DNA of 64,000 bases. Source: Colwellia sp. D2M02 (GTDB taxonomy: Bacteria; Pseudomonadota; Gammaproteobacteria; Enterobacterales; Alteromonadaceae). Positions 1-64,000 of this stretch are shown here, piece after piece (the stretch's first letter is position 1; each line of letters starts with the position of its first letter). The notes under the pieces are model-generated. The model was given only the letters and a program-made list of their open reading frames with translations. It had not been told where the DNA came from and ran no database searches. The translations under genes were made by a program, and so were the position numbers. The stretch is from the NCBI RefSeq assembly GCF_018860755.1, contig NZ_JAHKPW010000058.1:62001-126000 (forward strand). The letters run 5' to 3'.

Positions 1-854
1 CCGTAGATCGTATTGAAAAACTTTGTTCAACCCCATCTGGCGGTGTTACCGGTGTACCTAGTGGTTTTGCTGATTTAGATAAAATGACGGCAGGCCTACA
101 AAAATCAGACTTGATTATTGTAGCGGCACGTCCATCAATGGGTAAAACCACTTTTGCGATGAACTTGGCAGAACACGCTGCCATGACTCAAGATTACCCA
201 GCACTTATTTTCTCGTTAGAGATGCCGTCAGACCAAATCATGATGCGTATGTTGGCATCATTGGGTCGTATTGACCAAACTAAAATTCGTACCGGCCAGC
301 TCGATGATGAAGATTGGGCGCGTTTGTCGTCAACCATGGGCTTGTTAATTGAAAAGGGTAAAATGTATATTGATGACGCTGCAGGCTTAACGCCAACAGA
401 AGTTCGTTCTCGTGCGCGTCGTATTCATCGTGACCATGGAGGCATTAGCTTGATCATGATCGATTACTTACAACTGATGCGTGCACCACAATTTTCAGAT
501 AACCGTACCTTAGAAATTGCAGAAATCTCTCGTTCACTTAAAGCCCTAGCTAAAGAATTACAAGTGCCTGTTGTCGCACTTTCTCAGCTAAACCGTGGTT
601 TGGAGCAACGTTCAGATAAACGTCCAATTAACTCGGATTTACGTGAGTCGGGCTCAATAGAGCAAGATGCCGATTTAATCATGTTTATTTATCGTGATGA
701 GGTTTATCACGACGATTCAGAGTTTAAAGGTATGGCTGAAATAATTATTGGTAAACAACGTAATGGCCCAATAGGGCGAGTACCGTTAACCTTCCAAGGT
801 AAGTTTTCACGCTTTGATAACTACGCTGGTCCGCATGTGTTAGAAGAAGATTAA
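1..854 (+). CDS. dnaB: Replicative DNA helicase DnaB, C-terminal part (5' end outside window)
   Basis: The reading frame is open from base 3, so the gene starts before the window; 283 codons of the RecA-like motor domain are present. DnaB is the hexameric 5'-3' helicase that unwinds DNA at the replication fork. Visible marks are the Walker A motif ARPSMGKTT, the Walker B region LIMIDYLQLM, the LSQLNRGLE segment and the ESGSIEQDAD stretch near the C-terminus, which contribute to nucleotide hydrolysis and DNA-binding loops in this family. The N-terminal DnaG-interacting domain is not in view. The protein ends in an acidic tail (EED). Two stem-loops follow the stop. The next gene is convergent, so dnaB ends its transcription unit here. 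Confidence 0.97.
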   Translation, partial: VDRIEKLCSTPSGGVTGVPSGFADLDKMTAGLQKSDLIIVAARPSMGKTTFAMNLAEHAAMTQDYPALIFSLEMPSDQIMMRMLASLGRIDQTKIRTGQLDDEDWARLSSTMGLLIEKGKMYIDDAAGLTPTEVRSRARRIHRDHGGISLIMIDYLQLMRAPQFSDNRTLEIAEISRSLKALAKELQVPVVALSQLNRGLEQRSDKRPINSDLRESGSIEQDADLIMFIYRDEVYHDDSEFKGMAEIIIGKQRNGPIGRVPLTFQGKFSRFDNYAGPHVLEED

Positions 855-864
855 TGTTAACGCC

Positions 865-972
865 TTTAGCTCTATAGTGTCCTTTAAGCATATAGAGCTA
901 AATAATATTTTAAGGTAAGTTAAGAGCCGCGGTATAATAATTGTTAAGTGAGTACTGCTCTTAACTTTTTTG
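865..972 (+). terminator. Two stem-loops downstream of dnaB
   Basis: A perfect 12-bp stem (865-876 with 891-902) is followed by an 11-bp stem (917-927 with 957-967) and then TTTTT. The second has the form of a Rho-independent terminator with an unusually long loop of 29 nt. Both lie between dnaB and the convergent amidohydrolase gene. Confidence 0.6.
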
Positions 973-1011
973 CTTTTGAATGGTTTTATTACTTAATAGC
1001 TCGAGTTTACC

Positions 1012-2319
1012 TTATTCTGGTTGTTTAAATACCACACCTGACTTCATCACAAAACCCACGGTTAGTAGCGCTTTTATATCTTGTAATGGGCTCTCATTGG
1101 TAGCAATAATATCGGCAACTTTACCTACTTCTAGAGTTCCTAAATCGTTTGTTCGACCAATTAAATCAGCAGCATGAATTGTGGCTGACTTTAATACATC
1201 TTGAGGTGTCATGCCAGCATTGAACATTAACACCGCTTCTTTAGCATTAGAGCCATGACGAGATACGCCGCTATCGGTGCCGTAGGCTATTTTTACGCCC
1301 GACTTATAGGCACGTTTAAAGTTTTTGATCATATCGCCACCAACTCGAATTGCTTTGGCGCTAATCGCTGGCGACATAAACTCAGTGGTTTTCGCTAAAT
1401 TAACTACGGTATCACCAGCCATTAAGGTTGGAACTAAGTAAGCACCATGTTGTTTAAATAGTTTGATGCTTTCTTCGTTAGCGTAACTGCCGTGTTCGAT
1501 GCTATCAACACCTGCACGTAAAGCAGCATTGATACCCGCAGCAGCATGCGCATGGCTTGCCACTTTTCGTCCTAAAGCATGCGCTGCGTTTACCACTTCG
1601 GTTAACTCGTCATCAGCCATTTGTTGGCCTGTACCGGTATTTGTATCAGATAACACACCGCCAGTAGAAGTTATTTTGATAACATCAGCACCAAACTTTA
1701 TCGCACGTCGTGTCGCGCGGCGACAATCATAAGGGCCATCACAAACAGTTTTTGCGGTATGCATTTCTAATAAATCGGGGCTCATACCATCAACATCACC
1801 ATGACCACCAGTAACGGCAACACTACTGCCAGCGGCGATAATTCGTGGCCCTGGTAAATAGCCTTTTGCAATACCATCGCGTAATGCAAAGCTCTGCTCA
1901 GCGCTGCCACCGAGGTCTCTTACTGTGGTAAAGCCTGCCATCAAGGTTTTATTAGCAAAATAGGCGCTTTTAACTAGTCTGTCAGCGTCTGACATTCTTA
2001 GCTTTTCACTATCATTTTGAGGGCCAAGCTCTCCTTGTAAGTGCACGTGCATATCCATTAAACCAGGCATAACAAAGCTTTTCGATAAGTTAATTAATTG
2101 CGCGTCTTGTTCGAACAGACTCACGGCAATAAATCCTGCTTTAATATCGGTGATTATGCCATCTTTAATAACTAGGGTTTGTTTGGTAAGGGGGGACTTT
2201 CCTGGAACGGTTAATAGTTTACCAGCATGAATAACTTGTGTTTTTGCTACTAATTGAGTTGACATCAATATAGACAAAGTCAAACCAACAAGGGTATAAA
2301 TATTCGTTAATTTGTGCAT
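1012..2319 (-). CDS. Exported amidohydrolase (imidazolonepropionase/Xaa-Pro dipeptidase-like)
   Basis: A 435-residue metal-dependent hydrolase of the amidohydrolase superfamily with an N-terminal signal sequence (about residues 1-25, ending LVAKT), so it should act in the periplasm. The HxH metal-binding pair is at residues 91-93 (MDMHVHLQ) after the usual beta-strand MPG. Further ligand motifs follow: VIKITSTGG with a candidate bridging lysine, SHAHAAAG, IEHGSY and GTDSGV with the catalytic aspartate. The C-terminus returns to the small beta-sandwich domain (GTLEVGKVADIIA). Relatives are annotated as imidazolonepropionase-like or as Xaa-Pro/Xaa-Lys dipeptidases; the sequence alone does not fix the substrate, although a secreted member is more likely a peptidase or lactonase than a histidine-pathway enzyme. 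It is convergent with dnaB and stands alone. Confidence 0.85.
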   Translation of the reverse strand: MHKLTNIYTLVGLTLSILMSTQLVAKTQVIHAGKLLTVPGKSPLTKQTLVIKDGIITDIKAGFIAVSLFEQDAQLINLSKSFVMPGLMDMHVHLQGELGPQNDSEKLRMSDADRLVKSAYFANKTLMAGFTTVRDLGGSAEQSFALRDGIAKGYLPGPRIIAAGSSVAVTGGHGDVDGMSPDLLEMHTAKTVCDGPYDCRRATRRAIKFGADVIKITSTGGVLSDTNTGTGQQMADDELTEVVNAAHALGRKVASHAHAAAGINAALRAGVDSIEHGSYANEESIKLFKQHGAYLVPTLMAGDTVVNLAKTTEFMSPAISAKAIRVGGDMIKNFKRAYKSGVKIAYGTDSGVSRHGSNAKEAVLMFNAGMTPQDVLKSATIHAADLIGRTNDLGTLEVGKVADIIATNESPLQDIKALLTVGFVMKSGVVFKQPE

Positions 2320-2811
2320 TTTATCGGTGCTCAGATGTTAATTGGTTATTCACCCTAACAAGTTTGTCGAACAAGTGGTATAAAAAATCGGCGAATGATA
2401 GGAGGTTCTCACTACGATACGCCTAATAAAAAGCCAGTTATTTGTTAGTTATTTGGGGGGAAGTAGTGAAGTACATTATTTTTATTCATGCGTTAATAAA
2501 ATTATTATCGGTATTATTTGATGAATTCACTATTGAGGGTAGTGCTAAACTCTAAACTTGAGTCAAAAGCCACATCAACCCAAAAGTCACTATTGAGTAC
2601 GCATAGTTATACCACCAACACCGCTGTTTCTTAAAGTCGCAGATAGTAAAGAGTTTGCCAAACTGAAAGTATACAGTTGGCTGTACAAGGTTTTTTCATC
2701 GCAACATATTGTTTATTAAATTAATATTTCTAAGGGCTGTTGTTTATTTTATTCTTCGTGGTAATATTATTGCGTTAGGGATGAACATATCAAATATATA
2801 AGGATATAAAT
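2320..2811. other. Intergenic region without a recognisable gene
   Basis: This AT-rich gap of about 490 bases separates divergently transcribed genes. It contains two copies of CACTATTGAG (near 2527 and 2588) and an imperfect inverted repeat GTATACAG/CTGTAC near 2670. A 37-codon open frame beginning at 2521 has no ribosome-binding site or recognisable product. An AAGGATATAA ribosome-binding region precedes the next gene. Nothing else can be supported. Confidence 0.5.
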
Positions 2812-3393
2812 ATGTTAAAAATTAAAAAATTTGCTTTAGCTGCTGCTTTGGTATCAGCTTCTTCAATCACACAAGCAACTGTATTTGATGGAGCAACGCA
2901 CTGCTCTGAAGATGTAGCTCATAAGTCACAAGCCATTAATAACCTAATTGCGTCAATAGGGGATCTTCCAGCACTAAAAAAAGTTGCTCTTGAAAAAACG
3001 GGCACTACACAAAATGGATATTTTGTATTCGACCCTCAATTTTCTCGCTCTGACCGTTACTTTAACTGTAGCGTTCCTTTAAATGACACTATTGGTCATT
3101 TTGAACTTACTATTCATGGTATTACTGAAGGTTTAAGTGGCACAAATGCTAACTGTCTAATTTCACGTGTTCGTAAAGTGAGTGATGGCGGGCGAGATAA
3201 GTGGTTTAAATTTGGTACAGGGAAGGGCTTTGGTTGGGATGATATTTCTGACAGTAATAACCCTTCAAAGCAGTTTGTATCATATGCAACAACTCTCAAT
3301 AATAATTTTGAAAGTGATGCTATTCTAACATTTAAATGCCGTAGCACATGGAAATCTGGCTCTATTTCTGTTGGTCAAATAGAAATTAAATAA
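2812..3393 (+). CDS. Secreted protein of unknown function
   Basis: A 193-residue protein with a clear signal peptide: a lysine-rich start, an alanine-rich core and a likely cleavage after SITQA. I do not recognise the mature domain. It has four cysteines (in THCSED, YFNCSV, NANCLI and FKCRST), which could form two disulfides in the periplasm or outside the cell, and a glycine/aromatic patch around residues 135-145 (GTGKGFGWDD). The start is supported by the ribosome-binding sequence AAGGATATAA just upstream. It lies between the amidohydrolase, which is divergent, and the first sulfatase, which is codirectional but 335 bases away, so a shared transcript is doubtful. No function is assigned. 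Confidence 0.7.
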   Translation: MLKIKKFALAAALVSASSITQATVFDGATHCSEDVAHKSQAINNLIASIGDLPALKKVALEKTGTTQNGYFVFDPQFSRSDRYFNCSVPLNDTIGHFELTIHGITEGLSGTNANCLISRVRKVSDGGRDKWFKFGTGKGFGWDDISDSNNPSKQFVSYATTLNNNFESDAILTFKCRSTWKSGSISVGQIEIK

Positions 3394-3728
3394 TTAAATT
3401 AAAACACGTCCCTAACAAGAAGGTTTAGTGCAACCTAAGCCTTCATCATATCTAATATGCTGATTTAATTATTGAGCGTTACCATTTATTAAAGCGCTTA
3501 AAAAACCTTTTAACCTGTTAGTCACTATTATGTTTTTTATAATTCTACTGAATCGTACGTATTAGAATAAGACTAATATGTACCAGGTAACATCTTTAAG
3601 CTATTTTAGTATTGCTGCACCTATTGATATGTATTGCGTAATATACTCTTTCCTTGCTACTTTAGTTAATGGTGCTTAAATGAAGTTGTTTAAGCCAACT
3701 CATAAGTTAACAATATAAGGGATTAGCA
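3394..3728. other. Upstream region of the first sulfatase
   Basis: This gap of 335 bases contains a stem-loop of GAAGG..TAG with CTA..CCTTC soon after the secreted-protein gene (about 3417-3447) and an imperfect inverted repeat ATGTACCAGGTAACAT at 3578-3593, about 136 bases before the sulfatase start. I see no convincing promoter hexamers and no gene longer than about 33 codons. Confidence 0.45.
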
Positions 3729-5225
3729 ATGAAAAAAATACTTTCTGCAGTACTACTCGCTACTGCAAGTATAGGTACATATGCAGCGGATAAACCCAAT
3801 ATTCTTGCGATCATGGTTGATGATGTTGCCGCTATTTCGCTAAGTGCATATTCACACGGCATGACCTATCCAACGCCGAATATAGATCGTATCGCTAATG
3901 AGGGAGCTTTATTCACAGACCATTACGGGCAACCTAGTTGTACCGCAGGACGTGCTGCATTTTTAATGGGCCAACTACCAGTGCGAACAGGCTTAACCAC
4001 TGTTGGCCAACCAGGTAACCCATTAGGCATTAAATCGGCAGATCCAACCTTAGCAGAGTTCTTAAAAGATAAAGGCTATATGACGGGGCAATTTGGTAAA
4101 AACCATTTGGGTGACCTAGATGAACATTTACCAACTAGGCATGGTTTTGATGAGTTTTACGGTAACCTGTACCATTTAAATGTTTCAGAAGAGCCTGAGC
4201 AGGCTGATTACCCAAAAAGTTCTGAATTTCAGAAGAAATTTGGTCCACGTGGTGTTATTGAGTCTTATGCTGACGGTAAAGTGTCTGATACCGGACCATT
4301 AACTAAAAAGCGTATGGAAACCTTCGATGAAGAAATATTAGCGCGCTCTGTAGACTTTATGGAACGTGCAGTAAAACAGAAAAAACCTTTCTTTATCTGG
4401 CATGCCACTAGTCGTATGCATGTTTATATTCACCTTAAAGAAGAAAGTCGTAATTTAGCGTCAGGTATTTCTTCAGAAGAAGATTTATTTGGTAGCGGTT
4501 TACTTGAGCATGATGGCCATGTTGGCGTATTACTTGACAAGTTAGACGAGCTTAAAATAGCGGATAACACGATTGTTATTTACACCACCGATAATGGTCC
4601 AGAGCAAAGTAGCTGGCCAGACTCGGGAACTACAGAGTTCTTTGGCGAGAAAATGACTACATGGGAAGGTGGCGTACGTGTACCTTTCTTAGTCCGCTGG
4701 CCTGATAAAATACCTAAGGGCTTAAAGCTTAATGGTATTTCATCGCATGAAGATGTATTCCCTACTATTGCTGCTGCAGTTGGTGAGCCTAAACTTCGTG
4801 AAAAAATGAAAAAGTCACATAAAGTGTATATTGACGGTGAAAATAATCTTGATTATTGGTTAGGTAAGTCTGATAAGTCAGCACGTGATACACTCTTTTA
4901 CTATTATGAATCGCAGCTAACAGCGGTTCGTTATGGTCCATGGAAAATGCACTTTGCTACTAAGCCCAGCGGTAAATATTATGGAGATTTAGTCGTGCAT
5001 AGCACTCCTAAGTTATTCAATTTACGTAAAGACCCACTAGAGAGTTATGATGGTGTTACTGGATTTCATCAAATTATGCGTAAGAGCTGGTTAATGCAGC
5101 CAATTATTGCCAAGCTAACTGAGCATGTAAAAACTTTTGCTAAATTCCCACCTCGCCAAGAGTCCGCTTCATTAAATATTAATGAAGCGATTAAAAAGGC
5201 ACAAAAAGCTAGTTCTAGTAGGTAG
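3729..5225 (+). CDS. Exported arylsulfatase-family sulfatase (copy 1)
   Basis: A 498-residue type I sulfatase with a signal peptide (residues 1-20, ending TYAA). It would hydrolyse sulfate esters, probably on algal polysaccharides or other sulfated organics, in the periplasm. The catalytic formylglycine site is C71-T-A-G-R75, the CxAxR variant of CxPxR. Other family marks are the calcium ligand pair DD at 31-32, FGKNHLGD (K124, H126), TTDNG and TTWEGGVRVP. It is clearly paralogous to the sulfatase at 14092, but the usual DDxG after the metal aspartates reads DDVA here. No formylglycine-generating enzyme or radical-SAM maturase is in the window, so maturation must depend on a gene elsewhere. 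A ribosome-binding site (TAAGGGATTAGC) precedes the ATG and a strong terminator follows. The exact substrate is unknown. Confidence 0.9.
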   Translation: MKKILSAVLLATASIGTYAADKPNILAIMVDDVAAISLSAYSHGMTYPTPNIDRIANEGALFTDHYGQPSCTAGRAAFLMGQLPVRTGLTTVGQPGNPLGIKSADPTLAEFLKDKGYMTGQFGKNHLGDLDEHLPTRHGFDEFYGNLYHLNVSEEPEQADYPKSSEFQKKFGPRGVIESYADGKVSDTGPLTKKRMETFDEEILARSVDFMERAVKQKKPFFIWHATSRMHVYIHLKEESRNLASGISSEEDLFGSGLLEHDGHVGVLLDKLDELKIADNTIVIYTTDNGPEQSSWPDSGTTEFFGEKMTTWEGGVRVPFLVRWPDKIPKGLKLNGISSHEDVFPTIAAAVGEPKLREKMKKSHKVYIDGENNLDYWLGKSDKSARDTLFYYYESQLTAVRYGPWKMHFATKPSGKYYGDLVVHSTPKLFNLRKDPLESYDGVTGFHQIMRKSWLMQPIIAKLTEHVKTFAKFPPRQESASLNINEAIKKAQKASSSR

Positions 5226-5242
5226 TTTCTATAAGAACCGAT

Positions 5243-5279
5243 AAAAAGCCAGTTAGCCTTTAGGTTAACTGGCTTTTTC
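5243..5279 (+). terminator. Rho-independent terminator after sulfatase 1
   Basis: A 13-bp stem, AAAAAGCCAGTTA (5243-5255) with TAACTGGCTTTTT (5266-5278), encloses a short loop that can itself pair (CC/GG). With a T-run on both strands it could serve the sulfatase. Confidence 0.85.
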
Positions 5280-5396
5280 AATTAAAGCGATCAAACTCAT
5301 TAGTTTTACTTAAGCGTTAAAGAAGTATTAGCGCGAGATTTAATTAAACCAATTAAAAGATAATAGACTTACCTCAAGCGGTTAATACCTGAGTTT

Positions 5397-6593
5397 TTAG
5401 GGGTTTAATGGCGTTAGTTGCTCGGTATCTGCTTTTTGGCTATGTTTAATTGTTTGTCTAAAATTAGCTAATTCACGCTGGAAGTTTTTGGGTACGCTGG
5501 CATTATTATAAAGTGCTTGCTCAAAAGAAATAACTATTGCTTGGTGTGTTTGCAGCAACAGTGGTTGTTTGTTTATTTCATCTTTGAAAAAGCCGTACCA
5601 GTTTATATAACAGTGATAATAGCTTTTAATATCGCTATTAGCGCTAGCTTTTAATTGCTTATAGTGCGCGTACTCTGTTTGTTGATAACGCTGCCAAAGC
5701 TGTTTAATTAACTTGAGTAAATAAAACAGCGCAATTAAGGCAATTACTCCGCCAATTATTAGCCAAATTATTGTTTTAGCTTTCATTGCTGGTGGCTTCA
5801 CCGTTAAAGTTTGACCTTTAATTGCTACCGTTTGAATAGTATCGGTGCTTGGCTGGTAGTACTCAATATTAATAGCGCTAAGGGAAAACTGGCCATCTTG
5901 TTTGATCAGAATATCTTGTTGTTCAACTCTGCTACCTAAAAGCTCAGAAGTACGGTCGTTTAAAATATCTGCTGTTTGCGCTGTCGTAGGGTACGCTTGT
6001 GCTTGGTCAGTGTTTGTTGCTGTTAGTAGTTGCGGAATAAATAACGCTGAGCTGTTTTCTATTTCAGCAGTAATTTTCCGTTTTATACTTTGTCCTGTTA
6101 TGAGTTTTTCAGGTTGTTTTAGCTGCTCAGTTAAGTTGATGTTTTCAGCAATAATGACAGGGTTTAATGCACGTGCTTTTTCTGGAATAGTCGCGTTAAA
6201 AATCACAGTTTCAGGTGTGATTTTACGGTTTATAGGTTGGCTATCTTCGCTCATAAAGTGAATGTTAAGGGTTGGTAGTTGCAACTCAAACTTACCTTGC
6301 GCCATCGCAATCACGGGATACTCTTTAATAACTCCTGTCCATGTTGAGCTTCCAATACGCTCAGAAGTTGGGTAGGTACTTTTATTACCTTTAATATTGA
6401 TGATATTTATCGCTTCAACTTCATCAAAATATAAGGGTTTAGAGAACCAGGTAGGTACTAGCACTTTTACTTTTATGGTAGTCACTTGGCCAACTAGTGG
6501 CTGTTGCTCACTTAGGGTAACGGTTATTTTGGGCTCTTGTGCATTAACCACACCACAGAAAAAACTAATAAATATCACAAATAGATAACGCAT
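5397..6593 (-). CDS. BatD-like exported membrane-anchored protein
   Basis: The 398-residue product of the last gene of the cytochrome-MoxR-Bat operon. A signal peptide (residues 1-18, ending VVNA) is followed by beta-rich repeats in which partner-binding phrases such as PLVGQVTTIKVKV recur, then one transmembrane helix (about residues 276-293, IIWLIIGGVIALIALFYLL) and a cytoplasmic helical tail. This matches the BatD (oxygen tolerance) architecture, in which the protein is thought to work with the VWA proteins BatA and BatB at the inner membrane. Its ATG overlaps the stop of the upstream gene in the sequence TAATG, indicating translational coupling. The biochemical role of Bat proteins remains poorly defined, so only the family and context are secure. 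Confidence 0.8.
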   Translation of the reverse strand: MRYLFVIFISFFCGVVNAQEPKITVTLSEQQPLVGQVTTIKVKVLVPTWFSKPLYFDEVEAINIINIKGNKSTYPTSERIGSSTWTGVIKEYPVIAMAQGKFELQLPTLNIHFMSEDSQPINRKITPETVIFNATIPEKARALNPVIIAENINLTEQLKQPEKLITGQSIKRKITAEIENSSALFIPQLLTATNTDQAQAYPTTAQTADILNDRTSELLGSRVEQQDILIKQDGQFSLSAINIEYYQPSTDTIQTVAIKGQTLTVKPPAMKAKTIIWLIIGGVIALIALFYLLKLIKQLWQRYQQTEYAHYKQLKASANSDIKSYYHCYINWYGFFKDEINKQPLLLQTHQAIVISFEQALYNNASVPKNFQRELANFRQTIKHSQKADTEQLTPLNP

Positions 6594-8191
6594 TATTTTC
6601 TTCCTTGGTTATTGGCTTCAGTAGCAAATTTATTTTTCAAAAAATCGCCCATTTGCGAGTCGACGCTGCGCATCCATTGCTCTTTTGCATCAGTTGATAA
6701 TGTGTCTGCCACTTGATAATCCTGTGACTCGCCATTTTGCTTATCGCTGATTTCGTTACCATCTACCTCAGTAGTAATACTTTGCTCAGCATCGACACCA
6801 CCTGCTTGCGCGATTACCGCAGCATATGCATATTGCGCTATGGCTAAGTTACGCTGAGCATTTTGATGATCAGGTTGTTGCTTTAGTACCTGTTTAAAGC
6901 CGGCGATGGCTGCTTCAAATTCTTGTGCTTTTAAAAGAGCTGTAGCGCGGTTATAAAAGCCATCTATGGTGCTTAGCGAGCCATAAATTTTAGCGGCTTC
7001 AATATAACGACCCGACTCAAAAAGTGTTTTAGCTTGCCATTGAGGGTCTGAAAATAAAGTAGTCGCGCGTGCGTAATCTAAGTTTTTATAGGCCATCATG
7101 CCTTGTTGGTCGCGAGTGAAAAACCAATCAGCGGCAGATGCATCACTATTTGGGCTATAAGACAACATCATACTAAATGTAGATAAAACAATTAAATTAA
7201 CAGGTTGCGCTGCTTTTCTGGTCGAAATAGATGTCCAACCTTTTCTAAACCATAGTGCGCTAAGTAATAATACTGGCCAAGTAAAGTACCACGCCATATC
7301 TTGATATGGTTGAGTATTGTTTTCATCAAGCTTTTGTTGATAACGTTGTTGCGCTAGCTCATCAATCGCGACAATATCTTGCATGCCTAAACTAACTTCT
7401 TGCGCTGTGGCTGTTTGTAGTGACGATAAAGTCGTGCTATTTGGTTTAATGATCAATGTTTGGCCTTGCTGATCTGAAAATAGCTGATTATTTTCATCGG
7501 TAATCGTACCGCCTTCTGGGGTTGAAAATTGCCACCAAATAAAAGGTTGCTGCATTTTATTCAGCGCGGCTACTTGCGCCTGACTAATATCGTCGGCAAT
7601 AACCACAATACTCGCGTAAGGTTGTTTTTCGACTAGCTCTTGCGCTTGTTTTATCGCCGCTGAAAGGTTATCGGTGGCAATAGCGTGACTACCGGGCATA
7701 ATTTCTGGCGTTAACGCCGCTAAAAACGGCTGAAATACTTGGCTGTCTTCTGTAAAGGGCAATACGTTATGGCTTGAACTGGCGTATGCAAATATCGCGG
7801 TTTTTGCACCTGCTCGATAGTTAAATAAATCAGTGAGCTTTTGTTTTGCTCTAATTAAGCGAGTCGGTGCAATATCATTGGCCTGCATACTTTGCGTTAC
7901 TTTGAGTAGTACGATGAGCGGTGCTTTATCGTCTTTATTATCGACTTGTTTATACCAAGCGGGACCTGCGGCAGCAATCACCAATAACACCGCAGTGGCT
8001 AGGGTAAAGTCAATGGGCTTTATTTTATCAAATAAGCTTTGTTTGGGAGTTAGTGCTTGTGCAAGGTGATTGGCAATAGCATCTGTACGCTGTTGTTTTT
8101 CGGTTTGTTGTTTGCGAATTAAATAGCATAGTCCAACCACAACAATCAGGAATAATAAAACCCAAGGTCTTAAAAAGTGAAAATCAAGCAT
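6593..8191 (-). CDS. BatB/BatC-like protein: VWA domain fused to TPR repeats
   Basis: A 532-residue inner-membrane protein. An N-terminal membrane helix (about 9-25) and a second one near 57-75 are followed by a von Willebrand A domain (about 85-285), another membrane segment near 305-320, and a TPR region (about 360-470) before a charged tail. BatB and BatC are separate genes in Bacteroides; here they are fused, as in many gammaproteobacteria. The metal site that should read DxSxS is degenerate: the equivalent segment is LLKVTQSMQANDIAP, with lysine in place of the first aspartate. The domain may therefore not bind Mg in the usual way. The gene overlaps batA by eight bases upstream and shares TAATG with the downstream gene, so it is an internal member of the operon. 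Confidence 0.82.
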   Translation of the reverse strand: MLDFHFLRPWVLLFLIVVVGLCYLIRKQQTEKQQRTDAIANHLAQALTPKQSLFDKIKPIDFTLATAVLLVIAAAGPAWYKQVDNKDDKAPLIVLLKVTQSMQANDIAPTRLIRAKQKLTDLFNYRAGAKTAIFAYASSSHNVLPFTEDSQVFQPFLAALTPEIMPGSHAIATDNLSAAIKQAQELVEKQPYASIVVIADDISQAQVAALNKMQQPFIWWQFSTPEGGTITDENNQLFSDQQGQTLIIKPNSTTLSSLQTATAQEVSLGMQDIVAIDELAQQRYQQKLDENNTQPYQDMAWYFTWPVLLLSALWFRKGWTSISTRKAAQPVNLIVLSTFSMMLSYSPNSDASAADWFFTRDQQGMMAYKNLDYARATTLFSDPQWQAKTLFESGRYIEAAKIYGSLSTIDGFYNRATALLKAQEFEAAIAGFKQVLKQQPDHQNAQRNLAIAQYAYAAVIAQAGGVDAEQSITTEVDGNEISDKQNGESQDYQVADTLSTDAKEQWMRSVDSQMGDFLKNKFATEANNQGRK

Positions 8192-9167
8192 TGCTTTGCT
8201 CCCTATGCGTAAGTACTTGTACTAATAAAATAAGTACCAAGCAGCTTAGCGCGATAAGTAGTGGAAAATGCACTAAACTGGTTTCTTTACGGGTTTCTGT
8301 GTGTGGTGTTTCAACCGCGGCTATTTGGTCAATTTGTTGATATATGTTGGTTAGCGCTTGGCTATTTTGTGCTTGATAAAATTCACCGTCAGCAGTGCTA
8401 GCTATTTTTTTCAAAGTAGAAAAATCAACACGATACTGTCCTTCGCCGTGCTCATCACCAATGCCAATGGTAAAAATACGTAAGTTAGACTGTTTTGCGA
8501 TTTGAGCAGCATTAAGTGGTGACATTCTTGAGCCGGTATCGGCACCGTCGGTTAATAAAATTAAAATTTTGTCATCAACCTTTGATGCTTCAAAGGTTTT
8601 TAAAGCTAAGCCGATAGCATCGCCAATCGCGGTATGCGGGCCAGCCATTGCTACTTGTGTTTCATTAAGCAATTGCTCAGCGCTTGTTAAGTCTTGGGTA
8701 AAAGGTACTTGTAGATAGGCTTGCGTACCAAAAACAATTAAGCCAATTCTATCGTCTTTACGATCGCTAATATATTGACTAACAACCTGCTTAACGCCCT
8801 GTAAACGCTGAATAGTTTCACCATTGTCAGTTGGGAAGTCAGGTTCACCCATTGAGCCTGATAAGTCGATAGCCAACATAATATCGCGACTGATAGTGCT
8901 ACTTTTTATCGTAGCGCCAAGCTGCATCGGCTGTGCAAGCGCAGTCACGAGTGATATCCAAATAATGCCGGCAAAAAGCCAAGTCAGTAATGATTTTTGA
9001 TTAACCTTGGCACCTTGACTGGCTTTTGCGCCAATAGCATCAGCCGCGAGCGCAAAGAAAGGAATGCGAATAGCTAAGGATTTTTGTTTAAAGGTTGGTA
9101 ACAACCAAACTAAAATAATCGGTAGTAATAATAGCGAAAATACCCACAAGTGCTTAAAGATGATCAT
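8184..9167 (-). CDS. BatA-like VWA domain membrane protein
   Basis: A 327-residue inner-membrane protein with a von Willebrand A domain. There are membrane helices near the N-terminus (IIFKHLWVFSLLLLPIILVW), around residue 60, and at the C-terminus (FPLLIALSCLVLILLVQVL). The VWA domain has an intact MIDAS: LAIDLSGSMGEP, then TAIGDAIG and LLTDGADTG. That is the BatA/aerotolerance family pattern, associated with MoxR ATPases. I place the start at 9167, where ATGA overlaps the stop of the DUF4381 gene; a longer frame to 9194 has no support and would extend the overlap. Its intact MIDAS contrasts with the degenerate site in the neighbouring BatB-like protein, so this is probably the metal-binding partner of the pair. 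Confidence 0.85.
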   Translation of the reverse strand: MIIFKHLWVFSLLLLPIILVWLLPTFKQKSLAIRIPFFALAADAIGAKASQGAKVNQKSLLTWLFAGIIWISLVTALAQPMQLGATIKSSTISRDIMLAIDLSGSMGEPDFPTDNGETIQRLQGVKQVVSQYISDRKDDRIGLIVFGTQAYLQVPFTQDLTSAEQLLNETQVAMAGPHTAIGDAIGLALKTFEASKVDDKILILLTDGADTGSRMSPLNAAQIAKQSNLRIFTIGIGDEHGEGQYRVDFSTLKKIASTADGEFYQAQNSQALTNIYQQIDQIAAVETPHTETRKETSLVHFPLLIALSCLVLILLVQVLTHREQSNA

Positions 9168-9625
9168 AATTTCACCTTGTAGTGAGAGAGCCAAATAATG
9201 GCTTGCTGTTTTAATAACACCAGTTCAGGCTGTTGATCTTGCTGGTAAAAATCATGAAAAGGTGTGTGTTTATGGCAATGAGCGTTTAAAAAATCCACCC
9301 AGTTAGTGCCCGTTAATGAGGCTATTTGTGCTCGATTAAAGTCATTAAATGCACAGCGCTTTAAAATACTACTTATTGCTAAAGGGCTGGCGTTATCATT
9401 AAGCGCATTAATCTCGGCAATGGCAAAACGGCGATGACGTTGTTTAAATTGCTTGTATTTATAAATGGCTAAAGCAAGTACAGCAATAACCGCTACGCAG
9501 ACTAATAATACTGTCCAGCCAGGACCTTGTGGCCACATTGAAATTACCGCAGGCTCACTAACAGGTTTTATTTCAGCCATTAGCTGGTACAGCTCTAAGT
9601 TTTCAAGATCGCTATTATCCATCAT
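9164..9625 (-). CDS. DUF4381 family membrane protein
   Basis: A protein of about 153 residues with one transmembrane helix (WTVLLVCVAVIAVLALAIY) preceded by a proline-rich segment and followed by a basic, helical cytoplasmic domain containing LNALND-type repeats and a WVDFLNAHC segment. DUF4381 proteins regularly sit between the DUF58 and BatA genes of MoxR-associated operons, and this one does so. The preferred ATG at 9625 overlaps the DUF58 stop (TAATG), and the very next codon is also ATG. A longer open frame to 9715 reads back through the DUF58 gene and is unlikely. Molecular function is unknown; a scaffold role in the Bat complex is inferred from position only. Confidence 0.78.
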   Translation of the reverse strand: MMDNSDLENLELYQLMAEIKPVSEPAVISMWPQGPGWTVLLVCVAVIAVLALAIYKYKQFKQRHRRFAIAEINALNDNASPLAISSILKRCAFNDFNRAQIASLTGTNWVDFLNAHCHKHTPFHDFYQQDQQPELVLLKQQAIIWLSHYKVKL

Positions 9626-10560
9626 TAACCTACCGCAAATGCATTTGAAAATTGGCTTAAAGTATCTTGACTGGCATCTAATTCTATCACTGTGATCCCT
9701 AATTGGTGCTGCCAATTTTTGACCTTATTTGTGCGTTCAGTAAAGGTACTCTGTAATTTTTGATGCAGTTTTTTGTCACTGGTATCTAAGGTGACCTGCT
9801 TGTCACCATCACTGACATTGAGATTTAAATTAGCGGGTAATTGCTGATTGATACTGTCTGTGACTAAACATAAAATAACGTCGTTATGGGCTGCCATTTG
9901 TGCTAAGTATTGCTCTGTGGCAGCGTCAACTTGATCAAAGTCACTGATGATAATAATCATTTGATCATGGCTGATGAGTCGCGTTGCTGCTTCTAATGGT
10001 TGATTTAAAAGCATCGGTTTTACAGGAAGCGGAAGCTCACAATGTAATGCAAGATTAAATTGGCTCAAGGTATTAATAAATTGTTCTAATGACTGTGGTT
10101 TTTTACTCGGCTTAAAAGCGTTTATTTTATTGTCGTTAAAGACTACTCCACCAACGCGATCACCTTGCTCTAAAATACGATAAGCGCATATTGCCGCTGA
10201 TTCTGCCGCAGTGACTGATTTCATATTGAGCTTTGAGCCAAAAAACATATTAACGCGCTGATCGACAATGATCAGGGCGCTGCGATCTTTTTCTTCAGCA
10301 TAAATACGAACATGAGGTTTTCCCGTGCGTGCAGTAACACGCCAATCGATACTCCGAATGTCATCACCAACACGGTAGTCTCTAAGCTCTTCAAAACTTA
10401 AACCACGACCACGAATACGAGAACTATGTCGACCCGCAAGTACGCTGTTACTGTGTTGCTTAGGTAAAAAACTCAGTTTTCGAGCACGACTTTGCAAACC
10501 TTTAAGTTGCTTAAACTCTGAGTAAATTCGCTTATCCACAGGGGAATTTGAAATAGCCAT
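9625..10560 (-). CDS. DUF58 domain protein of the MoxR operon
   Basis: A 311-residue soluble protein with the DUF58 signature: GRHSSRIRGRGLSFEELRDY and the following DDIRSIDWRVTART core, then an RVYxEE-type segment (HVRIYAEEKDRSALIIVDQ). The C-terminal half has a VWA-like fold (IIIISDFDQVD). DUF58 genes are almost always found directly downstream of moxR, as here, with an 11-base gap. The protein is believed to act with the MoxR ATPase, but no reaction is established. Its stop codon overlaps the start of the DUF4381 gene, consistent with a single coupled transcript running from the cytochrome gene through batD. Confidence 0.88.
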   Translation of the reverse strand: MAISNSPVDKRIYSEFKQLKGLQSRARKLSFLPKQHSNSVLAGRHSSRIRGRGLSFEELRDYRVGDDIRSIDWRVTARTGKPHVRIYAEEKDRSALIIVDQRVNMFFGSKLNMKSVTAAESAAICAYRILEQGDRVGGVVFNDNKINAFKPSKKPQSLEQFINTLSQFNLALHCELPLPVKPMLLNQPLEAATRLISHDQMIIIISDFDQVDAATEQYLAQMAAHNDVILCLVTDSINQQLPANLNLNVSDGDKQVTLDTSDKKLHQKLQSTFTERTNKVKNWQHQLGITVIELDASQDTLSQFSNAFAVG

Positions 10561-10571
10561 TGCTTACTCCT

Positions 10572-11567
10572 TTATGGCAAGGCAACAAGCTCAATTATTT
10601 TTGTAATGACATCTTGACTCGTCACGCCTGCGCCTTGGGCTTGATAACTTAAGCTAATACGGTGGCGAAGTACGTCAACAGCAATGTTACGAATATCTTC
10701 TGGTAACACTTGGTCGCGCTCAGCAAGCCAAGCATGAGTGCGAGCACATTTATCTAAGCCTATAGAAGCACGTGGCGATGCACCTAAATCAAGCCAACTG
10801 GCAAGTTCGTCACTGTATTTTTCAGGGATGCGAGTAGCGTAAACTAAATCGGCAATATAACGTGCCATTTCAGGACTTACCGTGATATTAGCAATTTCTT
10901 TACGTGCGTCAAAAATAACTTGTTGAGCTAAGCGGTTTGTAGCGGCAGTTGCTGTTTTTTCATCGCTGTTCGTTGTGGTGTATAAAGCTTGTTCTTCTTG
11001 TCGGACTAAGCCAATAACATCAACTTCGTCTTCAACGCTTGGGTAGTCAATGTTTACTTGCATCAAAAAGCGATCCATTTGTGCTTCAGGAAGCGGGTAG
11101 GTGCCTTCTTGTTCCACAGGGTTTTGTGTGGCGAGTACCATAAATAATGGTTCCATTTTATGGGTTTTACCAGCAACAGTAATTTGCCTTTCTTCCATCG
11201 CTTCAAGCAATGCTGATTGGACTTTTGCAGGGGCGCGGTTAATTTCATCGGCAAGAACAATGTTGGCAAAAATTGGCCCTGGATCAAATTTGAACTCGCT
11301 GCCAGAGTCAGTTTGAAAATACACTTCAGAGCCTGTGATATCTGAAGGCAGTAAGTCAGGAGTAAATTGAATACGACTAAATTGGCTATCAATATTCTTA
11401 GCTAACGACTTGATCGCACGGGTTTTGGCAAGCCCAGGTAAACCTTCAACTAACAAGTTACCATTGGCTAATATTCCAATTAATAGGCGTTCAATGACTT
11501 TTTGTTGACCAATAATACTGGCGGCCATTTGCGCTTGTAGTTGCTTTATTTGTGCGAGTGTTTCCAT
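10572..11567 (-). CDS. MoxR-family AAA+ ATPase
   Basis: A 331-residue AAA+ ATPase of the MoxR family, chaperone-like proteins that help to mature or activate partner complexes, often metalloenzymes or VWA proteins. The nucleotide site is readable as GLPGLAKT (residues 42-49), Walker B as IVLADEINRAP, sensor 1 as VLATQNPVEQEGTYPLPEAQMDRF, and the C-terminal lid as SPRASIGLDKCARTHAWL. The length is typical. It follows the cytochrome gene after only 10 bases and precedes DUF58 by 11, so it is the second gene of the operon. Co-transcription with an octaheme cytochrome suggests that the MoxR/Bat proteins may assist assembly or activity of that cytochrome or an exported partner; this is inference. 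Confidence 0.93.
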   Translation of the reverse strand: METLAQIKQLQAQMAASIIGQQKVIERLLIGILANGNLLVEGLPGLAKTRAIKSLAKNIDSQFSRIQFTPDLLPSDITGSEVYFQTDSGSEFKFDPGPIFANIVLADEINRAPAKVQSALLEAMEERQITVAGKTHKMEPLFMVLATQNPVEQEGTYPLPEAQMDRFLMQVNIDYPSVEDEVDVIGLVRQEEQALYTTTNSDEKTATAATNRLAQQVIFDARKEIANITVSPEMARYIADLVYATRIPEKYSDELASWLDLGASPRASIGLDKCARTHAWLAERDQVLPEDIRNIAVDVLRHRISLSYQAQGAGVTSQDVITKIIELVALP

Positions 11568-11577
11568 GCTACTATCC

Positions 11578-13830
11578 TTATCTATTTAGGCTCTGCATCG
11601 TTTGTATTTGTTGTATAAACTGCTGAATTTGCTGATTCCCTGGTACTAATAGTGCTAAGTTTTTTGCGTAGCGTAGCGCAAGGTCGTACTGCTTTTTAGC
11701 TAAATAAGCTTGCGCCAGACTATAACTAATATCGGGGTTGTTAGGTGTTATTTTAAAAGCATGCTGTAATGCTGCTAAGGAACGATCCATCTGTCCAATA
11801 TCTTGTAATAATAACGCGTAAGTATAGCTATAACTGGCATTATCATTCGCTAATGTTGCCGCTTCTTGAAGGTGTGTTAATGCTGCGGACTTATTTTGGC
11901 TTCTCACATAACTCATTGCCAAAGCGTAATGTAAATCAGCGGCTTCGGCATTTATTTTCAGCCCTTGTTGTAAAATATCTTGTGTTGATTTTTCATCACC
12001 TTGAGTACGATAAAGGTCAGCTAAATTAACATAGCTAGGAATAAATATATTTTCCACTTCAATTGCCGTTAAATAATGCGCTTTTGCTTGCTCAGGTTTG
12101 TTCAGTTCAAGCGCTAAGTTACCTAAGTTAGTATGAGAGAAGCCACGCTCAGCCTGATAAACTTGGCTTTGTTTATATTCATTTAAAGCGTTGGTTAGGC
12201 GTTTAGTATCAGCGTTATTTAGCTTGCCAGATGGCTCCACTAATATCGCGGCTAATGCGCGAGCGGCTTCACTGCGGATATAGCGGTGTGAATCATCTAA
12301 TAAGCTATTAAGCATGCGCCAGCGCTGCCATATATCATAAGGCATAGCGGCCTCTATCGCTGCTTGGCGTTTGAGCGGCTCATTTTCTTTGACCGCCCTA
12401 ACAATAGCAACCACGGCATTGTTATCAGGGGTATTTGCTAAACGACTTAAAGCCGATGCGCGAATAATATCTGGGAAATCTTTATTTTGAGCTATTTTAG
12501 TTAACATTGCTGAACTATTAGGTAAGCGGTTATCTGCCGCATGAAAAGCTAATGAAAAATGCTCGCTGCCTATAAATTTAGAATTTGGATGCCATTGTTT
12601 GATATTTTTAACCGCCCACTGTGGTGTTTTATCTTCATGGCAGCTATTACAGGCATTAGGCGCTTTTGTTTTTAAGGTTAAATCTGGGCGTGGCACACGA
12701 AAGCTGTGATCACGTCTCGCATCAACCTGCATAAAGGTTGTGGCGGGCATATGACAATCCACACATTGGCTGCCAGCGGTATCAACCTTATGACCATGAT
12801 GGGTAGGGGTATTAAATACTTCACTGGTGTGGCATTGAGTACAGGTTTGGTTGCCCGGTAGCTTTAATTTACCTGAATGTGGATTATGACAATTGCTACA
12901 GGTAACACCCGCTTCAAACATTTTGCTTTGTTGGAATGAGCCCCAGACATAATCTTCATCCCATACTTGTCCATCAACATGATATAACTCTGGGGTAATT
13001 AACGAAGGTTGAAACTGTGTTAAAAAGGCGTGCGGCTCTTTGCGGTCTCCTAATTGAGCTCGCCTTGAGTGACACGTTGCGCAAACGGGAACTTGCTCTG
13101 AGCTTTGAATCGGCTCGGCGCTTTTCATACTACCATCAGCTTGGCGCACAAATAGCGGTGTTTTTTTATTGATATTTACAGCAAGGCCTTTGTCTTTAAT
13201 TTGAGTATCGCCATGAGCCCAACTTAAATGTTGTTTAGTATCACCATGACATGCCTTGCAGCTTACATTCATTTCGCTAAAGGTTGACTTAAAGCTATTG
13301 GTTTTTAAATCAAACTGCTTTTTAAAATCAGTTGAGTGGCAGTCGGCACACATATGATTCCAGTTTTGTCCCATTTGTGACCAGTGAAATAAATCATGTT
13401 GTTTCTGATCAGGGTGTAAAACAAACCAGCGCTGCCCACCTTGCTCTTTTGTTCGAGAATCCCAAGCAAAGGGAAATAACTGGATTTTACCTTGGCCCAT
13501 ATCAAACATGTATTGCTGGAGTGGTTGGTAACCAAAGGTATAAAGCACGGGGTAATTTGTTAACTTGCCTTGTAAATTAGGCATAGTGATCATTAATGTT
13601 TTATTTTCGGTGTAAAACCGAGCTTGTTGGTTTTGATAATTAAGGGTTTGGTTATCAAAGTTACCTAACACTGTTGCTGTTGTGGCGGGCTCCATCGCGT
13701 GGAAATGGTCAGATTGCTGCCAGTCTTGCACTTGGCTTTGATGACATGAAATACATGCTTGCTCGCTAGCATATATTGGCTGAGCCAGAAACAAGGCATA
13801 TAGCCATATCAATAAAGGGAGAAATCGCAT
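11578..13830 (-). CDS. Octaheme c-type cytochrome with TPR C-terminal domain
   Basis: A 750-residue exported protein. It has a signal peptide (residues 1-21, ending PIYAS) and eight CxxCH haem-attachment motifs: CISCH, CADCH, CKACH, CATCH, CSNCH, CTQCH, CVDCH and CNSCH, all within the first 400 residues. The second half consists of helical HEAT-like repeats followed by several TPR units (for example LGNLALELNKPEQAKAHYLTAIEVEN). The N-terminal part resembles the cytochrome c554 / multihaem nitrite-reductase-like superfamily with paired CxxCH motifs. It probably transfers electrons in the periplasm, with the TPR part binding partners. It is the first gene of the operon leading into moxR-bat, and diverges from the second sulfatase. 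Substrate and electron donor are not evident. Confidence 0.88.
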   Translation of the reverse strand: MRFLPLLIWLYALFLAQPIYASEQACISCHQSQVQDWQQSDHFHAMEPATTATVLGNFDNQTLNYQNQQARFYTENKTLMITMPNLQGKLTNYPVLYTFGYQPLQQYMFDMGQGKIQLFPFAWDSRTKEQGGQRWFVLHPDQKQHDLFHWSQMGQNWNHMCADCHSTDFKKQFDLKTNSFKSTFSEMNVSCKACHGDTKQHLSWAHGDTQIKDKGLAVNINKKTPLFVRQADGSMKSAEPIQSSEQVPVCATCHSRRAQLGDRKEPHAFLTQFQPSLITPELYHVDGQVWDEDYVWGSFQQSKMFEAGVTCSNCHNPHSGKLKLPGNQTCTQCHTSEVFNTPTHHGHKVDTAGSQCVDCHMPATTFMQVDARRDHSFRVPRPDLTLKTKAPNACNSCHEDKTPQWAVKNIKQWHPNSKFIGSEHFSLAFHAADNRLPNSSAMLTKIAQNKDFPDIIRASALSRLANTPDNNAVVAIVRAVKENEPLKRQAAIEAAMPYDIWQRWRMLNSLLDDSHRYIRSEAARALAAILVEPSGKLNNADTKRLTNALNEYKQSQVYQAERGFSHTNLGNLALELNKPEQAKAHYLTAIEVENIFIPSYVNLADLYRTQGDEKSTQDILQQGLKINAEAADLHYALAMSYVRSQNKSAALTHLQEAATLANDNASYSYTYALLLQDIGQMDRSLAALQHAFKITPNNPDISYSLAQAYLAKKQYDLALRYAKNLALLVPGNQQIQQFIQQIQTMQSLNR

Positions 13831-14091
13831 TTACAGTTATCCTTGCGCGAACATAATTATGTGGTTTTTATTAACTTATATCAGCACTAGGCTACCAGAG
13901 TAAAGTTTATAAGAGATTAAATTTTAAAGACTTTGTAACCGTACATAATAGTTACTTTATTTACTTTTTTTGTATATATAGCAACATGGTACATGATTTT
14001 TTTTCGTTGCAATAAAGTTGAAATAGTATAGCTTTAAACTAGTCTCTAGATTAGACATCTTATTACGTTAGTTTTAACAAGGAGCACACAG

Positions 14092-15666
14092 GTGATTTCT
14101 ATAAAATCGAATATTAAGCAACTCGTTGCAGTTGCAGCACTTGCAATGGGGGTTGGCTCTGTACAAGCTGCAGAAAAACCTAACATCTTAGTTATTTGGG
14201 GCGATGATATTGGTGTACATAATATCAGCGCATACAATCATGGCATTATGGGTTATCAAACGCCGAATATAGATCGTATTGCTAAAGAAGGGGCAATGTT
14301 TACCGATTCTTATGCACAACAGTCTTGTACAGCAGGTCGTGCATCATTTGTTTTAGGTCAACACCCATTTAGAACGGGTTTATTAACCATTGGTATGCCA
14401 GGCTCTGATCACGGTATTCCAGATTGGTCACCAACTATTGGTGACTTATTAAAAGAACAAGGTTATGTAACAGGACAATTTGGTAAAAACCATTTAGGTG
14501 ACCAAGATAAGCATCTTCCAACTAACCACGGCTTTGATGAGTTTTTTGGTAACCTTTACCACTTAAACGCTGAAGAAGAGCCAGAAGGTTACTTTTACCC
14601 TAAAGACCCAGAGTTCCGTAAAAAGTACGGCCCTCGTGGTGTATTAAAAGCAACTGCTGATGGAAAAATTGAAGATACTGGTCCATTAACTAAGAAACGT
14701 ATGGAACATGCGGATGACGAGTTTATGGCTGCGGGTCTTGATTTTATGGAACGCGCTGTTAAACAGAAAAAACCATTCTTTATGTGGATGAACTCTACAC
14801 GTATGCACGTTTGGACTCATTTAAAAGAAGAGTCGGTGGGTGTTACAGGTAAAGGTTTATACCCAGACGGTATGGCTGAGCACGATAAAGCAGTAGGTGT
14901 ACTACTAGATAAGCTTGATGAGCTTAAAATTGCTGATAACACTATCGTTGTTTACTCAACGGATAACGGCGCAGAAACTATTTCTTGGCCAGATGGTGGT
15001 ACTACACCATTCCATGGCGAGAAAGGTACTACATGGGAAGGAGGTTTCCGTGTTCCGATGATGGTTCGTTGGCCAGGTACGGTTAAGCCAGATACTATTA
15101 TCAACGATATCATTTCACAAGAAGATTGGATGCCTACATTCCTAGCTGCTGCAGGTGAGCCTAACGTGGTTGCAAAACTGAAAAAAGGTTACCGTGCTAA
15201 TGGTAAAAAATGGCGTGTACACCTTGACGGTTACAACATGAAGCCATTCTTTGAAGGTAAAGTAGATAAATCACCTCGTGATAGCATCTTTTACTTTGGC
15301 GCTACGGGTGAGCTAAATGCAGTTCGTTGGAACGATTGGAAAATTCACTTTGCAACACTTTCTGGCGGTATTAATACAGCAACTCGTGAAACACCAGCAT
15401 GGCCGTTGATTATTAACCTTCGTCAAGACCCGTACCAAAAAGGTGCACTTGAGTCTGAAATGTACTTAAAATGGTATGCAGAAAATACTATGTGGTTATT
15501 CGTACCAGTACAAGAGAAAGTTATGGGATTCTTAAAGACTATTCCAGACTACCCTTTCCAAATGGGTTCTAGCTTAAGTTCAGGTAATATCAGCTATGAC
15601 ACATTTAGACAGCAAGATGCGTTGAAAAAATTAAAAGAGCTTGATGCTTTAGTTCCTCGTAACTAA
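14092..15666 (+). CDS. Exported arylsulfatase-family sulfatase (copy 2)
   Basis: A 524-residue type I sulfatase starting at GTG, with AAGGAG (14079-14084) seven bases upstream. The signal peptide ends near VQAAE (residue 27). The formylglycine motif is C79-T-A-G-R83, again CxAxR. It keeps the calcium ligands GDDIG, FGKNHLGD, STDNGAE and TTWEGGFRVP. Long identical stretches with the sulfatase at 3729 (for example QFGKNHLGD and DFMERAVKQKKPFF) show they are paralogues, but the C-terminal third differs. It diverges from the cytochrome-MoxR-Bat operon and is followed by a terminator and an exported HAD phosphatase. Substrate is unknown; exported sulfatases in marine bacteria usually act on algal sulfated sugars or small sulfate esters. 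Confidence 0.92.
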   Translation: MISIKSNIKQLVAVAALAMGVGSVQAAEKPNILVIWGDDIGVHNISAYNHGIMGYQTPNIDRIAKEGAMFTDSYAQQSCTAGRASFVLGQHPFRTGLLTIGMPGSDHGIPDWSPTIGDLLKEQGYVTGQFGKNHLGDQDKHLPTNHGFDEFFGNLYHLNAEEEPEGYFYPKDPEFRKKYGPRGVLKATADGKIEDTGPLTKKRMEHADDEFMAAGLDFMERAVKQKKPFFMWMNSTRMHVWTHLKEESVGVTGKGLYPDGMAEHDKAVGVLLDKLDELKIADNTIVVYSTDNGAETISWPDGGTTPFHGEKGTTWEGGFRVPMMVRWPGTVKPDTIINDIISQEDWMPTFLAAAGEPNVVAKLKKGYRANGKKWRVHLDGYNMKPFFEGKVDKSPRDSIFYFGATGELNAVRWNDWKIHFATLSGGINTATRETPAWPLIINLRQDPYQKGALESEMYLKWYAENTMWLFVPVQEKVMGFLKTIPDYPFQMGSSLSSGNISYDTFRQQDALKKLKELDALVPRN

Positions 15667-15710
15667 ACATAAGCATTAATTAAATGCCAACTAGGTATTA
15701 ATTTAATCTT

Positions 15711-15741
15711 AAAGCCAATTTCGTTTGAAATTGGCTTTTTT
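15711..15741 (+). terminator. Rho-independent terminator after sulfatase 2
   Basis: A perfect 12-bp stem AAAGCCAATTTC/GAAATTGGCTTT with a GTTT loop is followed by more T residues. It lies between the sulfatase and the HAD gene, so the second gene needs read-through or its own promoter. Confidence 0.85.
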
Positions 15742-15758
15742 ACTTAAAAGGAGTTTGT

Positions 15759-16730
15759 ATGAAATTACTTCAATCATTATTTGTTATAACAAGTCTTGTG
15801 GTTACTACCACTTGTGTTGCGGCTGAGCCGTTAGCGTCATGGCAAGAAGGTGCACGTAAAAATACAATTATCGAATTTGTGAAAAAAACTACTACCGAAG
15901 GCTCTAAAGACTTTATTGCTGTTGCGGACCGAGTTGCGGTATTTGATAACGATGGTACTTTATGGGCTGAACAACCAGCATATTTTCAGTTGTTTTTTGC
16001 ACTATCACAAGTTAAACAGCTTGCTCCCGATAACCCGCAGTGGAAAACCACTCAGCCATACGCAGATATTCTTCAAGGTAAAATTCCTGCTCATATGACA
16101 GAAAAAGATTTAATTGAGTTGGTGATGAATACTCACGCAGGGATGACGAGCGAGGTGTTTACTCAGCAAGTTTCATCATGGATGAGTTTAGCAAAACATC
16201 CAATAACGAAAAAGCCATTTACAGACATGGTTTATCAACCGATGCTTGAGTTACTAACGTATTTACGTGAGCATGATTATAAAACTTTCATTGTTTCTGG
16301 TGGTGGGGTTGAGTTTATGCGTGCATGGGCCCCTGACGTTTATGGTATTCCCGCAGAACAAATTATTGGCAGTCGCATTGCTTCTGAATATAAAGTAATT
16401 GATGGTGTGCCGAAAATTGTTCGATTACCTGAACTTGAATTTAACAATGACAAAGCTGGTAAGCCCATTGGTATTTATAATGCTATTGGCAAGCGACCAA
16501 TTATCGCAGTCGGCAATTCTGATGGTGACAGAGCTATGCTTGAATGGACAACTGCAGGTGCAGAGAGTCGTTTAGGGGTTATCGTTCATCATACGGATAA
16601 AGAACGTGAATGGGCGTACGATAAAGATTCAAAAATAGGTAAGCTTGATAAAGCATTAATACAAGCGGAAAAAGAAAACTGGCTAGTTGTTGATATGAAA
16701 AATGATTGGTCGGTTGTTTATAAAAAGTAA
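15759..16730 (+). CDS. Exported HAD-family phosphatase
   Basis: A 323-residue haloacid-dehalogenase superfamily hydrolase with a signal peptide (residues 1-22, ending TCVAAE). Motif I is VFDNDGTLW (nucleophile D63 and D65), motif II is IVSGGG, and motif IV is VGNSDGDRAML. The cap domain between motifs I and II is helical, as in phosphoserine-phosphatase-like members. It should be a periplasmic phosphomonoesterase. AAAAGGAG precedes the ATG. It follows sulfatase 2 on the same strand and converges on an outer-membrane protein gene. The pairing of an exported sulfatase with an exported HAD hydrolase suggests a joint role in stripping sulfate and phosphate from exported or scavenged substrates, but the target is not known. 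Confidence 0.87.
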   Translation: MKLLQSLFVITSLVVTTTCVAAEPLASWQEGARKNTIIEFVKKTTTEGSKDFIAVADRVAVFDNDGTLWAEQPAYFQLFFALSQVKQLAPDNPQWKTTQPYADILQGKIPAHMTEKDLIELVMNTHAGMTSEVFTQQVSSWMSLAKHPITKKPFTDMVYQPMLELLTYLREHDYKTFIVSGGGVEFMRAWAPDVYGIPAEQIIGSRIASEYKVIDGVPKIVRLPELEFNNDKAGKPIGIYNAIGKRPIIAVGNSDGDRAMLEWTTAGAESRLGVIVHHTDKEREWAYDKDSKIGKLDKALIQAEKENWLVVDMKNDWSVVYKK

Positions 16731-16823
16731 CGCGGTTTAATTAATAGCTGCGCTAGATAAATATGTTTAGCGCAGCGTTAACTGTTTAAGCTGAAAGCTT
16801 GAATTTAATTTTTAGTAAATATG

Positions 16824-17609
16824 TTACAGCTGATAATTAAATTCAATGCGATGGTCGCCATCGGCAAAGTTGACATTTTTATTCCAGTTGGCAAAGTAGC
16901 GTAAATTCATACGAGGGTTGATTTGGTAACTAGCAACAAACTCATGAGTTAATATATTGCTTTGGTTTGCGCCATAATAGTTGTCTTTATAGTTATCAGA
17001 GCCTGCAACTGTCGTGAGCCAAAACGGGTTGTAATTCAACCAAATCTTATCAGTAATGGTAACTTTCGCATACATCCCTACTAAGGCATATGCTCCCATG
17101 GTTGAGTAACCACTGTCGTAGCTGCCGTCATCTTCAAGTACATTTTCACCTACTGAAATACCTGCACCTGCAAGTGGATAAAAAGTAAAAATCCCTTGTG
17201 GCGGTAAAGCTTGAATAAAGCTATAAGACACATCCATGCTTTCATCCGACACTAAACTAGCTTTAAGGTTGTAATTAGCGTCAATTTGGGTTGCGCGACC
17301 ATTTGTTAGGTTGGTACCAAAGTTACGAAAGCGAAATGAGTCTATCGAGTCAGTTGTTTTATCATCATCACGAAAACCGAAAACATCACCGTAAATACCT
17401 TTGACTTCGATTATATTCATACCCGCGGTACTTTTATCACCAGTATCATAGGTTTGACCAATTTTTAAATTAATGCCTTTATCTGTAACTCCAAAGCCTG
17501 CTTGGGTATATACCGCAAGGGGGTCTGACATGTCTTGCACTTCTTTCTCTTCGGCAGCGATAGTTGTCAGTGGTAATAAAGTTAGTAAGCTTAGTAAAGT
17601 GTATTTCAT
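16824..17609 (-). CDS. Outer-membrane beta-barrel-like protein
   Basis: A 261-residue exported protein: signal peptide (residues 1-18, ending TTIAAE), then alternating polar/aromatic strands, and a C-terminal strand ending HRIEFNYQL that resembles an outer-membrane insertion signal. Segments such as INPRMNLRYFANWNKNV and WLNYNPFWLTTV look like transmembrane strands. I do not recognise a named family; it could be a small porin or a channel for breakdown products. It converges with the HAD gene and ends the sulfatase island. Assignment as an outer-membrane protein is inferred from these features, with no specific substrate. Confidence 0.65.
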   Translation of the reverse strand: MKYTLLSLLTLLPLTTIAAEEKEVQDMSDPLAVYTQAGFGVTDKGINLKIGQTYDTGDKSTAGMNIIEVKGIYGDVFGFRDDDKTTDSIDSFRFRNFGTNLTNGRATQIDANYNLKASLVSDESMDVSYSFIQALPPQGIFTFYPLAGAGISVGENVLEDDGSYDSGYSTMGAYALVGMYAKVTITDKIWLNYNPFWLTTVAGSDNYKDNYYGANQSNILTHEFVASYQINPRMNLRYFANWNKNVNFADGDHRIEFNYQL

Positions 17610-17844
17610 TACTTAATCCTTTAATTTTTTAAAGTGGCCGTATGAGCAACCTTTATGCTACAAGTCTTATTGCTTAAGGGATTGTTCAAAGGCAGTGCTT
17701 TAATAAGTTATATTTGAGTGATTTAAACTATAGTTCACGCTCGGTAAAATATAACAGCAGCTAAAATTAAATCATGTTAACGTTTTCTGAACAACGTTTA
17801 ACTTATTTTATAGTACGTTATGTGGAGCATCTTGTAAGGCTAAA

Positions 17845-18270
17845 CTATGAAATGTTGCCATTAATTGTCGCGACAATGGTTCTACTGCCGCCGTAATCTC
17901 TATGTTCACCTAAATAGATCCCTTGCCAAATTCCCATATTCAAAACCCCTTGGCTAATAGGTATTGTTAAACTACAGCCTAATGTACTGGCTTTTATATG
18001 AGCAGGCATATCATCGTCACCTTCATAGGTATGTTGATAATAGGCAGCACGCTCGGGTACAAAATGATTAAAATGCGCTTCCATATCGCTACGCACTGTT
18101 GGGTCTGCATTTTCGTTGATAGTTAACGAGGCTGAAGAGTGCTTAATAAATAAGTGTAAAATGCCACATTCTACTTGCCTGAGTTCGGGTAAACTTCTGA
18201 TAATTTCATCAGTTACTAAATGGAAGCCACGTTTTCGTGCTTTTAAGGTTATTTGTGTTTGATACCACAT
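17845..18270 (-). CDS. yjbQ: YjbQ family (UPF0047) protein
   Basis: A 141-residue protein of the YjbQ/UPF0047 family, typical length. It contains the characteristic [18 protein letters not shown]-type segment ([20 protein letters not shown]), [12 protein letters not shown], and [15 protein letters not shown] with the final [17 protein letters not shown]. These conserved His/Glu residues surround a small cavity in known structures. Some members have weak thiamine-phosphate synthase activity, and the physiological role is unclear. It lies 39 bases downstream of metR on the same strand and may be co-transcribed with it. The start ATG at 18270 is preceded by AAAAAGGAGC within a plausible distance. 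Confidence 0.9.
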
Positions 18271-18309
18271 AGTTATTTCCTAGCTCCTTTTTAGCTATTT
18301 ATTAATGCA

Positions 18310-19290
18310 TTACTCATTATTTGCATATAACTGAGCAAAAGCTTGCATCGCTTGCGGAATAAGTTGTTCTATTATAGTTACTTGTGAGTTATTTACTTGA
18401 TAGCGAGCATACAAGGTTTTAAATACCCCATGTTCACCTAAACGATAGCCTTGTAGTAGTGATTGCTGAGCTTGGCTACTTACTAACCAATCAGGCAATG
18501 TGGCAACGCCCATATTTGCTGCCACCATTTGTAGCATAATATGACTATTATTCACTTGCTTTACTTTTGCTGGCGTAACCTTTGCTGGGGTTAAAAAGAG
18601 TTTGAAAATATCTAACTCTGTTATCGGTAAAGGGTAGGTTAATAGAGTGAGTTGCTGAAAATCTTGTGCGTTTAAGTAGCTATGCTGTGGGTTTAGTTGT
18701 TGCTGTTTTGACGATACTGCTACTACCTCAAACTGGCCTATTTCATGATACACAAAAGTATCATCATTGTGTCTTTCATCGGTAAATAAAATATCGACAC
18801 TTTGATCGTTTTCTTGTTGATGGGAAATAGATGAAGACATTTTAGTTGAAGATTGAGTGGTTATGCGTGGAAAGTTTTCATCAATAAACTCAATGTTGTA
18901 CGAATTGTTATAGGCTGAATCGTCAGTAATATTGTTAGTATTGCTTGGTGAAAAGTTATTAATTACTGGCAATAACCACTGAAAACACGCATGACAGGCA
19001 ACGGCTAAGCGTAAGCTCTGTTTTTGTTTACTTGGTGCTTTTAATTGTTGCTTGGTCTGTTCTATTTTTGGGAGAATGTCAGTTGCTAAAGCGAGTAATA
19101 CTTTACCTGTTTCAGTAAACTCTATTGGCGAACTGTTGCGAATAAATAGTGGCGAGCTTAAACGGCTCTCTAAGTCTTTAATTTGATGTGATAAAGCCGA
19201 TTGACTGCTAAATAATTTGTCGGCAGCTTTACGAAGATTCCCGGTATCGGCAAGTGCTGCCATGGTTTTTAAATGTTTAATTTCGAACAT
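18310..19290 (-). CDS. metR: LysR-type regulator MetR
   Basis: A 326-residue LysR-family activator closely resembling MetR, which activates methionine-synthesis genes (metE, metH) in response to homocysteine. The N-terminal winged helix (residues 1-60) includes EIKHLKTMAALADTGNLRKAA and SQSALSHQIKDLESRL; the effector domain includes ACHACFQWLLPVINNF and LQMVAANMGVATLPDWLV, both close to enterobacterial MetR. Residues 100-160 contain a Ser/Asn-rich insertion (SNTNNITDDSAYNNSYN) relative to typical members. AAAGGAG lies eight bases before the ATG. Tandem met boxes lie about 75-100 bases upstream, indicating repression by MetJ with S-adenosylmethionine. No metE or metH gene is nearby. Confidence 0.88.
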   Translation of the reverse strand: MFEIKHLKTMAALADTGNLRKAADKLFSSQSALSHQIKDLESRLSSPLFIRNSSPIEFTETGKVLLALATDILPKIEQTKQQLKAPSKQKQSLRLAVACHACFQWLLPVINNFSPSNTNNITDDSAYNNSYNIEFIDENFPRITTQSSTKMSSSISHQQENDQSVDILFTDERHNDDTFVYHEIGQFEVVAVSSKQQQLNPQHSYLNAQDFQQLTLLTYPLPITELDIFKLFLTPAKVTPAKVKQVNNSHIMLQMVAANMGVATLPDWLVSSQAQQSLLQGYRLGEHGVFKTLYARYQVNNSQVTIIEQLIPQAMQAFAQLYANNE

Positions 19291-19301
19291 GGTTAACTCC
19301 T

Positions 19302-19318
19302 TTCAACTTCCTGTTGAA
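19302..19318. promoter_or_regulatory. Inverted repeat in the metR leader
   Basis: TTCAAC-5-GTTGAA forms a perfect 6-bp inverted repeat ending 12 bases before the metR start and adjoining its ribosome-binding site. It could be an autoregulatory LysR-type site or an RNA hairpin. The sequence does not distinguish these. Confidence 0.4.
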
Positions 19319-19365
19319 TTATTTGCGGCTGTTTTTCCTATCGCTTTTCTAAAGTATAACCACTT

Positions 19366-19389
19366 AGGTGTCTAGACGTCTATATGTTT
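19366..19389 (-). promoter_or_regulatory. MetJ operator (tandem met boxes) upstream of metR
   Basis: Three adjacent 8-mers read AGGTGTCT, AGACGTCT and ATATGTTT. The central one matches the met-box consensus AGACGTCT at all eight positions, the first at six and the third at four. MetJ binds tandem 8-bp boxes cooperatively, and metR is a known MetJ target in enterobacteria. The site is 76-99 bases upstream of the metR start. Confidence 0.8.
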
Positions 19390-19443
19390 TTTGATGTTTA
19401 GTTGTTCTCATGGCTATTTATCATCTAGGTAGGTCTTAAAACG

Positions 19444-19471
19444 AAAAAAGCGAGCTTATGAGCTCGCTTTT
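19444..19471. terminator. Bidirectional terminator after the VOC gene
   Basis: AAAAGCGAGCT (19446-19456), loop TATG, AGCTCGCTTTT (19461-19471): a perfect 11-bp stem with A/T flanks. In minus-strand RNA it follows the VOC gene and ends in a U-run. Confidence 0.85.
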
Positions 19472-19500
19472 GTTTATTTTCGTGAAGGCTATTCTGTTAT

Positions 19501-19555
19501 CGCTTTGTTATCGCTTTGTTATCGCTTTGTTATCGCTTTGTTATCGCTTTGTTAT
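19501..19555. repeat. Five tandem copies of an 11-bp unit
   Basis: The unit CGCTTTGTTAT is repeated exactly five times without mismatch, preceded by a 6-base partial copy (TGTTAT). The array ends immediately against the stop codon of the VOC gene (minus strand, 19556-19558) and lies between that stop and its terminator. Eleven base pairs is close to one helical turn. Confidence 0.97.
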
Positions 19556-20083
19556 CTATGACTCGTGTAACCAAGCAGCGTGTTGTGGAGCACGCTTAGT
19601 GACAGACCACTCTTCTATCATGTCTTGTGCTACTTTATTTAATTGCTGGTATTGCTCAGGGGTACCAATATCAGCGGCTAGCTCTAAACGGTGACCATTA
19701 GGGTCGAAGAAATAAATAGATTTAAATACGCCGTGATTAACGGGACCTAACACATCAACGCCTTTGCTGACGAGTTCATCTCTTGCTGAAACTAACGCTT
19801 CAACATTACTTACACGTAAGGCAATGTGTTGTACCCATGCTGGTGTATTTTGGTCACGATCCATTTCTGGGGAATTAGGTAGTTCAAAAAAAGCGAGTAC
19901 GTTTTCGTTACCTGCATCTAAAAAAATATGCATGTAAGGATCAGGGGCTTTGGTTGAAGGCACCTCGTTTTCAGCAATTGCTAATACTAAGTCCATGTTT
20001 AACATGTCTTTGTACCAGTTGGTTGTTACTTTCGCATCTTTACATCGATATGCAACGTGATGAATTTTTTCAATGTTAATCAT
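19556..20083 (-). CDS. VOC (glyoxalase/dioxygenase superfamily) protein
   Basis: A 175-residue vicinal-oxygen-chelate protein with two beta-alpha-beta-beta-beta modules. Likely metal ligands are the histidine in KIHHVAYR near the start, the histidine in WVQHIALRV, and the glutamate in GHRLELAAD. A C-terminal helical extension (YQQLNKVAQDMIEEW) goes beyond the compact glyoxalase fold. The family includes glyoxalases, extradiol dioxygenases and resistance proteins; the reaction cannot be told from the sequence. It lies downstream of purU on the same strand, with about 210 bases between. Its stop codon abuts an 11-bp tandem repeat array. Confidence 0.8.
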   Translation of the reverse strand: MINIEKIHHVAYRCKDAKVTTNWYKDMLNMDLVLAIAENEVPSTKAPDPYMHIFLDAGNENVLAFFELPNSPEMDRDQNTPAWVQHIALRVSNVEALVSARDELVSKGVDVLGPVNHGVFKSIYFFDPNGHRLELAADIGTPEQYQQLNKVAQDMIEEWSVTKRAPQHAAWLHES

Positions 20084-20295
20084 AAGCAGGACTTCTTTAT
20101 TTAAAGATCGTTAGATAAATAGTTAAGCTAATTTTAATCATAAATTTAATCGGGGGGCTAATGTTGACGATATTTAATAAGTTGACTGGCGTTACTGTGA
20201 GTTGACGCGTGTATAGAAATTATTACAGTGTAGCTTTTATCAACATAAGAAGAGGAGTTATGCTGATAAAAACCGATAAATAGAGTAGCTGCTGT

Positions 20296-21156
20296 TTAAG
20301 CCAAAATAACCGTTTTATCACCGTTTAAACAAACACGTAATTCTGCGTGCATGCGCACCGCATGGCTTAGGGCGGTTGCCTCTAAATCGTGACCCATGTG
20401 CACCATTTGGTTTATGGTGAATGTGTGGTTAATTGGTTTAACTTCTTGAGCAATAATAGGTCCTTCATCAAGGTTTGCGGTCACGTAATGTGCAGTAGCA
20501 CCAATAACTTTTACGCCTCGTGCGTGTGCTTGATGGTAAGGACGTGCGCCTTTAAAGCTTGGCAAGAATGAATGATGAATATTAATAGCATGCCCTTGTA
20601 GCTGCTGGCATAAATCATCAGATAAAATTTGCATATAACGGGCGAGTACTAATAAGTCGACATTTTTCTCTTTCATTAACGCTAATATTTGCGCTTCTTG
20701 TGCGGCTTTAGTGTCTGGGGTGACCGGTAAGTAATAAAAAGGCACGTCATGCCACTGACTTAATGACTCACAGGTTTGGTGATTAGAAACCACTCCTACA
20801 ATATTAACTGGCAGAGCACCTGACTTCCACTTGGTTAATAGTGATACTAAACAGTGATCATCTTTTGATACTGCCACTAATATATTGGGGAAATCTTCAC
20901 GCTTTCTTAGTTGGTATTGCATGGTTAAGGGTTTAGCTAACTCGTCCATTGCTTGCAAAAACTCTTGGCTAGATACGTTTAAATTTCTGTCATCAAAAGC
21001 AATGCGCGAGAAAAAAGTTTCAGTATACGGGTCGCTGTACTGTGATGTTTCGGTAATAAAAGCGCCGTGAGCAAATAGGCTTTGCGAGACTTGTGCTAAA
21101 ACGCCCGTATTATCAGGACACTGCAATGTTAAAATATAATGGGTAATACCAGACAT
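20296..21156 (-). CDS. purU: Formyltetrahydrofolate deformylase
   Basis: A 286-residue enzyme hydrolysing 10-formyltetrahydrofolate to formate and tetrahydrofolate, which balances one-carbon pools and feeds formate to purine synthesis. An N-terminal ACT domain (about 1-80, HYILTLQCPDNTGVLAQVS) is followed by a formyltransferase-fold catalytic domain. There, INIHHSFLPSFKGARPYHQA and IGATAHYVTANLDEGPIIAQ carry the catalytic Asn-His-Asp residues. The length is standard. PurU in E. coli is controlled by methionine and glycine, and metR lies about 1 kb away here, so this small region may be one-carbon related. I see no met box in the purU upstream region. Confidence 0.95.
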   Translation of the reverse strand: MSGITHYILTLQCPDNTGVLAQVSQSLFAHGAFITETSQYSDPYTETFFSRIAFDDRNLNVSSQEFLQAMDELAKPLTMQYQLRKREDFPNILVAVSKDDHCLVSLLTKWKSGALPVNIVGVVSNHQTCESLSQWHDVPFYYLPVTPDTKAAQEAQILALMKEKNVDLLVLARYMQILSDDLCQQLQGHAINIHHSFLPSFKGARPYHQAHARGVKVIGATAHYVTANLDEGPIIAQEVKPINHTFTINQMVHMGHDLEATALSHAVRMHAELRVCLNGDKTVILA

Positions 21157-21296
21157 AAATAACCTAAAGATAAAATTTTATAGTTTCATCATTAGATATT
21201 TTTAAAGGGATTACTAGCGTTTTCATAGCCCTTATTGCTATAAGTAGCTAAACAAACGTTATAGTGAAAGCGCTTAGTTATTTTTATTAAAACGTG

Positions 21297-21524
21297 TTAT
21301 TGAGATAGCTTATGTTTATTTTTGATATAAAGTTGTTCAACTTTTTCACGTGCCCATGGTGTTTTGCGTAAAAACTTTAAGCTTGAGTTAATGCTCGGGT
21401 TGTCAGTGAAGCATTTAATTTTAATTTCTTTACCGAGCGCTTCAAAACCAAAGTAGGCTTCTAGGTCGGTAACTATGGCTTTTAAGGTAATGCCATGTAG
21501 TGGGTTATAAGGTTGGTTATCCAT
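21297..21524 (-). CDS. VF530 family DNA-binding protein (DUF2132)
   Basis: A 75-residue protein of the VF530/DUF2132 family, small helical proteins proposed from structure to bind DNA. Family-typical segments are NPLHGITLKAIVTDLEAYFG, CFTDNPSINSSLKFLRKTPW and AREKVEQLY. I choose the ATG at 21524 because family members begin a few residues before NPLHG; an in-frame start at 21551 would add nine hydrophobic residues with no clear ribosome-binding site. It sits alone between purU and the peroxiredoxin gene. The function in the cell is not established. Confidence 0.85.
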   Translation of the reverse strand: MDNQPYNPLHGITLKAIVTDLEAYFGFEALGKEIKIKCFTDNPSINSSLKFLRKTPWAREKVEQLYIKNKHKLSQ

Positions 21525-21599
21525 GATGAGAAACTTTAAAAAATAAAACACAATAGGGTGAGTATACCACTATTGTGTTTAGAGTTTTATCAACTTTGC

Positions 21600-22328
21600 T
21601 TAGGCAAAGTGTTTAACTAATTCATCATGGCCGCCAATGTGCTTCCCATCAATAAATATTTGCGGCGTAGTGTCACCGTTACTAATAGCGCGCATCGCAG
21701 AAAGTGATGTGTTTTCGCCGAGTACTAGCTCTTCATAACTTAAACCTTGCTCAGCTAATAACGCTTTAGCTTTAGTGCAGTATGAACAACCTGGCTTAGT
21801 AAACATGGCTACGTTAGCTTTTGGTAATGCCTCAGGGTTAATAAAGTTAAGCATAGTATCAGCATCAGACACTTCAAACGGGTCGCCTGGTAAGTCTGGC
21901 TCAATAAACATTTTTTCAACAACGCCATCTTTTACTAGCATTGCATAACGCCAGCTGCGCTTACCAAAACCAATGGCTTTTTTGTCAACTAATAAGCCCA
22001 TGCCGTCAGTAAAGTCACCATTACCATCAGGAATAAAGCTAATGTTGTTAGCGTGTTGGTCACTTGCCCAAGCGTTCATAACAAACGTGTCGTTTACTGA
22101 TACACAAACGATTTCATCAATACCGTTTTCAAAAAACTTAGGGGCTAATTCGTTGTAACGAGGTAAATGAGAAGATGAGCATGTTGGCGTGAATGCGCCA
22201 GGCAATGAGAAAACAATAACGGTTTTACCTGAGAAAATTTCCTTGCTGTCACGTTGGCTCCAATCATCTTCTGCTCTTATTGGAAAGGTAACCGATGGTA
22301 CTTTTTGACCTGTCATATCTTTAAACAT
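21600..22328 (-). CDS. Hybrid peroxiredoxin-glutaredoxin
   Basis: A 242-residue fusion of a Prx5-type peroxiredoxin (about 1-165) and a glutaredoxin (about 172-242). It reduces hydrogen peroxide and alkyl hydroperoxides with glutathione, carrying its own reductant domain. The peroxidatic cysteine is C50 in PGAFTPTC, and the glutaredoxin dithiol is C181-S-Y-C184. This is the PGdx arrangement known from Haemophilus and Vibrio. The ATG at 22328 is preceded by TTGGAG six bases upstream; an upstream TTG at 22340 is part of that ribosome-binding site. An OxyR-type operator lies about 80-120 bases upstream, so peroxide induction is expected. It diverges from hutG. Confidence 0.95.
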   Translation of the reverse strand: MFKDMTGQKVPSVTFPIRAEDDWSQRDSKEIFSGKTVIVFSLPGAFTPTCSSSHLPRYNELAPKFFENGIDEIVCVSVNDTFVMNAWASDQHANNISFIPDGNGDFTDGMGLLVDKKAIGFGKRSWRYAMLVKDGVVEKMFIEPDLPGDPFEVSDADTMLNFINPEALPKANVAMFTKPGCSYCTKAKALLAEQGLSYEELVLGENTSLSAMRAISNGDTTPQIFIDGKHIGGHDELVKHFA

Positions 22329-22409
22329 AGTGTGCTCCAAGGTGGTTTAAAATGTTAACTCTAATAATTAACTTGGGACTATTATGTTGATATTCAAGTT
22401 AAATATAAA

Positions 22410-22446
22410 ATTGTAAATACCATTCATTACGATAGGTTTTACCTAT
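22410..22446 (-). promoter_or_regulatory. OxyR operator upstream of the peroxiredoxin-glutaredoxin gene
   Basis: The half-site at 22432-22446 reads ATAGGTTTTACCTAT and matches ATAGnTnnnAnCTAT at every specified base. Twenty-two bases away, at 22410-22424, ATTGTAAATACCATT matches six of ten positions, giving the phased tetramer site that OxyR uses. On the minus strand the site abuts a possible -35 (TTTATA, 22404-22409) followed at 17 bp by CATAAT (22381-22386), the usual geometry for OxyR activation. Confidence 0.72.
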
Positions 22447-22640
22447 TGATGAGCGGTTTAATATTTTATTCAACACATAGACCAAGCCGATAATGTTTTT
22501 TGTCTTCAATTGTTGTCTTTACTCATAGTGGCTAGCTTAGTTTAGTACGCTATAAAGAATAAGATACTTGTAGCAGCGATAAATAAGTATTAAGGGTTTG
22601 CTAGTAAGCACTACTGCGTGATAAATTAGCGATATTAAAG

Positions 22641-22652
22641 TTGTATATACAA
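22641..22652 (+). promoter_or_regulatory. HutC-type operator in the hutG promoter
   Basis: The perfect 12-bp palindrome TTGTATATACAA lies 14 bases before the hutG ATG. It contains TGTATATACA, the core recognised by HutC, the GntR-family urocanate-responsive repressor of histidine-utilisation operons. A repressor here would block transcription or initiation of hutGF. No hutC gene is in the window. Confidence 0.72.
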
Positions 22653-22665
22653 TTTGGTGGCACCG

Positions 22666-23448
22666 ATGAATTCAAGTTACACAATAGATAAGGGTAGCAT
22701 TGGCATGTTAATTAGCATGCCACATAATGGCCAGGCAATTGCTAGTGAAATAGCGAACACTATGACCGAAACTGCAAAGCAGGTTCCTGATACTGACTGG
22801 TATATGGACAAACTCTATGACTTTGCTCTTGAGTTAGGGATTAGTATTATTAAACCTAAATATAGTCGTTATGTTATTGACTTAAATAGAGATATTTCCG
22901 GTGTTAATTTATACCCTGGTGCCAACAGTACCGAACTGTGCCCAACCACAGCCTTTGATAATAGCCCGTTATATTTACCGCAACAAACACCAAGTGAAGC
23001 TGAAATAAGTCGCAGAATTGAGCAATATTGGCAACCTTATCATCAAGCAATAGCTACAACCTTAGCTGAAATGAAACAAGAGTTCGGCAAAGTAGTTTTA
23101 TTGGATGCCCACTCTATTTTGTCTCACGTGCCTCGCTTTTTTGAAGGGCAGCTACCAGATTTTAACTTTGGTAATGCTGATGGTAAAAGCTGTAGTGATG
23201 ATCTTATTGAAAAAATTCAACAGCTTGATTTGTCACCATACACCAGTGTTGTTAATGGTCGCTTTAAAGGGGGCTATATAACTAGAGCTTATGGCGACCC
23301 GGCTAATAATATTCACGCTATTCAGTTAGAGCTGTCGCAACATACTTATATGGACGAGCCAAGTGATCATTATAATGAAGAGAAGGCTACTCAGGTAAAG
23401 CTTAAATTAGCGAACTTTGTTAAATGCTTGGCTAACTTTGCCAAGTAA
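22666..23448 (+). CDS. hutG: N-formylglutamate deformylase
   Basis: A 260-residue zinc-dependent hydrolase that converts N-formylglutamate to glutamate and formate, the last step of the five-step histidine degradation route. Motifs are ISMPHNGQ near the N-terminus, DLNRDISG with substrate-binding arginine, VLLDAHSI with metal-binding residues and IQLELSQHTYMDE near the end. I choose the ATG at 22666 because GGTGG lies upstream and known HutG proteins start close to this point; an in-frame TTG four codons earlier is less likely. hutF follows 23 bases downstream. The pair HutF plus HutG replaces the single-step HutG-type formiminoglutamase. A HutC-type operator immediately precedes the gene. 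Confidence 0.93.
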   Translation: MNSSYTIDKGSIGMLISMPHNGQAIASEIANTMTETAKQVPDTDWYMDKLYDFALELGISIIKPKYSRYVIDLNRDISGVNLYPGANSTELCPTTAFDNSPLYLPQQTPSEAEISRRIEQYWQPYHQAIATTLAEMKQEFGKVVLLDAHSILSHVPRFFEGQLPDFNFGNADGKSCSDDLIEKIQQLDLSPYTSVVNGRFKGGYITRAYGDPANNIHAIQLELSQHTYMDEPSDHYNEEKATQVKLKLANFVKCLANFAK

Positions 23449-23471
23449 ACCTTTAGATATAGAAGATAATA

Positions 23472-24866
23472 ATGAAATTATACGCAGACAATATTTTGTT
23501 ACAGGGGGGTTGGGCAGAGCAGCAAACCCTTACCATTGAAAACGGTATAATCACTGCTATTGAGGCAGGTTTTGTTGAAGGGGCCGAAGTTGCCAAAGGG
23601 GCTGTTATCCCCGGTATGGTTAACTGTCACTCTCATGCATTTCAGCGAGCATTTGCTGGTTTTAGCGAGCAGGGCAGCGAAGGACAAGATAGTTTTTGGA
23701 CTTGGCGAAAAATTATGTATCAATTTTTAGCGCAGCTAACTGAGCATGACGCTAAAGTGATCGCTAAACAGCTTTATATAGAAATGCTTAAAATGGGCTA
23801 TACCCGTGTTGCTGAGTTTCACTATCTTCATCATGAAATTGATGGCAGTTGCTATGAAAATACTAGTAATTTAGCTAATAGCTCTGGCTTAAGTACTATG
23901 GCTGAATCAATATTTAAAGCGGCAAGCGAGTCTGGTATTGGATTAACCATGCTGCCGGTGTTATATCAATACAGCGGTTTTGGCGCTCAAGCAGCTAACG
24001 ATGGCCAAAAACGTTTTATTAATTCTACCGAGCAGTTTAATCAATTAGTGACTGAGTGTTTTGTCTTAAGTGAGCAGTACGCTAATACGAACGTTGGTAT
24101 TGCGCCACACTCATTACGAGCGGTTGATAAACAGTCGTTAACTGAAGCTGTTCAGCATGTGCGTGCTTTAGATGCCAAAGCGCCTATTCATATTCACATT
24201 AGTGAACAGCAAAAAGAAGTTGATGATTGCTTAGCGCATTATGGGAAACGTCCAGTACAGTGGCTACTTGATAACGCCTCACTTGATCAACATTGGTGTT
24301 TAATCCACGCAACGCATATTAATGAAGATGAGCGAAAAGGTATTATTGCAACTAAAGCTATTGCGGGGATTTGCCCTACCACAGAAGCAAATTTGGGCGA
24401 TGGTATTTTCCCAACGACTGAATTTTTAGCCGAGCAAGGCACCTTTGCGATAGGCTCTGATAGCCATATTTCAGTTAACCCCATTGAAGAGTTACGTTGG
24501 TTAGAATATGCACAGCGCTTAATTAAACAACAACGTGCTATTTTAGCGAATAACGAGCAAGCCTCGGTAGGTCAAAATTTATGGCAGCGTGCAGCACAAG
24601 GTGGCGCTCAAAGTACCAATGCTAATACAGGCCTTTTAGCTGTCGGGATGCAAGCTGATTTAGTCGTGCTAGATGGTCGTAAAACGCAATTGTTTGCTCA
24701 TGATAATAAACACTTACTTGATAGTGTTATTTTTGCAAGCCAGCAAAGCCCCGTTTGTGATGTTATGGTAAATGGCCGCTGGGTAATACGTGATACTTCG
24801 CATAAACAAGAGCTAGAGAGTGCTGATGATTTTTCTCAGCTGTTAGCACGCCTTTCAAAACACTAG
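23472..24866 (+). CDS. hutF: Formimidoylglutamate deiminase
   Basis: A 464-residue amidohydrolase that deiminates N-formimino-L-glutamate to N-formyl-L-glutamate and ammonia, supplying the substrate of HutG encoded just upstream. The HxH metal motif is in MVNCHSHAFQRAF (H53, H55), followed by IHIHISEQQKEVDDC, LIHATHIN and FAIGSDSHISVNP with the catalytic aspartate. The substrate-binding WTWRKIMY segment near residue 80 is characteristic of HutF rather than other amidohydrolases. hutG and hutF form a two-gene operon ending in a strong terminator. The other histidine-degradation genes (hutH, hutU, hutI) are not in the window. Confidence 0.95.
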   Translation: MKLYADNILLQGGWAEQQTLTIENGIITAIEAGFVEGAEVAKGAVIPGMVNCHSHAFQRAFAGFSEQGSEGQDSFWTWRKIMYQFLAQLTEHDAKVIAKQLYIEMLKMGYTRVAEFHYLHHEIDGSCYENTSNLANSSGLSTMAESIFKAASESGIGLTMLPVLYQYSGFGAQAANDGQKRFINSTEQFNQLVTECFVLSEQYANTNVGIAPHSLRAVDKQSLTEAVQHVRALDAKAPIHIHISEQQKEVDDCLAHYGKRPVQWLLDNASLDQHWCLIHATHINEDERKGIIATKAIAGICPTTEANLGDGIFPTTEFLAEQGTFAIGSDSHISVNPIEELRWLEYAQRLIKQQRAILANNEQASVGQNLWQRAAQGGAQSTNANTGLLAVGMQADLVVLDGRKTQLFAHDNKHLLDSVIFASQQSPVCDVMVNGRWVIRDTSHKQELESADDFSQLLARLSKH

Positions 24867-24903
24867 TTTTTTTACATACGAGTTAACATAAAAATTTATG
24901 TCA

Positions 24904-24940
24904 AAAGCCTTAACCAAATTACATTTGTTAAGGTTTTTTT
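24904..24940 (+). terminator. Rho-independent terminator after hutF
   Basis: AAAGCCTTAACCAAAT pairs with ATTTGTTAAGGTTTTTTT around a TAC loop (one internal mismatch), with a run of seven T on the plus strand. It also separates hutF from the convergent small gene. Confidence 0.85.
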
Positions 24941-24954
24941 GATAATGCATAACA

Positions 24955-25311
24955 CTAAAACATATTGGTATAGTTAGAAATTACTTGGCAAACTTGTTTT
25001 TGATGTTTGAGATGTAGCACGATATCACGCGTCTCTGTTTGGCAAATATTATGATAAAACTCCTTAACATTTGCACGAGAAGAGGTAATAGACTTTACTT
25101 GCGCTATCTCTTCTGGAGAATAAGCGGTCATCTTAGGCTCTAGGTCTGTATATATTTTCTCAGCCTTTAAGCGGACTTTGGTATCGCTAAGCTCAGCAAA
25201 CTGATCTAATAAATATTCCTTTTTTTGGTTATAAAAATTAGTCACTTCAGCGTTAGGATAAAAGTGCAAATAAATCGCAATGGCGACGATTAAGATCAAT
25301 AATTTTTTCAT
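24955..25311 (-). CDS. Small membrane-anchored protein of unknown function
   Basis: A 118-residue protein with a short hydrophobic N-terminal segment (KKLLILIVAIAIYLHFYP), acting as a membrane anchor or signal sequence, followed by a charged helical domain. Two cysteines lie near the C-terminus (NICQTE and KQVCQVI) and could form a disulfide. I recognise no family. It converges on hutF and diverges from ccoG, with an intergenic region of about 135 bases upstream. Base composition is similar to its neighbours. The reading frame has a normal start and is probably real, but no function can be named. Confidence 0.6.
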   Translation of the reverse strand: MKKLLILIVAIAIYLHFYPNAEVTNFYNQKKEYLLDQFAELSDTKVRLKAEKIYTDLEPKMTAYSPEEIAQVKSITSSRANVKEFYHNICQTETRDIVLHLKHQKQVCQVISNYTNMF

Positions 25312-25447
25312 ACAATGTCTTATAATATTGAGTAAGTTATTATGTTATATTAATTCAGTGATTTAGGGCAATTAATTTCCTGTTACGACTGCCTAGTCAA
25401 TAAAAGCACTAAAACAAAGTGTATCACTCATTTATCAAGGATTTATC

Positions 25448-26914
25448 GTGAGAGCAAACGACCAATCATCCTCATCGTCAAATAAGAGCAAAGATAATGC
25501 TGTATCACAGCATATTCCAGTTAAAAATATTAAAATACACGGGCAAAAAAATACGGGCAAAGATCGTTACAAGCCGGGTGACCAAATTTATGTCCGTAAA
25601 GTCTCGGGCTTCTTTCAAAAACTAAGACAGCGCATGAATATAATCTTTTTTGCGGTGTTTGCGATTATTCCGTGGTTGCAATATAACGGGCAACAAGCGG
25701 TACTGTTTGATATTACAGAGCAGCGCTTTACCTTGTGGGGCTTAACATTATGGCCACAAGATTTGACGCTTTTAGCGTGGATTTTCATTTTTAGTGCCTT
25801 TTTACTGTTTTTTGTTACTACCTTTTTAGGGCGAGTTTGGTGTGGCTATATGTGTCCGCAAACCGTATGGACCTTCATTTTTATTTGGTTTGAAGAAAAA
25901 ATAGAGGGCACAGCTAATCAGCGTAGAAAGCTTGATAAGCAAAAAATGAATGCGAATAAGTTTATCAGAAAAGCTTTAAAGCATAGTGCTTGGCTATTTT
26001 TCTCGCTATTAACCGCAATGACCTTTGCCGGCTACTTTTCTCCAATGCAATCGTTGTTTATTGATACCTTCACTTTTAATACTTCTTTGGGGATGGCAGG
26101 TGTGCTCGCCTTTTTCGCGTTGGCAACATACGGTAATGCAGGCTGGATGAGAGAAACAGTTTGTTTACACATGTGTCCTTATGCGCGTTTTCAATCAGCA
26201 ATGTTTGATAAAGACACAGTAACGGTTTCTTATGACGCAGAGCGTGGTGAAGGCCGAGGTGCACGCGGGCGCAAAGAAGACCCTAAAGCGCTGGGCTTAG
26301 GTGATTGTATTGATTGTAACTTGTGTGTTGAGGTTTGCCCTACCGGTATAGATATTCGTAATGGTTTGCAGTACGAGTGTATTAATTGTGGTGCATGTGT
26401 TGATGCGTGTAATGGTGTTATGGATAAAATGAATTATGCTCGAGGGCTTATTCGTTATACCACCGAGCATGAGTTGAAGCATAAGAAGGTACATGTAGTA
26501 CGCGGCAAGTTAATTGGCTATGGCTTGTTACTGGTGATTATGAGTAGCATGCTGATTTTAGAAGTGGTTAACCGTGTGCCGCTATCATTAGACATTATTC
26601 GTGATAGAACAGAGCTAGCCAAAGAAAACTTTAATGGTGAAATTGAAAATGTTTTCACCTTGAAAATATTAAACATGTCACAAACCGATAACACTTATAA
26701 GTTGTCGGTCAGCGGGATAGAAAATACTCAATGGCATGGAGCACAAGAAATTACGGTTAAAGCAGCAACCGCATCTACTTTGCCAATTAGTATTTCAGTT
26801 GACCCTTATGATTTAAAAGGTTACATGACAGATATTACTTTTACCGTAGAACAAATAAATACCGACTCTGAGGTGAAGGTTGCGCAAGAAAGTCGCTTCT
26901 TCAATAAACGTTAA
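25448..26914 (+). CDS. ccoG: Cytochrome c oxidase accessory protein CcoG
   Basis: A 488-residue inner-membrane iron-sulfur protein (RdxA/FixG family) needed for assembly of cbb3-type cytochrome oxidase, where it is linked to copper reduction. Several membrane helices lie between residues 65 and 220, and a CGYMCPQTVW motif follows the third. Two [4Fe-4S] ferredoxin motifs are CIDCNLCVEVCP (from residue 287) and CINCGACVDACN (from 311). One more helix precedes a C-terminal periplasmic beta domain. The start is GTG at 25448 with AAGG seven bases upstream. The ccoNOPQ genes are not adjacent, so ccoG is separated from its usual operon. Its stop codon overlaps the next gene's ATG (TAATG). Confidence 0.95.
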   Translation: MRANDQSSSSSNKSKDNAVSQHIPVKNIKIHGQKNTGKDRYKPGDQIYVRKVSGFFQKLRQRMNIIFFAVFAIIPWLQYNGQQAVLFDITEQRFTLWGLTLWPQDLTLLAWIFIFSAFLLFFVTTFLGRVWCGYMCPQTVWTFIFIWFEEKIEGTANQRRKLDKQKMNANKFIRKALKHSAWLFFSLLTAMTFAGYFSPMQSLFIDTFTFNTSLGMAGVLAFFALATYGNAGWMRETVCLHMCPYARFQSAMFDKDTVTVSYDAERGEGRGARGRKEDPKALGLGDCIDCNLCVEVCPTGIDIRNGLQYECINCGACVDACNGVMDKMNYARGLIRYTTEHELKHKKVHVVRGKLIGYGLLLVIMSSMLILEVVNRVPLSLDIIRDRTELAKENFNGEIENVFTLKILNMSQTDNTYKLSVSGIENTQWHGAQEITVKAATASTLPISISVDPYDLKGYMTDITFTVEQINTDSEVKVAQESRFFNKR

Positions 26915-27891
26915 TGGCAGTATTTAGTTTTGAGTCACTATCACCTGATTTGATTATTGACGGTTTAGAAAGCGCAGGGTTTACGGTTGATAGTGGTTTG
27001 TTGGCGTTAAATAGCTATGAAAATCGTGTTTATCAATTTCATGATGATAACTTAGTTAAATACGTCACTAAATTTTATCGACCTCAGCGTTGGCAGCTAG
27101 CGCAAATACATGAAGAGCATGACTTTTCATTTGAGTTGGCTGAAGCTGAATTACCGATTGTTGCGCCACTTAAAGTTAACGGTAAAAGCTTGTTTGAATA
27201 CCAAGGTTATCATTTTGCGGTATTCCCTTGTCGAGGCGGTCGCATATTTGAAGTTGATAACTTAGACCAGCTTGAATGGATGGGTCGCTTTGTAGGGCGA
27301 ATTCACGCAGTGTCAGCGCAAAAACCATTTGTACACCGACCAAGTTTTACTTGTGATGAAATGCTGCTTGGGGCTCGTGAACAAATAGCGAGTTCGGGTT
27401 TTGTTAGCCAAGGCTTAGTAAAACCATTTTTTACTATTTTAGATCAAGTGATTACTGTTGCGACTGAGCAGTATCAACCACGTAATCAAATTAGGCTACA
27501 TGGTGACTGCCATGCAGGTAATATTTTGTGGCGTGACGAAGGACCACACTTTGTTGATTTAGACGATTGTCGAACGGGTCCTGCCATTCAAGACTTGTGG
27601 ATGATGCTCTCGGGTGACCGACAAGATAAATTGTTACAACTTGATACCCTATTAATGGGTTATGAAGAGTTCTTTACGTTTGATAATAGTGAGTTACTTT
27701 TGATAGAATCACTACGTACTATGCGTGTGGTTAATTATATGGCATGGTTATGTAAACGCTGGTCAGATCCTGCTTTTCCACAAAATTTTCCTTGGTTTAA
27801 TACCGAGAAATATTGGGAGCAGCAAATATTAATGCTTAAAGAACAAATGTCGGCATTACAACAGCCACCGTTAAGCTTACAAAACTTTTAA
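26914..27891 (+). CDS. srkA: Stress response kinase A (YihE/RdoA)
   Basis: A 325-residue aminoglycoside-phosphotransferase-fold Ser/Thr kinase that counters stress-induced cell death in E. coli. The catalytic loop reads LHGDCHAGNILW (around residue 197) and the metal-binding segment FVDLDDCRTGPAIQDLWMM. The ATP-lysine region is VKYVTKFYRP near residue 50. Length matches the family. Translation is coupled to ccoG by a TAATG overlap. As in E. coli, where srkA (yihE) precedes dsbA, dsbA follows downstream on the same strand, although here about 160 bases separate them. The combination of ccoG and srkA in one unit is the local variation. Confidence 0.93.
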   Translation: MAVFSFESLSPDLIIDGLESAGFTVDSGLLALNSYENRVYQFHDDNLVKYVTKFYRPQRWQLAQIHEEHDFSFELAEAELPIVAPLKVNGKSLFEYQGYHFAVFPCRGGRIFEVDNLDQLEWMGRFVGRIHAVSAQKPFVHRPSFTCDEMLLGAREQIASSGFVSQGLVKPFFTILDQVITVATEQYQPRNQIRLHGDCHAGNILWRDEGPHFVDLDDCRTGPAIQDLWMMLSGDRQDKLLQLDTLLMGYEEFFTFDNSELLLIESLRTMRVVNYMAWLCKRWSDPAFPQNFPWFNTEKYWEQQILMLKEQMSALQQPPLSLQNF

Positions 27892-28054
27892 TCCGTTATA
27901 CTCATAAGTTTTATTGGGAGGCAAACCTTAGTAAATAAGCCTTGAGAGTATAGTTTGATAAAAGCTTTGCGGCAGGCAAAAAAACAGAGTTAGTAATATA
28001 AAATTAAGACAATAAACTAACATAGATTACATTAAAGAATCCTTAGGAAGTAAA

Positions 28055-28702
28055 ATGAATAAATTTTTCAAACCGTTTTTAGCACTATTAGTACCATTGT
28101 TTGCTGTTTCAATTACTGCTTGTGCAGAGCAATATACTGAAGGCAAGCAATATACGAAAGTTAATGAAACTATCTCAACTAAAAAAGAAGTACGTGAATA
28201 CTTCTCGGTATATTGTGGACATTGCTTTAAATTTGAACCATTTATGCATGACTTAAAAAAGAGCTTGCCAGACGGTACTACGTTCGAACGTAATCATGTC
28301 GATTTTTTACCTGGTGCGAGCCCTAAAATTCAACAAATATTAACTAAGGCGACTGTTGTTGCTGAACAATTTGATAATACCGATAAACTTATTGGTGCGC
28401 TGTTTAATTATATTCATGTACAGCGTGCTGTTATTACTTCTGAAAAAGACGTACGCAATATATTTGTGCTTAATGGCGCCGATGGTGAAAAGTTTGATAA
28501 GTTAATGAAAAGTTTTAGTGTTAATAGCCAAACTAACTTATTAAAGAAAAAACAAGAAAATATGAGCGCTAAACGTGCGTTAACTGGCGTGCCTACTATT
28601 ATCGTTAATGGTAAATACCGTGTTAACCCTAAAGAATTAGATACTAGTAACTTTCAAGAAGACTATAAGAACCTTGTTAAGCACCTTTTAACATTAGATT
28701 AA
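28055..28702 (+). CDS. dsbA: Thiol:disulfide interchange protein DsbA
   Basis: A 215-residue periplasmic thiol oxidase that introduces disulfide bonds into exported proteins. A signal peptide (residues 1-24) probably ends ITACA, with mature EQYTEGKQY aligning to the start of mature E. coli DsbA. The active site is C54-G-H-C57, whereas canonical DsbA has CPHC. The cis-proline loop GVPTIIVNG is intact. ITAC resembles a weak lipobox, but the alignment supports ordinary signal peptidase cleavage. It follows srkA, as in E. coli, and a terminator comes 34 bases after the stop. The DNA after CCTTAGGAAG shows a good ribosome-binding site. DsbB is not in the window. Confidence 0.94.
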   Translation: MNKFFKPFLALLVPLFAVSITACAEQYTEGKQYTKVNETISTKKEVREYFSVYCGHCFKFEPFMHDLKKSLPDGTTFERNHVDFLPGASPKIQQILTKATVVAEQFDNTDKLIGALFNYIHVQRAVITSEKDVRNIFVLNGADGEKFDKLMKSFSVNSQTNLLKKKQENMSAKRALTGVPTIIVNGKYRVNPKELDTSNFQEDYKNLVKHLLTLD

Positions 28703-28735
28703 TAGTTAAGTTACTTAGGTAAATGTATGACCTAT

Positions 28736-28764
28736 AAAAGCGCGATACTATCGCGCTTTTTTTA
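28736..28764. terminator. Terminator between dsbA and degS
   Basis: AAAAGCGCGA and TCGCGCTTTT pair around TACTA, followed by more T residues. The genes converge here, and the hairpin works on both strands. Confidence 0.88.
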
Positions 28765-28774
28765 TACTCTTAAT

Positions 28775-29845
28775 TTAGCCTTTAAATTCTAAAATGGTCA
28801 CTACAACTTCTATTGCTTTACTATGACGGTAAATCTTAAACACTAAGTCGGTATTAGGTGGAGTTTCTGCAATAATATCTAAGGCTTGGTTAATGCTATG
28901 AATAGGTTGATTGCCTATTTGATAAACAATATCACCAGCTTTGATGTTAGCAATATCTGCAGGGCCATTTTCAATCACTTCGCCAATAACAAAGCCACCA
29001 ATATCTACGCGGTAATTATCAACAGAAATGCCTAACCAACCTCGTACCACTTTACCGTTTTCAATAATCTGACGCATTACTTTATAAGCGAGTTGATAAG
29101 GAACAGCAAAGAAAATCCCTTGAATATTAAGTTGAGGATCAGATTGAGTAAATTTACGTGAGTTAATGCCAACCAGTATGCCGTTGCTGTTAATTAACGC
29201 ACCACCTGAGTTACCTTCATTAATAGCAGCATCCATTTGTAAAAACTCTAAATAGCTGGTGTTACTTAAGCCATTTCGCCCTGTGGCGCTAATAATACCT
29301 TGAGTAACGGTTTGACCTAGATTTAGTGGGTTGCCGATAGCTAAAACGATATCTCCCGCGAGTGAACTTTGATTAGGCTTTTGCGCTATAACGGGTAAGT
29401 TGTCGGCGTTTACGCGCAATACAGCTAAATCGGTATGTTGATCAAAGCCAATGAGTTCCGCAGGTAATAGTTGTCCGTCTTGTAGAACAACTTTAATAAG
29501 ATCAGCCTGCTGAATAACATGTAGGTTAGTTAAAATAAAGCCTCTTGCATCCATAATAACACCAGAGCCTAAGCGGGTGCTTTTACGCGCTTGCCTACCG
29601 TACCTTGGGTTAACCTCTATCTTTTCAGAGTAAATGTTAACCACAGAAGGGCTAGCGATACTTACCGCTTTTGCAAAAGATAAGGGAGCTTGCTCGCTAT
29701 TATCACTTTTAAAAAATGTGCTGATAAAAGCACTACTATGTAGACCTGGTGCAATACTAGGAAATAGTATTAATAACAATACAGCTAATGCTACACCATA
29801 ACTAATACCGCTAAGTATATATTTTAATAACGAAAATAATTTCAA
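28775..29845 (-). CDS. degS: Periplasmic serine endoprotease DegS
   Basis: A 356-residue trypsin-fold protease anchored in the inner membrane. DegS senses misfolded outer-membrane proteins through its PDZ domain and cuts the anti-sigma factor RseA to release sigma-E. A transmembrane helix lies near residues 8-33. The catalytic triad is H109 (LTNLHVI), D139 (HTDLAVL) and S213 (GNSGGAL). One C-terminal PDZ domain runs from about residue 255. It follows degQ on the same strand but is separated from it by a strong terminator, so it probably has its own promoter in the short intergenic region. The rseA and rpoE genes are not in the window. Confidence 0.93.
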   Translation of the reverse strand: MKLFSLLKYILSGISYGVALAVLLLILFPSIAPGLHSSAFISTFFKSDNSEQAPLSFAKAVSIASPSVVNIYSEKIEVNPRYGRQARKSTRLGSGVIMDARGFILTNLHVIQQADLIKVVLQDGQLLPAELIGFDQHTDLAVLRVNADNLPVIAQKPNQSSLAGDIVLAIGNPLNLGQTVTQGIISATGRNGLSNTSYLEFLQMDAAINEGNSGGALINSNGILVGINSRKFTQSDPQLNIQGIFFAVPYQLAYKVMRQIIENGKVVRGWLGISVDNYRVDIGGFVIGEVIENGPADIANIKAGDIVYQIGNQPIHSINQALDIIAETPPNTDLVFKIYRHSKAIEVVVTILEFKG

Positions 29846-29890
29846 AGTACAACTCTTTTTAGTGAGTGATTAATGTCAGAAGTGTAACAC

Positions 29891-29937
29891 AAAAAAAACC
29901 GATTACTTGACCTGTATGGTCATCATAATCGGCTTTT
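29891..29937 (-). terminator. Terminator between degQ and degS
   Basis: CCGATTA/TAATCGG (29899-29905 with 29926-29932) encloses a second pairing TGACC/GGTCA. In the minus-strand RNA this hairpin is followed by eight U residues. It ends degQ transcription before degS. Confidence 0.85.
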
Positions 29938-29975
29938 CTAATTTATTGCTACCGATAATTATCGGCGTTTTCAAC

Positions 29976-31331
29976 TTAGCGAATCATTAAATATTGGGCA
30001 TGGTTATCACGAATGATATTTAACGCTAAAACCCCATCCTTGTCTTTTAGATAATCACGTAATTGCGCAATATTTTTAATACGGCTACGGTTAATACCTG
30101 TGATTAAATCTCCTGACTTTAACCCTGCCATTTGTGCAGGAGAGCCTTGCGCTACCTCTTCAATGATAATACCTTTGTTGTTTTTATCATTTTCAAGTTT
30201 TGCACCTTCGAGCATACGGTGAATACTCTCTGCTGCAATATTACTGCCTTCAGATTGTTTTAATTTCACGGTAAAGGTTTTCTTATCACCATCACGAATA
30301 ACGGTTAATTTAACCTTTTTATTAGCGCCGATTGAGCTTATTTTTGCGCGTAACTCAAAGAAGGTACGTATATTTTTACCGTTAAGCTCAACAATAACAT
30401 CACCTGCTTTTATACCAGCTTCATCAGCTGCTGAGCCAGGAACAACTTGTTCAACAAAGCTACCTTGGCTGCTTTTAAGTTCCATTGCTTGCGCAATGTC
30501 ATTATTAACACTACGCCCAGCAACCCCTAAAATACCGCGGCGTACTTCACCAAACTCAATAATTTGCTGAACTAGGTTGTTCATCATATTACTTGGAATG
30601 GCAAAGCCAATACCAACATTACCACCACCTGGGCCTAAAATAGCGGTATTTATACCAATAAGTTCACCGCGTAAGTTCACTAAAGCGCCACCTGAATTAC
30701 CACTATTAATAGCCGCATCGGTTTGAATGAAATCTTCAAAGTTTTCAATATTTAAATTGCTGCGACCTAGCGCACTGACAATACCCGAGGTAACGGTTTG
30801 ACCTAAGCCAAATGGGCTACCAATAGCAACGGTGAAATCGCCAACACGTAATTCATCAGAGTCAGCTAACTTAATTTCACTGAGTTTATCGGCCTCAATT
30901 TGTAATAATGCTATATCACTTTCAGCATCACTACCGAGTTTTTTAGCGGTTAACTGACGACCGTCTTTAAGTGTAATAAGAATTTCATCAGCATTTTCAA
31001 TAACGTGATTGTTGGTAACAATGTAGCCTTTATCGCTATCAATAATTACCCCTGAGCCTAAACCTCTAAAGGGGCGCTGTTGTGCTTGGTTAGGGTTACG
31101 ATTACCAAAGAAAAATTGAAAAGCCTCTGGTACATTCTGCTGTTTGACTTTATGGGTACCTTTAACGGATATGCTAACAACAGCCGGTGTGGCATGTTCT
31201 AGCATTGGCGCCAAACTTGGCATGGTTTGTCCATCTACAGAGGTTGGCCATGCGGCAACGGCAGGTAAACTAGAAAGTGCCATGGTTGAAGAAAGTAAAG
31301 CGGCACTTATTGCAAGGGATAGTTTTTTCAT
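29976..31331 (-). CDS. degQ: Periplasmic Do-like serine protease/chaperone (DegQ/DegP family)
   Basis: A 451-residue periplasmic protease with signal peptide (residues 1-27, ending PAVAA) that degrades or refolds damaged exported proteins. The triad is H109 (VTNNHVI), D139 (ESDIAL) and S213 (GNSGGAL). Two PDZ domains follow (from about 258 and 365), ending in IRDNHAQYLMIR. The short LA-loop (NVPEAFQFFFGNRNPNQAQ) and the total length favour DegQ over DegP. degS lies immediately downstream, as in E. coli degQ-degS, and zapG upstream, also as in E. coli (yhcB-degQ-degS). This synteny strengthens all three names. Confidence 0.93.
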   Translation of the reverse strand: MKKLSLAISAALLSSTMALSSLPAVAAWPTSVDGQTMPSLAPMLEHATPAVVSISVKGTHKVKQQNVPEAFQFFFGNRNPNQAQQRPFRGLGSGVIIDSDKGYIVTNNHVIENADEILITLKDGRQLTAKKLGSDAESDIALLQIEADKLSEIKLADSDELRVGDFTVAIGSPFGLGQTVTSGIVSALGRSNLNIENFEDFIQTDAAINSGNSGGALVNLRGELIGINTAILGPGGGNVGIGFAIPSNMMNNLVQQIIEFGEVRRGILGVAGRSVNNDIAQAMELKSSQGSFVEQVVPGSAADEAGIKAGDVIVELNGKNIRTFFELRAKISSIGANKKVKLTVIRDGDKKTFTVKLKQSEGSNIAAESIHRMLEGAKLENDKNNKGIIIEEVAQGSPAQMAGLKSGDLITGINRSRIKNIAQLRDYLKDKDGVLALNIIRDNHAQYLMIR

Positions 31332-31441
31332 AATTAAGCGTTCTCCGAAAAATTAACAACTGGATGATTACTAGGTCAAACAGCAACCTAGTTATTACAC
31401 CCTGAAATAGACTAAGCAGAAAGGCTTTAGTTCAGTTTTCG

Positions 31442-31897
31442 CTACTTTGCAGTTGTAACAGTTTGTGTATTATCTGCAAATAAACCACTCGGGTTTCCTG
31501 AGTAATCTAGCGGGGCTTCAGTAACTTCTTCTTGAGATTTACTGTCGCCTTTAGGGTGTCTTAAGTTAGCCGTTTGTGCCAATTGTTGCTGTGTTTCAAC
31601 CGAGAAAAAAGGCATATTTTCTACATCAACATGAGTTGCTTGTTGTAACAGCTGTGTACTCTCATGCATTTGCTTCATAGCCGTTTGGCAGGTGCTATTC
31701 ATTCGCTCTAACAGTTTTGCTGAGTTGGCTAAATGGTCGGCAACGTCTAATTTATATTGCTCTAATGCAGCTTCACTTTTAGTCGCTTGATCAACTAACT
31801 TACGTTGCTCTTTACTTGATGAAGAAAGCAAACGGTTGGCAAAAAAACCAATAATACCACCTGCAACTAATGAGGCTAAAATGATGAGTTCATTCAT
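31442..31897 (-). CDS. zapG: Cell-division/envelope protein ZapG (YhcB, DUF1043)
   Basis: A 151-residue protein of the YhcB/DUF1043 family with a single N-terminal transmembrane helix (ELIILASLVAGGIIGFFANRLL) followed by a long coiled coil (about residues 30-90) and a low-complexity tail. In E. coli, YhcB/ZapG is an inner-membrane protein linked to divisome function and envelope synthesis. It precedes degQ and diverges from zapE, the order seen in enterobacteria. Residues FFxNRxL just after the helix are typical of the family. Confidence 0.9.
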   Translation of the reverse strand: MNELIILASLVAGGIIGFFANRLLSSSSKEQRKLVDQATKSEAALEQYKLDVADHLANSAKLLERMNSTCQTAMKQMHESTQLLQQATHVDVENMPFFSVETQQQLAQTANLRHPKGDSKSQEEVTEAPLDYSGNPSGLFADNTQTVTTAK

Positions 31898-32145
31898 AAA
31901 TGTACCTTACCTTGTTTTAGAAAAATGAGTGAAAAAATAACATTATACCCATTCCCTGTATTTTAGTATGTAAATTGCGAGTTAATGCAACCAGGGAACT
32001 AATTTAATGGACTTGGTATTATGATAGTTTACAATACTATCAAGCGTATTTGCTCATTATTTCTCTGAGTATTTTTAAGATATCTTGGCAAAATTTTCGA
32101 TTTCAAGCGAAAAGATTATCAGTTTTACATAAAAATAGGTTTTAT

Positions 32146-33261
32146 ATGATCCCACTTTCACCTCTTGATAAATATAAACAAGATTTACTTAAAGATGATT
32201 TTCTTTTTGATGCCGCACAAGAAAATGCAGTAAAGCATTTACAGCGCTTATTTGAAGATTTGCAGAATAAGCCTGTGGAAGTGGCTGGTTTTAAAAAAAT
32301 CATGAGTCAGTGGAAAAAAATTTACAGCAAAGCAGAAGTTAAGCCTATCAAAGGGGTTTACTTTTATGGCGGTGTTGGTCGAGGAAAAACCTATTTAGTT
32401 GATACATTTTTTGACTGTCTACCTTTTCAAAATAAAATGCGTGTGCATTTTCATCGCTTTATGCACAGAGTACATCAAGAGCTAAAAGGGCTTTCAGGGC
32501 AGTCTGATCCATTAAAAATTATCGCGAAAAAATTCTCAAAAGAAACACGGATCATTTGTTTTGATGAATTTTTTGTTTCAGATATTACTGATGCGATGAT
32601 TTTAGGCGGTTTGTTTGAAGAGTTGTTTGCGCACAACGTAATTTTAGTGGCAACTTCAAATATTGTTCCTGACGAGTTATACCGTAATGGTTTACAGCGA
32701 GAACGTTTTTTACCTGCAATTCGTTTGATTAACGAACATACCGAGGTGGTTAATGTTGATAGTGGCGTTGATTACCGTTTGCGTACTTTAGAACAGGCCG
32801 AAATTTATCATTATCCGTTAGATGATAAGGCGACTAAAAATTTGCAACATTACTTTAAGCAACTTTCTAGCGAGAATGCCACTGTTGGGCAGAGCATGGA
32901 AATTAATAACCGTGAACTGGAGACGGTTATGCTAAGTGATGGCATTGCTTACTTTGACTTTGCAGTGCTTTGTGAAAGTGCCCGTAGCCAAGGCGACTAT
33001 ATGGAAATAAGTCAATTATGTCATACGGTATTATTAGCTAATGTTAAACAAATGGGCGTTGACAGTGACGATAGTACCAGGCGCTTTATTGCTTTGGTTG
33101 ATGAGTTTTACGAGCGTCACGTTAAACTTATTATCTCAGCCGAAGTTGCATTAGAAGCGTTATACAGTGGTGGGCGTTTAGCCTTTGAATTTAAACGTTG
33201 TTTAAGTCGCTTGCAAGAAATGCAATCTCACGATTATTTAGCAAGTGAGCACTTACCTTAA
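32146..33261 (+). CDS. zapE: Cell division ATPase ZapE (AFG1-like)
   Basis: A 371-residue AAA+-type ATPase of the AFG1/ZapE family, associated with FtsZ during constriction under stress conditions. Walker A is GGVGRGKT (residues 75-82) and Walker B is IICFDEFFVSD. HRFMHRVHQEL and LVATSNIVPDELYRNGLQRERF are family signatures. I place the start at 32146, MIPLSPLDKY, which matches related proteins; the open frame reaches back to 32050, but the extra 32 residues are basic and hydrophobic with no homology I recognise. It diverges from zapG. The following intergenic region has several repeats. Confidence 0.93.
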   Translation: MIPLSPLDKYKQDLLKDDFLFDAAQENAVKHLQRLFEDLQNKPVEVAGFKKIMSQWKKIYSKAEVKPIKGVYFYGGVGRGKTYLVDTFFDCLPFQNKMRVHFHRFMHRVHQELKGLSGQSDPLKIIAKKFSKETRIICFDEFFVSDITDAMILGGLFEELFAHNVILVATSNIVPDELYRNGLQRERFLPAIRLINEHTEVVNVDSGVDYRLRTLEQAEIYHYPLDDKATKNLQHYFKQLSSENATVGQSMEINNRELETVMLSDGIAYFDFAVLCESARSQGDYMEISQLCHTVLLANVKQMGVDSDDSTRRFIALVDEFYERHVKLIISAEVALEALYSGGRLAFEFKRCLSRLQEMQSHDYLASEHLP

Positions 33262-33340
33262 CGCTATTTCACTTTATAGCCATAGCAGGTTAGCGGGTAC
33301 ATCCGCTTATGTAACCATATACGGTTTAATAGATATGGTT

Positions 33341-33398
33341 ACAAATTGAAATATCAACAAAATCACTTTTTATTTGTTAAGCCGAGCTTAAATTAAGT
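33341..33398. repeat. Short form of the dispersed repeat
   Basis: It consists of ACAAATTGAAATATCAACAA, nine bases, then ATTTGTTAAGCCGAGCTTAA. Both parts recur at 33427 and 33571, where they flank a long palindrome. The ends ACAAAT and ATTTGT are inverted. Confidence 0.75.
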
Positions 33399-33423
33399 AA
33401 CCTGAACTCGGTTTAAGAAGTAT

Positions 33424-33579
33424 TTAACAAATTGAAATATCAGCAAAAATTATTCTTCAGAATCTCTAGCTTGATAGTTTTTCTTAATTCAAGGTAAATT
33501 TCGCGTCAATAGCTGGCCTATTGCAAGTAAATTTAACGAAGAAGTTAGGAAAAATAGCTGCTAGAGAAACATTTGTTAA
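33424..33579. mobile_element. MITE-like palindromic element
   Basis: It is bounded by TTAACAAAT (33424-33432) and its exact inverse ATTTGTTAA (33571-33579). Inside is a 105-bp imperfect palindrome (33463-33567) from TCTCTAGC to GCTAGAGA, whose arms AGTTTTTCTTAATTC and GAAGTTAGGAAAAAT-type segments pair across the centre AATAGCTGGCCTATT. It has no coding capacity. The form is that of a non-autonomous inverted-repeat element or large REP-type repeat. Transposition has not been shown. Confidence 0.6.
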
Positions 33580-33614
33580 GCCGAGCTCAGGTTAACTAAT
33601 ATTACTGAGCTATA

Positions 33615-33652
33615 AAAAAGCCTTAATTGTACTGATTCAATTAAGGCTTTGT
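33615..33652 (-). terminator. Terminator after cnoX
   Basis: AAAGCCTTAATTG (33617-33629) and CAATTAAGGCTTT (33638-33650) form a perfect 13-bp stem. In the minus-strand RNA a U-run follows. Confidence 0.85.
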
Positions 33653-33666
33653 GTGTGCTTTATAGC

Positions 33667-34527
33667 TTAATACATTAAGGTATAAAGTTTGCGACGGTAT
33701 TTGGTGGCAAGTAAATCTCCATCGGGCAATGACTTTAATATATCAAGTAATAACTCTCGGCTTTTTACCGCTGAATTACTGCCATCATCGTTAATAGTGC
33801 CACCAGCACGAACTAAATTAAACAGTAGTGCCAGTGCCTCTTCATTACGATTAACTTGGTTATACTGAGCAGCAAGTTGTTGCGTTAATACAGCATCGTC
33901 AGGGTTATTTTTTAACTGTGTTTCTAATGCTTGTATTTCAGGCGAGTTAGCGGCTTCGTCAGCTAATTCAAGCTTGGCAATTAGTGCTTTGTAATAGCTG
34001 TCTTGATCTGCCATTAAAATACTATCAAGCAGTGCTCTTGCTTCGTCATTTTTACCGCTTTGCAATAAAACGTCAGCGAGCACTAATTTAATATCTGCAC
34101 GTTCATTGTTTTCTTGGTAAGCCTGACTTATGGCTTGTAGTGCATCAGCGAGTTTATTTTCAATTAAAAAAGTCTGTGCCTGTTGTAGTAATAAATCTTC
34201 AGCTTTAGGCAGGTATTTATCTAAAAATGCCGCAATAGTCGTTTCTTCTTGAGGGCCAGAAAGCCCGTCAAGTGGTTGGCTATCCTTCACTAAAATAGCG
34301 GTAGGTAAACCTTGAATACCAAATTGCTGGGCAATTTGACCTTGGCTTTGACAGTCAACACTTGCTAATAAGATATGATCTGTAAAAGGGGCTACTTTAG
34401 TGGCAAGCGCATCGCGCAACGTAATACTCTCAGGGACTTGCTCAGCCCAAAAGCTAACTAACACAAGTTTGTTTTTTGATTCATCAATAATAACTTGTTG
34501 AAAATTTTCTAGGGTGATTTCAATCAT
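33667..34527 (-). CDS. cnoX: Chaperedoxin CnoX (YbbN): thioredoxin domain plus TPR
   Basis: A 286-residue protein with an N-terminal thioredoxin fold (about 1-105) and a C-terminal TPR region (about 115-286), the CnoX/YbbN architecture. CnoX holds unfolded proteins and passes them to GroEL and DnaK. The thioredoxin active-site loop reads FWAEQVPESI, with no cysteine where thioredoxins have CxxC, and the E. coli protein likewise has lost the classical motif (SQHC). The cis-proline is kept in GLPTAIL. I choose the ATG at 34527; an in-frame GTG at 34551 would add eight residues and is not excluded. The gene is followed by a strong terminator. Confidence 0.88.
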   Translation of the reverse strand: MIEITLENFQQVIIDESKNKLVLVSFWAEQVPESITLRDALATKVAPFTDHILLASVDCQSQGQIAQQFGIQGLPTAILVKDSQPLDGLSGPQEETTIAAFLDKYLPKAEDLLLQQAQTFLIENKLADALQAISQAYQENNERADIKLVLADVLLQSGKNDEARALLDSILMADQDSYYKALIAKLELADEAANSPEIQALETQLKNNPDDAVLTQQLAAQYNQVNRNEEALALLFNLVRAGGTINDDGSNSAVKSRELLLDILKSLPDGDLLATKYRRKLYTLMY

Positions 34528-34626
34528 ATTTGTATTCACGGTATATCCCACTTATGGTTTCGTTTAGTCTCTATATGCGTCTATATAGCAATTTCTCAAG
34601 GGAAGTCACGGTTAAAAGTTTAGTCA

Positions 34627-35454
34627 TTAAGCTAAAACAAACCACAATAAACCAGCACCTAAAATTAATCGATAAATAACAAATGGCATCATGCCGACTT
34701 TATTCACTAGAATTAAAAAGTAATGTATACAAGCATAAGCGCTAATAAAAGCGAGTAAGCTGCCAAGCCCCATGGCATACCAATCTACACCTTCTGCTGA
34801 AAGTATTAATTTTAAAGTAAGGTAACTACCTGCCATGGCAATGGCTGGAATTGAGAGCAAAAATGAAAAGCGTGCGGCGTTATCACGGCTTAAGCCAAGC
34901 ATTAAACCAATTGTCATGGTAATACCTGATCGTGATGTGCCAGGAATAAGGGCAACCGCTTGCGCTAAACCAATTAACATAGCGCCTTTTAACCCTAATT
35001 TTTCGAGTGGTTTATGTACTTTTCTATGGCCGGCTTTTACATCGGCAAAGCCTAATAAAAAGCCAAACAGTAATGTGGTTGCAGCAATAACTAATGCAGA
35101 GCGTAGATGCTCTTCAATAAAGTCTTTGCCAAATAAACCAAATAAGCCAGCAGGTACTGTGGCTAGAATAATCCACCAAGCTAATTTACCATCGAAGCTT
35201 GCTTGGCTGCTATTGACTGCGGGGCCTATATTAACCGTACCTAACCAAGCAACGGTCATTTCACCAACCTCTTTTCTAAAATAAAGCACGACGGCGAGTA
35301 AACTGCCAACATGTACGGCAACATCAAAGCCTAACCCTTGATCTTGCCAGCCTAGAATTTGAGATGGCAATATTAAATGTGCCGAACTTGAAATAGGTAA
35401 AAATTCAGTTAAGCCTTGTAGTAAAGCTAAGATAATAATTTCTAAAGTACTCAT
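34627..35454 (-). CDS. uppP: Undecaprenyl-diphosphatase UppP (BacA)
   Basis: A 275-residue integral membrane enzyme that dephosphorylates undecaprenyl diphosphate, recycling the lipid carrier for peptidoglycan and other surface polymers. The conserved catalytic segments are [16 protein letters not shown] near residue 17-32 and [13 protein letters not shown] near 175, with seven to eight hydrophobic helices in total. Length is normal. Overexpression of this family gives bacitracin resistance. It lies between cnoX and folK on the same strand, with 67 bases to folK and 99 to cnoX, and no strict operon is evident. Confidence 0.96.
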
Positions 35455-35521
35455 TTAGCGTCGTTGTCCTTTAACTCGGTGATTGGGTAAATAGGGGGGT
35501 AATTTTTATTAAATGTAGTTT

Positions 35522-36007
35522 TTACCAACATGGCTCAATAATAGCTAGTTGCTGGCTTTTTTTGTCGTAATTTTGCCATAACTCGTGGTAGCTTTTGTTT
35601 AAAATAGGGTGCAATAAGTTGGGAGCTACTTGGCTTAATGGCCATAAAACAAAAGCATTGGTTGTTATTTCTGCACGCGGTAATTGTGCGGGGTGTTCGC
35701 ATATTAAATCATCAAAAAGTAATAAATCTAAATCTAATGTTCGCGGACTAAATTTTTTCGCATCAAAGCTACGACCATTAGCAAACTCTATTTCTCTTAA
35801 TGTGGTGGTTACTTGTTCAATATTTTTATTGGTTTCTATGCCAATCACCATATTATAAAAAGCAGCGCCACTAAAACCAACAGCTTTACTTTCGAACAAT
35901 GAAGATAAGGTTAATGTGCCAAAAGCTTTAGTGAGTGCTTCAATACCTTGCTTTACATTCTTTTCACGATTGATGTTGCTACCAAGTGAAATGTAAATAG
36001 TGGCCAT
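35522..36007 (-). CDS. folK: 2-amino-4-hydroxy-6-hydroxymethyldihydropteridine diphosphokinase
   Basis: A 161-residue folate-pathway enzyme that transfers pyrophosphate from ATP to 6-hydroxymethyl-7,8-dihydropterin. Typical residues are IYISLGSNINREKNV at the start, ESKAVGF, FYNMVIGIET and the catalytic segment FSPRTLDLDLLLFDD with its metal-binding aspartates, then LPRAEITTNAFVLWPL. Its ATG overlaps the stop of folB (TAATG), so the two consecutive folate enzymes are translationally coupled. FolB supplies the pterin substrate after aldol cleavage. Length is standard. Confidence 0.95.
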   Translation of the reverse strand: MATIYISLGSNINREKNVKQGIEALTKAFGTLTLSSLFESKAVGFSGAAFYNMVIGIETNKNIEQVTTTLREIEFANGRSFDAKKFSPRTLDLDLLLFDDLICEHPAQLPRAEITTNAFVLWPLSQVAPNLLHPILNKSYHELWQNYDKKSQQLAIIEPCW

Positions 36008-36363
36008 TAGTTATATTGACCACGTTCAATTTCAACACCTACCGTTTGCGTATTATGCACTGCACCGGGTTTACCAATGCTTAGCTTTAACCAAGGAATC
36101 TGGTACTGAGTCATTAAAAAGTTAGCTAAACGCTCTGCTAAGGTTTCAATTAAGTCAACGGGGTTTTCATTAGCAAAACGCTCAACGGCAAGTGAAATAT
36201 CCGCATAATCTAAGGTTTTGGCTAACTCGTCATTTTTTGCTGCTGCGGCAATATTCCAACCCATGGCTAAGTCTATTATTAAGGTTTGCTTTATTTCTTT
36301 TTCCCACTGATAAAAACCAATCGTTGTTTGTATGCTCAAACCTTTGATGAAAACTTTATCCAT
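36007..36363 (-). CDS. folB: Dihydroneopterin aldolase
   Basis: A 118-residue enzyme that converts 7,8-dihydroneopterin to 6-hydroxymethyl-dihydropterin and glycolaldehyde, and often also acts as an epimerase. It begins DKVFIKGLSIQTTIGFYQWE with the conserved active-site segment, and later has LDYADISLAVERF and LIETLAERLANFLM with the catalytic glutamate, and LKLSIGKPGAV with the catalytic lysine. It forms an operon with folK. It diverges from plsY, as in E. coli where folB (ygiG) lies beside plsY (ygiH) and near tsaD. Confidence 0.95.
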   Translation of the reverse strand: MDKVFIKGLSIQTTIGFYQWEKEIKQTLIIDLAMGWNIAAAAKNDELAKTLDYADISLAVERFANENPVDLIETLAERLANFLMTQYQIPWLKLSIGKPGAVHNTQTVGVEIERGQYN

Positions 36364-36593
36364 TATTGCTCTCTAGTACTCTTTATCGGTAATCGTGCCA
36401 TAGTCATACAAGCTTAAACGTATTATTAGTTTGACTATATGCTCTAATTAATTATATTTTTACAAAATAAACGCCGAGTTTACCTGTGTAACTGTAGAAA
36501 AACTAGCGCAGAACAAGATAGAATAATAAATGTCGAAACTTTTTTAGTTTACCCCTTTGCCTTAACAGATATTTAGTAACGGATTTCTCATAT

Positions 36594-37184
36594 ATGTTGA
36601 TATTAACGCTTGCCATGATTATTGCGGCCTATTTAATAGGTTCAATTTCTAGTGCAATTTTAATATGCAAAGCGTTAGGCTTACCTGACCCAAGAACTTT
36701 CGGCTCTAAAAACCCTGGCGCAACTAATGTGTTGCGTATATCAAATAAAATGGTAGCACTAACGGTGCTGATGCTTGATGTATTAAAAGGCACTATTCCG
36801 GTATGGGGCGCTTACTTTTTAGCGGTTGAACCTTTGTATTTAGGCTTTGTTGGTGTAGCTGCTTGTTTAGGGCACATGTACCCAGTATTTTTTGGCTTCA
36901 AAGGTGGTAAGGCAGTTGCTACTGCATTAGGCACTTTGCTTCCTATTGGATTTACTTTAGGAGCCTTATTAATGGCAACATGGCTGGCGGTAGTTAAGGT
37001 AACTAAGTACTCAAGTTTAGCCGCTATTATTACGGTGTCACTTGCACCGATTTATGTCTATTTGCTTAAACCTTTATATGTTTACCCTACGTTAATGCTC
37101 AGTGCGCTGATTATTTTTAGGCATCGTGCGAATATTGCTCGATTATTAACAGGTACAGAAAGCAAAATAACTCATAAAATTTAA
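36594..37184 (+). CDS. plsY: Glycerol-3-phosphate acyltransferase PlsY
   Basis: A 196-residue integral membrane protein that acylates glycerol-3-phosphate from acyl-phosphate, the first committed step of phospholipid synthesis. Three conserved loops are visible: [32 protein letters not shown] and [16 protein letters not shown]. About five to seven hydrophobic helices are present. It diverges from folB and converges on tsaD, and the order folB-plsY-tsaD-rpsU matches the E. coli neighbourhood. A dispersed repeat copy follows the gene. Confidence 0.95.
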
Positions 37185-37191
37185 AATTTGA

Positions 37192-37250
37192 TTTTTTTTG
37201 CTTATATTTCAATTTGTTAAATGTCTCTTAAGCCGAGTTCAGGTTAAGTT
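37192..37250. repeat. Diverged copy of the dispersed repeat between plsY and tsaD
   Basis: ATTTGTTAAATGTCTCTTAA followed by GCCGAGTTCAGG (37212-37243) corresponds to the reverse complement of 33401-33432, with about four differences in 32 bases. It is preceded by TTTGCTTATATTTCA, the inverse of the TGAAATATCAGCAAA part at 33433. This shows that the element is a multicopy family. The long palindrome seen at 33463 is missing here. Confidence 0.75.
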
Positions 37251-37285
37251 AGCTGTAATAAACAACTCACTTAACTCTCAACTGA

Positions 37286-38326
37286 CTAATCTTGTTTTAC
37301 TGGTGGCAATGAGTCGAGTGACCAGCGAGGGCTAGCCTTAAAGGTTAAATCGGCATCAGTACCTGATTTTAAGCGCTGCATACCTGCATAAGCGATCATA
37401 GCGCCGTTGTCGGTGCAAAACTCAGGGCGAGGGTAGAAAACACTACCACCAAGCTTTTTAGTTGTTATTGCTAATTTTTCTCTAAGGCTGGTATTTGCGC
37501 TGACACCACCGGCAATCACCAAACGCTTTAATCCTTCTTGCTGTAAAGCACGTTTGCACTTTATTGCCAGAGTATCAACTACCGCTTGTTGAAATGCATT
37601 AGCAATATCTGCGTGGGTTTGTGCAAGTTCATCTGCTGATAAATTAGTGCATTCTTTGCGAACTAAAGTACCTGCTGCTGTTTTTAAACCGCTAAAGCTG
37701 AAATCTAAGCCGGGTCTGTCGGTCATTGGGCGAGGTAATTTAAAGCGACCAGCAACACCTTGTTCTGCCATTTTAGATAATGCAGGACCGCCGGGGTAAT
37801 CTAAGCCTAGTAACTTAGCTGTTTTATCGAATGCTTCGCCGGCAGCATCGTCTACCGACTCACCTAATAGTTTGTACTCGCCAATAGCATCAACGCGTAC
37901 CAACATAGTATGTCCGCCTGAAACTAATAATGCGACAAACGGAAATTCAGGAATATCATCTTCTAACATCGGCGCAAGTAAATGACCTTCCATATGATGT
38001 ACTGGCACCGCGGGTAAATTCCAACCGTAAGCTAAACTGCGACCGATAGAGCAGCCAACAAGTAAAGCGCCAACTAATCCAGGGCCTGCGGTGTAGGCAA
38101 CACCGTCTAAATCTTGTGGAGTTAATTGAGCGTCAGCCAGCACTTCTTTAATTAAAGGGATTGTTTTGCGGACATGATCACGCGATGCTAATTCAGGCAC
38201 AACTCCACCGTAATCAGCATGTACCGCTATTTGGCTATAAAGGCGATGTGCCAAAATACCTTGCTCATCATCATAAATAGCAATACCAGTTTCATCACAA
38301 GAGGTTTCAATACCTAAAATACGCAT
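37286..38326 (-). CDS. tsaD: tRNA threonylcarbamoyladenosine synthase subunit TsaD
   Basis: A 346-residue ASKHA-fold protein that transfers threonylcarbamoyl to A37 of tRNAs reading ANN codons, with TsaB and TsaE. The metal-binding histidines are H111 and H115 in VHHMEGH, nucleotide contacts lie in LVSGGHTML and [13 protein letters not shown], and the N-terminus [13 protein letters not shown] is diagnostic. Length is standard. It diverges from the rpsU operon across about 250 bases, the same arrangement as in E. coli. Confidence 0.97.
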
Positions 38327-38403
38327 AACATTGAGCCTTAGAAAAAAAGAGAGCGGCGATTTTACCTGTCATTGCTCTTTTTCTCCAGAATTAACTCAGT
38401 AGA

Positions 38404-38447
38404 TTGATAAAATAGCCTTTACTTTATACTCTCGTTAGCAGTAGAAT
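38404..38447 (+). promoter_or_regulatory. Candidate promoter for the rpsU-dnaG-rpoD operon
   Basis: TTTACT (38418-38423) and TAGAAT (38442-38447) are separated by 18 bp; a second possibility is TTGATA (38404-38409) with TATACT (38425-38430) at 15 bp. Both lie in the tsaD-rpsU gap, about 135-175 bases before rpsU. No LexA-type box is evident. Confidence 0.45.
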
Positions 38448-38580
38448 ACGGCACCAATTTTTGATAGAGCGGGTGGAGATGAAGCAAATATAACTAACTT
38501 AGCGTTAAAACTAAGGGAAATGAGTTAATTTTGCGGGAATCAATACCGATTTTATAGATACATACTAAGGTAAAAAGTAC

Positions 38581-38796
38581 ATGCCAGTAATTAAAGTAAG
38601 AGAGAACGAACCATTTGACGTAGCATTACGTCGTTTTAAACGTTCATGTGAAAAAGCAGGAATCCTTTCAGAAGTTCGTCGTCGCGAATGTTATGAAAAG
38701 CCAACTTGGGAACGTAAACGTAAGAAAGCTGCTGCGGTAAAACGTGCTGCTAAAAAAGTTTCTCGTGAGAACGCTCGTCGCGTTCGCATGTACTAA
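38581..38796 (+). CDS. rpsU: 30S ribosomal protein S21
   Basis: The 71-residue small-subunit protein S21, required for initiation and for association of S1. It is nearly invariant in gammaproteobacteria: [20 protein letters not shown] at the start and [15 protein letters not shown] in the middle, ending [10 protein letters not shown]. It is the first gene of the macromolecular synthesis operon with dnaG and rpoD, which couples translation, replication and transcription. The ribosome-binding sequence CTAAGGTAAAAAGT precedes the ATG. yqeY follows after 38 bases. Confidence 0.98.
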
Positions 38797-38834
38797 GAAA
38801 TATCTTAGTATAGTTATCTAAGAGCTTGATTTAG

Positions 38835-39281
38835 ATGTCACTTCTAATACAACTCAACGATGAAATGAAAGTCGCTATGCGAGCTAAAGACAAATTACGT
38901 CTTGGTGTTATTCGCATGGCGCTATCAGCTGTTAAGCAAGCTGAGATTGATCACAATACCGAAGCAACAGATGACAATGTTATTGCCGTATTAACCAAAA
39001 TGGTTAAACAGCGTAAAGAGTCTATTAAAATGTTTAGCGAAGGTGGTCGTGATGAATTAGCTGAAAAAGAAGCTGCTGAAGTTATTGCTTTAGAGTTTTT
39101 CTTACCTCAGCCATTAAGTCATACTGAAATTAATGAATTAATCGCTAATGCAATTAACGAAACCGGTGCTAGCTCTATGGCTGACATGGGCAAGGTAATG
39201 GCAGTATTAAAACCATTAATGCAAGGTAAAGCCGACATGGGCGCAGTAAGCGGTCAAGTTAGAGCAGCACTTAACGCATAA
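38835..39281 (+). CDS. GatB/YqeY domain protein
   Basis: A 148-residue helical protein of the YqeY family, related to the tail domain of the GatB amidotransferase subunit that binds tRNA. Segments typical of the family are MKVAMRAKDKLRLGVIRMAL, VLTKMVKQRKESIKMF and MADMGKVMAVLKPLMQGKADM. The specific role is not established, but yqeY is very often found between rpsU and dnaG outside the enterobacteria, as here. A Rho-independent terminator follows, so the downstream genes are likely expressed at a lower level or from an extra promoter. Confidence 0.93.
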   Translation: MSLLIQLNDEMKVAMRAKDKLRLGVIRMALSAVKQAEIDHNTEATDDNVIAVLTKMVKQRKESIKMFSEGGRDELAEKEAAEVIALEFFLPQPLSHTEINELIANAINETGASSMADMGKVMAVLKPLMQGKADMGAVSGQVRAALNA

Positions 39282-39303
39282 GTATTACTTTTCAAAGTAT
39301 TAT

Positions 39304-39346
39304 AAAAAAACCGCAAGTGCCTAGCACTTGCGGTTTTTGTTTTTTG
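39304..39346 (+). terminator. Terminator between yqeY and dnaG
   Basis: CCGCAAGTGC (39311-39320), CTA, GCACTTGCGG (39324-39333), followed by TTTTT. This strong hairpin lies inside the macromolecular synthesis operon. In E. coli a terminator between rpsU and dnaG lowers DnaG expression, and this one probably does the same. Confidence 0.88.
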
Positions 39347-39469
39347 AACACTAAATAACCTGAGTTCAGACTCAATAATTATTCACACAGCTAAAATAGC
39401 TAGCACTTTATCAGTGCTTTTTGTGTAGAATAGCCCAGTAATTTTATTTTTTTGAATGACTAATCAAGT

Positions 39470-41227
39470 ATGGCCGGACGTATATCTCGACAGTTTATAG
39501 ATGATTTATTAGCACGAGCAGATATTGTTGAGCTAGTTGATTCGCGTGTACCGCTCAAAAAAGCCGGTAAAAATTATCAAGCCTGTTGCCCTTTTCATAA
39601 TGAAAAATCCCCATCGTTTACAGTAAGCCAAGATAAACAGTTTTATCACTGCTTTGGTTGTGGTGAGCATGGTAACGCCATTTCATTTTTAATGGAGTTT
39701 GATCGTCTTGACTTTGTTGATGCTATTGAAGAGCTAGCATCACACTGTGGTATGGAGGTTATACGAGAAGAAAACACTACCAGCCCAGCGGAGCAACGCC
39801 GCCAACAGCAAATACATCAACAAAAGCAAGATGATTACGAGTTGATGTTACAAGTAAGTCGATTTTTCCAGCAGCAATTAAAAGTGGCGGATGATAAAGA
39901 CGTTGCTATTGAGTACTTAAAAGGTCGTGGCTTAAGTGGTGAAATCGTTAAGCGCTTTGGCATTGGTTATATTAGTAATGCTTGGGACGGCATGATGAGC
40001 GTTTTTGGTCGCAGTAAAAGTGCTAATCAGCAATTGGTTGATTTAGGTATGGCCATTTCTGGCGAGCAAAATCGCCCTTATGACAGATTTCGTGGTCGTA
40101 TTATGTTTCCAATACGTGATAAACGAGGTCGTGTTATTGGTTTTGGTGGTCGAGTGCTCGGTAATGAAAAACCTAAATATTTAAACTCCCCTGAAACACG
40201 CGTATACAGTAAAGGGCAAGAGCTTTATGGCTTGTATGAAGCCAAACAAGCGAGCAAAGATCTTAAACGTTTAGTGGTAGTAGAAGGTTATATGGACGTG
40301 GTTGCTTTGGCGCAACATGGCGTTGATTACGCAGTAGCATCACTAGGCACCGCAACCACTTTTGAGCAACTACAAACATTATTTAGAACGGTTAATGATG
40401 TTGTTTGTTGTTACGATGGCGATAAAGCAGGGCGTGGCGCTGCGTGGCGTGCTATGGAAAATGCTCTGCCATTAATGCGAGATGGTTTTTCATTAAAATT
40501 TGTATTTTTACCTGACGGTGAAGATCCCGACTCATTAATTAGAGAGCAAGGTAAGCAAGCTTTTGAAGACATTATTGAAAGCGCAGTTCCCTTATCAAAA
40601 TTTTTATTTGAACAGCTAATGCAGCAAGTCGATATGAATTCATTTGAAGGGCGAGGCGCATTAGTCGAAATGTTTAACCCTTACTTAGCCAAACTGCCTG
40701 ATAGCAACTTAAAGGATGCAATGTTAAATGATATTGCAAATAACTTTGGCACAGGCAGCGAGCAGTTTTTAACAAAACTCACCAAAAATATCCAACCAGA
40801 AAAGCCAGTACAAAAAGCTAAAACTAGCTCTAAAGTAACGCCTGTAAGACTCGCGATTGCCTTATTGTTAGAGCAACCCAGTATTGCTCAAAGCTTAGGG
40901 CACGTTGATGTGTTGCGCCCATTAACTATGCCAGGCATACCTCTTTTGATTCAGGTACTTGAAATTTGTTTAGACAAGCCCAATATAAAATCAGCACAGC
41001 TATTAGAATTTTTTAGAGATACAGAGCAAGGTAAGCAACTCGCTAAGTTAATGTGCTGGCAACATCATATAGAGCCTGAAGCAGCACAAGATGTATTTTT
41101 AGATAGTATTGAAAAATTGCTGAATAATTTTGTTGAACAACGCACAGAAGTGTTATTGCAAAAAGCACGTCTTGGGCAAATGGATCATAATGAAAAGCAA
41201 GAGCTGCAAGCATTATTGAATGCTTAA
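39470..41227 (+). CDS. dnaG: DNA primase
   Basis: The 585-residue primase that makes RNA primers for replication with DnaB. The N-terminal CHC2 zinc finger has C40, H43, C61 and C64 (CCPFHNEKSPSF ... CFGCGEHGN). The catalytic TOPRIM domain contains VVVEGYMDVVALAQ, CYDGDKAGRGAAWRAME and LPDGEDPDSLI. The C-terminal helicase-binding domain occupies roughly residues 440-585. Length is normal. It follows a terminator and precedes rpoD, with about 190 bases between, where a further promoter is likely. Confidence 0.97.
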   Translation: MAGRISRQFIDDLLARADIVELVDSRVPLKKAGKNYQACCPFHNEKSPSFTVSQDKQFYHCFGCGEHGNAISFLMEFDRLDFVDAIEELASHCGMEVIREENTTSPAEQRRQQQIHQQKQDDYELMLQVSRFFQQQLKVADDKDVAIEYLKGRGLSGEIVKRFGIGYISNAWDGMMSVFGRSKSANQQLVDLGMAISGEQNRPYDRFRGRIMFPIRDKRGRVIGFGGRVLGNEKPKYLNSPETRVYSKGQELYGLYEAKQASKDLKRLVVVEGYMDVVALAQHGVDYAVASLGTATTFEQLQTLFRTVNDVVCCYDGDKAGRGAAWRAMENALPLMRDGFSLKFVFLPDGEDPDSLIREQGKQAFEDIIESAVPLSKFLFEQLMQQVDMNSFEGRGALVEMFNPYLAKLPDSNLKDAMLNDIANNFGTGSEQFLTKLTKNIQPEKPVQKAKTSSKVTPVRLAIALLLEQPSIAQSLGHVDVLRPLTMPGIPLLIQVLEICLDKPNIKSAQLLEFFRDTEQGKQLAKLMCWQHHIEPEAAQDVFLDSIEKLLNNFVEQRTEVLLQKARLGQMDHNEKQELQALLNA

Positions 41228-41292
41228 CGAATAAATTTTTATTAAGGCTGGATTTTATAGCTTTTGACGCTAAAATTAAGCAGTGTATCTGC

Positions 41293-41321
41293 TGGTAACT
41301 GCTCAAAAAATTCGCTATAAT
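41293..41321 (+). promoter_or_regulatory. Candidate rpoD promoter
   Basis: TATAAT at 41316-41321 lies about 95 bases before the rpoD ATG. The -35 at 41293-41298 is TGGTAA, a weak match with 17-bp spacing. It may allow rpoD to be expressed apart from dnaG. Confidence 0.4.
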
Positions 41322-41415
41322 TTCCTGCTTTATTGTGTGTGTGGTATTTGTGAAAGACTTCTCATTTGCACATATTTATATTCCATATTTATAATTCATA
41401 GGTGGACACTCGTCA

Positions 41416-43263
41416 ATGGACAAAGCCCCTCAATCTAGACTTAAAGACTTAATAACCAAAGGTAAAGAACAAGGTTATTTAACGTTTGCGCAAGTTAATG
41501 ATCATCTTCCACAAGACATAATCGACTCAGATCAAGTTGAAGACATTGTAAGTATGATCAACGATATGGGTATTCAAGTATTTGAAAGCGCACCAGATCA
41601 AGATACCTTGATGATGAGTGAAGCGAATACCGATGAAGATGCCGCTGAAGCTGCTGCTCAAGCACTTGCCACAGTTGAAAGTGAAATTGGTCGCACAACT
41701 GACCCTGTACGTATGTATATGCGTGAAATGGGTACGGTAGAACTATTAACCCGTAAAGGTGAAATAGTTATTGCGAAGCGTATCGAAGAAGGTATTAAAG
41801 AAGTACAACGTAGTGTTTCTGAGTATCCGCCAGCGATTAATTACCTCCTTGAAATGTGGGACAATTATGAAGCTGAAGAATTACGTTTAACTGACATTAT
41901 CACCGGGTTTTTAGACCCAGATGCTGAAGATGATGATATTGCTGCTGCAGCAACACATGTAGGATCTGAGTTATCTAAAGAAGACTTAGAAGACGAAGAT
42001 ACCGAAGACAGCGACGAAGATGACGAGGATGAGGAAGAAGAAGATACTGGTCCTGATCCTGAATTAGCGCGTGAAAAATTCACTGAATTGCGCGTAGCAC
42101 ATGAAAATGCCACCAAACTGATTAAAGCAAAAGGTCGTGGTCATAAAGACGCACAACTTGCTGTTGATGCGGTTGCTGATGTATTTAAAGAGTTTCGTTT
42201 AATTCCAAAATTATTTGATAAATTAGTCGTTAACATGCGAAGCATGATGGACAGATTACGTGTTCAAGAACGATTAATTATGAAGCACTGTGTTGTTGGT
42301 GCTGGCATGCCAAAAACAACTTTCATTAAGATCTTCCCAGGTAATGAAACGTCAAAAGACTGGTTTGAAGCAGAAAAAGCTGCAGGGCATAGCTACTCAG
42401 CCAAACTAGGCGACATAGAGCTTGATGTAGAGCGTTGTATTTATAAGTTAAACCAAGTTGAAGAAGAAACATTCTTAAACATTCACGGTATTAAAGATAT
42501 TAACCGTCGTATGTCAATTGGTGAAGCAAAAGCACGACGTGCTAAAAAAGAAATGGTTGAAGCTAACTTACGTTTAGTTATTTCAATTGCTAAAAAATAC
42601 ACTAACCGTGGCTTGCAGTTCCTTGACCTTATTCAAGAAGGTAACATCGGCTTAATGAAAGCCGTTGATAAATTTGAATACCGTCGTGGTTATAAATTCT
42701 CAACATATGCCACATGGTGGATTCGCCAAGCAATTACGCGTTCTATTGCCGACCAAGCAAGAACTATCCGTATTCCGGTGCATATGATTGAAACCATTAA
42801 CAAGCTTAATCGTGTTTCACGTCAAATGTTACAAGAAATGGGACGTGAGCCTACACCTGAAGAATTAGCTGAACGTATGATAATGCCAGAAGATAAAATT
42901 CGTAAGGTATTAAAAATAGCGAAAGAGCCAATTTCAATGGAAACACCGATTGGCGATGATGAAGATTCACACTTAGGTGACTTTATTGAAGATGGTAGTG
43001 GTGAATTACCGGTAGATTCAGCAACTGCTGAAAACCTTAAAGGTGCGACTCACGAAGTGTTAGCAGGCTTAACAGCTCGCGAAGCTAAAGTATTAAGAAT
43101 GCGTTTTGGTATTGATATGAATACCGACCATACTTTAGAAGAAGTAGGTAAGCAATTTGATGTAACACGTGAACGTATTCGTCAAATTGAAGCGAAAGCA
43201 CTACGTAAACTTCGTCATCCATCACGTTCAGAGCAATTAAAAAGCTTCTTAGACGGTGAATAA
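41416..43263 (+). CDS. rpoD: RNA polymerase primary sigma factor RpoD (sigma-70)
   Basis: The 615-residue housekeeping sigma factor. Region 1.1 lies at the N-terminus ([17 protein letters not shown]), region 1.2 at [21 protein letters not shown], then a non-conserved insert with an acidic run of Asp/Glu (about residues 190-213). Region 2 follows with [20 protein letters not shown] and [16 protein letters not shown] (-10 recognition), region 3, and region 4 with [19 protein letters not shown] (-35 recognition). It is the last gene of the operon, ending in a terminator. The length agrees with gammaproteobacterial RpoD. Confidence 0.98.
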
Positions 43264-43306
43264 TACCTAGATAAAATACACTGTGTAATATTTAGTGTAA
43301 GTTATA

Positions 43307-43341
43307 AAAGAGTAAATTAGTTAAGCTAGTTTACTCTTTTT
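43307..43341 (+). terminator. Terminator after rpoD
   Basis: AGAGTAAATTAG and CTAGTTTACTCT pair around TTAAG with one mismatch, followed by a run of seven T. It ends the macromolecular synthesis operon. Confidence 0.85.
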
Positions 43342-43433
43342 TTATGTCAGTATATAAAATGAAAAGCTGCTGTTTTTTAACCGAAAACCCTGTAAACTTT
43401 TCACCAAACTTATTGCTTATTAATAGAGTTATT

Positions 43434-44051
43434 ATGTTACGTACATTAATCACGATTGCTTTTAGTGCTTTACTTGCCGCACCTGCCTTTGCGGCACAAG
43501 AAAACAACTTCGAAATAACCCCTTTAATAGGTTATCGCTTTGGTGGTGATTTTGATGTTACCAACAACAGTAAAACCTCTAACCTTAAATTAATAGATGA
43601 AGTGAGTTACGGCTTACTCACAGCTTGGAAATACGATAAATTTAGACAAGGTGAATTTTTAATTAGCCACTATCAAACCAACTTTTCCCAACATAGCGAT
43701 TTTATTCCATCAAATGATGAACTAGGCATAACCTATGCTCATTTAGGTGGCAATGTTGCTATATCGCAAGGATTAGTGCCTATGTATGTTACAGGAGGCT
43801 TAGGCTTAACGTATTTATCACCACAAGATAGCCAACTTGACAGTGAAACTCGCTTTTCAATGAATATTGGTTTAATGACAAAACTGCCGATTACTGACAA
43901 TGTAAATTTTCAATTAAGTGGTCGTGTATATGGTACTTTCTTTAATTCAGACAGTAGTATTTTTTGTGATCAAAACAATTGTTTAATTTCAATCTCAAGT
44001 GATATTTGGGTGCAAAGCGAGGTGAATGCCGGTATTTCTATCGCATTTTAA
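43434..44051 (+). CDS. Outer-membrane beta-barrel protein
   Basis: A 205-residue exported protein: signal peptide (LRTLITIAFSALLAAPAFA) then alternating strands typical of an 8-stranded barrel, for example FEITPLIGYRFGGDFDV, PMYVTGGLGLTYLS and VNFQLSGRVYGTFF, ending AGISIAF with terminal phenylalanine. Two cysteines in a loop (FCDQNNC) probably form a disulfide. I choose the ATG at 43434 because it begins a normal signal peptide; the frame extends to 43344 but that part overlaps the rpoD terminator region. It could be an OmpA/OmpW-like small barrel; no ligand is evident. Confidence 0.72.
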   Translation: MLRTLITIAFSALLAAPAFAAQENNFEITPLIGYRFGGDFDVTNNSKTSNLKLIDEVSYGLLTAWKYDKFRQGEFLISHYQTNFSQHSDFIPSNDELGITYAHLGGNVAISQGLVPMYVTGGLGLTYLSPQDSQLDSETRFSMNIGLMTKLPITDNVNFQLSGRVYGTFFNSDSSIFCDQNNCLISISSDIWVQSEVNAGISIAF

Positions 44052-44069
44052 AGTGTAATAAGCCCACGA

Positions 44070-44100
44070 GTTAGCTTATTTGCTTAACAAATAAGCTAAC
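44070..44100. repeat. Perfect 13-bp inverted repeat
   Basis: GTTAGCTTATTTG (44070-44082), loop CTTAA, CAAATAAGCTAAC (44088-44100). No T-run follows on the plus strand. It may be a terminator or mRNA 3'-end structure for the outer-membrane protein gene. Confidence 0.7.
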
Positions 44101-44134
44101 AGTAAAAAAGAATAAAATATTTAAAGCTCTTTAG

Positions 44135-44163
44135 GTGACAATAAAATAAAAAATGCTTATACT
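44135..44163 (+). promoter_or_regulatory. Promoter of tRNA-Ile(CAU)
   Basis: GTGACA (44135-44140), 17 bp, TATACT (44158-44163), then the GC-rich stretch GCTCGCGC at the expected start site. A GC-rich discriminator is typical of stringently controlled stable-RNA promoters. The tRNA begins about 67 bases later. Confidence 0.7.
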
Positions 44164-44236
44164 GCTCGCGCTTTAGTAAATCTTTCTGTTATTTATATAC
44201 AGCCTGTACAAGACTTATTATTTCAATCTAAAAGAT

Positions 44237-44313
44237 GGCCCCTTAGCTCAGTTGGTTAGAGCATCCGACTCATAATCGGCAGGTCCCCTGTTCAAGTCAG
44301 GGAGGGGCCACCA
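44237..44313 (+). tRNA. ileX: tRNA-Ile2, anticodon CAU (lysidine-modified)
   Basis: A 77-nt cloverleaf: acceptor GGCCCCT with AGGGGCC, D-arm AGCTCAGTTGGTTAGAGC, anticodon loop CTCATAA with CAT at 44271-44273, T-arm CCCTG/CAGGG with TTCAAGT, and an encoded CCA. The GGCCCCTTAGCTCAG start and AGGGGCCACCA end match E. coli ileX rather than elongator or initiator tRNA-Met. The C34 would be changed to lysidine by TilS to read AUA. ileX also lies just downstream of rpoD in E. coli, supporting this identity. Confidence 0.93.
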
Positions 44314-44365
44314 TTTTAATTGACCTTCTTTATAGTCCCAAATAATTAACACTATTTACCCTGCT

Positions 44366-44776
44366 TTATGTTGATGACAATAGTTGATACTGAATAGTTT
44401 TATATAACAGTCCATTGATATACACCTCCATTTCATAAGTACCTGGCTTATCACTACCCTGAGTTTTCATAAAGATCGCGCCTTTACCGTTAATTTGCAT
44501 TGTTTTTCCCATTATTTTTTCAATATCAATCTCTTCAGGGAGAATGTGTATTGAGCCAACAGTGAAGTTTTCAGTGCTATTTTTTGAGATTATTACGCCG
44601 TATAACGAGTCTTTACCTTGTGTATTAATGGGTATCGTCGTCGTTTCTTTGAAGCCGATAGGCTCACCATATTCATTGTGAAGTACTAGACCAAACTCAA
44701 GTTTATAGTCAATTTCTGTTGCCCAAGTGGGTAGTTGCATTAGGTATAGGCTGATTGCTAGTAGTAAATATTTCAT
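44366..44776 (-). CDS. Exported protein of unknown function
   Basis: A 136-residue protein with a signal peptide (residues 1-19, ending TWAT) and a beta-rich mature part without cysteine. The start EIDYKLEFGLVLHNEYGEPI and the end YEMEVYINGLLYKTIQY suggest an immunoglobulin-like beta-sandwich. I recognise no family. It lies nine bases after the DUF1194/PEP-CTERM gene on the same strand, so the two are almost certainly co-transcribed and probably act together at the cell surface. AGGAG precedes the ATG. Confidence 0.7.
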   Translation of the reverse strand: MKYLLLAISLYLMQLPTWATEIDYKLEFGLVLHNEYGEPIGFKETTTIPINTQGKDSLYGVIISKNSTENFTVGSIHILPEEIDIEKIMGKTMQINGKGAIFMKTQGSDKPGTYEMEVYINGLLYKTIQYQLLSST

Positions 44777-44785
44777 AAAATTCTC

Positions 44786-45559
44786 CTAAATAAAGCGTTT
44801 TTTGTTGAAATAAAGAACAATAAAACTGATCAGTGCTAAGTAGATGGTTTTCGGCTCAGGAATTGGGGTGATCAAGTCTCCTGGTGGTATTAAGCCTTTA
44901 ATTTCATAGGTTATTTTGGTTTCTATTGCACTTTGAAACTCGCTAAATGTTGCTGGCGCTAATAAGAAAGCGTTGTCACCGGCGACTACGCTATTGGTGT
45001 ATTGGTCAATAACTCTTTGATTGGTCGTGATAACGATGCCGTTGATTTTGTCAATACCGGCAGCTAAGGCATCAGCGCTGGCTGTACTAGGTGAGCTACC
45101 ACTGTTGTTTGTGCCATCCCCTGATACATCAATCACCTGAGATAAGCTTTCAAATCCATTGTTTTCAAATTGCGAGTAGCCATAATTTATGGCGCTACCA
45201 ATAGCGGTCATACCAGAAAAAGGTCTTGCTAGCGTGTCAATGGTTGCGGCAAAAGCGTCGCCAGTATCAGCAGAGTCTATCAGTGTCCAATCAATCATAA
45301 TTTCTTGTTGATCTCTGCCAGACCACATAATCAATTGCACGGCTATTTTACCATTAATGCCACCAATAATGGCATTTTGAACATTGTCACTTTCAAATGC
45401 AGCTTTGTAACCTTGCATTTGTAAATTGTATTCACTGTTGTCGACACTGCCTGAAATATCAATAAGTAGCTGTAACTCAACGTCAACCATTTCAATGGCG
45501 AGTACGGTCGAGCTGGCTGATAACAACAGAAGTGAGAACAGCACACTAATTTTATTCAT
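44786..45559 (-). CDS. DUF1194 (VWA-like) protein with PEP-CTERM sorting signal
   Basis: A 257-residue exported protein. The signal peptide (residues 1-21, ending VLA) is followed by a von Willebrand A-like DUF1194 domain with the MIDAS start LLIDISGSVDNSEY (D34-S38) and later TAIGSAINYGYSQF and VIDVSGDGTNNSG. The C-terminus is a PEP-CTERM signal: the tripeptide PEP at about residue 234, a hydrophobic helix, then KKR. Exosortase would cut at this signal during export. No exosortase gene is in the window. The start at 45559 has GGGAG six bases upstream; a GTG at 45574 is less likely. It is followed at once by a small exported protein. Confidence 0.88.
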   Translation of the reverse strand: MNKISVLFSLLLLSASSTVLAIEMVDVELQLLIDISGSVDNSEYNLQMQGYKAAFESDNVQNAIIGGINGKIAVQLIMWSGRDQQEIMIDWTLIDSADTGDAFAATIDTLARPFSGMTAIGSAINYGYSQFENNGFESLSQVIDVSGDGTNNSGSSPSTASADALAAGIDKINGIVITTNQRVIDQYTNSVVAGDNAFLLAPATFSEFQSAIETKITYEIKGLIPPGDLITPIPEPKTIYLALISFIVLYFNKKRFI

Positions 45560-45865
45560 GAAGCACTCCCACACAGGTTTAAATTATTATGAAGGGGGTG
45601 TTACATTTTTAATGCCAACTTTTAAAGTGCTGTTAATATTGACTTTTATTTTAATAATTACTTTTAATCTAATTTAATTTGCAAATTGCCATAGTGAGAT
45701 GTTGCAAAGTGCAACAGTTAACATGCTTGTTAGTAGGGAGATGTTGTACTTTTTACACTGTTTTTTTTCAAGGTTTTGATTTTTATTGTTATATTTTTTA
45801 TTTAGCACAGTTGGCTACTTAATTGCTTTGGTGTAAGTGAACTTTAAAACATTGAGGTAGATATT
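45560..45865. other. Divergent intergenic region with repeats
   Basis: This gap of about 305 bases separates the PEP-CTERM gene from a membrane protein gene. It contains the palindrome GTTGCAAAGTGCAAC at 45701-45715 and two copies of GAGATGTTG (45696-45704 and 45738-45746), 42 bases apart. The rest is AT-rich. No gene is apparent. Confidence 0.6.
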
Positions 45866-46693
45866 ATGAGAAGTGCTACATATCGCAAAGACAGATACTT
45901 ACATGGAAGTTCAGAAAAGAAAGGAAGAATCTATTTGATGCTCGCTTTATTTATTTTAGTGTTACTTGTTTTAACGGCTACTTTTAGTTGGAATAAAATG
46001 AGTGTACTTAACGCTAAAGTTAATTTTCACAGCGACACAATTAAGTTATACGAACAAGAATTATCGGTGCTTAGAACCATTAATCCTTACCAAGGTAGTA
46101 GTAATGAATTAGTACAAAACGCAATTAATCATTCAGATATTTTTCCTGGTTGGGTAACACGTGTTTATCCAATTCCAACCTCGAAAAATGAATTAAATCA
46201 ACAAAGTGATTTCGGCTCGTTTGTAATGAACGGTACCCAGTTTACTTTAGCTAGTCATAAAAGTTACGGCATAGAGCAACCGACCAAAAGTATGTATAGA
46301 TTAAGTGGTTTGTTACCGAGCTTAATAAAAGGGCGTCATCAAATAGGTGTTGAGTTCAATTTTGCCAATGAGGTGGAAGAAAGATCTAAAACACAAATGA
46401 CAAAAATTGGCTCGTGTTTTGCTCAAATTATTGTTAACCATAAGCGTGTGATTGATAAGCGTGTCAGTATGGCTAGTCGCTTTGAAACAACAAGAGTTGT
46501 AACAGGTGAGGTTGAGTTAGGAAGAGGGCTGTTCCCTATTGATGCGGTAATTTATTGTGACGAACGTTCAGACTTTAATGATAAAGATGTGCAAATATCA
46601 TTTTCGTTTAGAAACCCTAGCCAACAGCGTTTAACCAATAGTAGTAATGCCATATTTCATATTTATAGCCCTAAAATGGTGGCCTCACTTTAG
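45866..46693 (+). CDS. Single-pass membrane protein of unknown function
   Basis: A 275-residue protein with a basic N-terminus, one transmembrane helix (IYLMLALFILVLLVLTATFSW, about residues 26-46), a short coiled stretch and a periplasmic beta-rich domain. Two cysteines in the C-terminal half (GSCFAQI and VIYCDER) could form a disulfide. I recognise no family. GAGGT lies eleven bases before the ATG. It diverges from the PEP-CTERM gene and converges on the H-NOX-associated kinase. Position beside a PEP-CTERM protein hints at an envelope role, but this is weak evidence. Confidence 0.65.
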   Translation: MRSATYRKDRYLHGSSEKKGRIYLMLALFILVLLVLTATFSWNKMSVLNAKVNFHSDTIKLYEQELSVLRTINPYQGSSNELVQNAINHSDIFPGWVTRVYPIPTSKNELNQQSDFGSFVMNGTQFTLASHKSYGIEQPTKSMYRLSGLLPSLIKGRHQIGVEFNFANEVEERSKTQMTKIGSCFAQIIVNHKRVIDKRVSMASRFETTRVVTGEVELGRGLFPIDAVIYCDERSDFNDKDVQISFSFRNPSQQRLTNSSNAIFHIYSPKMVASL

Positions 46694-46716
46694 CTAACAA
46701 CGTTATCTAGTTTCGG

Positions 46717-48201
46717 TTAGTTAGAGTTCACTGAGACTAACGGAAATTTCAAGGTGAATGCAGTACCTTGGTTAATTTCTGAATTGGCCGTTATCGAGGC
46801 ATTATGTTTAGTTATAATGGCATAAGAAACAGACAAGCCAAGGCCGGTACCTTTACTATCTGCTTTGGTGGTATAAAAAGGCTCGAATATTCTCGTTACT
46901 GTTTCTTTTGCCATCCCCATACCATTATCTTTGACGATAATAATGGCTTCATCAGGTGTATTTAACGTCTTAATTGTGAGAATGCCTTTTTCTGGCATGG
47001 CATCAATGGCATTGATAAATAAATTAACAAATACTTGTTGCAGTTGACCGAAGTTACCGCTGATGAGTAATTTTTCACCATCGTGTTCTACTTTCACTTC
47101 ATGCTTATATTTAATTTTGTTGGCAATAATAGCAAGTGAGGTATTAATTATTGTCACTAGATCTACTGTAGAAAACTCATCGCTACCTTTTTTCGAAAAT
47201 TGCTTTAAATTTTTTACAATATCGGAAACTCGGCTAACACCATTCAAGCAAGCTTCTAATAATTCTTTGCTATCTTCTTTGAGATAAGCGAGTTCTGTTA
47301 GGTCAACACTTTTTGAGTTATTAGCGTCTACGCTCTGATTTATTATCTGCTCATATTGGCTAATATAATCCTGCAAGGTTTCTAAATTACTCGACAGGTA
47401 GCTCAACGGGTTATTTATTTCATGAGCAACCCCTGCGGCTAGTTGCCCCAAAGAAACCATTTTTTCATTATGCGTTAGTTGTTGCTGTGTTGCCCTAAGC
47501 AGTTTTAAGGTTTGTTTTAGCTTAGAATAGTTACTAGAGAGCATTGTTTCGGTAGAGCGCTTTTGTACTATGCCGGTAAATTGGTTGGCAGCAATTTTCA
47601 ACGTATGTTTAAAATCATCACTGTAACAATAGTGCTCAACATTAATAAAAATATTTTTATGGGCATCATTGTGCTGATTAACACGTAAACTTAATAACAG
47701 TGGTGCTGTCATAAATGGAAACTCTTGATGGGCATCTTCAGAGAGTATTGACCTAATCCATTTTGAATTATCTATCGGGGCTATTTTACTGAGTATTTCT
47801 TCCGTCGAAGCTTTTATTGCTAATAGAATCCAGTCATTTTGATTTTTATTAATGGCAACCGCGTTGAGTAACTTTCCCTTTTTATAATCAGCAATAACCG
47901 CTGTATCTTGACCAATTAACTGTAGTACATTTTCAACAAAGAATTTACTTAACTCTTTTATCGATTTATCTTCAATATTTTCACGGTTTAAAAACGATAA
48001 AAACTGTAATTGAATTTGCCGGATCCTTGCTGTTTCATAAGATGCTAGCAACTCCTCAGTGGCCGTAAACTGAGTACGGTTAATAGAGGCTACTTTTTCT
48101 TCAAGCATCTTTCTAGCTGTCTTCTCTCTAGCGAGCGCCTTTTGGAGTAACTCAATATGCTCTTGGGGTGAAATATTTAGGTTTCGATGTTGATCAGACA
48201 A
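46717..48201 (-). CDS. H-NOX-associated sensor histidine kinase (HnoK-like)
   Basis: A 494-residue soluble histidine kinase with no membrane helix. A coiled coil (about 10-65) leads to a GAF-like sensory region (about 68-215), then a second coiled coil and the kinase core. The phospho-acceptor is H260 in GVAHEINNPLSYL; the ATP-binding domain has NAIDAMP (N box), VKDNGMGMAKET (G1), FEPFYTTK (F box) and GTGLGLSVSYAI (G2). It overlaps the upstream H-NOX gene by 25 bases. This genomic pairing is that of HnoK, whose autophosphorylation is inhibited by NO-bound H-NOX in Shewanella and Vibrio. Likely phospho-acceptors are the two divergently encoded receiver proteins. Confidence 0.9.
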   Translation of the reverse strand: MSDQHRNLNISPQEHIELLQKALAREKTARKMLEEKVASINRTQFTATEELLASYETARIRQIQLQFLSFLNRENIEDKSIKELSKFFVENVLQLIGQDTAVIADYKKGKLLNAVAINKNQNDWILLAIKASTEEILSKIAPIDNSKWIRSILSEDAHQEFPFMTAPLLLSLRVNQHNDAHKNIFINVEHYCYSDDFKHTLKIAANQFTGIVQKRSTETMLSSNYSKLKQTLKLLRATQQQLTHNEKMVSLGQLAAGVAHEINNPLSYLSSNLETLQDYISQYEQIINQSVDANNSKSVDLTELAYLKEDSKELLEACLNGVSRVSDIVKNLKQFSKKGSDEFSTVDLVTIINTSLAIIANKIKYKHEVKVEHDGEKLLISGNFGQLQQVFVNLFINAIDAMPEKGILTIKTLNTPDEAIIIVKDNGMGMAKETVTRIFEPFYTTKADSKGTGLGLSVSYAIITKHNASITANSEINQGTAFTLKFPLVSVNSN

Positions 48202-48716
48202 TAGTCATCTCCACAGTGAACACATTTCGACTGTGATATTTGTACCGGCGTGTTGAAATGCTTAGCGGCGCCAAGAATAAGTCCTTCTGCAAAGTAACAC
48301 ATTCCCCTTTTTGATACATAACGCATCACCAAAATATTCTCTTTAGGGCTGTCATAAAAAAAAGCTGGCGTGTAAGCTGCAGGGTCGGCTTTTTTAACTT
48401 CAACATGAATAACATCATCTACCGCTTTTAGAAAATCAAATAAGTTATCAACATTGCTAATATGCTCTATGGTTAATGAAAATAGTGTTTGAAAAAAGAA
48501 ACAACCAAAACTTCGCTGAATATCATTAGCTGTGCAATCTGTTAGGTTTGCAAGCTCATCTAGTAAGGAAAATAATTCCTGATCTTCGTACGTTTCGGAG
48601 CCTAAATAAATGCCATTACTTTCTAAGGCGGTATTTTCGATAACCTGTTGCCATATATGTAAGCCATACTCTTGCTCTATGTAGGCTTCAAATCCATTAA
48701 ATACACTACCTTTCAT
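48177..48716 (-). CDS. H-NOX haem nitric-oxide sensor protein
   Basis: A 179-residue stand-alone H-NOX (HNOB) domain. It binds haem through the proximal histidine H104 in VIHVEVKK and holds the haem propionates with Y133-V-S-K-R137 (the invariant YxSxR motif). Four cysteines, C140, C165, C168 and C173, occupy the positions of the zinc site that in Shewanella H-NOX also responds to oxidation. Bacterial H-NOX proteins of this kind detect picomolar to nanomolar NO and control a partner kinase or cyclase. Here the partner kinase overlaps the 3' end. It diverges from the response regulator genes. The family assignment rests directly on these motifs. Confidence 0.95.
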   Translation of the reverse strand: MKGSVFNGFEAYIEQEYGLHIWQQVIENTALESNGIYLGSETYEDQELFSLLDELANLTDCTANDIQRSFGCFFFQTLFSLTIEHISNVDNLFDFLKAVDDVIHVEVKKADPAAYTPAFFYDSPKENILVMRYVSKRGMCYFAEGLILGAAKHFNTPVQISQSKCVHCGDDYCLINIET

Positions 48717-48872
48717 CTTAAAATTCCGTCTATTTTTAAATAGGTTATACTCATTAATGTAGCATAAATAATAATAAGGGTGCTAAGAGATATTTAATTA
48801 TAATCTCGTGGTTGTTTTCACGGGTAATACCGAACAATTGATGAGTAATAGTACTAAGGGTAAGGAGATATA

Positions 48873-50144
48873 ATGCAAGCAAAGTTAATGATAGTGGACG
48901 ATGAGCCTGAAGTATTAAAGGCACTTCAACGCTTTTTAAAAAGACACTTTGAATTACATTTGTTTTCTGATGCTATATCTGCGTTAGCATTTTTAGAACA
49001 CACCCATTGCCACTTAATTCTTTCTGACATGCGACTACCCCAGATGAGTGGTGCAGAGTTCCTTGCTCAGGCAAGTAAAATATCGCCAGCGAGTAAGAAA
49101 GTAGTATTAACGGGTCATGCGGATATTGATGAAGCAAAAGCGGTGGTTAATAACGCTAATATTTCACGATACTTTACTAAACCTTGGCAAAACCAAGAGT
49201 TATTATCAGGGCTGTCTGAGTTAGTCGCTCTTTATAATCAAGAGCAAAAGCATAAAAGAGCGGTGAGTGCATTACGTGGCTCTAATGTACAACTGAGCAT
49301 GACCAAGAAGGTCATGAATAATACTATTCAACACATGCTTGATGAGCATCTTGAAACGAATAAAAACGTTGAAAAACTTGCGCACTTTAACAATGAATTA
49401 ACGGGCTTTTCTGCTAGGTTAATTAACCTTTTAGTTGAAGATAGTACAGGGCACAACTACCGCATTGCACAGCAGGCTAAAATGATTGCTAAAGCGCTAG
49501 AATTGAGCGACCAAGAGCAAGAGGGTGTTTATTTAGCTGGGCTTTATTATGCTGTAGGTGTTATTGGCTTGTCTGATGAGATAAAACACCTCAATAGAAG
49601 TCAAATGACCTACACTCAAAAGCAACAGTGGTTATCGGTACCAGAGTTAAGCGCTGAAATATTAGCTGACATGGAATTACTGCAACCTGCGGCTACTATT
49701 GTGAAGCACCTGTTTGAGCATGTTGATGGCTCAGGTTATCCCGATAAGCTACAAGGTGAACTTATTCCTATGGGATCAAAAATATTAGCGTTAGTCATTT
49801 ATTACGACCATATGCTTATGGGGAAAATATATCCTTACATTCCAGCGCAAGAAGAGGCATTTATTAAGCTCAAATCTCTGGTAGGTAAGGTATTCGAGCA
49901 TAAGGTTTTTAGTGCCTTTGTTAAGTTATTGACAACACCAAACCATGAAACCTTCGAATTTGCTATTAGCGTAGATAAAATAGGGGCGGGGATGACGGTT
50001 AGTCAAGATTTATTCAATCATAACAAACAAAAACTAATCGCCAAGAACGTGGTGCTAACGCAAGCGATGATTGATGGATTAAAGCACTATCAAGAAGTCA
50101 GGGCAACGCCTGTTATTGCCTATGTTACCTGTGTTCATCAATAA
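48873..50144 (+). CDS. Response regulator with degenerate HD-GYP domain (HnoD-like)
   Basis: A 423-residue protein. The receiver domain (about 1-120) has acidic residues VDDEP and the phosphorylation site D52 in LSDMRLPQMSG. A helical linker leads to an HD-GYP-like domain (about 180-380). The catalytic residues are missing: the HD pair position reads YYAVGVIGL, and the expected HHExxDGSGYP reads LFEHVDGSGYP. It therefore should not hydrolyse cyclic di-GMP. In Shewanella the degenerate HD-GYP protein HnoD is an allosteric inhibitor of a cyclic di-GMP phosphodiesterase and is phosphorylated by HnoK. This protein has the same design and context. AAGGAGATATA precedes the ATG. Confidence 0.87.
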   Translation: MQAKLMIVDDEPEVLKALQRFLKRHFELHLFSDAISALAFLEHTHCHLILSDMRLPQMSGAEFLAQASKISPASKKVVLTGHADIDEAKAVVNNANISRYFTKPWQNQELLSGLSELVALYNQEQKHKRAVSALRGSNVQLSMTKKVMNNTIQHMLDEHLETNKNVEKLAHFNNELTGFSARLINLLVEDSTGHNYRIAQQAKMIAKALELSDQEQEGVYLAGLYYAVGVIGLSDEIKHLNRSQMTYTQKQQWLSVPELSAEILADMELLQPAATIVKHLFEHVDGSGYPDKLQGELIPMGSKILALVIYYDHMLMGKIYPYIPAQEEAFIKLKSLVGKVFEHKVFSAFVKLLTTPNHETFEFAISVDKIGAGMTVSQDLFNHNKQKLIAKNVVLTQAMIDGLKHYQEVRATPVIAYVTCVHQ

Positions 50145-50160
50145 AGAGTTCGGTGTCAAT

Positions 50161-51516
50161 ATGAATGATAATTTACCTGTTGTTGTGCTAGTAGATGATG
50201 AGGTCGAAATTCTTAATGCCTTAAAAAGGGTGATTAGAAAGTTTGAATGTAATTTAGTTATCTTTAGCGATCCAACCGAAGCACTAAGCTTTATTCAAGA
50301 CAATGAAGTTACCATTATTTGCTCTGATCAACGTATGCCTAAACTTTCCGGAAGGGAATTACTAGAAGCCACTATGGTGGCGTGGCCAAGTAGCCAGCGT
50401 ATTATGCTCAGTGCGTATCAAGACTTTGATAATATTGCTCAAGGTTTTAATGACGGTACTATTCAGCGTTTTATAGCCAAACCGTGGAATAATAAAGAGC
50501 TTGAGGCGGTTTTTACCCAAGTGCTGGGTGTTAGCGATAACTCATCATCCAAGCCATTTGGTAATATGATTGGTATGAGTGAGGCCATGCTGGAGCTGTT
50601 TCGATTAATAAAAGCAGCAGCAGGCGCTAATGTGCCAATATTTATTCATGGTGAAACCGGTACTGGTAAAGAACTAGTCGCGCAGGCTTGTCACACTTAT
50701 AGTCATCGGGCTGCCGAGCCATTTGTGGCATTAAATTGTGCTAATTTATCTGAACATTTAATTGAGTCACAACTATTTGGTCATAAAAAAGGTGCATTTA
50801 CAGGGGCGATTAAAGATCAGTCGGGTTATTTTGCTCATGCAGCAGGTGGTACTATTTTTCTCGACGAAATAACGACTTTACCCCTAAATTTACAAGCTAA
50901 ACTGTTAAGAGTCATTCAAGAGCGTGAATACTTACCTGTGGGCGCGAGTCGTCCTTTGCCGTTTGATGTGCAGGTGGTTTCTGCCTCATCGACTAGCCTA
51001 TCTGATGCAGTTGAAAAGCGTGAATTCAGAGAAGATCTTTATTATCGCTTAGCCGTAATTCAGCTGAAAATCCCCAAGTTATCTGATCGTGGTGATGATG
51101 TTGTCGTTATTGCTCAGCATTTTCTTACTAAATACGCTAGCTTGCATAGTAAAGACTTTATCGGACTTGCAGATGATGCAATTAGCTATATTAAAAGCTT
51201 TTCTTGGCCAGGCAATGTTAGGCAATTAGAAAATTTACTACACGGTGTTATTATTTTAAATCAAGGTAAATTAATAACCAAAGCAATGTTATTAAAGAAT
51301 ATGGATGAACACCTTTATCAATTAGTGAGTATACAAGAAACTGATTTAGCGCCATTACTTACATCAGTAACAACAGATGATATTAAGCCGCTAGCTGAAG
51401 TGGAAAAGCAATTGATTTTATCAGCTATAGCGAAATGTGATGGTAATATTGTTCAAGCATCTAAACTATTAGAAATTAATCCTTCTACTATCTACCGGAA
51501 AATGAGTAAATGGTAA
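50161..51516 (+). CDS. Sigma-54-dependent response regulator (NtrC family)
   Basis: A 451-residue activator with receiver (about 1-120, phospho-acceptor D56 in CSDQRMP), AAA+ sigma-54-interaction domain (Walker A GETGTGKE at 164-171, GAFTGA at 211-216, Walker B GGTIFLDEI) and a C-terminal Fis-type helix-turn-helix (GNIVQASKLLEINPSTIYRK). The intact GAFTGA loop means that it should activate sigma-54 RNA polymerase. I place the start at 50161; an in-frame ATG at 50116 lies inside the upstream gene. The gene follows the degenerate HD-GYP protein after 16 bases and is probably phosphorylated by the H-NOX kinase. It takes the place that HnoC occupies in Shewanella. Confidence 0.9.
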   Translation: MNDNLPVVVLVDDEVEILNALKRVIRKFECNLVIFSDPTEALSFIQDNEVTIICSDQRMPKLSGRELLEATMVAWPSSQRIMLSAYQDFDNIAQGFNDGTIQRFIAKPWNNKELEAVFTQVLGVSDNSSSKPFGNMIGMSEAMLELFRLIKAAAGANVPIFIHGETGTGKELVAQACHTYSHRAAEPFVALNCANLSEHLIESQLFGHKKGAFTGAIKDQSGYFAHAAGGTIFLDEITTLPLNLQAKLLRVIQEREYLPVGASRPLPFDVQVVSASSTSLSDAVEKREFREDLYYRLAVIQLKIPKLSDRGDDVVVIAQHFLTKYASLHSKDFIGLADDAISYIKSFSWPGNVRQLENLLHGVIILNQGKLITKAMLLKNMDEHLYQLVSIQETDLAPLLTSVTTDDIKPLAEVEKQLILSAIAKCDGNIVQASKLLEINPSTIYRKMSKW

Positions 51517-51610
51517 GTAATTAGAGAATTATCACAAGTAGTAATGTGTTATCTTTCGGTTATTCGCGCATAACATAAGAAAATAAATTCTGGAGAGGGA
51601 ATCTAAATAC

Positions 51611-52966
51611 GTGGCTATTGAAACGAATAGTGATCAACTATCAATCTATATTAATCAAATTCTTGCCGCTGCTGATGAGCATGAAATATCCGCCATTATT
51701 AGCGAGGCTGGACAAACATTTGTTTCTGAGCAGTTTGCGTTAGTTGTTGAAGCTATTCCTGCCGAAACACGTTTACTGGTTTGGCATACTTTTAGTGAAG
51801 AAACCAAGCTTGAAGTTTTTATTGATTTAGGCTCAGATACTCGTAAGTGGTTGATTAAGGCATTAGACGATGTTGATTGTTTCCAACTGCTTGAGCAACT
51901 TGATGCCGATGATTTATTAGAAATAGCAGAAGAAATACCTGATCGCTTTTTAACTTACGCGATAAAGCACCTAGACACTAAACAGCGCGCGCTATTTGAT
52001 CAAGCACAGCAATATGACGTTGAGCAAATAGGTCACTGGTTAAATTACGATTACGTGAGAATTTCAAATACACTGAAAGTTGTTTCTGCGAAAAAGTTAA
52101 TCAATAAAGGGTTACAACCTTTTACGGATGAATTTTATATTGTTGATAAAGCCAATGATTTAGTTAGCGTGTTAAATGTTAACAAATTAATGTCGAGTTC
52201 AGATGAAAGCACTTTAAAAGAGATTGTTGAAGAAAGTTTTATCACGTTAAATGGTAACGACAATATATATGAAGCAGCTGAAGCGGTCATTATTTCAGGA
52301 AAAATGTCGCTGCCAGTGGTGGACGATAATAATAAATTTATTGGTCGGGTTGATATCGAATCTGCTTACCAGCTTAGACAAGAACAAATTCAAGAGCAAA
52401 TGAACCTCGCTGGTGGTTTAAGTGAAGATGAGGCACTTTTTTCTAGTGTAATGGAGAGCTCAAAAAACCGTGGGGTATGGCTTGGTATTAACTTGGCAAC
52501 CGCATTTTTAGCATCATGGTTTATTGGTTTATTTGAAGCTACCCTACAAGAAATGGTCGCGCTAGCGGTATTAATGCCTGTGGTCGCATCTATGGGGGGC
52601 ATTGCGGGTAGTCAAACATTAACGGTTATTGTTAGAGGTTTGGCTCTTGGGCAAATTACCTCAGCTAACCAAAAAGCACTACTGAGAAAAGAGCTAAAAG
52701 TTGGCTTAGTTAATGGCATTATTTGGTCGTCAGTAATCGGTATTATTACCTTTTTATGGTTTGACAATGTGATGTTAAGTTTAACGATTTTACTCGCTAT
52801 TTTATTAAATTTAATTGCGGCCGCTTGCTCAGGAGTACTAATACCATCAATATTGAATAAAATGAATATTGACCCTGCTTTGTCAGGCTCTGTGGTATTA
52901 ACCACAGTTACCGATATTGTTGGTTTTGTAGTGTTTTTAGGGTTAGGTAGTTTAGTGCTTTTATAG
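51611..52966 (+). CDS. mgtE: MgtE-family magnesium transporter
   Basis: A 451-residue magnesium channel/transporter. The N-terminal helical MgtE_N domain (about 1-130) is followed by two CBS domains (about 135-260) that close the channel when Mg is plentiful, and a transmembrane domain with five helices. The pore signature is PVVASMGGIAGSQTLTVIVRG. Length is usual for MgtE. The start is GTG at 51611, preceded by GGAGAGGGAA. It follows the sigma-54 regulator by about 95 bases and is probably a separate unit. The N-terminal half is slightly unusual for the family in sequence, but the pore is clear. Confidence 0.92.
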   Translation: MAIETNSDQLSIYINQILAAADEHEISAIISEAGQTFVSEQFALVVEAIPAETRLLVWHTFSEETKLEVFIDLGSDTRKWLIKALDDVDCFQLLEQLDADDLLEIAEEIPDRFLTYAIKHLDTKQRALFDQAQQYDVEQIGHWLNYDYVRISNTLKVVSAKKLINKGLQPFTDEFYIVDKANDLVSVLNVNKLMSSSDESTLKEIVEESFITLNGNDNIYEAAEAVIISGKMSLPVVDDNNKFIGRVDIESAYQLRQEQIQEQMNLAGGLSEDEALFSSVMESSKNRGVWLGINLATAFLASWFIGLFEATLQEMVALAVLMPVVASMGGIAGSQTLTVIVRGLALGQITSANQKALLRKELKVGLVNGIIWSSVIGIITFLWFDNVMLSLTILLAILLNLIAAACSGVLIPSILNKMNIDPALSGSVVLTTVTDIVGFVVFLGLGSLVLL

Positions 52967-53008
52967 GTTACTTAGCTTTTTATTGACTAGTGTTAACCCT
53001 AACTCAAG

Positions 53009-53419
53009 TTAAGCGGGTATTTCACATTTTAGCTCAACGGTATTACCTTCGGGATCGTTAATGTAAATTGAATTCCCATAGCCTTGAGCACCATAGCGTA
53101 ATGAAAAGTCATCAACAGCAATTTGGTGGCTTTTTAAATATGCAATTAAGTCAGCTTCTGTAATTGCTGCTATTTGTAAGCAAAAATGGTCGACATTGTT
53201 ATTGGTTTTAGTAGGGGCTCCGCCGCCCAATGCACCAAGCTCGCTTGCAACGGTTACAATATCAATTAATGCGTTTCCTGCTCTGAGTTGAGTTAAGCCA
53301 ACTTTAGCATCGGTTTGTCGTTCAACAGGGCAACCTAAGATTGTTGAATAAAAAAATAACATCGCCTCTAATTTTGTTGTTCTAAGCACGATATGATCAA
53401 TACCAGTAATAGTTATCAT
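53009..53419 (-). CDS. VOC family protein
   Basis: A 136-residue glyoxalase-superfamily protein with two repeated modules. Likely metal-binding residues are the histidine in GIDHIVLRT, the histidine in NNVDHFCLQI and the glutamate in GNTVELKCE. The sequence closely follows the small family of VOC proteins widespread in gammaproteobacteria (fosfomycin/bleomycin-resistance-like), but the substrate cannot be assigned. It converges on mgtE. AAGGTAACATC precedes the ATG. A degenerate copy of the dispersed repeat (GTTAACCCTAACTCAAG) lies just beyond its stop codon. Confidence 0.85.
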   Translation of the reverse strand: MITITGIDHIVLRTTKLEAMLFFYSTILGCPVERQTDAKVGLTQLRAGNALIDIVTVASELGALGGGAPTKTNNNVDHFCLQIAAITEADLIAYLKSHQIAVDDFSLRYGAQGYGNSIYINDPEGNTVELKCEIPA

Positions 53420-53612
53420 GATGTTACCTTTCTTTAATGATTAGTGTGTTTTTTATGCGTTAAACGTTACTTTTTAAGCGTATTCCAATTTTGTGATCAA
53501 CTTACGAAATTTGTTACATAAATAAGCAGAATTATACCGTTAAAGAGTAGTATTTTAGCTCACTTTAGATTAGATTTGCCGACCTTACTATACCCATTTA
53601 TAAGAGCGCCTT

Positions 53613-53843
53613 ATGTTAGAAAATACTCTCCCACAACTCGAACAGCTTATCGAAGCAATGATTGAAAAAAATGCTAGTTTGAAAGCCGAAATTAGTAACC
53701 TGCAACAGCAAAATGCTAGCCTAGCAGATGAGAATGAAATGTTACAACTTGAACTGCTTGAAGGTGAAGAAAAGCAAAAGCAAGCTCGTAGTGCGGTTGA
53801 AAATTTATTAGGTAAGTTACAAAGCGTACAAGAGCCTAGTTAA
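53613..53843 (+). CDS. TIGR02449 family coiled-coil protein
   Basis: A 76-residue, almost entirely coiled-coil protein (heptads from LEQLIEAMIEKNASLKAEI through VENLLGKL), matching the small TIGR02449 family found next to zapA in gammaproteobacteria. Its form resembles ZapB, and a division-related role has been suggested by position. The stop codon overlaps the zapA start in TAATG, so translation is coupled. The sequence supports a structural partner rather than an enzyme. Confidence 0.88.
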   Translation: MLENTLPQLEQLIEAMIEKNASLKAEISNLQQQNASLADENEMLQLELLEGEEKQKQARSAVENLLGKLQSVQEPS

Positions 53844-54127
53844 TGTCTGCTGGTAACTCTAATACGATCAGCGTTGAAATTATGGGCAGGCAACATCAGT
53901 TTGCTTGCTCAGCTGAACAAGAAGAGGGCTTAAAGCAAGCCGCCAGTAATCTCGACTTTATGTTTAAAGATATTAAGCATAAAACTAACGCTGCTACGAA
54001 TAATGAGCGGGCACTGTTAGTTGCGGCATTAAATTTAAGCTATCAATTACTAAGTGCTAGAAACGATATTGCAACTTATCAAGAGCAACATAACCGTTTA
54101 ATTGATGTATTAAAAAAAGCGTTATAA
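53843..54127 (+). CDS. zapA: Cell division protein ZapA
   Basis: A 94-residue Z-ring associated protein that bundles FtsZ filaments. The N-terminal strand NTISVEIMGRQHQFACSAEQE and the helical segment NNERALLVAALNLSYQLL followed by a coiled coil are characteristic. It overlaps the TIGR02449 gene by one base. In many relatives the 6S RNA gene and fau follow; here minC comes next, across about 280 bases. The division genes zapA, minC, minD and minE are thus clustered. Confidence 0.93.
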   Translation: MSAGNSNTISVEIMGRQHQFACSAEQEEGLKQAASNLDFMFKDIKHKTNAATNNERALLVAALNLSYQLLSARNDIATYQEQHNRLIDVLKKAL

Positions 54128-54141
54128 ATTTAATGTTTATT

Positions 54142-54200
54142 AGAGGTTTAGCCTGTTATCAGTAAAACTTTCGGGTAACAGGTAGCCTTCATTTTTTCTC
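54142..54200 (+). terminator. Probable terminator after zapA
   Basis: GGTTTAGCCTGTTA pairs with TAACAGGTAGCC across a loop of about 15 bases, with small bulges, followed by CATTTTTTC. This is consistent with termination of the TIGR02449-zapA unit. Confidence 0.6.
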
Positions 54201-54410
54201 TTCAAATATTTAACTCATTACTCTCAGCGCTTTCGTGTGTTTTTTACAGTTGTTCGTCAGGGCGTTATCAAGTAACGTACTTAAGTTGATTGATTTATCG
54301 GCAGTTGTGCGTGAATTATGTTCATGAGCATTGTCACTGTAAGCGACACACTATAAGATTAATTGTTAGGTATTTTTACCTCCATTTTTATATTCAGGAT
54401 ACTGCACTTT

Positions 54411-55163
54411 ATGGCTGATGCCGTTTTAGAATTTAAAGGTACAAGCTTTACATTGTCTGTTATTCATCTTAGTACAGCCCAAATAGACGATATTCGCGAT
54501 ACTTTAGCTGATAAGGTGGCGCAAGCCCCGGACTTTTTTAACTTAGTACCTGTTTTAGTTAATATTGAACAACTTGGTGCTACGATAGATTACTCAGCCA
54601 TTAAAGCGCTGGTTGAAGAGTTTAATTTTACCTTTGTCGGTTTTACTGGCGTTATTAGTAACGAGCAGCGTAAGCTTATTCGTGATTTAGGTTTTTCGTT
54701 TGTAAATGCAGCGAAAGCAGTTGTGGCAAAACAAGTAACGGCTAAAACACCAGAGCCTGAAGAGCGTAGTGCGTTAGCATCTGAATCTTTAGCTGAGCAA
54801 GTTGCGGCAAAGCAAATGCCTGTTGAGTCTACGTTATTTAGTGATAAGGTACACCGCGGACAAATTCGCTCAGGTCAGCAAGTTTATGCCAAAGGTCAAA
54901 ATCTTGTGGTTATTGGCTCGGTTTCTGCGGGGGCTGAGGTAATTGCTGATGGTAATATTCATATTTATGGTGCTTTGCGAGGCCGTGCTATTGCAGGAGC
55001 TCAAGGGCACCAGCATGCACAAATTTATTGCCAAAGTCTTGAAGCCGAATTAGTGTCAATTAATGGTAATTATTGGCTGAGCGATTCAATGCAAGATCAT
55101 TGGGCGACACCTGTTTATATTCATTTGACTGACACTGAATTGATGTCGTCAAAGCTAGTTTAA
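54411..55163 (+). CDS. minC: Septum site-determining protein MinC
   Basis: A 250-residue inhibitor of FtsZ polymerisation. The N-terminal domain (about 1-105, EFKGTSFTLSVIHLSTAQ) antagonises FtsZ. The C-terminal beta-helix (about 150-250) contains SGQQVYAKGQNLVVIGSV, GADGNIHIYGALRGRAIAG-type and QIYCQSLEAELVSI segments that bind MinD. I choose the ATG at 54411, where known MinC proteins begin, preceded by CAGGA; the frame reaches back to 54363 with no support. It heads the minCDE operon. Confidence 0.95.
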   Translation: MADAVLEFKGTSFTLSVIHLSTAQIDDIRDTLADKVAQAPDFFNLVPVLVNIEQLGATIDYSAIKALVEEFNFTFVGFTGVISNEQRKLIRDLGFSFVNAAKAVVAKQVTAKTPEPEERSALASESLAEQVAAKQMPVESTLFSDKVHRGQIRSGQQVYAKGQNLVVIGSVSAGAEVIADGNIHIYGALRGRAIAGAQGHQHAQIYCQSLEAELVSINGNYWLSDSMQDHWATPVYIHLTDTELMSSKLV

Positions 55164-55197
55164 TTTTAGTTATTTTTATGAGAAGGATATTCGGTCT

Positions 55198-56007
55198 ATG
55201 GCACGAATAATTGTAGTAACGTCAGGAAAAGGTGGTGTTGGTAAAACAACATCGAGTGCTGCTATTGGTATTGGTTTGGCGCTTAAAGGCCATAAAGTGG
55301 TATTAATTGATTTTGATATAGGTTTACGTAACCTTGATTTGATTATGGGCTGTGAACGCCGTGTTGTTTATGATTTTGTTAATGTTATTAATGGTGAAGC
55401 AACGCTAAATCAAGCACTAATTAAAGATAAGCGCGTAAGTACTTTGTCAATTTTACCTGCTTCTCAAACGCGCGATAAAGATGCGTTAAATAAAGAAAAT
55501 GTTGGCAAGGTTTTAGACGATCTTGCTAAAGAGTTTGACTATATTTTATGTGACTCGCCTGCGGGTATTGAGGCTGGTGCTATGATGGCACTTTATTATG
55601 CCGATGAAGCGATTATTACCACTAACCCTGAGGTATCTTCAGTGCGTGACTCTGATCGCATTATAGGAATGTTATCAAGTCGTTCACGTCGTGCTGAATT
55701 AGGCCTAGACCCAATAAAAGAGCACTTATTACTCACTCGTTATTCACCTAAGCGTGTTGCCGAAGGTGAGATGCTGAGTGTTGAAGATGTTGAAGAGATT
55801 CTTGCCGTGCCTTTATTAGGGGTTATTCCTGAATCTCAAGCAGTATTAAAAGCATCTAACTCAGGCGAACCGGTAATTTTAGATATTGAAAGTGATGCCG
55901 GTCAAGCCTACCAAGATGCAGTTGATCGTTTATTAGGTGAAACGGTTGACTTTAGATTTTTAGTTGCCGAGAAAAAAGGCATTTTCAGTCGTATATTTGG
56001 AGGTTAG
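55198..56007 (+). CDS. minD: Septum site-determining ATPase MinD
   Basis: A 269-residue ParA/MinD-type ATPase that recruits MinC to the membrane and oscillates under control of MinE. The deviant Walker A is SGKGGVGKTT (K11 and K16), with DFDIGLRNLD, CDSPAGIE and TNPEVSSVRDSD following. The C-terminal amphipathic membrane-targeting helix is KKGIFSRIFGG. Length is standard. AGAAGGATATT precedes the ATG. minE begins one base after the stop codon. Confidence 0.98.
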   Translation: MARIIVVTSGKGGVGKTTSSAAIGIGLALKGHKVVLIDFDIGLRNLDLIMGCERRVVYDFVNVINGEATLNQALIKDKRVSTLSILPASQTRDKDALNKENVGKVLDDLAKEFDYILCDSPAGIEAGAMMALYYADEAIITTNPEVSSVRDSDRIIGMLSSRSRRAELGLDPIKEHLLLTRYSPKRVAEGEMLSVEDVEEILAVPLLGVIPESQAVLKASNSGEPVILDIESDAGQAYQDAVDRLLGETVDFRFLVAEKKGIFSRIFGG

Positions 56008-56008
56008 C

Positions 56009-56278
56009 ATGGCACTACTCGACTATTTTTTACGTAAAAAAGAAAAGCAAGTTGCCACAGCGTCTAAAGCAAAAGAGCGTTTGCAAATAATCGTTGCTCA
56101 TGAGCGTAATAAAAGAAATAAAGAGCCTGATTATTTGCCACAATTAACTGAAGATATTTTACAGGTATTACGTAAATATATTCAGGTGTCAGATAAAAGC
56201 TTATCAGTGAACTTAGATAAGAAAGATGGCGATTTAAACGTATTAGAACTCAATATTGAGTTACATGATGAAAAATAA
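56009..56278 (+). CDS. minE: Cell division topological specificity factor MinE
   Basis: An 89-residue protein that stimulates MinD ATPase and restricts MinC/MinD to the cell poles. It starts ALLDYFLRKKEKQVATA (membrane-targeting region), then RLQIIVAHERNKR (MinD contact) and the beta-rich topological domain ending LELNIELHDEK. The ATG at 56009, with AGGT upstream, is correct; an out-of-register upstream extension into minD is not needed. A very long perfect palindrome follows. Confidence 0.97.
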   Translation: MALLDYFLRKKEKQVATASKAKERLQIIVAHERNKRNKEPDYLPQLTEDILQVLRKYIQVSDKSLSVNLDKKDGDLNVLELNIELHDEK

Positions 56279-56291
56279 TTATTAATGTGTA

Positions 56292-56345
56292 TAAAACTCC
56301 CATAAAAAAAACCGCAAATTTGCGGTTTTTTTTATGGGAGTTTTA
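56292..56345. terminator. 54-bp perfect palindrome: bidirectional terminator after minE
   Basis: The two 27-base arms match exactly: TAAAACTCCCAT, eight A, CCGCAAA, then the inverse TTTGCGG, eight T, ATGGGAGTTTTA. The inner ACCGCAAATTTGCGGT hairpin with its T-run is a classic terminator for minE; on the minus strand it can serve the small gene at 56402. Confidence 0.92.
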
Positions 56346-56401
56346 CTTTTACGGGAGTTGTAATAATAGCTTAGCAATATATTAAAAGAATTAATAAGCG
56401 C

Positions 56402-56578
56402 TTAACTATTGTTAGGTTTGTTGTCTTGTTCAGCTAATTGCTCTTTAATTTTAGCTTGTTCAATACGCCACTTTTGTAATTGAGCATAGTAACGATCCCA
56501 CACACAAGGGTTGCATGCGCCGCCGCCGCAACAGTCATCGTCAGCAGGTGGTGTTGGTTTTTCAATAAGTTCGGACAT
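56402..56578 (-). CDS. Small oxidoreductase-like domain protein
   Basis: A 58-residue protein read directly from the minus strand, starting ATG TCC GAA and ending AAT AGT TAA. It has the cysteine-rich signature CCGGGACNPCVWDRYYAQL followed by QKWRIEQAKI, the Oxidored-like (N-terminal oxidoreductase-like) domain found in many proteobacterial proteins and in some eukaryotic oxidoreductases. The four cysteines could bind a metal or form disulfides. It lies between minE (convergent) and accC (same strand, upstream). Its short length makes it easy to miss. No reaction has been established for the stand-alone form. Confidence 0.85.
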   Translation of the reverse strand: MSELIEKPTPPADDDCCGGGACNPCVWDRYYAQLQKWRIEQAKIKEQLAEQDNKPNNS

Positions 56579-56664
56579 TAGGCACTCTTAGTATCATGCC
56601 ATTGGTATAATAAAACAATTATGTATACACAATGGTATTGTCAGGTGATTACCTGTGTATATTA

Positions 56665-56693
56665 ACAAAAAAGCCCTGCAATTGCAGGGCTTT
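56665..56693 (-). terminator. Terminator after accC
   Basis: AAAGCCCTGCAA and TTGCAGGGCTTT (56670-56693) form a perfect 12-bp palindrome with a U-run in the minus-strand RNA. It ends the accB-accC operon. Confidence 0.88.
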
Positions 56694-56718
56694 CAATTTA
56701 GCGATTAACCAATAACGA

Positions 56719-58065
56719 TTAATCTAACTCAGCTAATTTATGCTCTAAGTAATGAATGTTGGCACCGCCATTAACAAAACCTTGATCATTTAAAATATCT
56801 TGATGCAAAGTGATATTAGTTTTTATGCCATCAATGACTAACTCAGATAGTGCGTTACGCATACGTGCAATAGCAACGTCACGATTATCGCCCCAAGTGA
56901 TTAGTTTACCAATCATAGAGTCGTAATGCGGTGGTACAGAGTAATCAGCATAAATATGAGAATCCCAACGTACACCTAAACCACCTGGTGGGTGGAAACG
57001 AGTGATTTTACCCGGTGAAGGAATAAAAGTACGCGGGTCTTCAGCGTTAATACGACACTCAATTGAATGGCCTGAGATTTTTATATCTTCTTGAGTACAA
57101 GATAACGGTAAACCTGCGGCAACACGAAGCTGTTCTTTGATTAAGTCAACGCCGGTGATCATTTCTGTTACTGGGTGCTCAACTTGAATACGCGTGTTCA
57201 TTTCAATGAAGTAGAACTCGCCATTTTCGTATAAAAACTCAAACGTACCAGCGCCACGGTAATTAATCTCAACACAGGCATTACAACAGCGTTCACCAAT
57301 TTTGGCACGCATTTCAGGGGTAATGCCTGGTGCTGGTGCTTCTTCTACAACTTTTTGATGACGACGCTGCATTGAACAATCACGCTCACCTAAGTGAATC
57401 GCATTACCTTTACCGTCAGCAACAATTTGAATTTCAACATGACGAGGGTTTTCAAGGAATTTTTCCATGTAAACCATATCATTTTTGAAGATGGTGCCGG
57501 CTTCTCTTTTGGTCAATGATATTGAGCTAATTAACTCAGCTTCGTTGCGCACAACGCGCATACCACGACCACCGCCGCCACCCGCTGCTTTTACAATAAC
57601 AGGGTAGCCAATGCGTTTAGCGTGAGCTTTATTAAGCTCTTCATCATCAGTCAATGGACCGTCAGAGCCTGGTACACAAGGTACACCTGCTGCTTTCATT
57701 GCCTTTATTGCGGCAACTTTATCGCCCATAATGCGAATACTTTCCGCTTTAGGACCAATAAAAGCAAAGCCAGATTTTTCAACTTGTTCAGCAAAATCAG
57801 CATTTTCAGCTAAAAAGCCATAGCCAGGATGAATAGCAACAGCATTGGTTACTTCAGCAGCAGTAATAATTGCTGGAATATTCAAATAGCTATCAGGTGC
57901 TGGTGCTTTACCAATACAAATAGTTTCATCAGCTAATAAAACATGCTTTAGGTTTTTGTCAGCAACTGAATGAACAGCTACCGTTTTAATACCAAGCTCT
58001 TTACAAGCGCGTAATATTCTTAAGGCAATTTCGCCACGGTTGGCGATAACAACTTTATCTAACAT
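56719..58065 (-). CDS. accC: Acetyl-CoA carboxylase biotin carboxylase subunit
   Basis: A 448-residue ATP-grasp enzyme that carboxylates biotin on AccB, the first half-reaction in malonyl-CoA synthesis. The N-terminus [20 protein letters not shown], the glycine-rich loop [50 protein letters not shown] and the C-terminal [17 protein letters not shown] are all diagnostic. Length is standard. It follows accB after about 23 bases and ends at a terminator. Confidence 0.98.
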
Positions 58066-58088
58066 GGAATAACCCTTTTTGGTTGGGC

Positions 58089-58535
58089 TTATTCAATGAT
58101 GAATAGCGGTTGGTCAAATTCAATAGCATCTTCGTTTTGCGCTAGAATTTCTTTAATAACGCCAGACTTATCAGCTTCAATTTGGTTCATCATTTTCATT
58201 GCTTCAACAATACACAATGTATCGCCAGCATTTACATGGTTACCTACTTCAGCAAATGCAGGAGCATCTGGTGAAGCTGATGCGTAGAAAGTACCAACCA
58301 TAGGTGAACGTACAATATGACCTGTTAATACAGGCGCTTCTGGTGCAGCAGCAGGGGCAGGAGCGCTGGCTACAGGAGCTGGAGCAGCTGGTGCTGCGTG
58401 CATTACTGGTGCAGCTTGAACCATAGTGCCACCACGGCTGATACGTACTGATTCTTCGCCTTCTGAGATTTCTAACTCGTTAATACCTGATTCTTCAACA
58501 AGTTCGATAAGTTTTTTGATTTTACGAATATCCAT
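58089..58535 (-). CDS. accB: Acetyl-CoA carboxylase biotin carboxyl carrier protein
   Basis: The 148-residue carrier that holds biotin on K114 in the invariant EAMKM motif and shuttles carboxylate between AccC and the carboxyltransferase. The N-terminal region [17 protein letters not shown] is followed by an Ala/Pro-rich flexible linker (about residues 40-68) and the biotinyl domain (from about 70). It lies between aroQ and accC on one strand, the classic gammaproteobacterial order aroQ-accB-accC. Confidence 0.98.
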
Positions 58536-58617
58536 TGTAATACCTTAGTTCTGGTTGTTTATTAATTGATAGTAAGCGAAGTGTTACTCGCTGACTGTTA
58601 TTGTTTGTTATTTCAAA

Positions 58618-59070
58618 TTAGTTTTGTTTTTCTAACCACAGTGCAGCCGACTCTAGAGCATAGCTATAACCTCTAGCACCCAACCCACAGATAACTCCTT
58701 GGGCCTTATCAGAAAGGTAAGAGTGATGTCTAAAGGCTTCACGTGCATGTACGTTTGATAAATGCACTTCAATGAAAGGGATGGCAACTGAAAGTAGTGC
58801 ATCTCTAATTGCTACACTGCTATGTGTAAAAGCAGCAGGGTTAATAATAATAAAATCTACTTTTTGATAGGCATCATGTATCGCGTCAATTAGAATATGT
58901 TCAGCGTTAGATTGTAAATGTGACAGTTCAATGTGCTTTTTTGCCGCTGCTTGACTTAACTCAGTCATTATTTCTATTAAACTTTTATGTCCATAGATCT
59001 CAGGCTCTCGCTTACCAAGCATGTTTAGGTTTGGGCCATTCAACACTAAAACTGTAAACTTTGCATTCAT
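58618..59070 (-). CDS. aroQ: Type II 3-dehydroquinate dehydratase
   Basis: A 150-residue dodecameric enzyme of the shikimate pathway, converting 3-dehydroquinate to 3-dehydroshikimate. Conserved segments are [21 protein letters not shown] with the catalytic tyrosine, [31 protein letters not shown] and [19 protein letters not shown] with the catalytic histidine. The start is uncertain: ATG codons at 59070, 59088 and 59124 are in frame. I prefer 59070, as family members begin a few residues before VLVLNGPN. It lies upstream of accB. Confidence 0.94.
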
Positions 59071-59329
59071 CTTCTGAAAAATATCCATAAATTGACGGTA
59101 TAGTTCATAGTTACATAAAATCACTTAACTGTGAACCACAAATACGATGCAAGATCGAATTATTTTGTTATTGGCGAATATTATAGTGTTTTCGCAGAAT
59201 ATAGCAGCAAAATACTGGTCTAATCTCTTTGGTGGACACTTAATTGGAATTTATTTTTTTATTGGCTACACTTACTTTTGAGTGTTTATTATATTAGTAT
59301 ATTGATTTTTAAGAAATTTATTTGAATTA

Positions 59330-59881
59330 TTGGATTTTCTTGTTGTTTACAAGGACAGTATTATTAAAACATACTCTTTAATAACCTTATTAATGTTCAG
59401 CATTTTTGGGGCTATACCGGCAAAAGCCGTAGAAGTTATCACTCATAAGTCGATAACTCAGCAAAGTCTGACAACATCACAATTGCGGCGTATTTTTACG
59501 ATGCGCCAAACCTATTGGTCTAATAATAATGCGATCACCATTTTTGTCTTGCCAAGCCAACATCAATTACATCGTTCGTTTAGTAAAGAGCGCTTAGCCA
59601 TTTACCCATATCAACTTGAACGTATATGGAACAAACTTACTTACTCTGGCTTAGGGGTTGCTCCGACAGTTGTTGACACCCCTGAGGCTTTGATTCAAGC
59701 GGTTTTAAATACCCCCGGTGCTATAGGGTATGCGAGCAAAGATGATTTAATTTTATTTGCGAGCGCGCATTCACTTGATACAAAGGAAGATGCATTACAG
59801 GGAGATACCACAGAAAAGGCTAAGCCTACTGATGGTTATAACAACCAAGGAGTGGTGCATGTTATCAATATTATCGACTAG
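59330..59881 (+). CDS. Periplasmic substrate-binding-like protein
   Basis: A protein of up to 183 residues, exported (signal segment ending GAIPAKA near residue 33), with a short form of the phosphate-type periplasmic binding fold: SLTTSQLRRIFTMRQTYW near the start, LPSQHQLHRSFSKE, and the common NTPGAIGYAS motif near the end. Such proteins are usually linked to signalling rather than transport when small. The start is not certain: TTG at 59330 is the first codon in the open frame, and no clear ribosome-binding site precedes it. It lies 13 bases before a porin-like gene and upstream of a GGDEF-EAL gene, so the three probably form one operon. Confidence 0.72.
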   Translation: MDFLVVYKDSIIKTYSLITLLMFSIFGAIPAKAVEVITHKSITQQSLTTSQLRRIFTMRQTYWSNNNAITIFVLPSQHQLHRSFSKERLAIYPYQLERIWNKLTYSGLGVAPTVVDTPEALIQAVLNTPGAIGYASKDDLILFASAHSLDTKEDALQGDTTEKAKPTDGYNNQGVVHVINIID

Positions 59882-59894
59882 TTTAAGAGATATT

Positions 59895-61106
59895 ATGTCT
59901 AAATTTTTAATCAAGGTTGTTGTTACATGTAGTTTGTTGTTGTCGACACCGTTGATTGCCGAAGAAAGTTATTTTAATGCGCAAAAGTTTCAAGTACACG
60001 GCTTTGTTGCTCAAGGTATCATCGATGTTAATGGTAGTGATTTTGTTAACGATGACGGGGAACTTTCGGCAGAATTAACTGAAGTTGGAATAAATGCAAC
60101 ATATCAGCTAAATAGTAAATTACGTCTTGCAGGACAATTAGTGTATTTAGATGGCGGTAATCGATACGCAAAAGGCGCGCGAATTGATTACGCTTTACTT
60201 GATTGGTCTATTTATAATAATGACTTTTGGCAAGCTAATATGTACCTTGGGCGCTTTAAAAATAATCACTGGCTTTATTCTAGCTCTCGTGATGTTCCCT
60301 TTGCTCGTCCTAGTATTATTTTACCGCAATCGGTTTATTTTGATGGCTTTCGAGATATTGCCGTTGGTAGCGATGGAGCAGCGATAAAAGTAAGTCATAG
60401 TAATGATACATATGGTAATTTTGATATTAATTTAAGTTACGGTACTTCTCCTATTTCAGATGAGCAGGCGACTAATTTATTAAGCAAATTAGCGAAAGGA
60501 AAAGCTAAACAGGAACATGATGCTCAGGCAAGTTTTTATTGGCAACCCGCTTTTTCACCTTGGCGCTTTGGCGTATCGTTGCTCGATGCTGATTTTTCTT
60601 ATGTGCAAGGCACACCAAGCTTTGATAACCCTTTTGTTGATAGTGATTTTACCTTTCAATTTTATACGGCTAATGCGCTGTATGAAGGTGAAGTATGGGA
60701 GTTCAGTAGTGAAATATACCAACAACGCTTTATTATTGATGGCTTTTATCAAAATGGTTTTCACGATGACAATGTTGGACAAGGTTTTTATGTACAAACA
60801 CGCTACAAGTGGAACTCTGATTTAACCTTTCTAGCGCGTTTTGAAGATTTTTATCTTGATAAAACAGATAAAAATGGCAAGAAGTTAGAAGAGAATAGCG
60901 GTGGTTTAGTACCTTATTATTTCGGTTTTAATAAAGATATAACGCTTGGTTTATCTTATGACTTTACCAGTAATATTAGATTACGTATGGAGTATCATTG
61001 GGTGAAAGGCGCTGGACGATTAACACCGGTCGTTGTACCTAACCCTCGAATTAATGATTCTGAAGATTGGCAGATGTGGGCCGCACAAATAATGTATTGG
61101 TTTTAA
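59895..61106 (+). CDS. Outer-membrane porin-like protein
   Basis: A 403-residue exported protein with signal peptide (residues 1-23, ending STPLIAEE) and many alternating strands, for example INATYQLNSKLRLAGQLVYL, WQANMYLGRFKNNHWLY and IRLRMEYHWVKGAG, ending MWAAQIMYWF with terminal phenylalanine, as in outer-membrane barrels. It is close in form to the sensor-linked porin-like proteins encoded with periplasmic binding-like proteins in Shewanella and Vibrio relatives. The ATG at 59895 is preceded by AAGAGA; the frame extends further upstream into the binding-protein gene. It is the middle gene of the triad. Confidence 0.8.
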   Translation: MSKFLIKVVVTCSLLLSTPLIAEESYFNAQKFQVHGFVAQGIIDVNGSDFVNDDGELSAELTEVGINATYQLNSKLRLAGQLVYLDGGNRYAKGARIDYALLDWSIYNNDFWQANMYLGRFKNNHWLYSSSRDVPFARPSIILPQSVYFDGFRDIAVGSDGAAIKVSHSNDTYGNFDINLSYGTSPISDEQATNLLSKLAKGKAKQEHDAQASFYWQPAFSPWRFGVSLLDADFSYVQGTPSFDNPFVDSDFTFQFYTANALYEGEVWEFSSEIYQQRFIIDGFYQNGFHDDNVGQGFYVQTRYKWNSDLTFLARFEDFYLDKTDKNGKKLEENSGGLVPYYFGFNKDITLGLSYDFTSNIRLRMEYHWVKGAGRLTPVVVPNPRINDSEDWQMWAAQIMYWF

Positions 61107-61143
61107 TCCGCATGATTAAAACACACGTAGAGTATTAATTTAC

Positions 61144-63627
61144 ATGGGTAATAAAAAAATTACAGAAAAGCGGTTTGTAGGGGTTTCAAGCAAGCTTCTG
61201 ACGCTTATTATTACCACCTTACTGTTATTAGCAGTAGGGTTTTCTAGCTTATCATTTTGGCGACTGCAGGAAGACTATGCCCGATTTCAACAAGACACTA
61301 TCGAGCAAGGGCAAGTACAAGTTGAGCTACACAATAGTATTTTAAGAGCAAAGTTAACGGTATGGCTCGAGTCATTTACCGATCTTATTCAACTCTCTGA
61401 GCACGACGATTTTTCTCAACTATCAAATCAATTAAGGCGCCAGTATGATGCCTTGCAGCTGCATTTTAATATTGAAAACATTTGGTTAGCTGATGCCGAT
61501 CAGCGGCTACTTTATTCGACCGATATTCTTCCCTTTGAGGTAAAAGAAAATATAGAGCAAGTTTTGCGTTTGCAAGAGCCTAGTCACCAAATATATTGTC
61601 CTAATAATTGCCAATTATTACTTAGCTTACCTTTATTAAATAACAAAGGAGACACGGTTGTTGTTACCTTAGGTGCCTCTTTGGTTGATATGCTATTTGC
61701 CATTAAAACATCACTTAACCGCGACGTAGCCGTTATTAGTTTTAATACAAAAAATAACAATGTGGATTTAGCCAATAGTAAAATTATTTCTTCTTCTAAT
61801 ATGGAGCTTGTTGATAGTTTATTTCATAGTAACTTTACACAACCTAAGTTAGATAAAATGCTCGAACAAGGCTTGAAAATAGACCTGTTAGAATCAAGCT
61901 ATTTGATCAATGTTTTACCTTTGTCAGAGCAAAAAGAGCAAGGTTTTTATCTTGCTTTAATTGATGATGTTAGCGCCTATAGGCAGCAGAATGAAGCATA
62001 TCAGCAGCGTTTTATTATTTCATTGGCTGTCATGTTTATGGTGTTAGCTGGTTTTGTTTACTTTATTGCTAGCCCGTTCACGAAACGTTTACTTTTACTC
62101 TCTAATGTTCTGCCTTTACTCGCTCAAAAGCACTTTGACCAATTTAGACAAGCCAAATTTAAACGGCCACGCGTTTTTTCTGATGAACTTGATATTTTGT
62201 CAGACTCTGCGGTTGAGCTGAGTTTTGAATTAGAACAGCTTAACCTTGAGGTTGAACAAAAAACTAAAGAACTTGAAAACATTGCTATGTTCGATTTACT
62301 TACGGGTTTACCTAATCGAAATATGCTGAACTATCAGCTACGCAAGTCACTAGCGAGCATCACCCGTTTTCAAGGAGGGGTTGCGGTATTATTTTTAGAC
62401 TTAGATGACTTCAAAAAGGTAAATGACAGTAATGGGCACAGCTCGGGCGATAAACTGTTAATGCAAGCTGCTCAACGTATTCGTTTAAGTGTTGGTAGTA
62501 TTGATCTCGCTTCTCGATTTGGTGGTGATGAGTTTGTCTTAGTGTTAAGTAATTTAGCTAATATTGATGAGGCGATTGATGTCGCAGAAAAAGTATTGCT
62601 ACAGTTTAAAGAGCCTATTCAGCTTGGTAGTAGCTTTTTTTATATATCAACCAGTATAGGTATTGCTTACACAGAGTCTCCGCAAGAAAAAGCTGATGAT
62701 TTAATTAGCCATGCAGATATTGCTATGTATGAAGCCAAAGAAAACGGTGGTGGCCAATACCATGTTTATCATCAAGAGATGTTCCAGCGGGTTGCACACC
62801 GTGTAATGCTTGAGGGAGAAGTCAGGCAAGCACTTGCTAAACAACAATTTAGTTTAAGCTTACAGCCTCAAATTTGTGCGAAAAACAAAAAACTTTATGG
62901 TTTTGAAGCGCTATTACGCTGGCAACATCCTGAAAGAGGCATGATTTCTCCTGAAGACTTCATCCCTATTTTAGAGAACTCTCAACATATGATTGAGCTA
63001 GGTTATTGGATTATTCGTCGTTGCTTTGAAATTGCGATTGATCTGAAAGCACAAGGATTAAACGATGTTCGTATCGCGATAAACTTATCTGCAGGGCAGT
63101 TTATCGATGTTAACTTATCAACATTTTTACGTGACCTTCTCACTGAATTTTCATTACCTGCCGAGTGTTTTGAATTAGAGTTAACTGAGCAAACCTTAGT
63201 GAAAGATATGGAGCATACCATTGCGATAATGCAAGAGTTAAAAGAGATGGGCTTCACTTTTGCTATTGACGATTTTGGTACGGGGTATTCATCTTTAGCT
63301 TACTTGAAAAAAATGCCGGTTGATGTCATTAAAATCGATAAAAGCTTCATTTTTGGTATGCTGGAAAATCATTCAGACTACCAAATTATTACTTCAACTA
63401 TTGCTATGGTTAAAAATTTAGGCTTAACCGTCGTGGCTGAAGGCGTTGAAACTAAGGCACAGCTGTTAAGTTTAACAGAAAATGATTGTGACATTATTCA
63501 AGGCTATTACTATTCAAAACCTATTCCTGAGAAGGAACTTGCAGCTTTTATTGATAAACAAATATTGTTTGGTTATTGGAAAATAAAAGTAGAGCACGAG
63601 CGTTTAGAAAAACGCTTATTAAACTAG
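61144..63627 (+). CDS. Membrane GGDEF-EAL protein (cyclic di-GMP turnover)
   Basis: An 827-residue inner-membrane protein. The first helix (about 18-40) and the second (about 288-310) frame a periplasmic sensory domain, followed by a linker helix. The GGDEF domain has FGGDEF at about 459-464 with all key residues, so it could synthesise cyclic di-GMP; the EAL domain has FEALLRWQHPERG (EAL at about 588-590), with further EAL residues in ELTEQTL and IDDFGTGYSSLAYL, so it could hydrolyse it. Which activity dominates cannot be told. It follows the binding-like and porin-like genes, which probably supply its signal. The end of the gene is normal. Confidence 0.93.
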   Translation: MGNKKITEKRFVGVSSKLLTLIITTLLLLAVGFSSLSFWRLQEDYARFQQDTIEQGQVQVELHNSILRAKLTVWLESFTDLIQLSEHDDFSQLSNQLRRQYDALQLHFNIENIWLADADQRLLYSTDILPFEVKENIEQVLRLQEPSHQIYCPNNCQLLLSLPLLNNKGDTVVVTLGASLVDMLFAIKTSLNRDVAVISFNTKNNNVDLANSKIISSSNMELVDSLFHSNFTQPKLDKMLEQGLKIDLLESSYLINVLPLSEQKEQGFYLALIDDVSAYRQQNEAYQQRFIISLAVMFMVLAGFVYFIASPFTKRLLLLSNVLPLLAQKHFDQFRQAKFKRPRVFSDELDILSDSAVELSFELEQLNLEVEQKTKELENIAMFDLLTGLPNRNMLNYQLRKSLASITRFQGGVAVLFLDLDDFKKVNDSNGHSSGDKLLMQAAQRIRLSVGSIDLASRFGGDEFVLVLSNLANIDEAIDVAEKVLLQFKEPIQLGSSFFYISTSIGIAYTESPQEKADDLISHADIAMYEAKENGGGQYHVYHQEMFQRVAHRVMLEGEVRQALAKQQFSLSLQPQICAKNKKLYGFEALLRWQHPERGMISPEDFIPILENSQHMIELGYWIIRRCFEIAIDLKAQGLNDVRIAINLSAGQFIDVNLSTFLRDLLTEFSLPAECFELELTEQTLVKDMEHTIAIMQELKEMGFTFAIDDFGTGYSSLAYLKKMPVDVIKIDKSFIFGMLENHSDYQIITSTIAMVKNLGLTVVAEGVETKAQLLSLTENDCDIIQGYYYSKPIPEKELAAFIDKQILFGYWKIKVEHERLEKRLLN

Positions 63628-63751
63628 CCTGATTAGCTAAAGAGCCATTAGGCAAACAGCTAATTCAGGTAAATTAATAAGCGCTTCATCATCAGTCTTT
63701 AACTACGTGCTATCGAACCTAATAGCACGCAGAGTTACTCACTTTATTTAC

Positions 63752-64000
63752 TTAAAAGAATGACTCTATATGAGCGGTAAACGCTTTAGCGTCCATAAAT
63801 CCGGTGGTACGCTGACTAGTTAACTCATTACCTTGTAAGTCAAAGAATAAAATAGAAGGTAGTCCTAATATTTTATAATGCTTAACGAGCTGGGCATTAT
63901 CAGGTGAGTCAAAGTCTGTCATATCAACTTGTAACCATAAGGTATTACTTAATGCCTTTTGTACCTCTGTATCTGAAAAGGTATATTTTTCAAACTCTTT
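63752..64000 (-). CDS. dsbD: Thiol:disulfide interchange protein DsbD, C-terminal end (5' part outside window)
   Basis: The open frame on the minus strand enters from the right edge and runs 82 codons to TAA at 63752. The sequence KEFEKYTFSDTEVQKAL, then QVDMTDFDSPDNAQLVKHY, LGLPSILFFD and TGFMDAKAFTAHIESFF, is typical of the C-terminal thioredoxin domain of DsbD, which brings electrons from cytoplasmic thioredoxin to periplasmic DsbC, DsbG and CcmG. The active-site cysteines lie beyond the window edge. It converges on the GGDEF-EAL gene. Confidence 0.88.
   Translation of the reverse strand, partial: KEFEKYTFSDTEVQKALSNTLWLQVDMTDFDSPDNAQLVKHYKILGLPSILFFDLQGNELTSQRTTGFMDAKAFTAHIESFF

Follow-up and report, generated by a model that had tools for sequence, protein, structure and literature searches.

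A putative VpvABC-like envelope-sensing operon in Colwellia with a PstS-type half receptor and a probable AUU start codon

Described relatives

The closest described counterpart of the locus reported here is VpvABC of Vibrio cholerae, which is presented as a module of a porin, a periplasmic binding protein (PBP) and a diguanylate cyclase, and for which the signal is proposed to take the same path (PMC12456836). The effects of VpvA and VpvB are described there as smaller than those of VpvC, and deletion of the whole of vpvABC is reported to have left cyclic di-GMP unchanged in one strain (PMC8754643). NspS-MbaA is a two-part relative in which a periplasmic binding protein likewise controls a membrane cyclic di-GMP enzyme via its periplasmic domain (PMC8079147, PMC5646818). 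The original prediction for our locus knew of no well-characterised example with its three parts; the published VpvABC is one, and NspS-MbaA has two of them. A literature search found nothing on the particular PBP-porin-GGDEF-EAL operon among the matches listed. NspS-MbaA is not known to include a porin; NspS is a binding protein of PotD type, and the output domains of MbaA are GGDEF-EAL.

Organization of the operon

The window, a stretch of 64,000 nucleotides from Colwellia sp. D2M02, contains three open reading frames on the forward strand encoding a PBP-like protein, a porin-like protein and a GGDEF-EAL enzyme (Table 1), and re-reading of the coordinates confirms the gaps of 13 and 37 bases between them. 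A divergent gene and its two neighbours are presumably aroQ, accB and accC, to judge by their sequences. Scanned against Rfam at gathering scores, the window gave a tRNA as its sole match, and a cyclic di-GMP riboswitch ahead of the operon was rejected on this basis.

Table 1. Features of the PBP-porin-enzyme locus and its neighbours in the window
Feature	Coordinates	Strand	Remarks
accC	56719-58065		beside aroQ; context only
accB	58089-58535		beside aroQ; context only
aroQ	58618-59124	-	divergent neighbour of the triad; context only
Shine-Dalgarno AAGGA	59351-59355	+	7 bases ahead of ATT
Probable non-canonical start ATT of the PBP-like gene	59363-59365	+	ATT at 59360 is an alternative
PBP-like single-lobe exported protein (predicted)	59363-59881	+	172 aa from ATT; 183 aa if from TTG 59330 (59330-59881 in the ORF list)
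Outer-membrane porin-like protein	59895-61106	+	403 aa
Membrane GGDEF-EAL enzyme	61144-63627	+	827 aa
Periplasmic dCache_3-type sensor domain	61306-61977	+	residues 55-278; Pfam
Cys152-x3-Cys156 pair in sensor domain	61597-61611	+
GGDEF domain	62284-62751	+	RFGGDEF intact; RxxD position is GSID
EAL domain	62818-63522	+	signature residues intact

Components of the triad

The N-terminus of the PBP-like protein resembles a signal peptide, and the open reading frame has a weak Pfam match to PBP_like_2 (E 7e-4, below the cut-off). Fold comparison aligns residues 32-183 of its structure model with one lobe of PstS only, for instance that of 4q8r (Z 15.0, rmsd 1.8, 107 residues); the lobe covered spans residues 79-189 of 241 in 4q8r and 77-211 of 321 in Escherichia coli PstS (9k3x_E). 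Fold-comparison entries ranking below the PstS group (PhnD, LysR effector domains and similar) were left unused. In the profile alignment TREASSGTRYSF of 1twy lies opposite the PBP-family consensus vlpskselhqef, such that the SSGT stretch of PstS, an anion-binding stretch of SGT type, is replaced; the second PstS lobe is absent, so the residues that can be compared with PstS are those of one lobe. As modelled, the protein is a single PstS-type lobe with the other half of the clam-shell missing. The description of it as periplasmic-binding-like thus stands for the fold of one lobe and fails for a conventional ligand-clasping protein, since PstS phosphate-binding proteins have two lobes that close on the ligand. 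NspS is a polyamine-binding protein; no PotD entries were seen among the matches of the window PBP, which are of PBP_like_2/PstS type. Single-sequence searches found no credible solved relative of either the PBP or the sensor domain, and the entries of one of the searches were at chance level.

For the two proteins upstream of the enzyme, homology to VpvABC was assessed through vpvA- and vpvB-type proteins and Vibrio aquaticus genes standing for those of V. cholerae. The window-type PBP matches vpvB-type proteins in profile-profile comparison (99.6%, E 1e-23), and its profile matches the vpvB-like gene in the vpvABC position of V. aquaticus (E 1e-17). The window porin has no Pfam match above the cut-off, and some vpvA-type proteins match Porin_4, below the cut-off in one scan and above it in another. 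Window-type and vpvA-type porins are related by profile-profile comparison (99.0%, E 3.4e-18), with a weaker direct match to two V. aquaticus porins (80%, E 1.4e-5), and because of this homology we retain the predicted assignment of the second gene as porin-like. None of 25 pattern matches in viral contigs is related to it.

The enzyme matches the Pfam GGDEF (E 8e-44) and EAL (E 3.8e-72) domains, and its EAL and DDFGTG motifs are intact. The same holds for most of the 71 other family enzymes as judged by pattern (GGDEF in 68, EAL in 70, DDFG in 70; the misses are in L104, L120 and L129, the last cut by a contig end). The predicted periplasmic sensor is a putative dCache_3 domain, for which the window enzyme scores 25.7 bits, level with the Pfam threshold (25.7), and a relative, L217, scores 65 bits. 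A structure model of the enzyme from its single sequence, with no alignment, was useless (pLDDT 37). The Cys152/Cys156 pair within the sensor domain is invariant in an alignment of 24 enzyme sequences, and a pattern search of residues 101-200 in the 71 other family enzymes finds the pair with x3 spacing in 67 and with x6 spacing in four.

The kept cysteines bring to mind YfiBNR, with its periplasmic repressor YfiR and OmpA-like lipoprotein YfiB. On such a reading the small periplasmic protein would repress the enzyme and report the envelope or redox state, the outer-membrane protein would titrate it, and the two cysteines would serve as a redox switch. The periplasmic, outer-membrane and inner-membrane cyclic di-GMP enzyme parts correspond, and in a relative of the same genus (L067) the gene after the triad carries DsbD domains. 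However, the small protein belongs with PstS-type lobes and not with YfiR, the outer-membrane protein is homologous to porins whereas YfiB is an OmpA-like lipoprotein, C-x3-C or C-x6-C would suit a plain structural disulfide, and triads are also found in neighbourhoods other than aroQ-accBC; we therefore consider this explanation improbable.

The homology of PBP and porin makes the triad a variant of VpvABC: both systems combine, within a single operon, a porin, a small periplasmic binding protein and a membrane enzyme of cyclic di-GMP. They differ in gene order, and the window enzyme has a dCache-type sensor, in which a Cys pair is kept, and EAL in addition to GGDEF. VpvABC is arranged porin-PBP-enzyme and the window operon PBP-porin-enzyme; VpvC is a GGDEF protein of 430 aa (PMC12051071), whereas the window enzyme is dCache_3-GGDEF-EAL; and VpvABC adjoins varS whereas the window triad adjoins aroQ-accBC. 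The V. aquaticus locus reads porin-PBP-GGDEF, its third gene encoding GGDEF only (414 aa); after it, on the other strand, comes a hybrid kinase of BarA/VarS type. A further distinction from VpvABC is the probable AUU/AUC start of the PBP gene.

Conservation of the three-gene order

The porin was matched in 68 of 118 family genomes, a figure that includes the window's own genome and one (G116) whose only match is a distant porin of vpvA type. At 75 family porin loci (81 entries less five distant vpvA-type porins at L138-L141 and one half of a split porin, L086), a PBP gene lies upstream in 74 (same strand, gap of -150 to 400 bases), an enzyme downstream in 71, and both, in PBP-porin-enzyme order, in 70. 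Four of the 75 pairs have no adjoining enzyme, and two of these (L073, L098) are the first copy of a tandem PBP-porin duplication in which the second copy has the enzyme. In a survey of the class the porin was present in 40 of 369 genomes, and 33 loci were fetched, of which 32 have the PBP gene and 22 encode the same sensor domain. Of the 11 lacking this domain (L224, L227, L229, L232, L237, L240, L244, L246, L247, L248 and L249), L227 and L232 end at a contig edge, and the four whose next genes were scanned show no sensor on the strand of the pair; in L221 the enzyme is on the opposite strand. Chance is very far from accounting for the arrangement. Short intergenic gaps are common in bacteria, the sole point in favour of a fortuitous adjacency of three unrelated genes, and we reject this explanation as having next to no probability given the 70 ordered family loci and the recurrence of these parts in further families and neighbourhoods. 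The linkage being strongly conserved in both surveys, the objection that the three genes might lack one, raised with the original prediction, falls away.

Distance correlations across the 70 triads, with the enzyme domain allowed for, give a partial r of 0.35 for PBP and sensor against 0.26 and 0.28 for the other pairs, none of them reached in 1000 permutations; since the PBP-sensor value is barely above the others, contact between these two is not singled out.

The PBP-porin pair beside other outputs

In other lineages the pair accompanies a variety of outputs. It occurs with a GGDEF-only enzyme (L222) and a hybrid histidine kinase (L229) and, in porin-PBP order, with GGDEF-EAL (L282-L285), PAS-GGDEF (L287) and hybrid kinases (L281 and L286); L304 has the order MCP-porin-PBP, and L215 is porin-PBP-GGDEF-EAL, with L268, in the same place, showing a porin just upstream. 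Of 42 named loci, 40 combine a hybrid kinase with the pair; the exceptions are L323 (contig end) and L343 (none within 4.5 kb upstream). Among ten genes scanned near vpvAB-type pairs, five encode sensor outputs; FeoB, PriA, glucose-phosphate isomerase and Sel1 make up four unrelated ones, and the tenth is without a Pfam match. A natural fusion of the PBP lobe to a sensor enzyme was rejected: none is present among the long frames fetched, in which the lobe is fused to proteins that contain DnaJ or have no assignment, or is simply a PBP with other genes alongside. Since it is found beside membrane outputs of several kinds, the pair has the look of a portable sensing head.

The pair could alternatively be mainly an uptake unit or one for porin gating or assembly, with the lobe binding the porin, the enzyme merely co-transcribed and its dCache domain sensing a ligand directly, as such domains often do. 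Two further porin-PBP pairs elsewhere in the window's genome are compatible with this, as are vpvAB-type pairs that have no adjoining output gene, found at loci scanned here and described in PMC12456836. The frequent presence of other membrane sensors (kinases, an MCP) beside the pair in other lineages and the enzyme downstream of it in 71 of 75 family cases argue against it, and we regard it as unlikely, if the least so of the alternatives.

Start codon of the PBP-like gene

The predicted start of the PBP-like gene, TTG 59330, has no Shine-Dalgarno sequence. The gene probably starts instead at the AUU at 59363, 22 codons upstream of the mature N-terminus VEVI, to judge from its Shine-Dalgarno sequence and the conservation of AUU/AUC. 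Both are kept in 35 of 37 PBP genes at the aroQ-accBC locus, representing 15 genera, with AAGGA, AGGGA or AAGGG placed 6-8 bases ahead of ATT or ATC; the two outside this group are L094 (start ambiguous) and L073_8531 (ATG). Thirteen of the 75 PBP genes have no ATG, GTG or TTG at least 17 codons before the mature start, and all 13 are among these 37; the other 24 of the 37 do have a canonical start far enough upstream. In L067 an ATG immediately precedes the ATC.

A conserved non-canonical start with a good ribosome-binding site is likewise a feature of infC, Streptomyces sigR (PMC5472188) and Staphylococcus aureus cvfC1 (PMC13009471), as these are described; here the codon would be AUU or AUC and the product a periplasmic sensor lobe encoded together with a cyclic di-GMP enzyme. 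The infC gene of the window's own genome reads ATG GCT ATT AAA, in which either ATG or ATT could be the start. For sigR, a canonical codon within the ribosome-binding site is reported to have been wrongly annotated as the start (PMC5472188), and by analogy a similar mis-annotation could affect loci such as L076, L105 and L121.

Proposed mechanism and implications

We favour, as rather better than an even proposition, a VpvABC-like operon, widespread in marine bacteria, whose three genes serve sensing at the envelope and let an outside signal set cyclic di-GMP, a messenger in biofilm formation. The porin would admit or present an extracellular signal, which the half-PBP would sense, perhaps finishing its binding site with a partner surface because a single lobe cannot clamp alone. 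The half-PBP would then act on the periplasmic dCache domain, and the enzyme would move between cyclic di-GMP synthesis and breakdown. This line from porin through PBP and sensor to cyclic di-GMP, put forward in the original prediction, coincides by analogy with the route published for VpvABC (PMC12456836). In the window's lineage the AUU/AUC start would limit the amount of receptor and make its synthesis sensitive to initiation factor IF3.

We give about even chances to the more specific proposal that the receptor is a stand-alone half Venus-flytrap, completed only on contact with a partner, whose synthesis is throttled by a selected AUU/AUC start in at least 15 genera of marine Alteromonadaceae-like bacteria. 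If true, a cyclic di-GMP sensor would be under IF3 control, with scarcity of the receptor forming part of the switch. An AUU/AUC start across 15 genera would join the very few characterised non-canonical starts, as PMC5472188 presents them, and would escape gene callers limited to ATG, GTG and TTG. The trio would belong to a large modular class of envelope-sensing systems whose input, to go by PMC12456836, is unknown even for V. cholerae VpvABC, and the pair, adjoining as it does GGDEF-EAL enzymes in some loci and kinases or a chemotaxis receptor in others, offers many comparable cases in which to look for it.

The PBP, porin and GGDEF-EAL gene triad

Three forward-strand genes of the window, encoding a periplasmic binding protein (PBP)-like protein, a porin-like protein and a GGDEF-EAL enzyme, are separated by intergenic gaps of 13 and 37 bases, and the coordinates re-derived here agree with those of the original prediction. 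Pfam matches GGDEF and EAL domains in the enzyme and a periplasmic dCache_3 domain exactly at the cut-off; the first protein has a sub-threshold match to PBP_like_2, the porin has no Pfam match above cut-off, and beyond the GGDEF domain NCBIfam adds no specific name above cut-off for the triad proteins. The divergent upstream neighbours are genes that we take to be aroQ, accB and accC. The window covers only the end of its own gene downstream of the triad; a DsbD-domain gene lies there in a same-genus relative (locus L067).

Features of the triad and of the proposed start of its first gene
Feature	Position	Strand	Basis or remark
PBP-like gene	59330-59881 (from TTG)	+	ORF
Porin-like gene	59895-61106	+	ORF
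GGDEF-EAL enzyme gene	61144-63627	+	ORF, Pfam
Shine-Dalgarno AAGGA	59351-59355	+	7 bases ahead of ATT
ATT candidate start	59363 (to 59365)	+	22 codons ahead of mature N-terminus VEVI

The porin is present in 68 of 118 Alteromonadaceae genomes (among them G116, whose sole match is distant and of vpvA type), and the PBP, including paralogues, in 93 of the 118. We fetched 80 family loci, covering all porin places found except the window's, and three PBP places; of the 81 porin rows, 75 were kept after removal of five for distant vpvA-type porins and of one of the two halves of a split porin. Counting neighbours on the same strand with a gap of -150 to 400 bases, a PBP gene lies upstream of the porin in 74 of these 75 loci (the remaining one, L128, is at a contig edge), a GGDEF-EAL gene lies downstream in 71, and both flank it in 70, so that this neighbourhood survey bears out the predicted three-gene linkage. 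The enzyme is missing at L083 and L087, where RecC and aminotransferase genes respectively come next, and at L073 and L098, which are first copies of tandem PBP-porin duplications. The window and 35 fetched loci adjoin aroQ or accB and the remainder lie in other neighbourhoods; the linkage is therefore independent of any single neighbourhood. At L086 the porin gene, between the PBP and enzyme genes, is split into two overlapping frames by a frameshift or an assembly error.

Across 369 gammaproteobacterial genomes the porin profile matches 40 and the PBP profile 93. The porin is present at all 33 loci fetched from this class and the PBP at 32. An enzyme carrying the triad's sensor domain occurs at 22, in L221 on the opposite strand; enzymes vary, that of L217 having an additional PAS domain and that of L222 GGDEF alone. 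A complete triad is present on a 1.8 Mb Halomonas plasmid record.

The PBP-like protein resembles a single PstS lobe

An AlphaFold2 model of the PBP was built from 44 sequences, the other 43 being only 13-23% identical to the window's, and has a pLDDT of 84; 98 of its 183 residues score 90 or above. Its best Foldseek matches are PstS proteins, and in the VIA-align alignment residues 32-183 cover just a single lobe, corresponding to 79-189 of 241 in 4q8r (Z 15.0, rmsd 1.8, 107 residues) and 75-211 of 321 in E. coli PstS (2abh; Z 11.2, rmsd 2.4, 111 residues). The earlier description as PBP-like thus holds for the fold, which is of the PstS type, but the model accounts for only half a PBP. The SSGT stretch of the PstS protein 1twy, which we take to bind the anion, is not retained in the PBP family profile alignment. 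On its own, one lobe cannot clamp a ligand in the manner of a flytrap; possibilities to weigh are a partner surface, a dimer or a role other than ligand binding. The alignment consensus has a conserved core, FPYQLxRIWNKLxYSGxGxxP. The window's PBP has an insertion of about 28 residues (59741-59824) that is absent from the 24 other aligned sequences, and model confidence drops there.

Relationship to VpvABC and association with other outputs

In the available text of PMC12456836, Vibrio cholerae VpvABC consists of a porin, a periplasmic binding protein and a membrane diguanylate cyclase, and a signal probably enters through VpvA and is read by VpvB and VpvC; vpvAB pairs without vpvC are reported there in Alteromonas, Shewanella, Xanthomonas and others, and are suggested as a possible sensing unit. 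Excerpts of PMC8754643 still term VpvA and VpvB hypothetical, and deletion of the operon left cyclic di-GMP unchanged in the strain of that study; VpvC is VC2454 (430 aa), with VarS listed as VC_2453, in the accessible part of PMC12051071. By profile comparison the window-type PBP is homologous to vpvB-type proteins (E 1e-23) and the porin to vpvA-type porins (E 3.4e-18). A Vibrio aquaticus locus with the V. cholerae vpvABC order encodes a porin (429 aa), a PBP (136 aa) and a GGDEF protein (414 aa), followed by a BarA/VarS-type kinase; the window-type PBP profile matches its PBP (E 1e-17), and the porin profiles match at E 1.4e-5 (probability 80%). Judged by these profiles the first two triad genes are of the VpvAB kind. 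The third gene, the gene order and the locus all differ, and the triad is therefore not an orthologue of VpvABC.

The PBP-porin pair looks like a portable sensing head with different outputs beside it. A hybrid histidine kinase adjoins it in L229, and where the porin precedes the PBP the output is GGDEF-EAL (L282 and L283 by Pfam; L284 and L285 by our own profile), PAS-GGDEF (L287) or a hybrid kinase (L281, L286); on a Pseudomonas aeruginosa plasmid (L304) genes for a chemotaxis receptor (MCP), porin and PBP are consecutive. A scan using two Vibrionaceae porins yielded 42 loci (L305-L346) in Vibrio, Photobacterium, Shewanella, Thalassotalea, Pseudocolwellia and Moritella, and in 40 of them a hybrid histidine kinase like that of L302 lies near the PBP and porin. 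Hybrid kinase, PBP and porin form a second conserved triad. Against a sensing head, a scan of ten genes close to vpvAB-type pairs gave four with functions unrelated to sensing and one without any Pfam match.

The window's own genome has two more vpvAB-type porin-PBP pairs (G000:C14:27433-28903 and 70163-71690). Elsewhere the PBP lobe is C-terminal in larger proteins, either bearing a DnaJ domain (L211 and L212, where the next genes encode 379 and 369 aa, the latter matching the porin profile weakly at E 7e-4) or, in the 674 and 751 aa proteins of L210 and L213, with no Pfam match at E 0.01.

The GGDEF-EAL enzyme

Among the 71 family enzymes besides the window's, a Cys pair within residues 101-200 is found in all 71 (x3 in 67, x6 in four), GGDEF in 68, EAL in 70 and DDFG in 70; L129 ends at a contig end. 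The RxxD product-inhibition site is matched in 47 of 68, and the window reads GSID. From these motifs both synthesis and breakdown of cyclic di-GMP look possible. PBP and sensor distances correlate over 70 triads when the enzyme domain is allowed for (partial r 0.35), only slightly more than those of PBP and porin (0.26) or porin and sensor (0.28), and are weak evidence for a PBP-sensor link.

A putative non-canonical start codon

The PBP-like gene had been started at the TTG, for which our search found no Shine-Dalgarno sequence. Taking the best Shine-Dalgarno plus codon within this zone, ATT or ATC is the codon at the aroQ-accBC locus in 35 of 37 genes (35 genomes, and 15 genera by their labels), with a spacing of 6 to 8 bases and the mature start 21 to 23 codons further on. 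The other two are L073_8531, a duplicate copy that has ATG, and L094, which is unclear. In the 35 aligned sites -10 is G in 97%, and -9 (G), 0 (A) and +1 (T) are invariant at 100%, while no position upstream of -16 reaches 60%. No ATG, GTG or TTG occurs at least 17 codons ahead of the mature start in 13 of the 75 PBP genes, every one of which lies at this locus. Some of the 35 do have a canonical codon nearby, which is counter-evidence: ATG stands immediately before ATC in L067 and two codons before it in L068, and L076, L105, L121 and L127 have a GTG within the Shine-Dalgarno zone. ATT or ATC is one base change from ATG. ATC occupies 20 of 36 candidate ATT/ATC start sites (genomes counted without correction for relatedness), unlike ordinary codon choice, since six genes of the window use ATT 121 times, ATC 27 times and ATA 27 times for isoleucine. 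The same search of 38 PBP genes in other neighbourhoods gave ATT/ATC in 3, TTG/GTG in 4 and nothing in 31. We infer that the gene has a conserved AUU/AUC start.

There are precedents: non-canonical starts of infC and Streptomyces sigR are repressed by IF3 according to PMC5472188, and S. aureus cvfC1 has an AUU start according to PMC13009471. The literature matches listed include no paper on an AUU/AUC start of such a PBP-like gene. The infC gene of the window's genome (L379) reads ATG GCT ATT AAA GGT GGA, with an in-frame ATG after the Shine-Dalgarno and before an ATT that presumably is the usual AUU position of E. coli; autoregulation through AUU may be lost or moved in this genome.

Most likely, a signal would arrive through or at the porin, be sensed by the half-PBP and be passed to the dCache domain of the enzyme, whose output would be cyclic di-GMP, and the receptor itself would be held scarce by its weak start codon. 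Of this, computation shows the gene set, the homology, the fold and the pattern at the start site, and the signal, the contacts, the direction of control and the translational control are inferred. A gene caller limited to ATG, GTG and TTG would choose a start other than this putative one. Relative to known systems, what appears to be new in the triad is chiefly this unexpected translation signal of the PBP-like gene.
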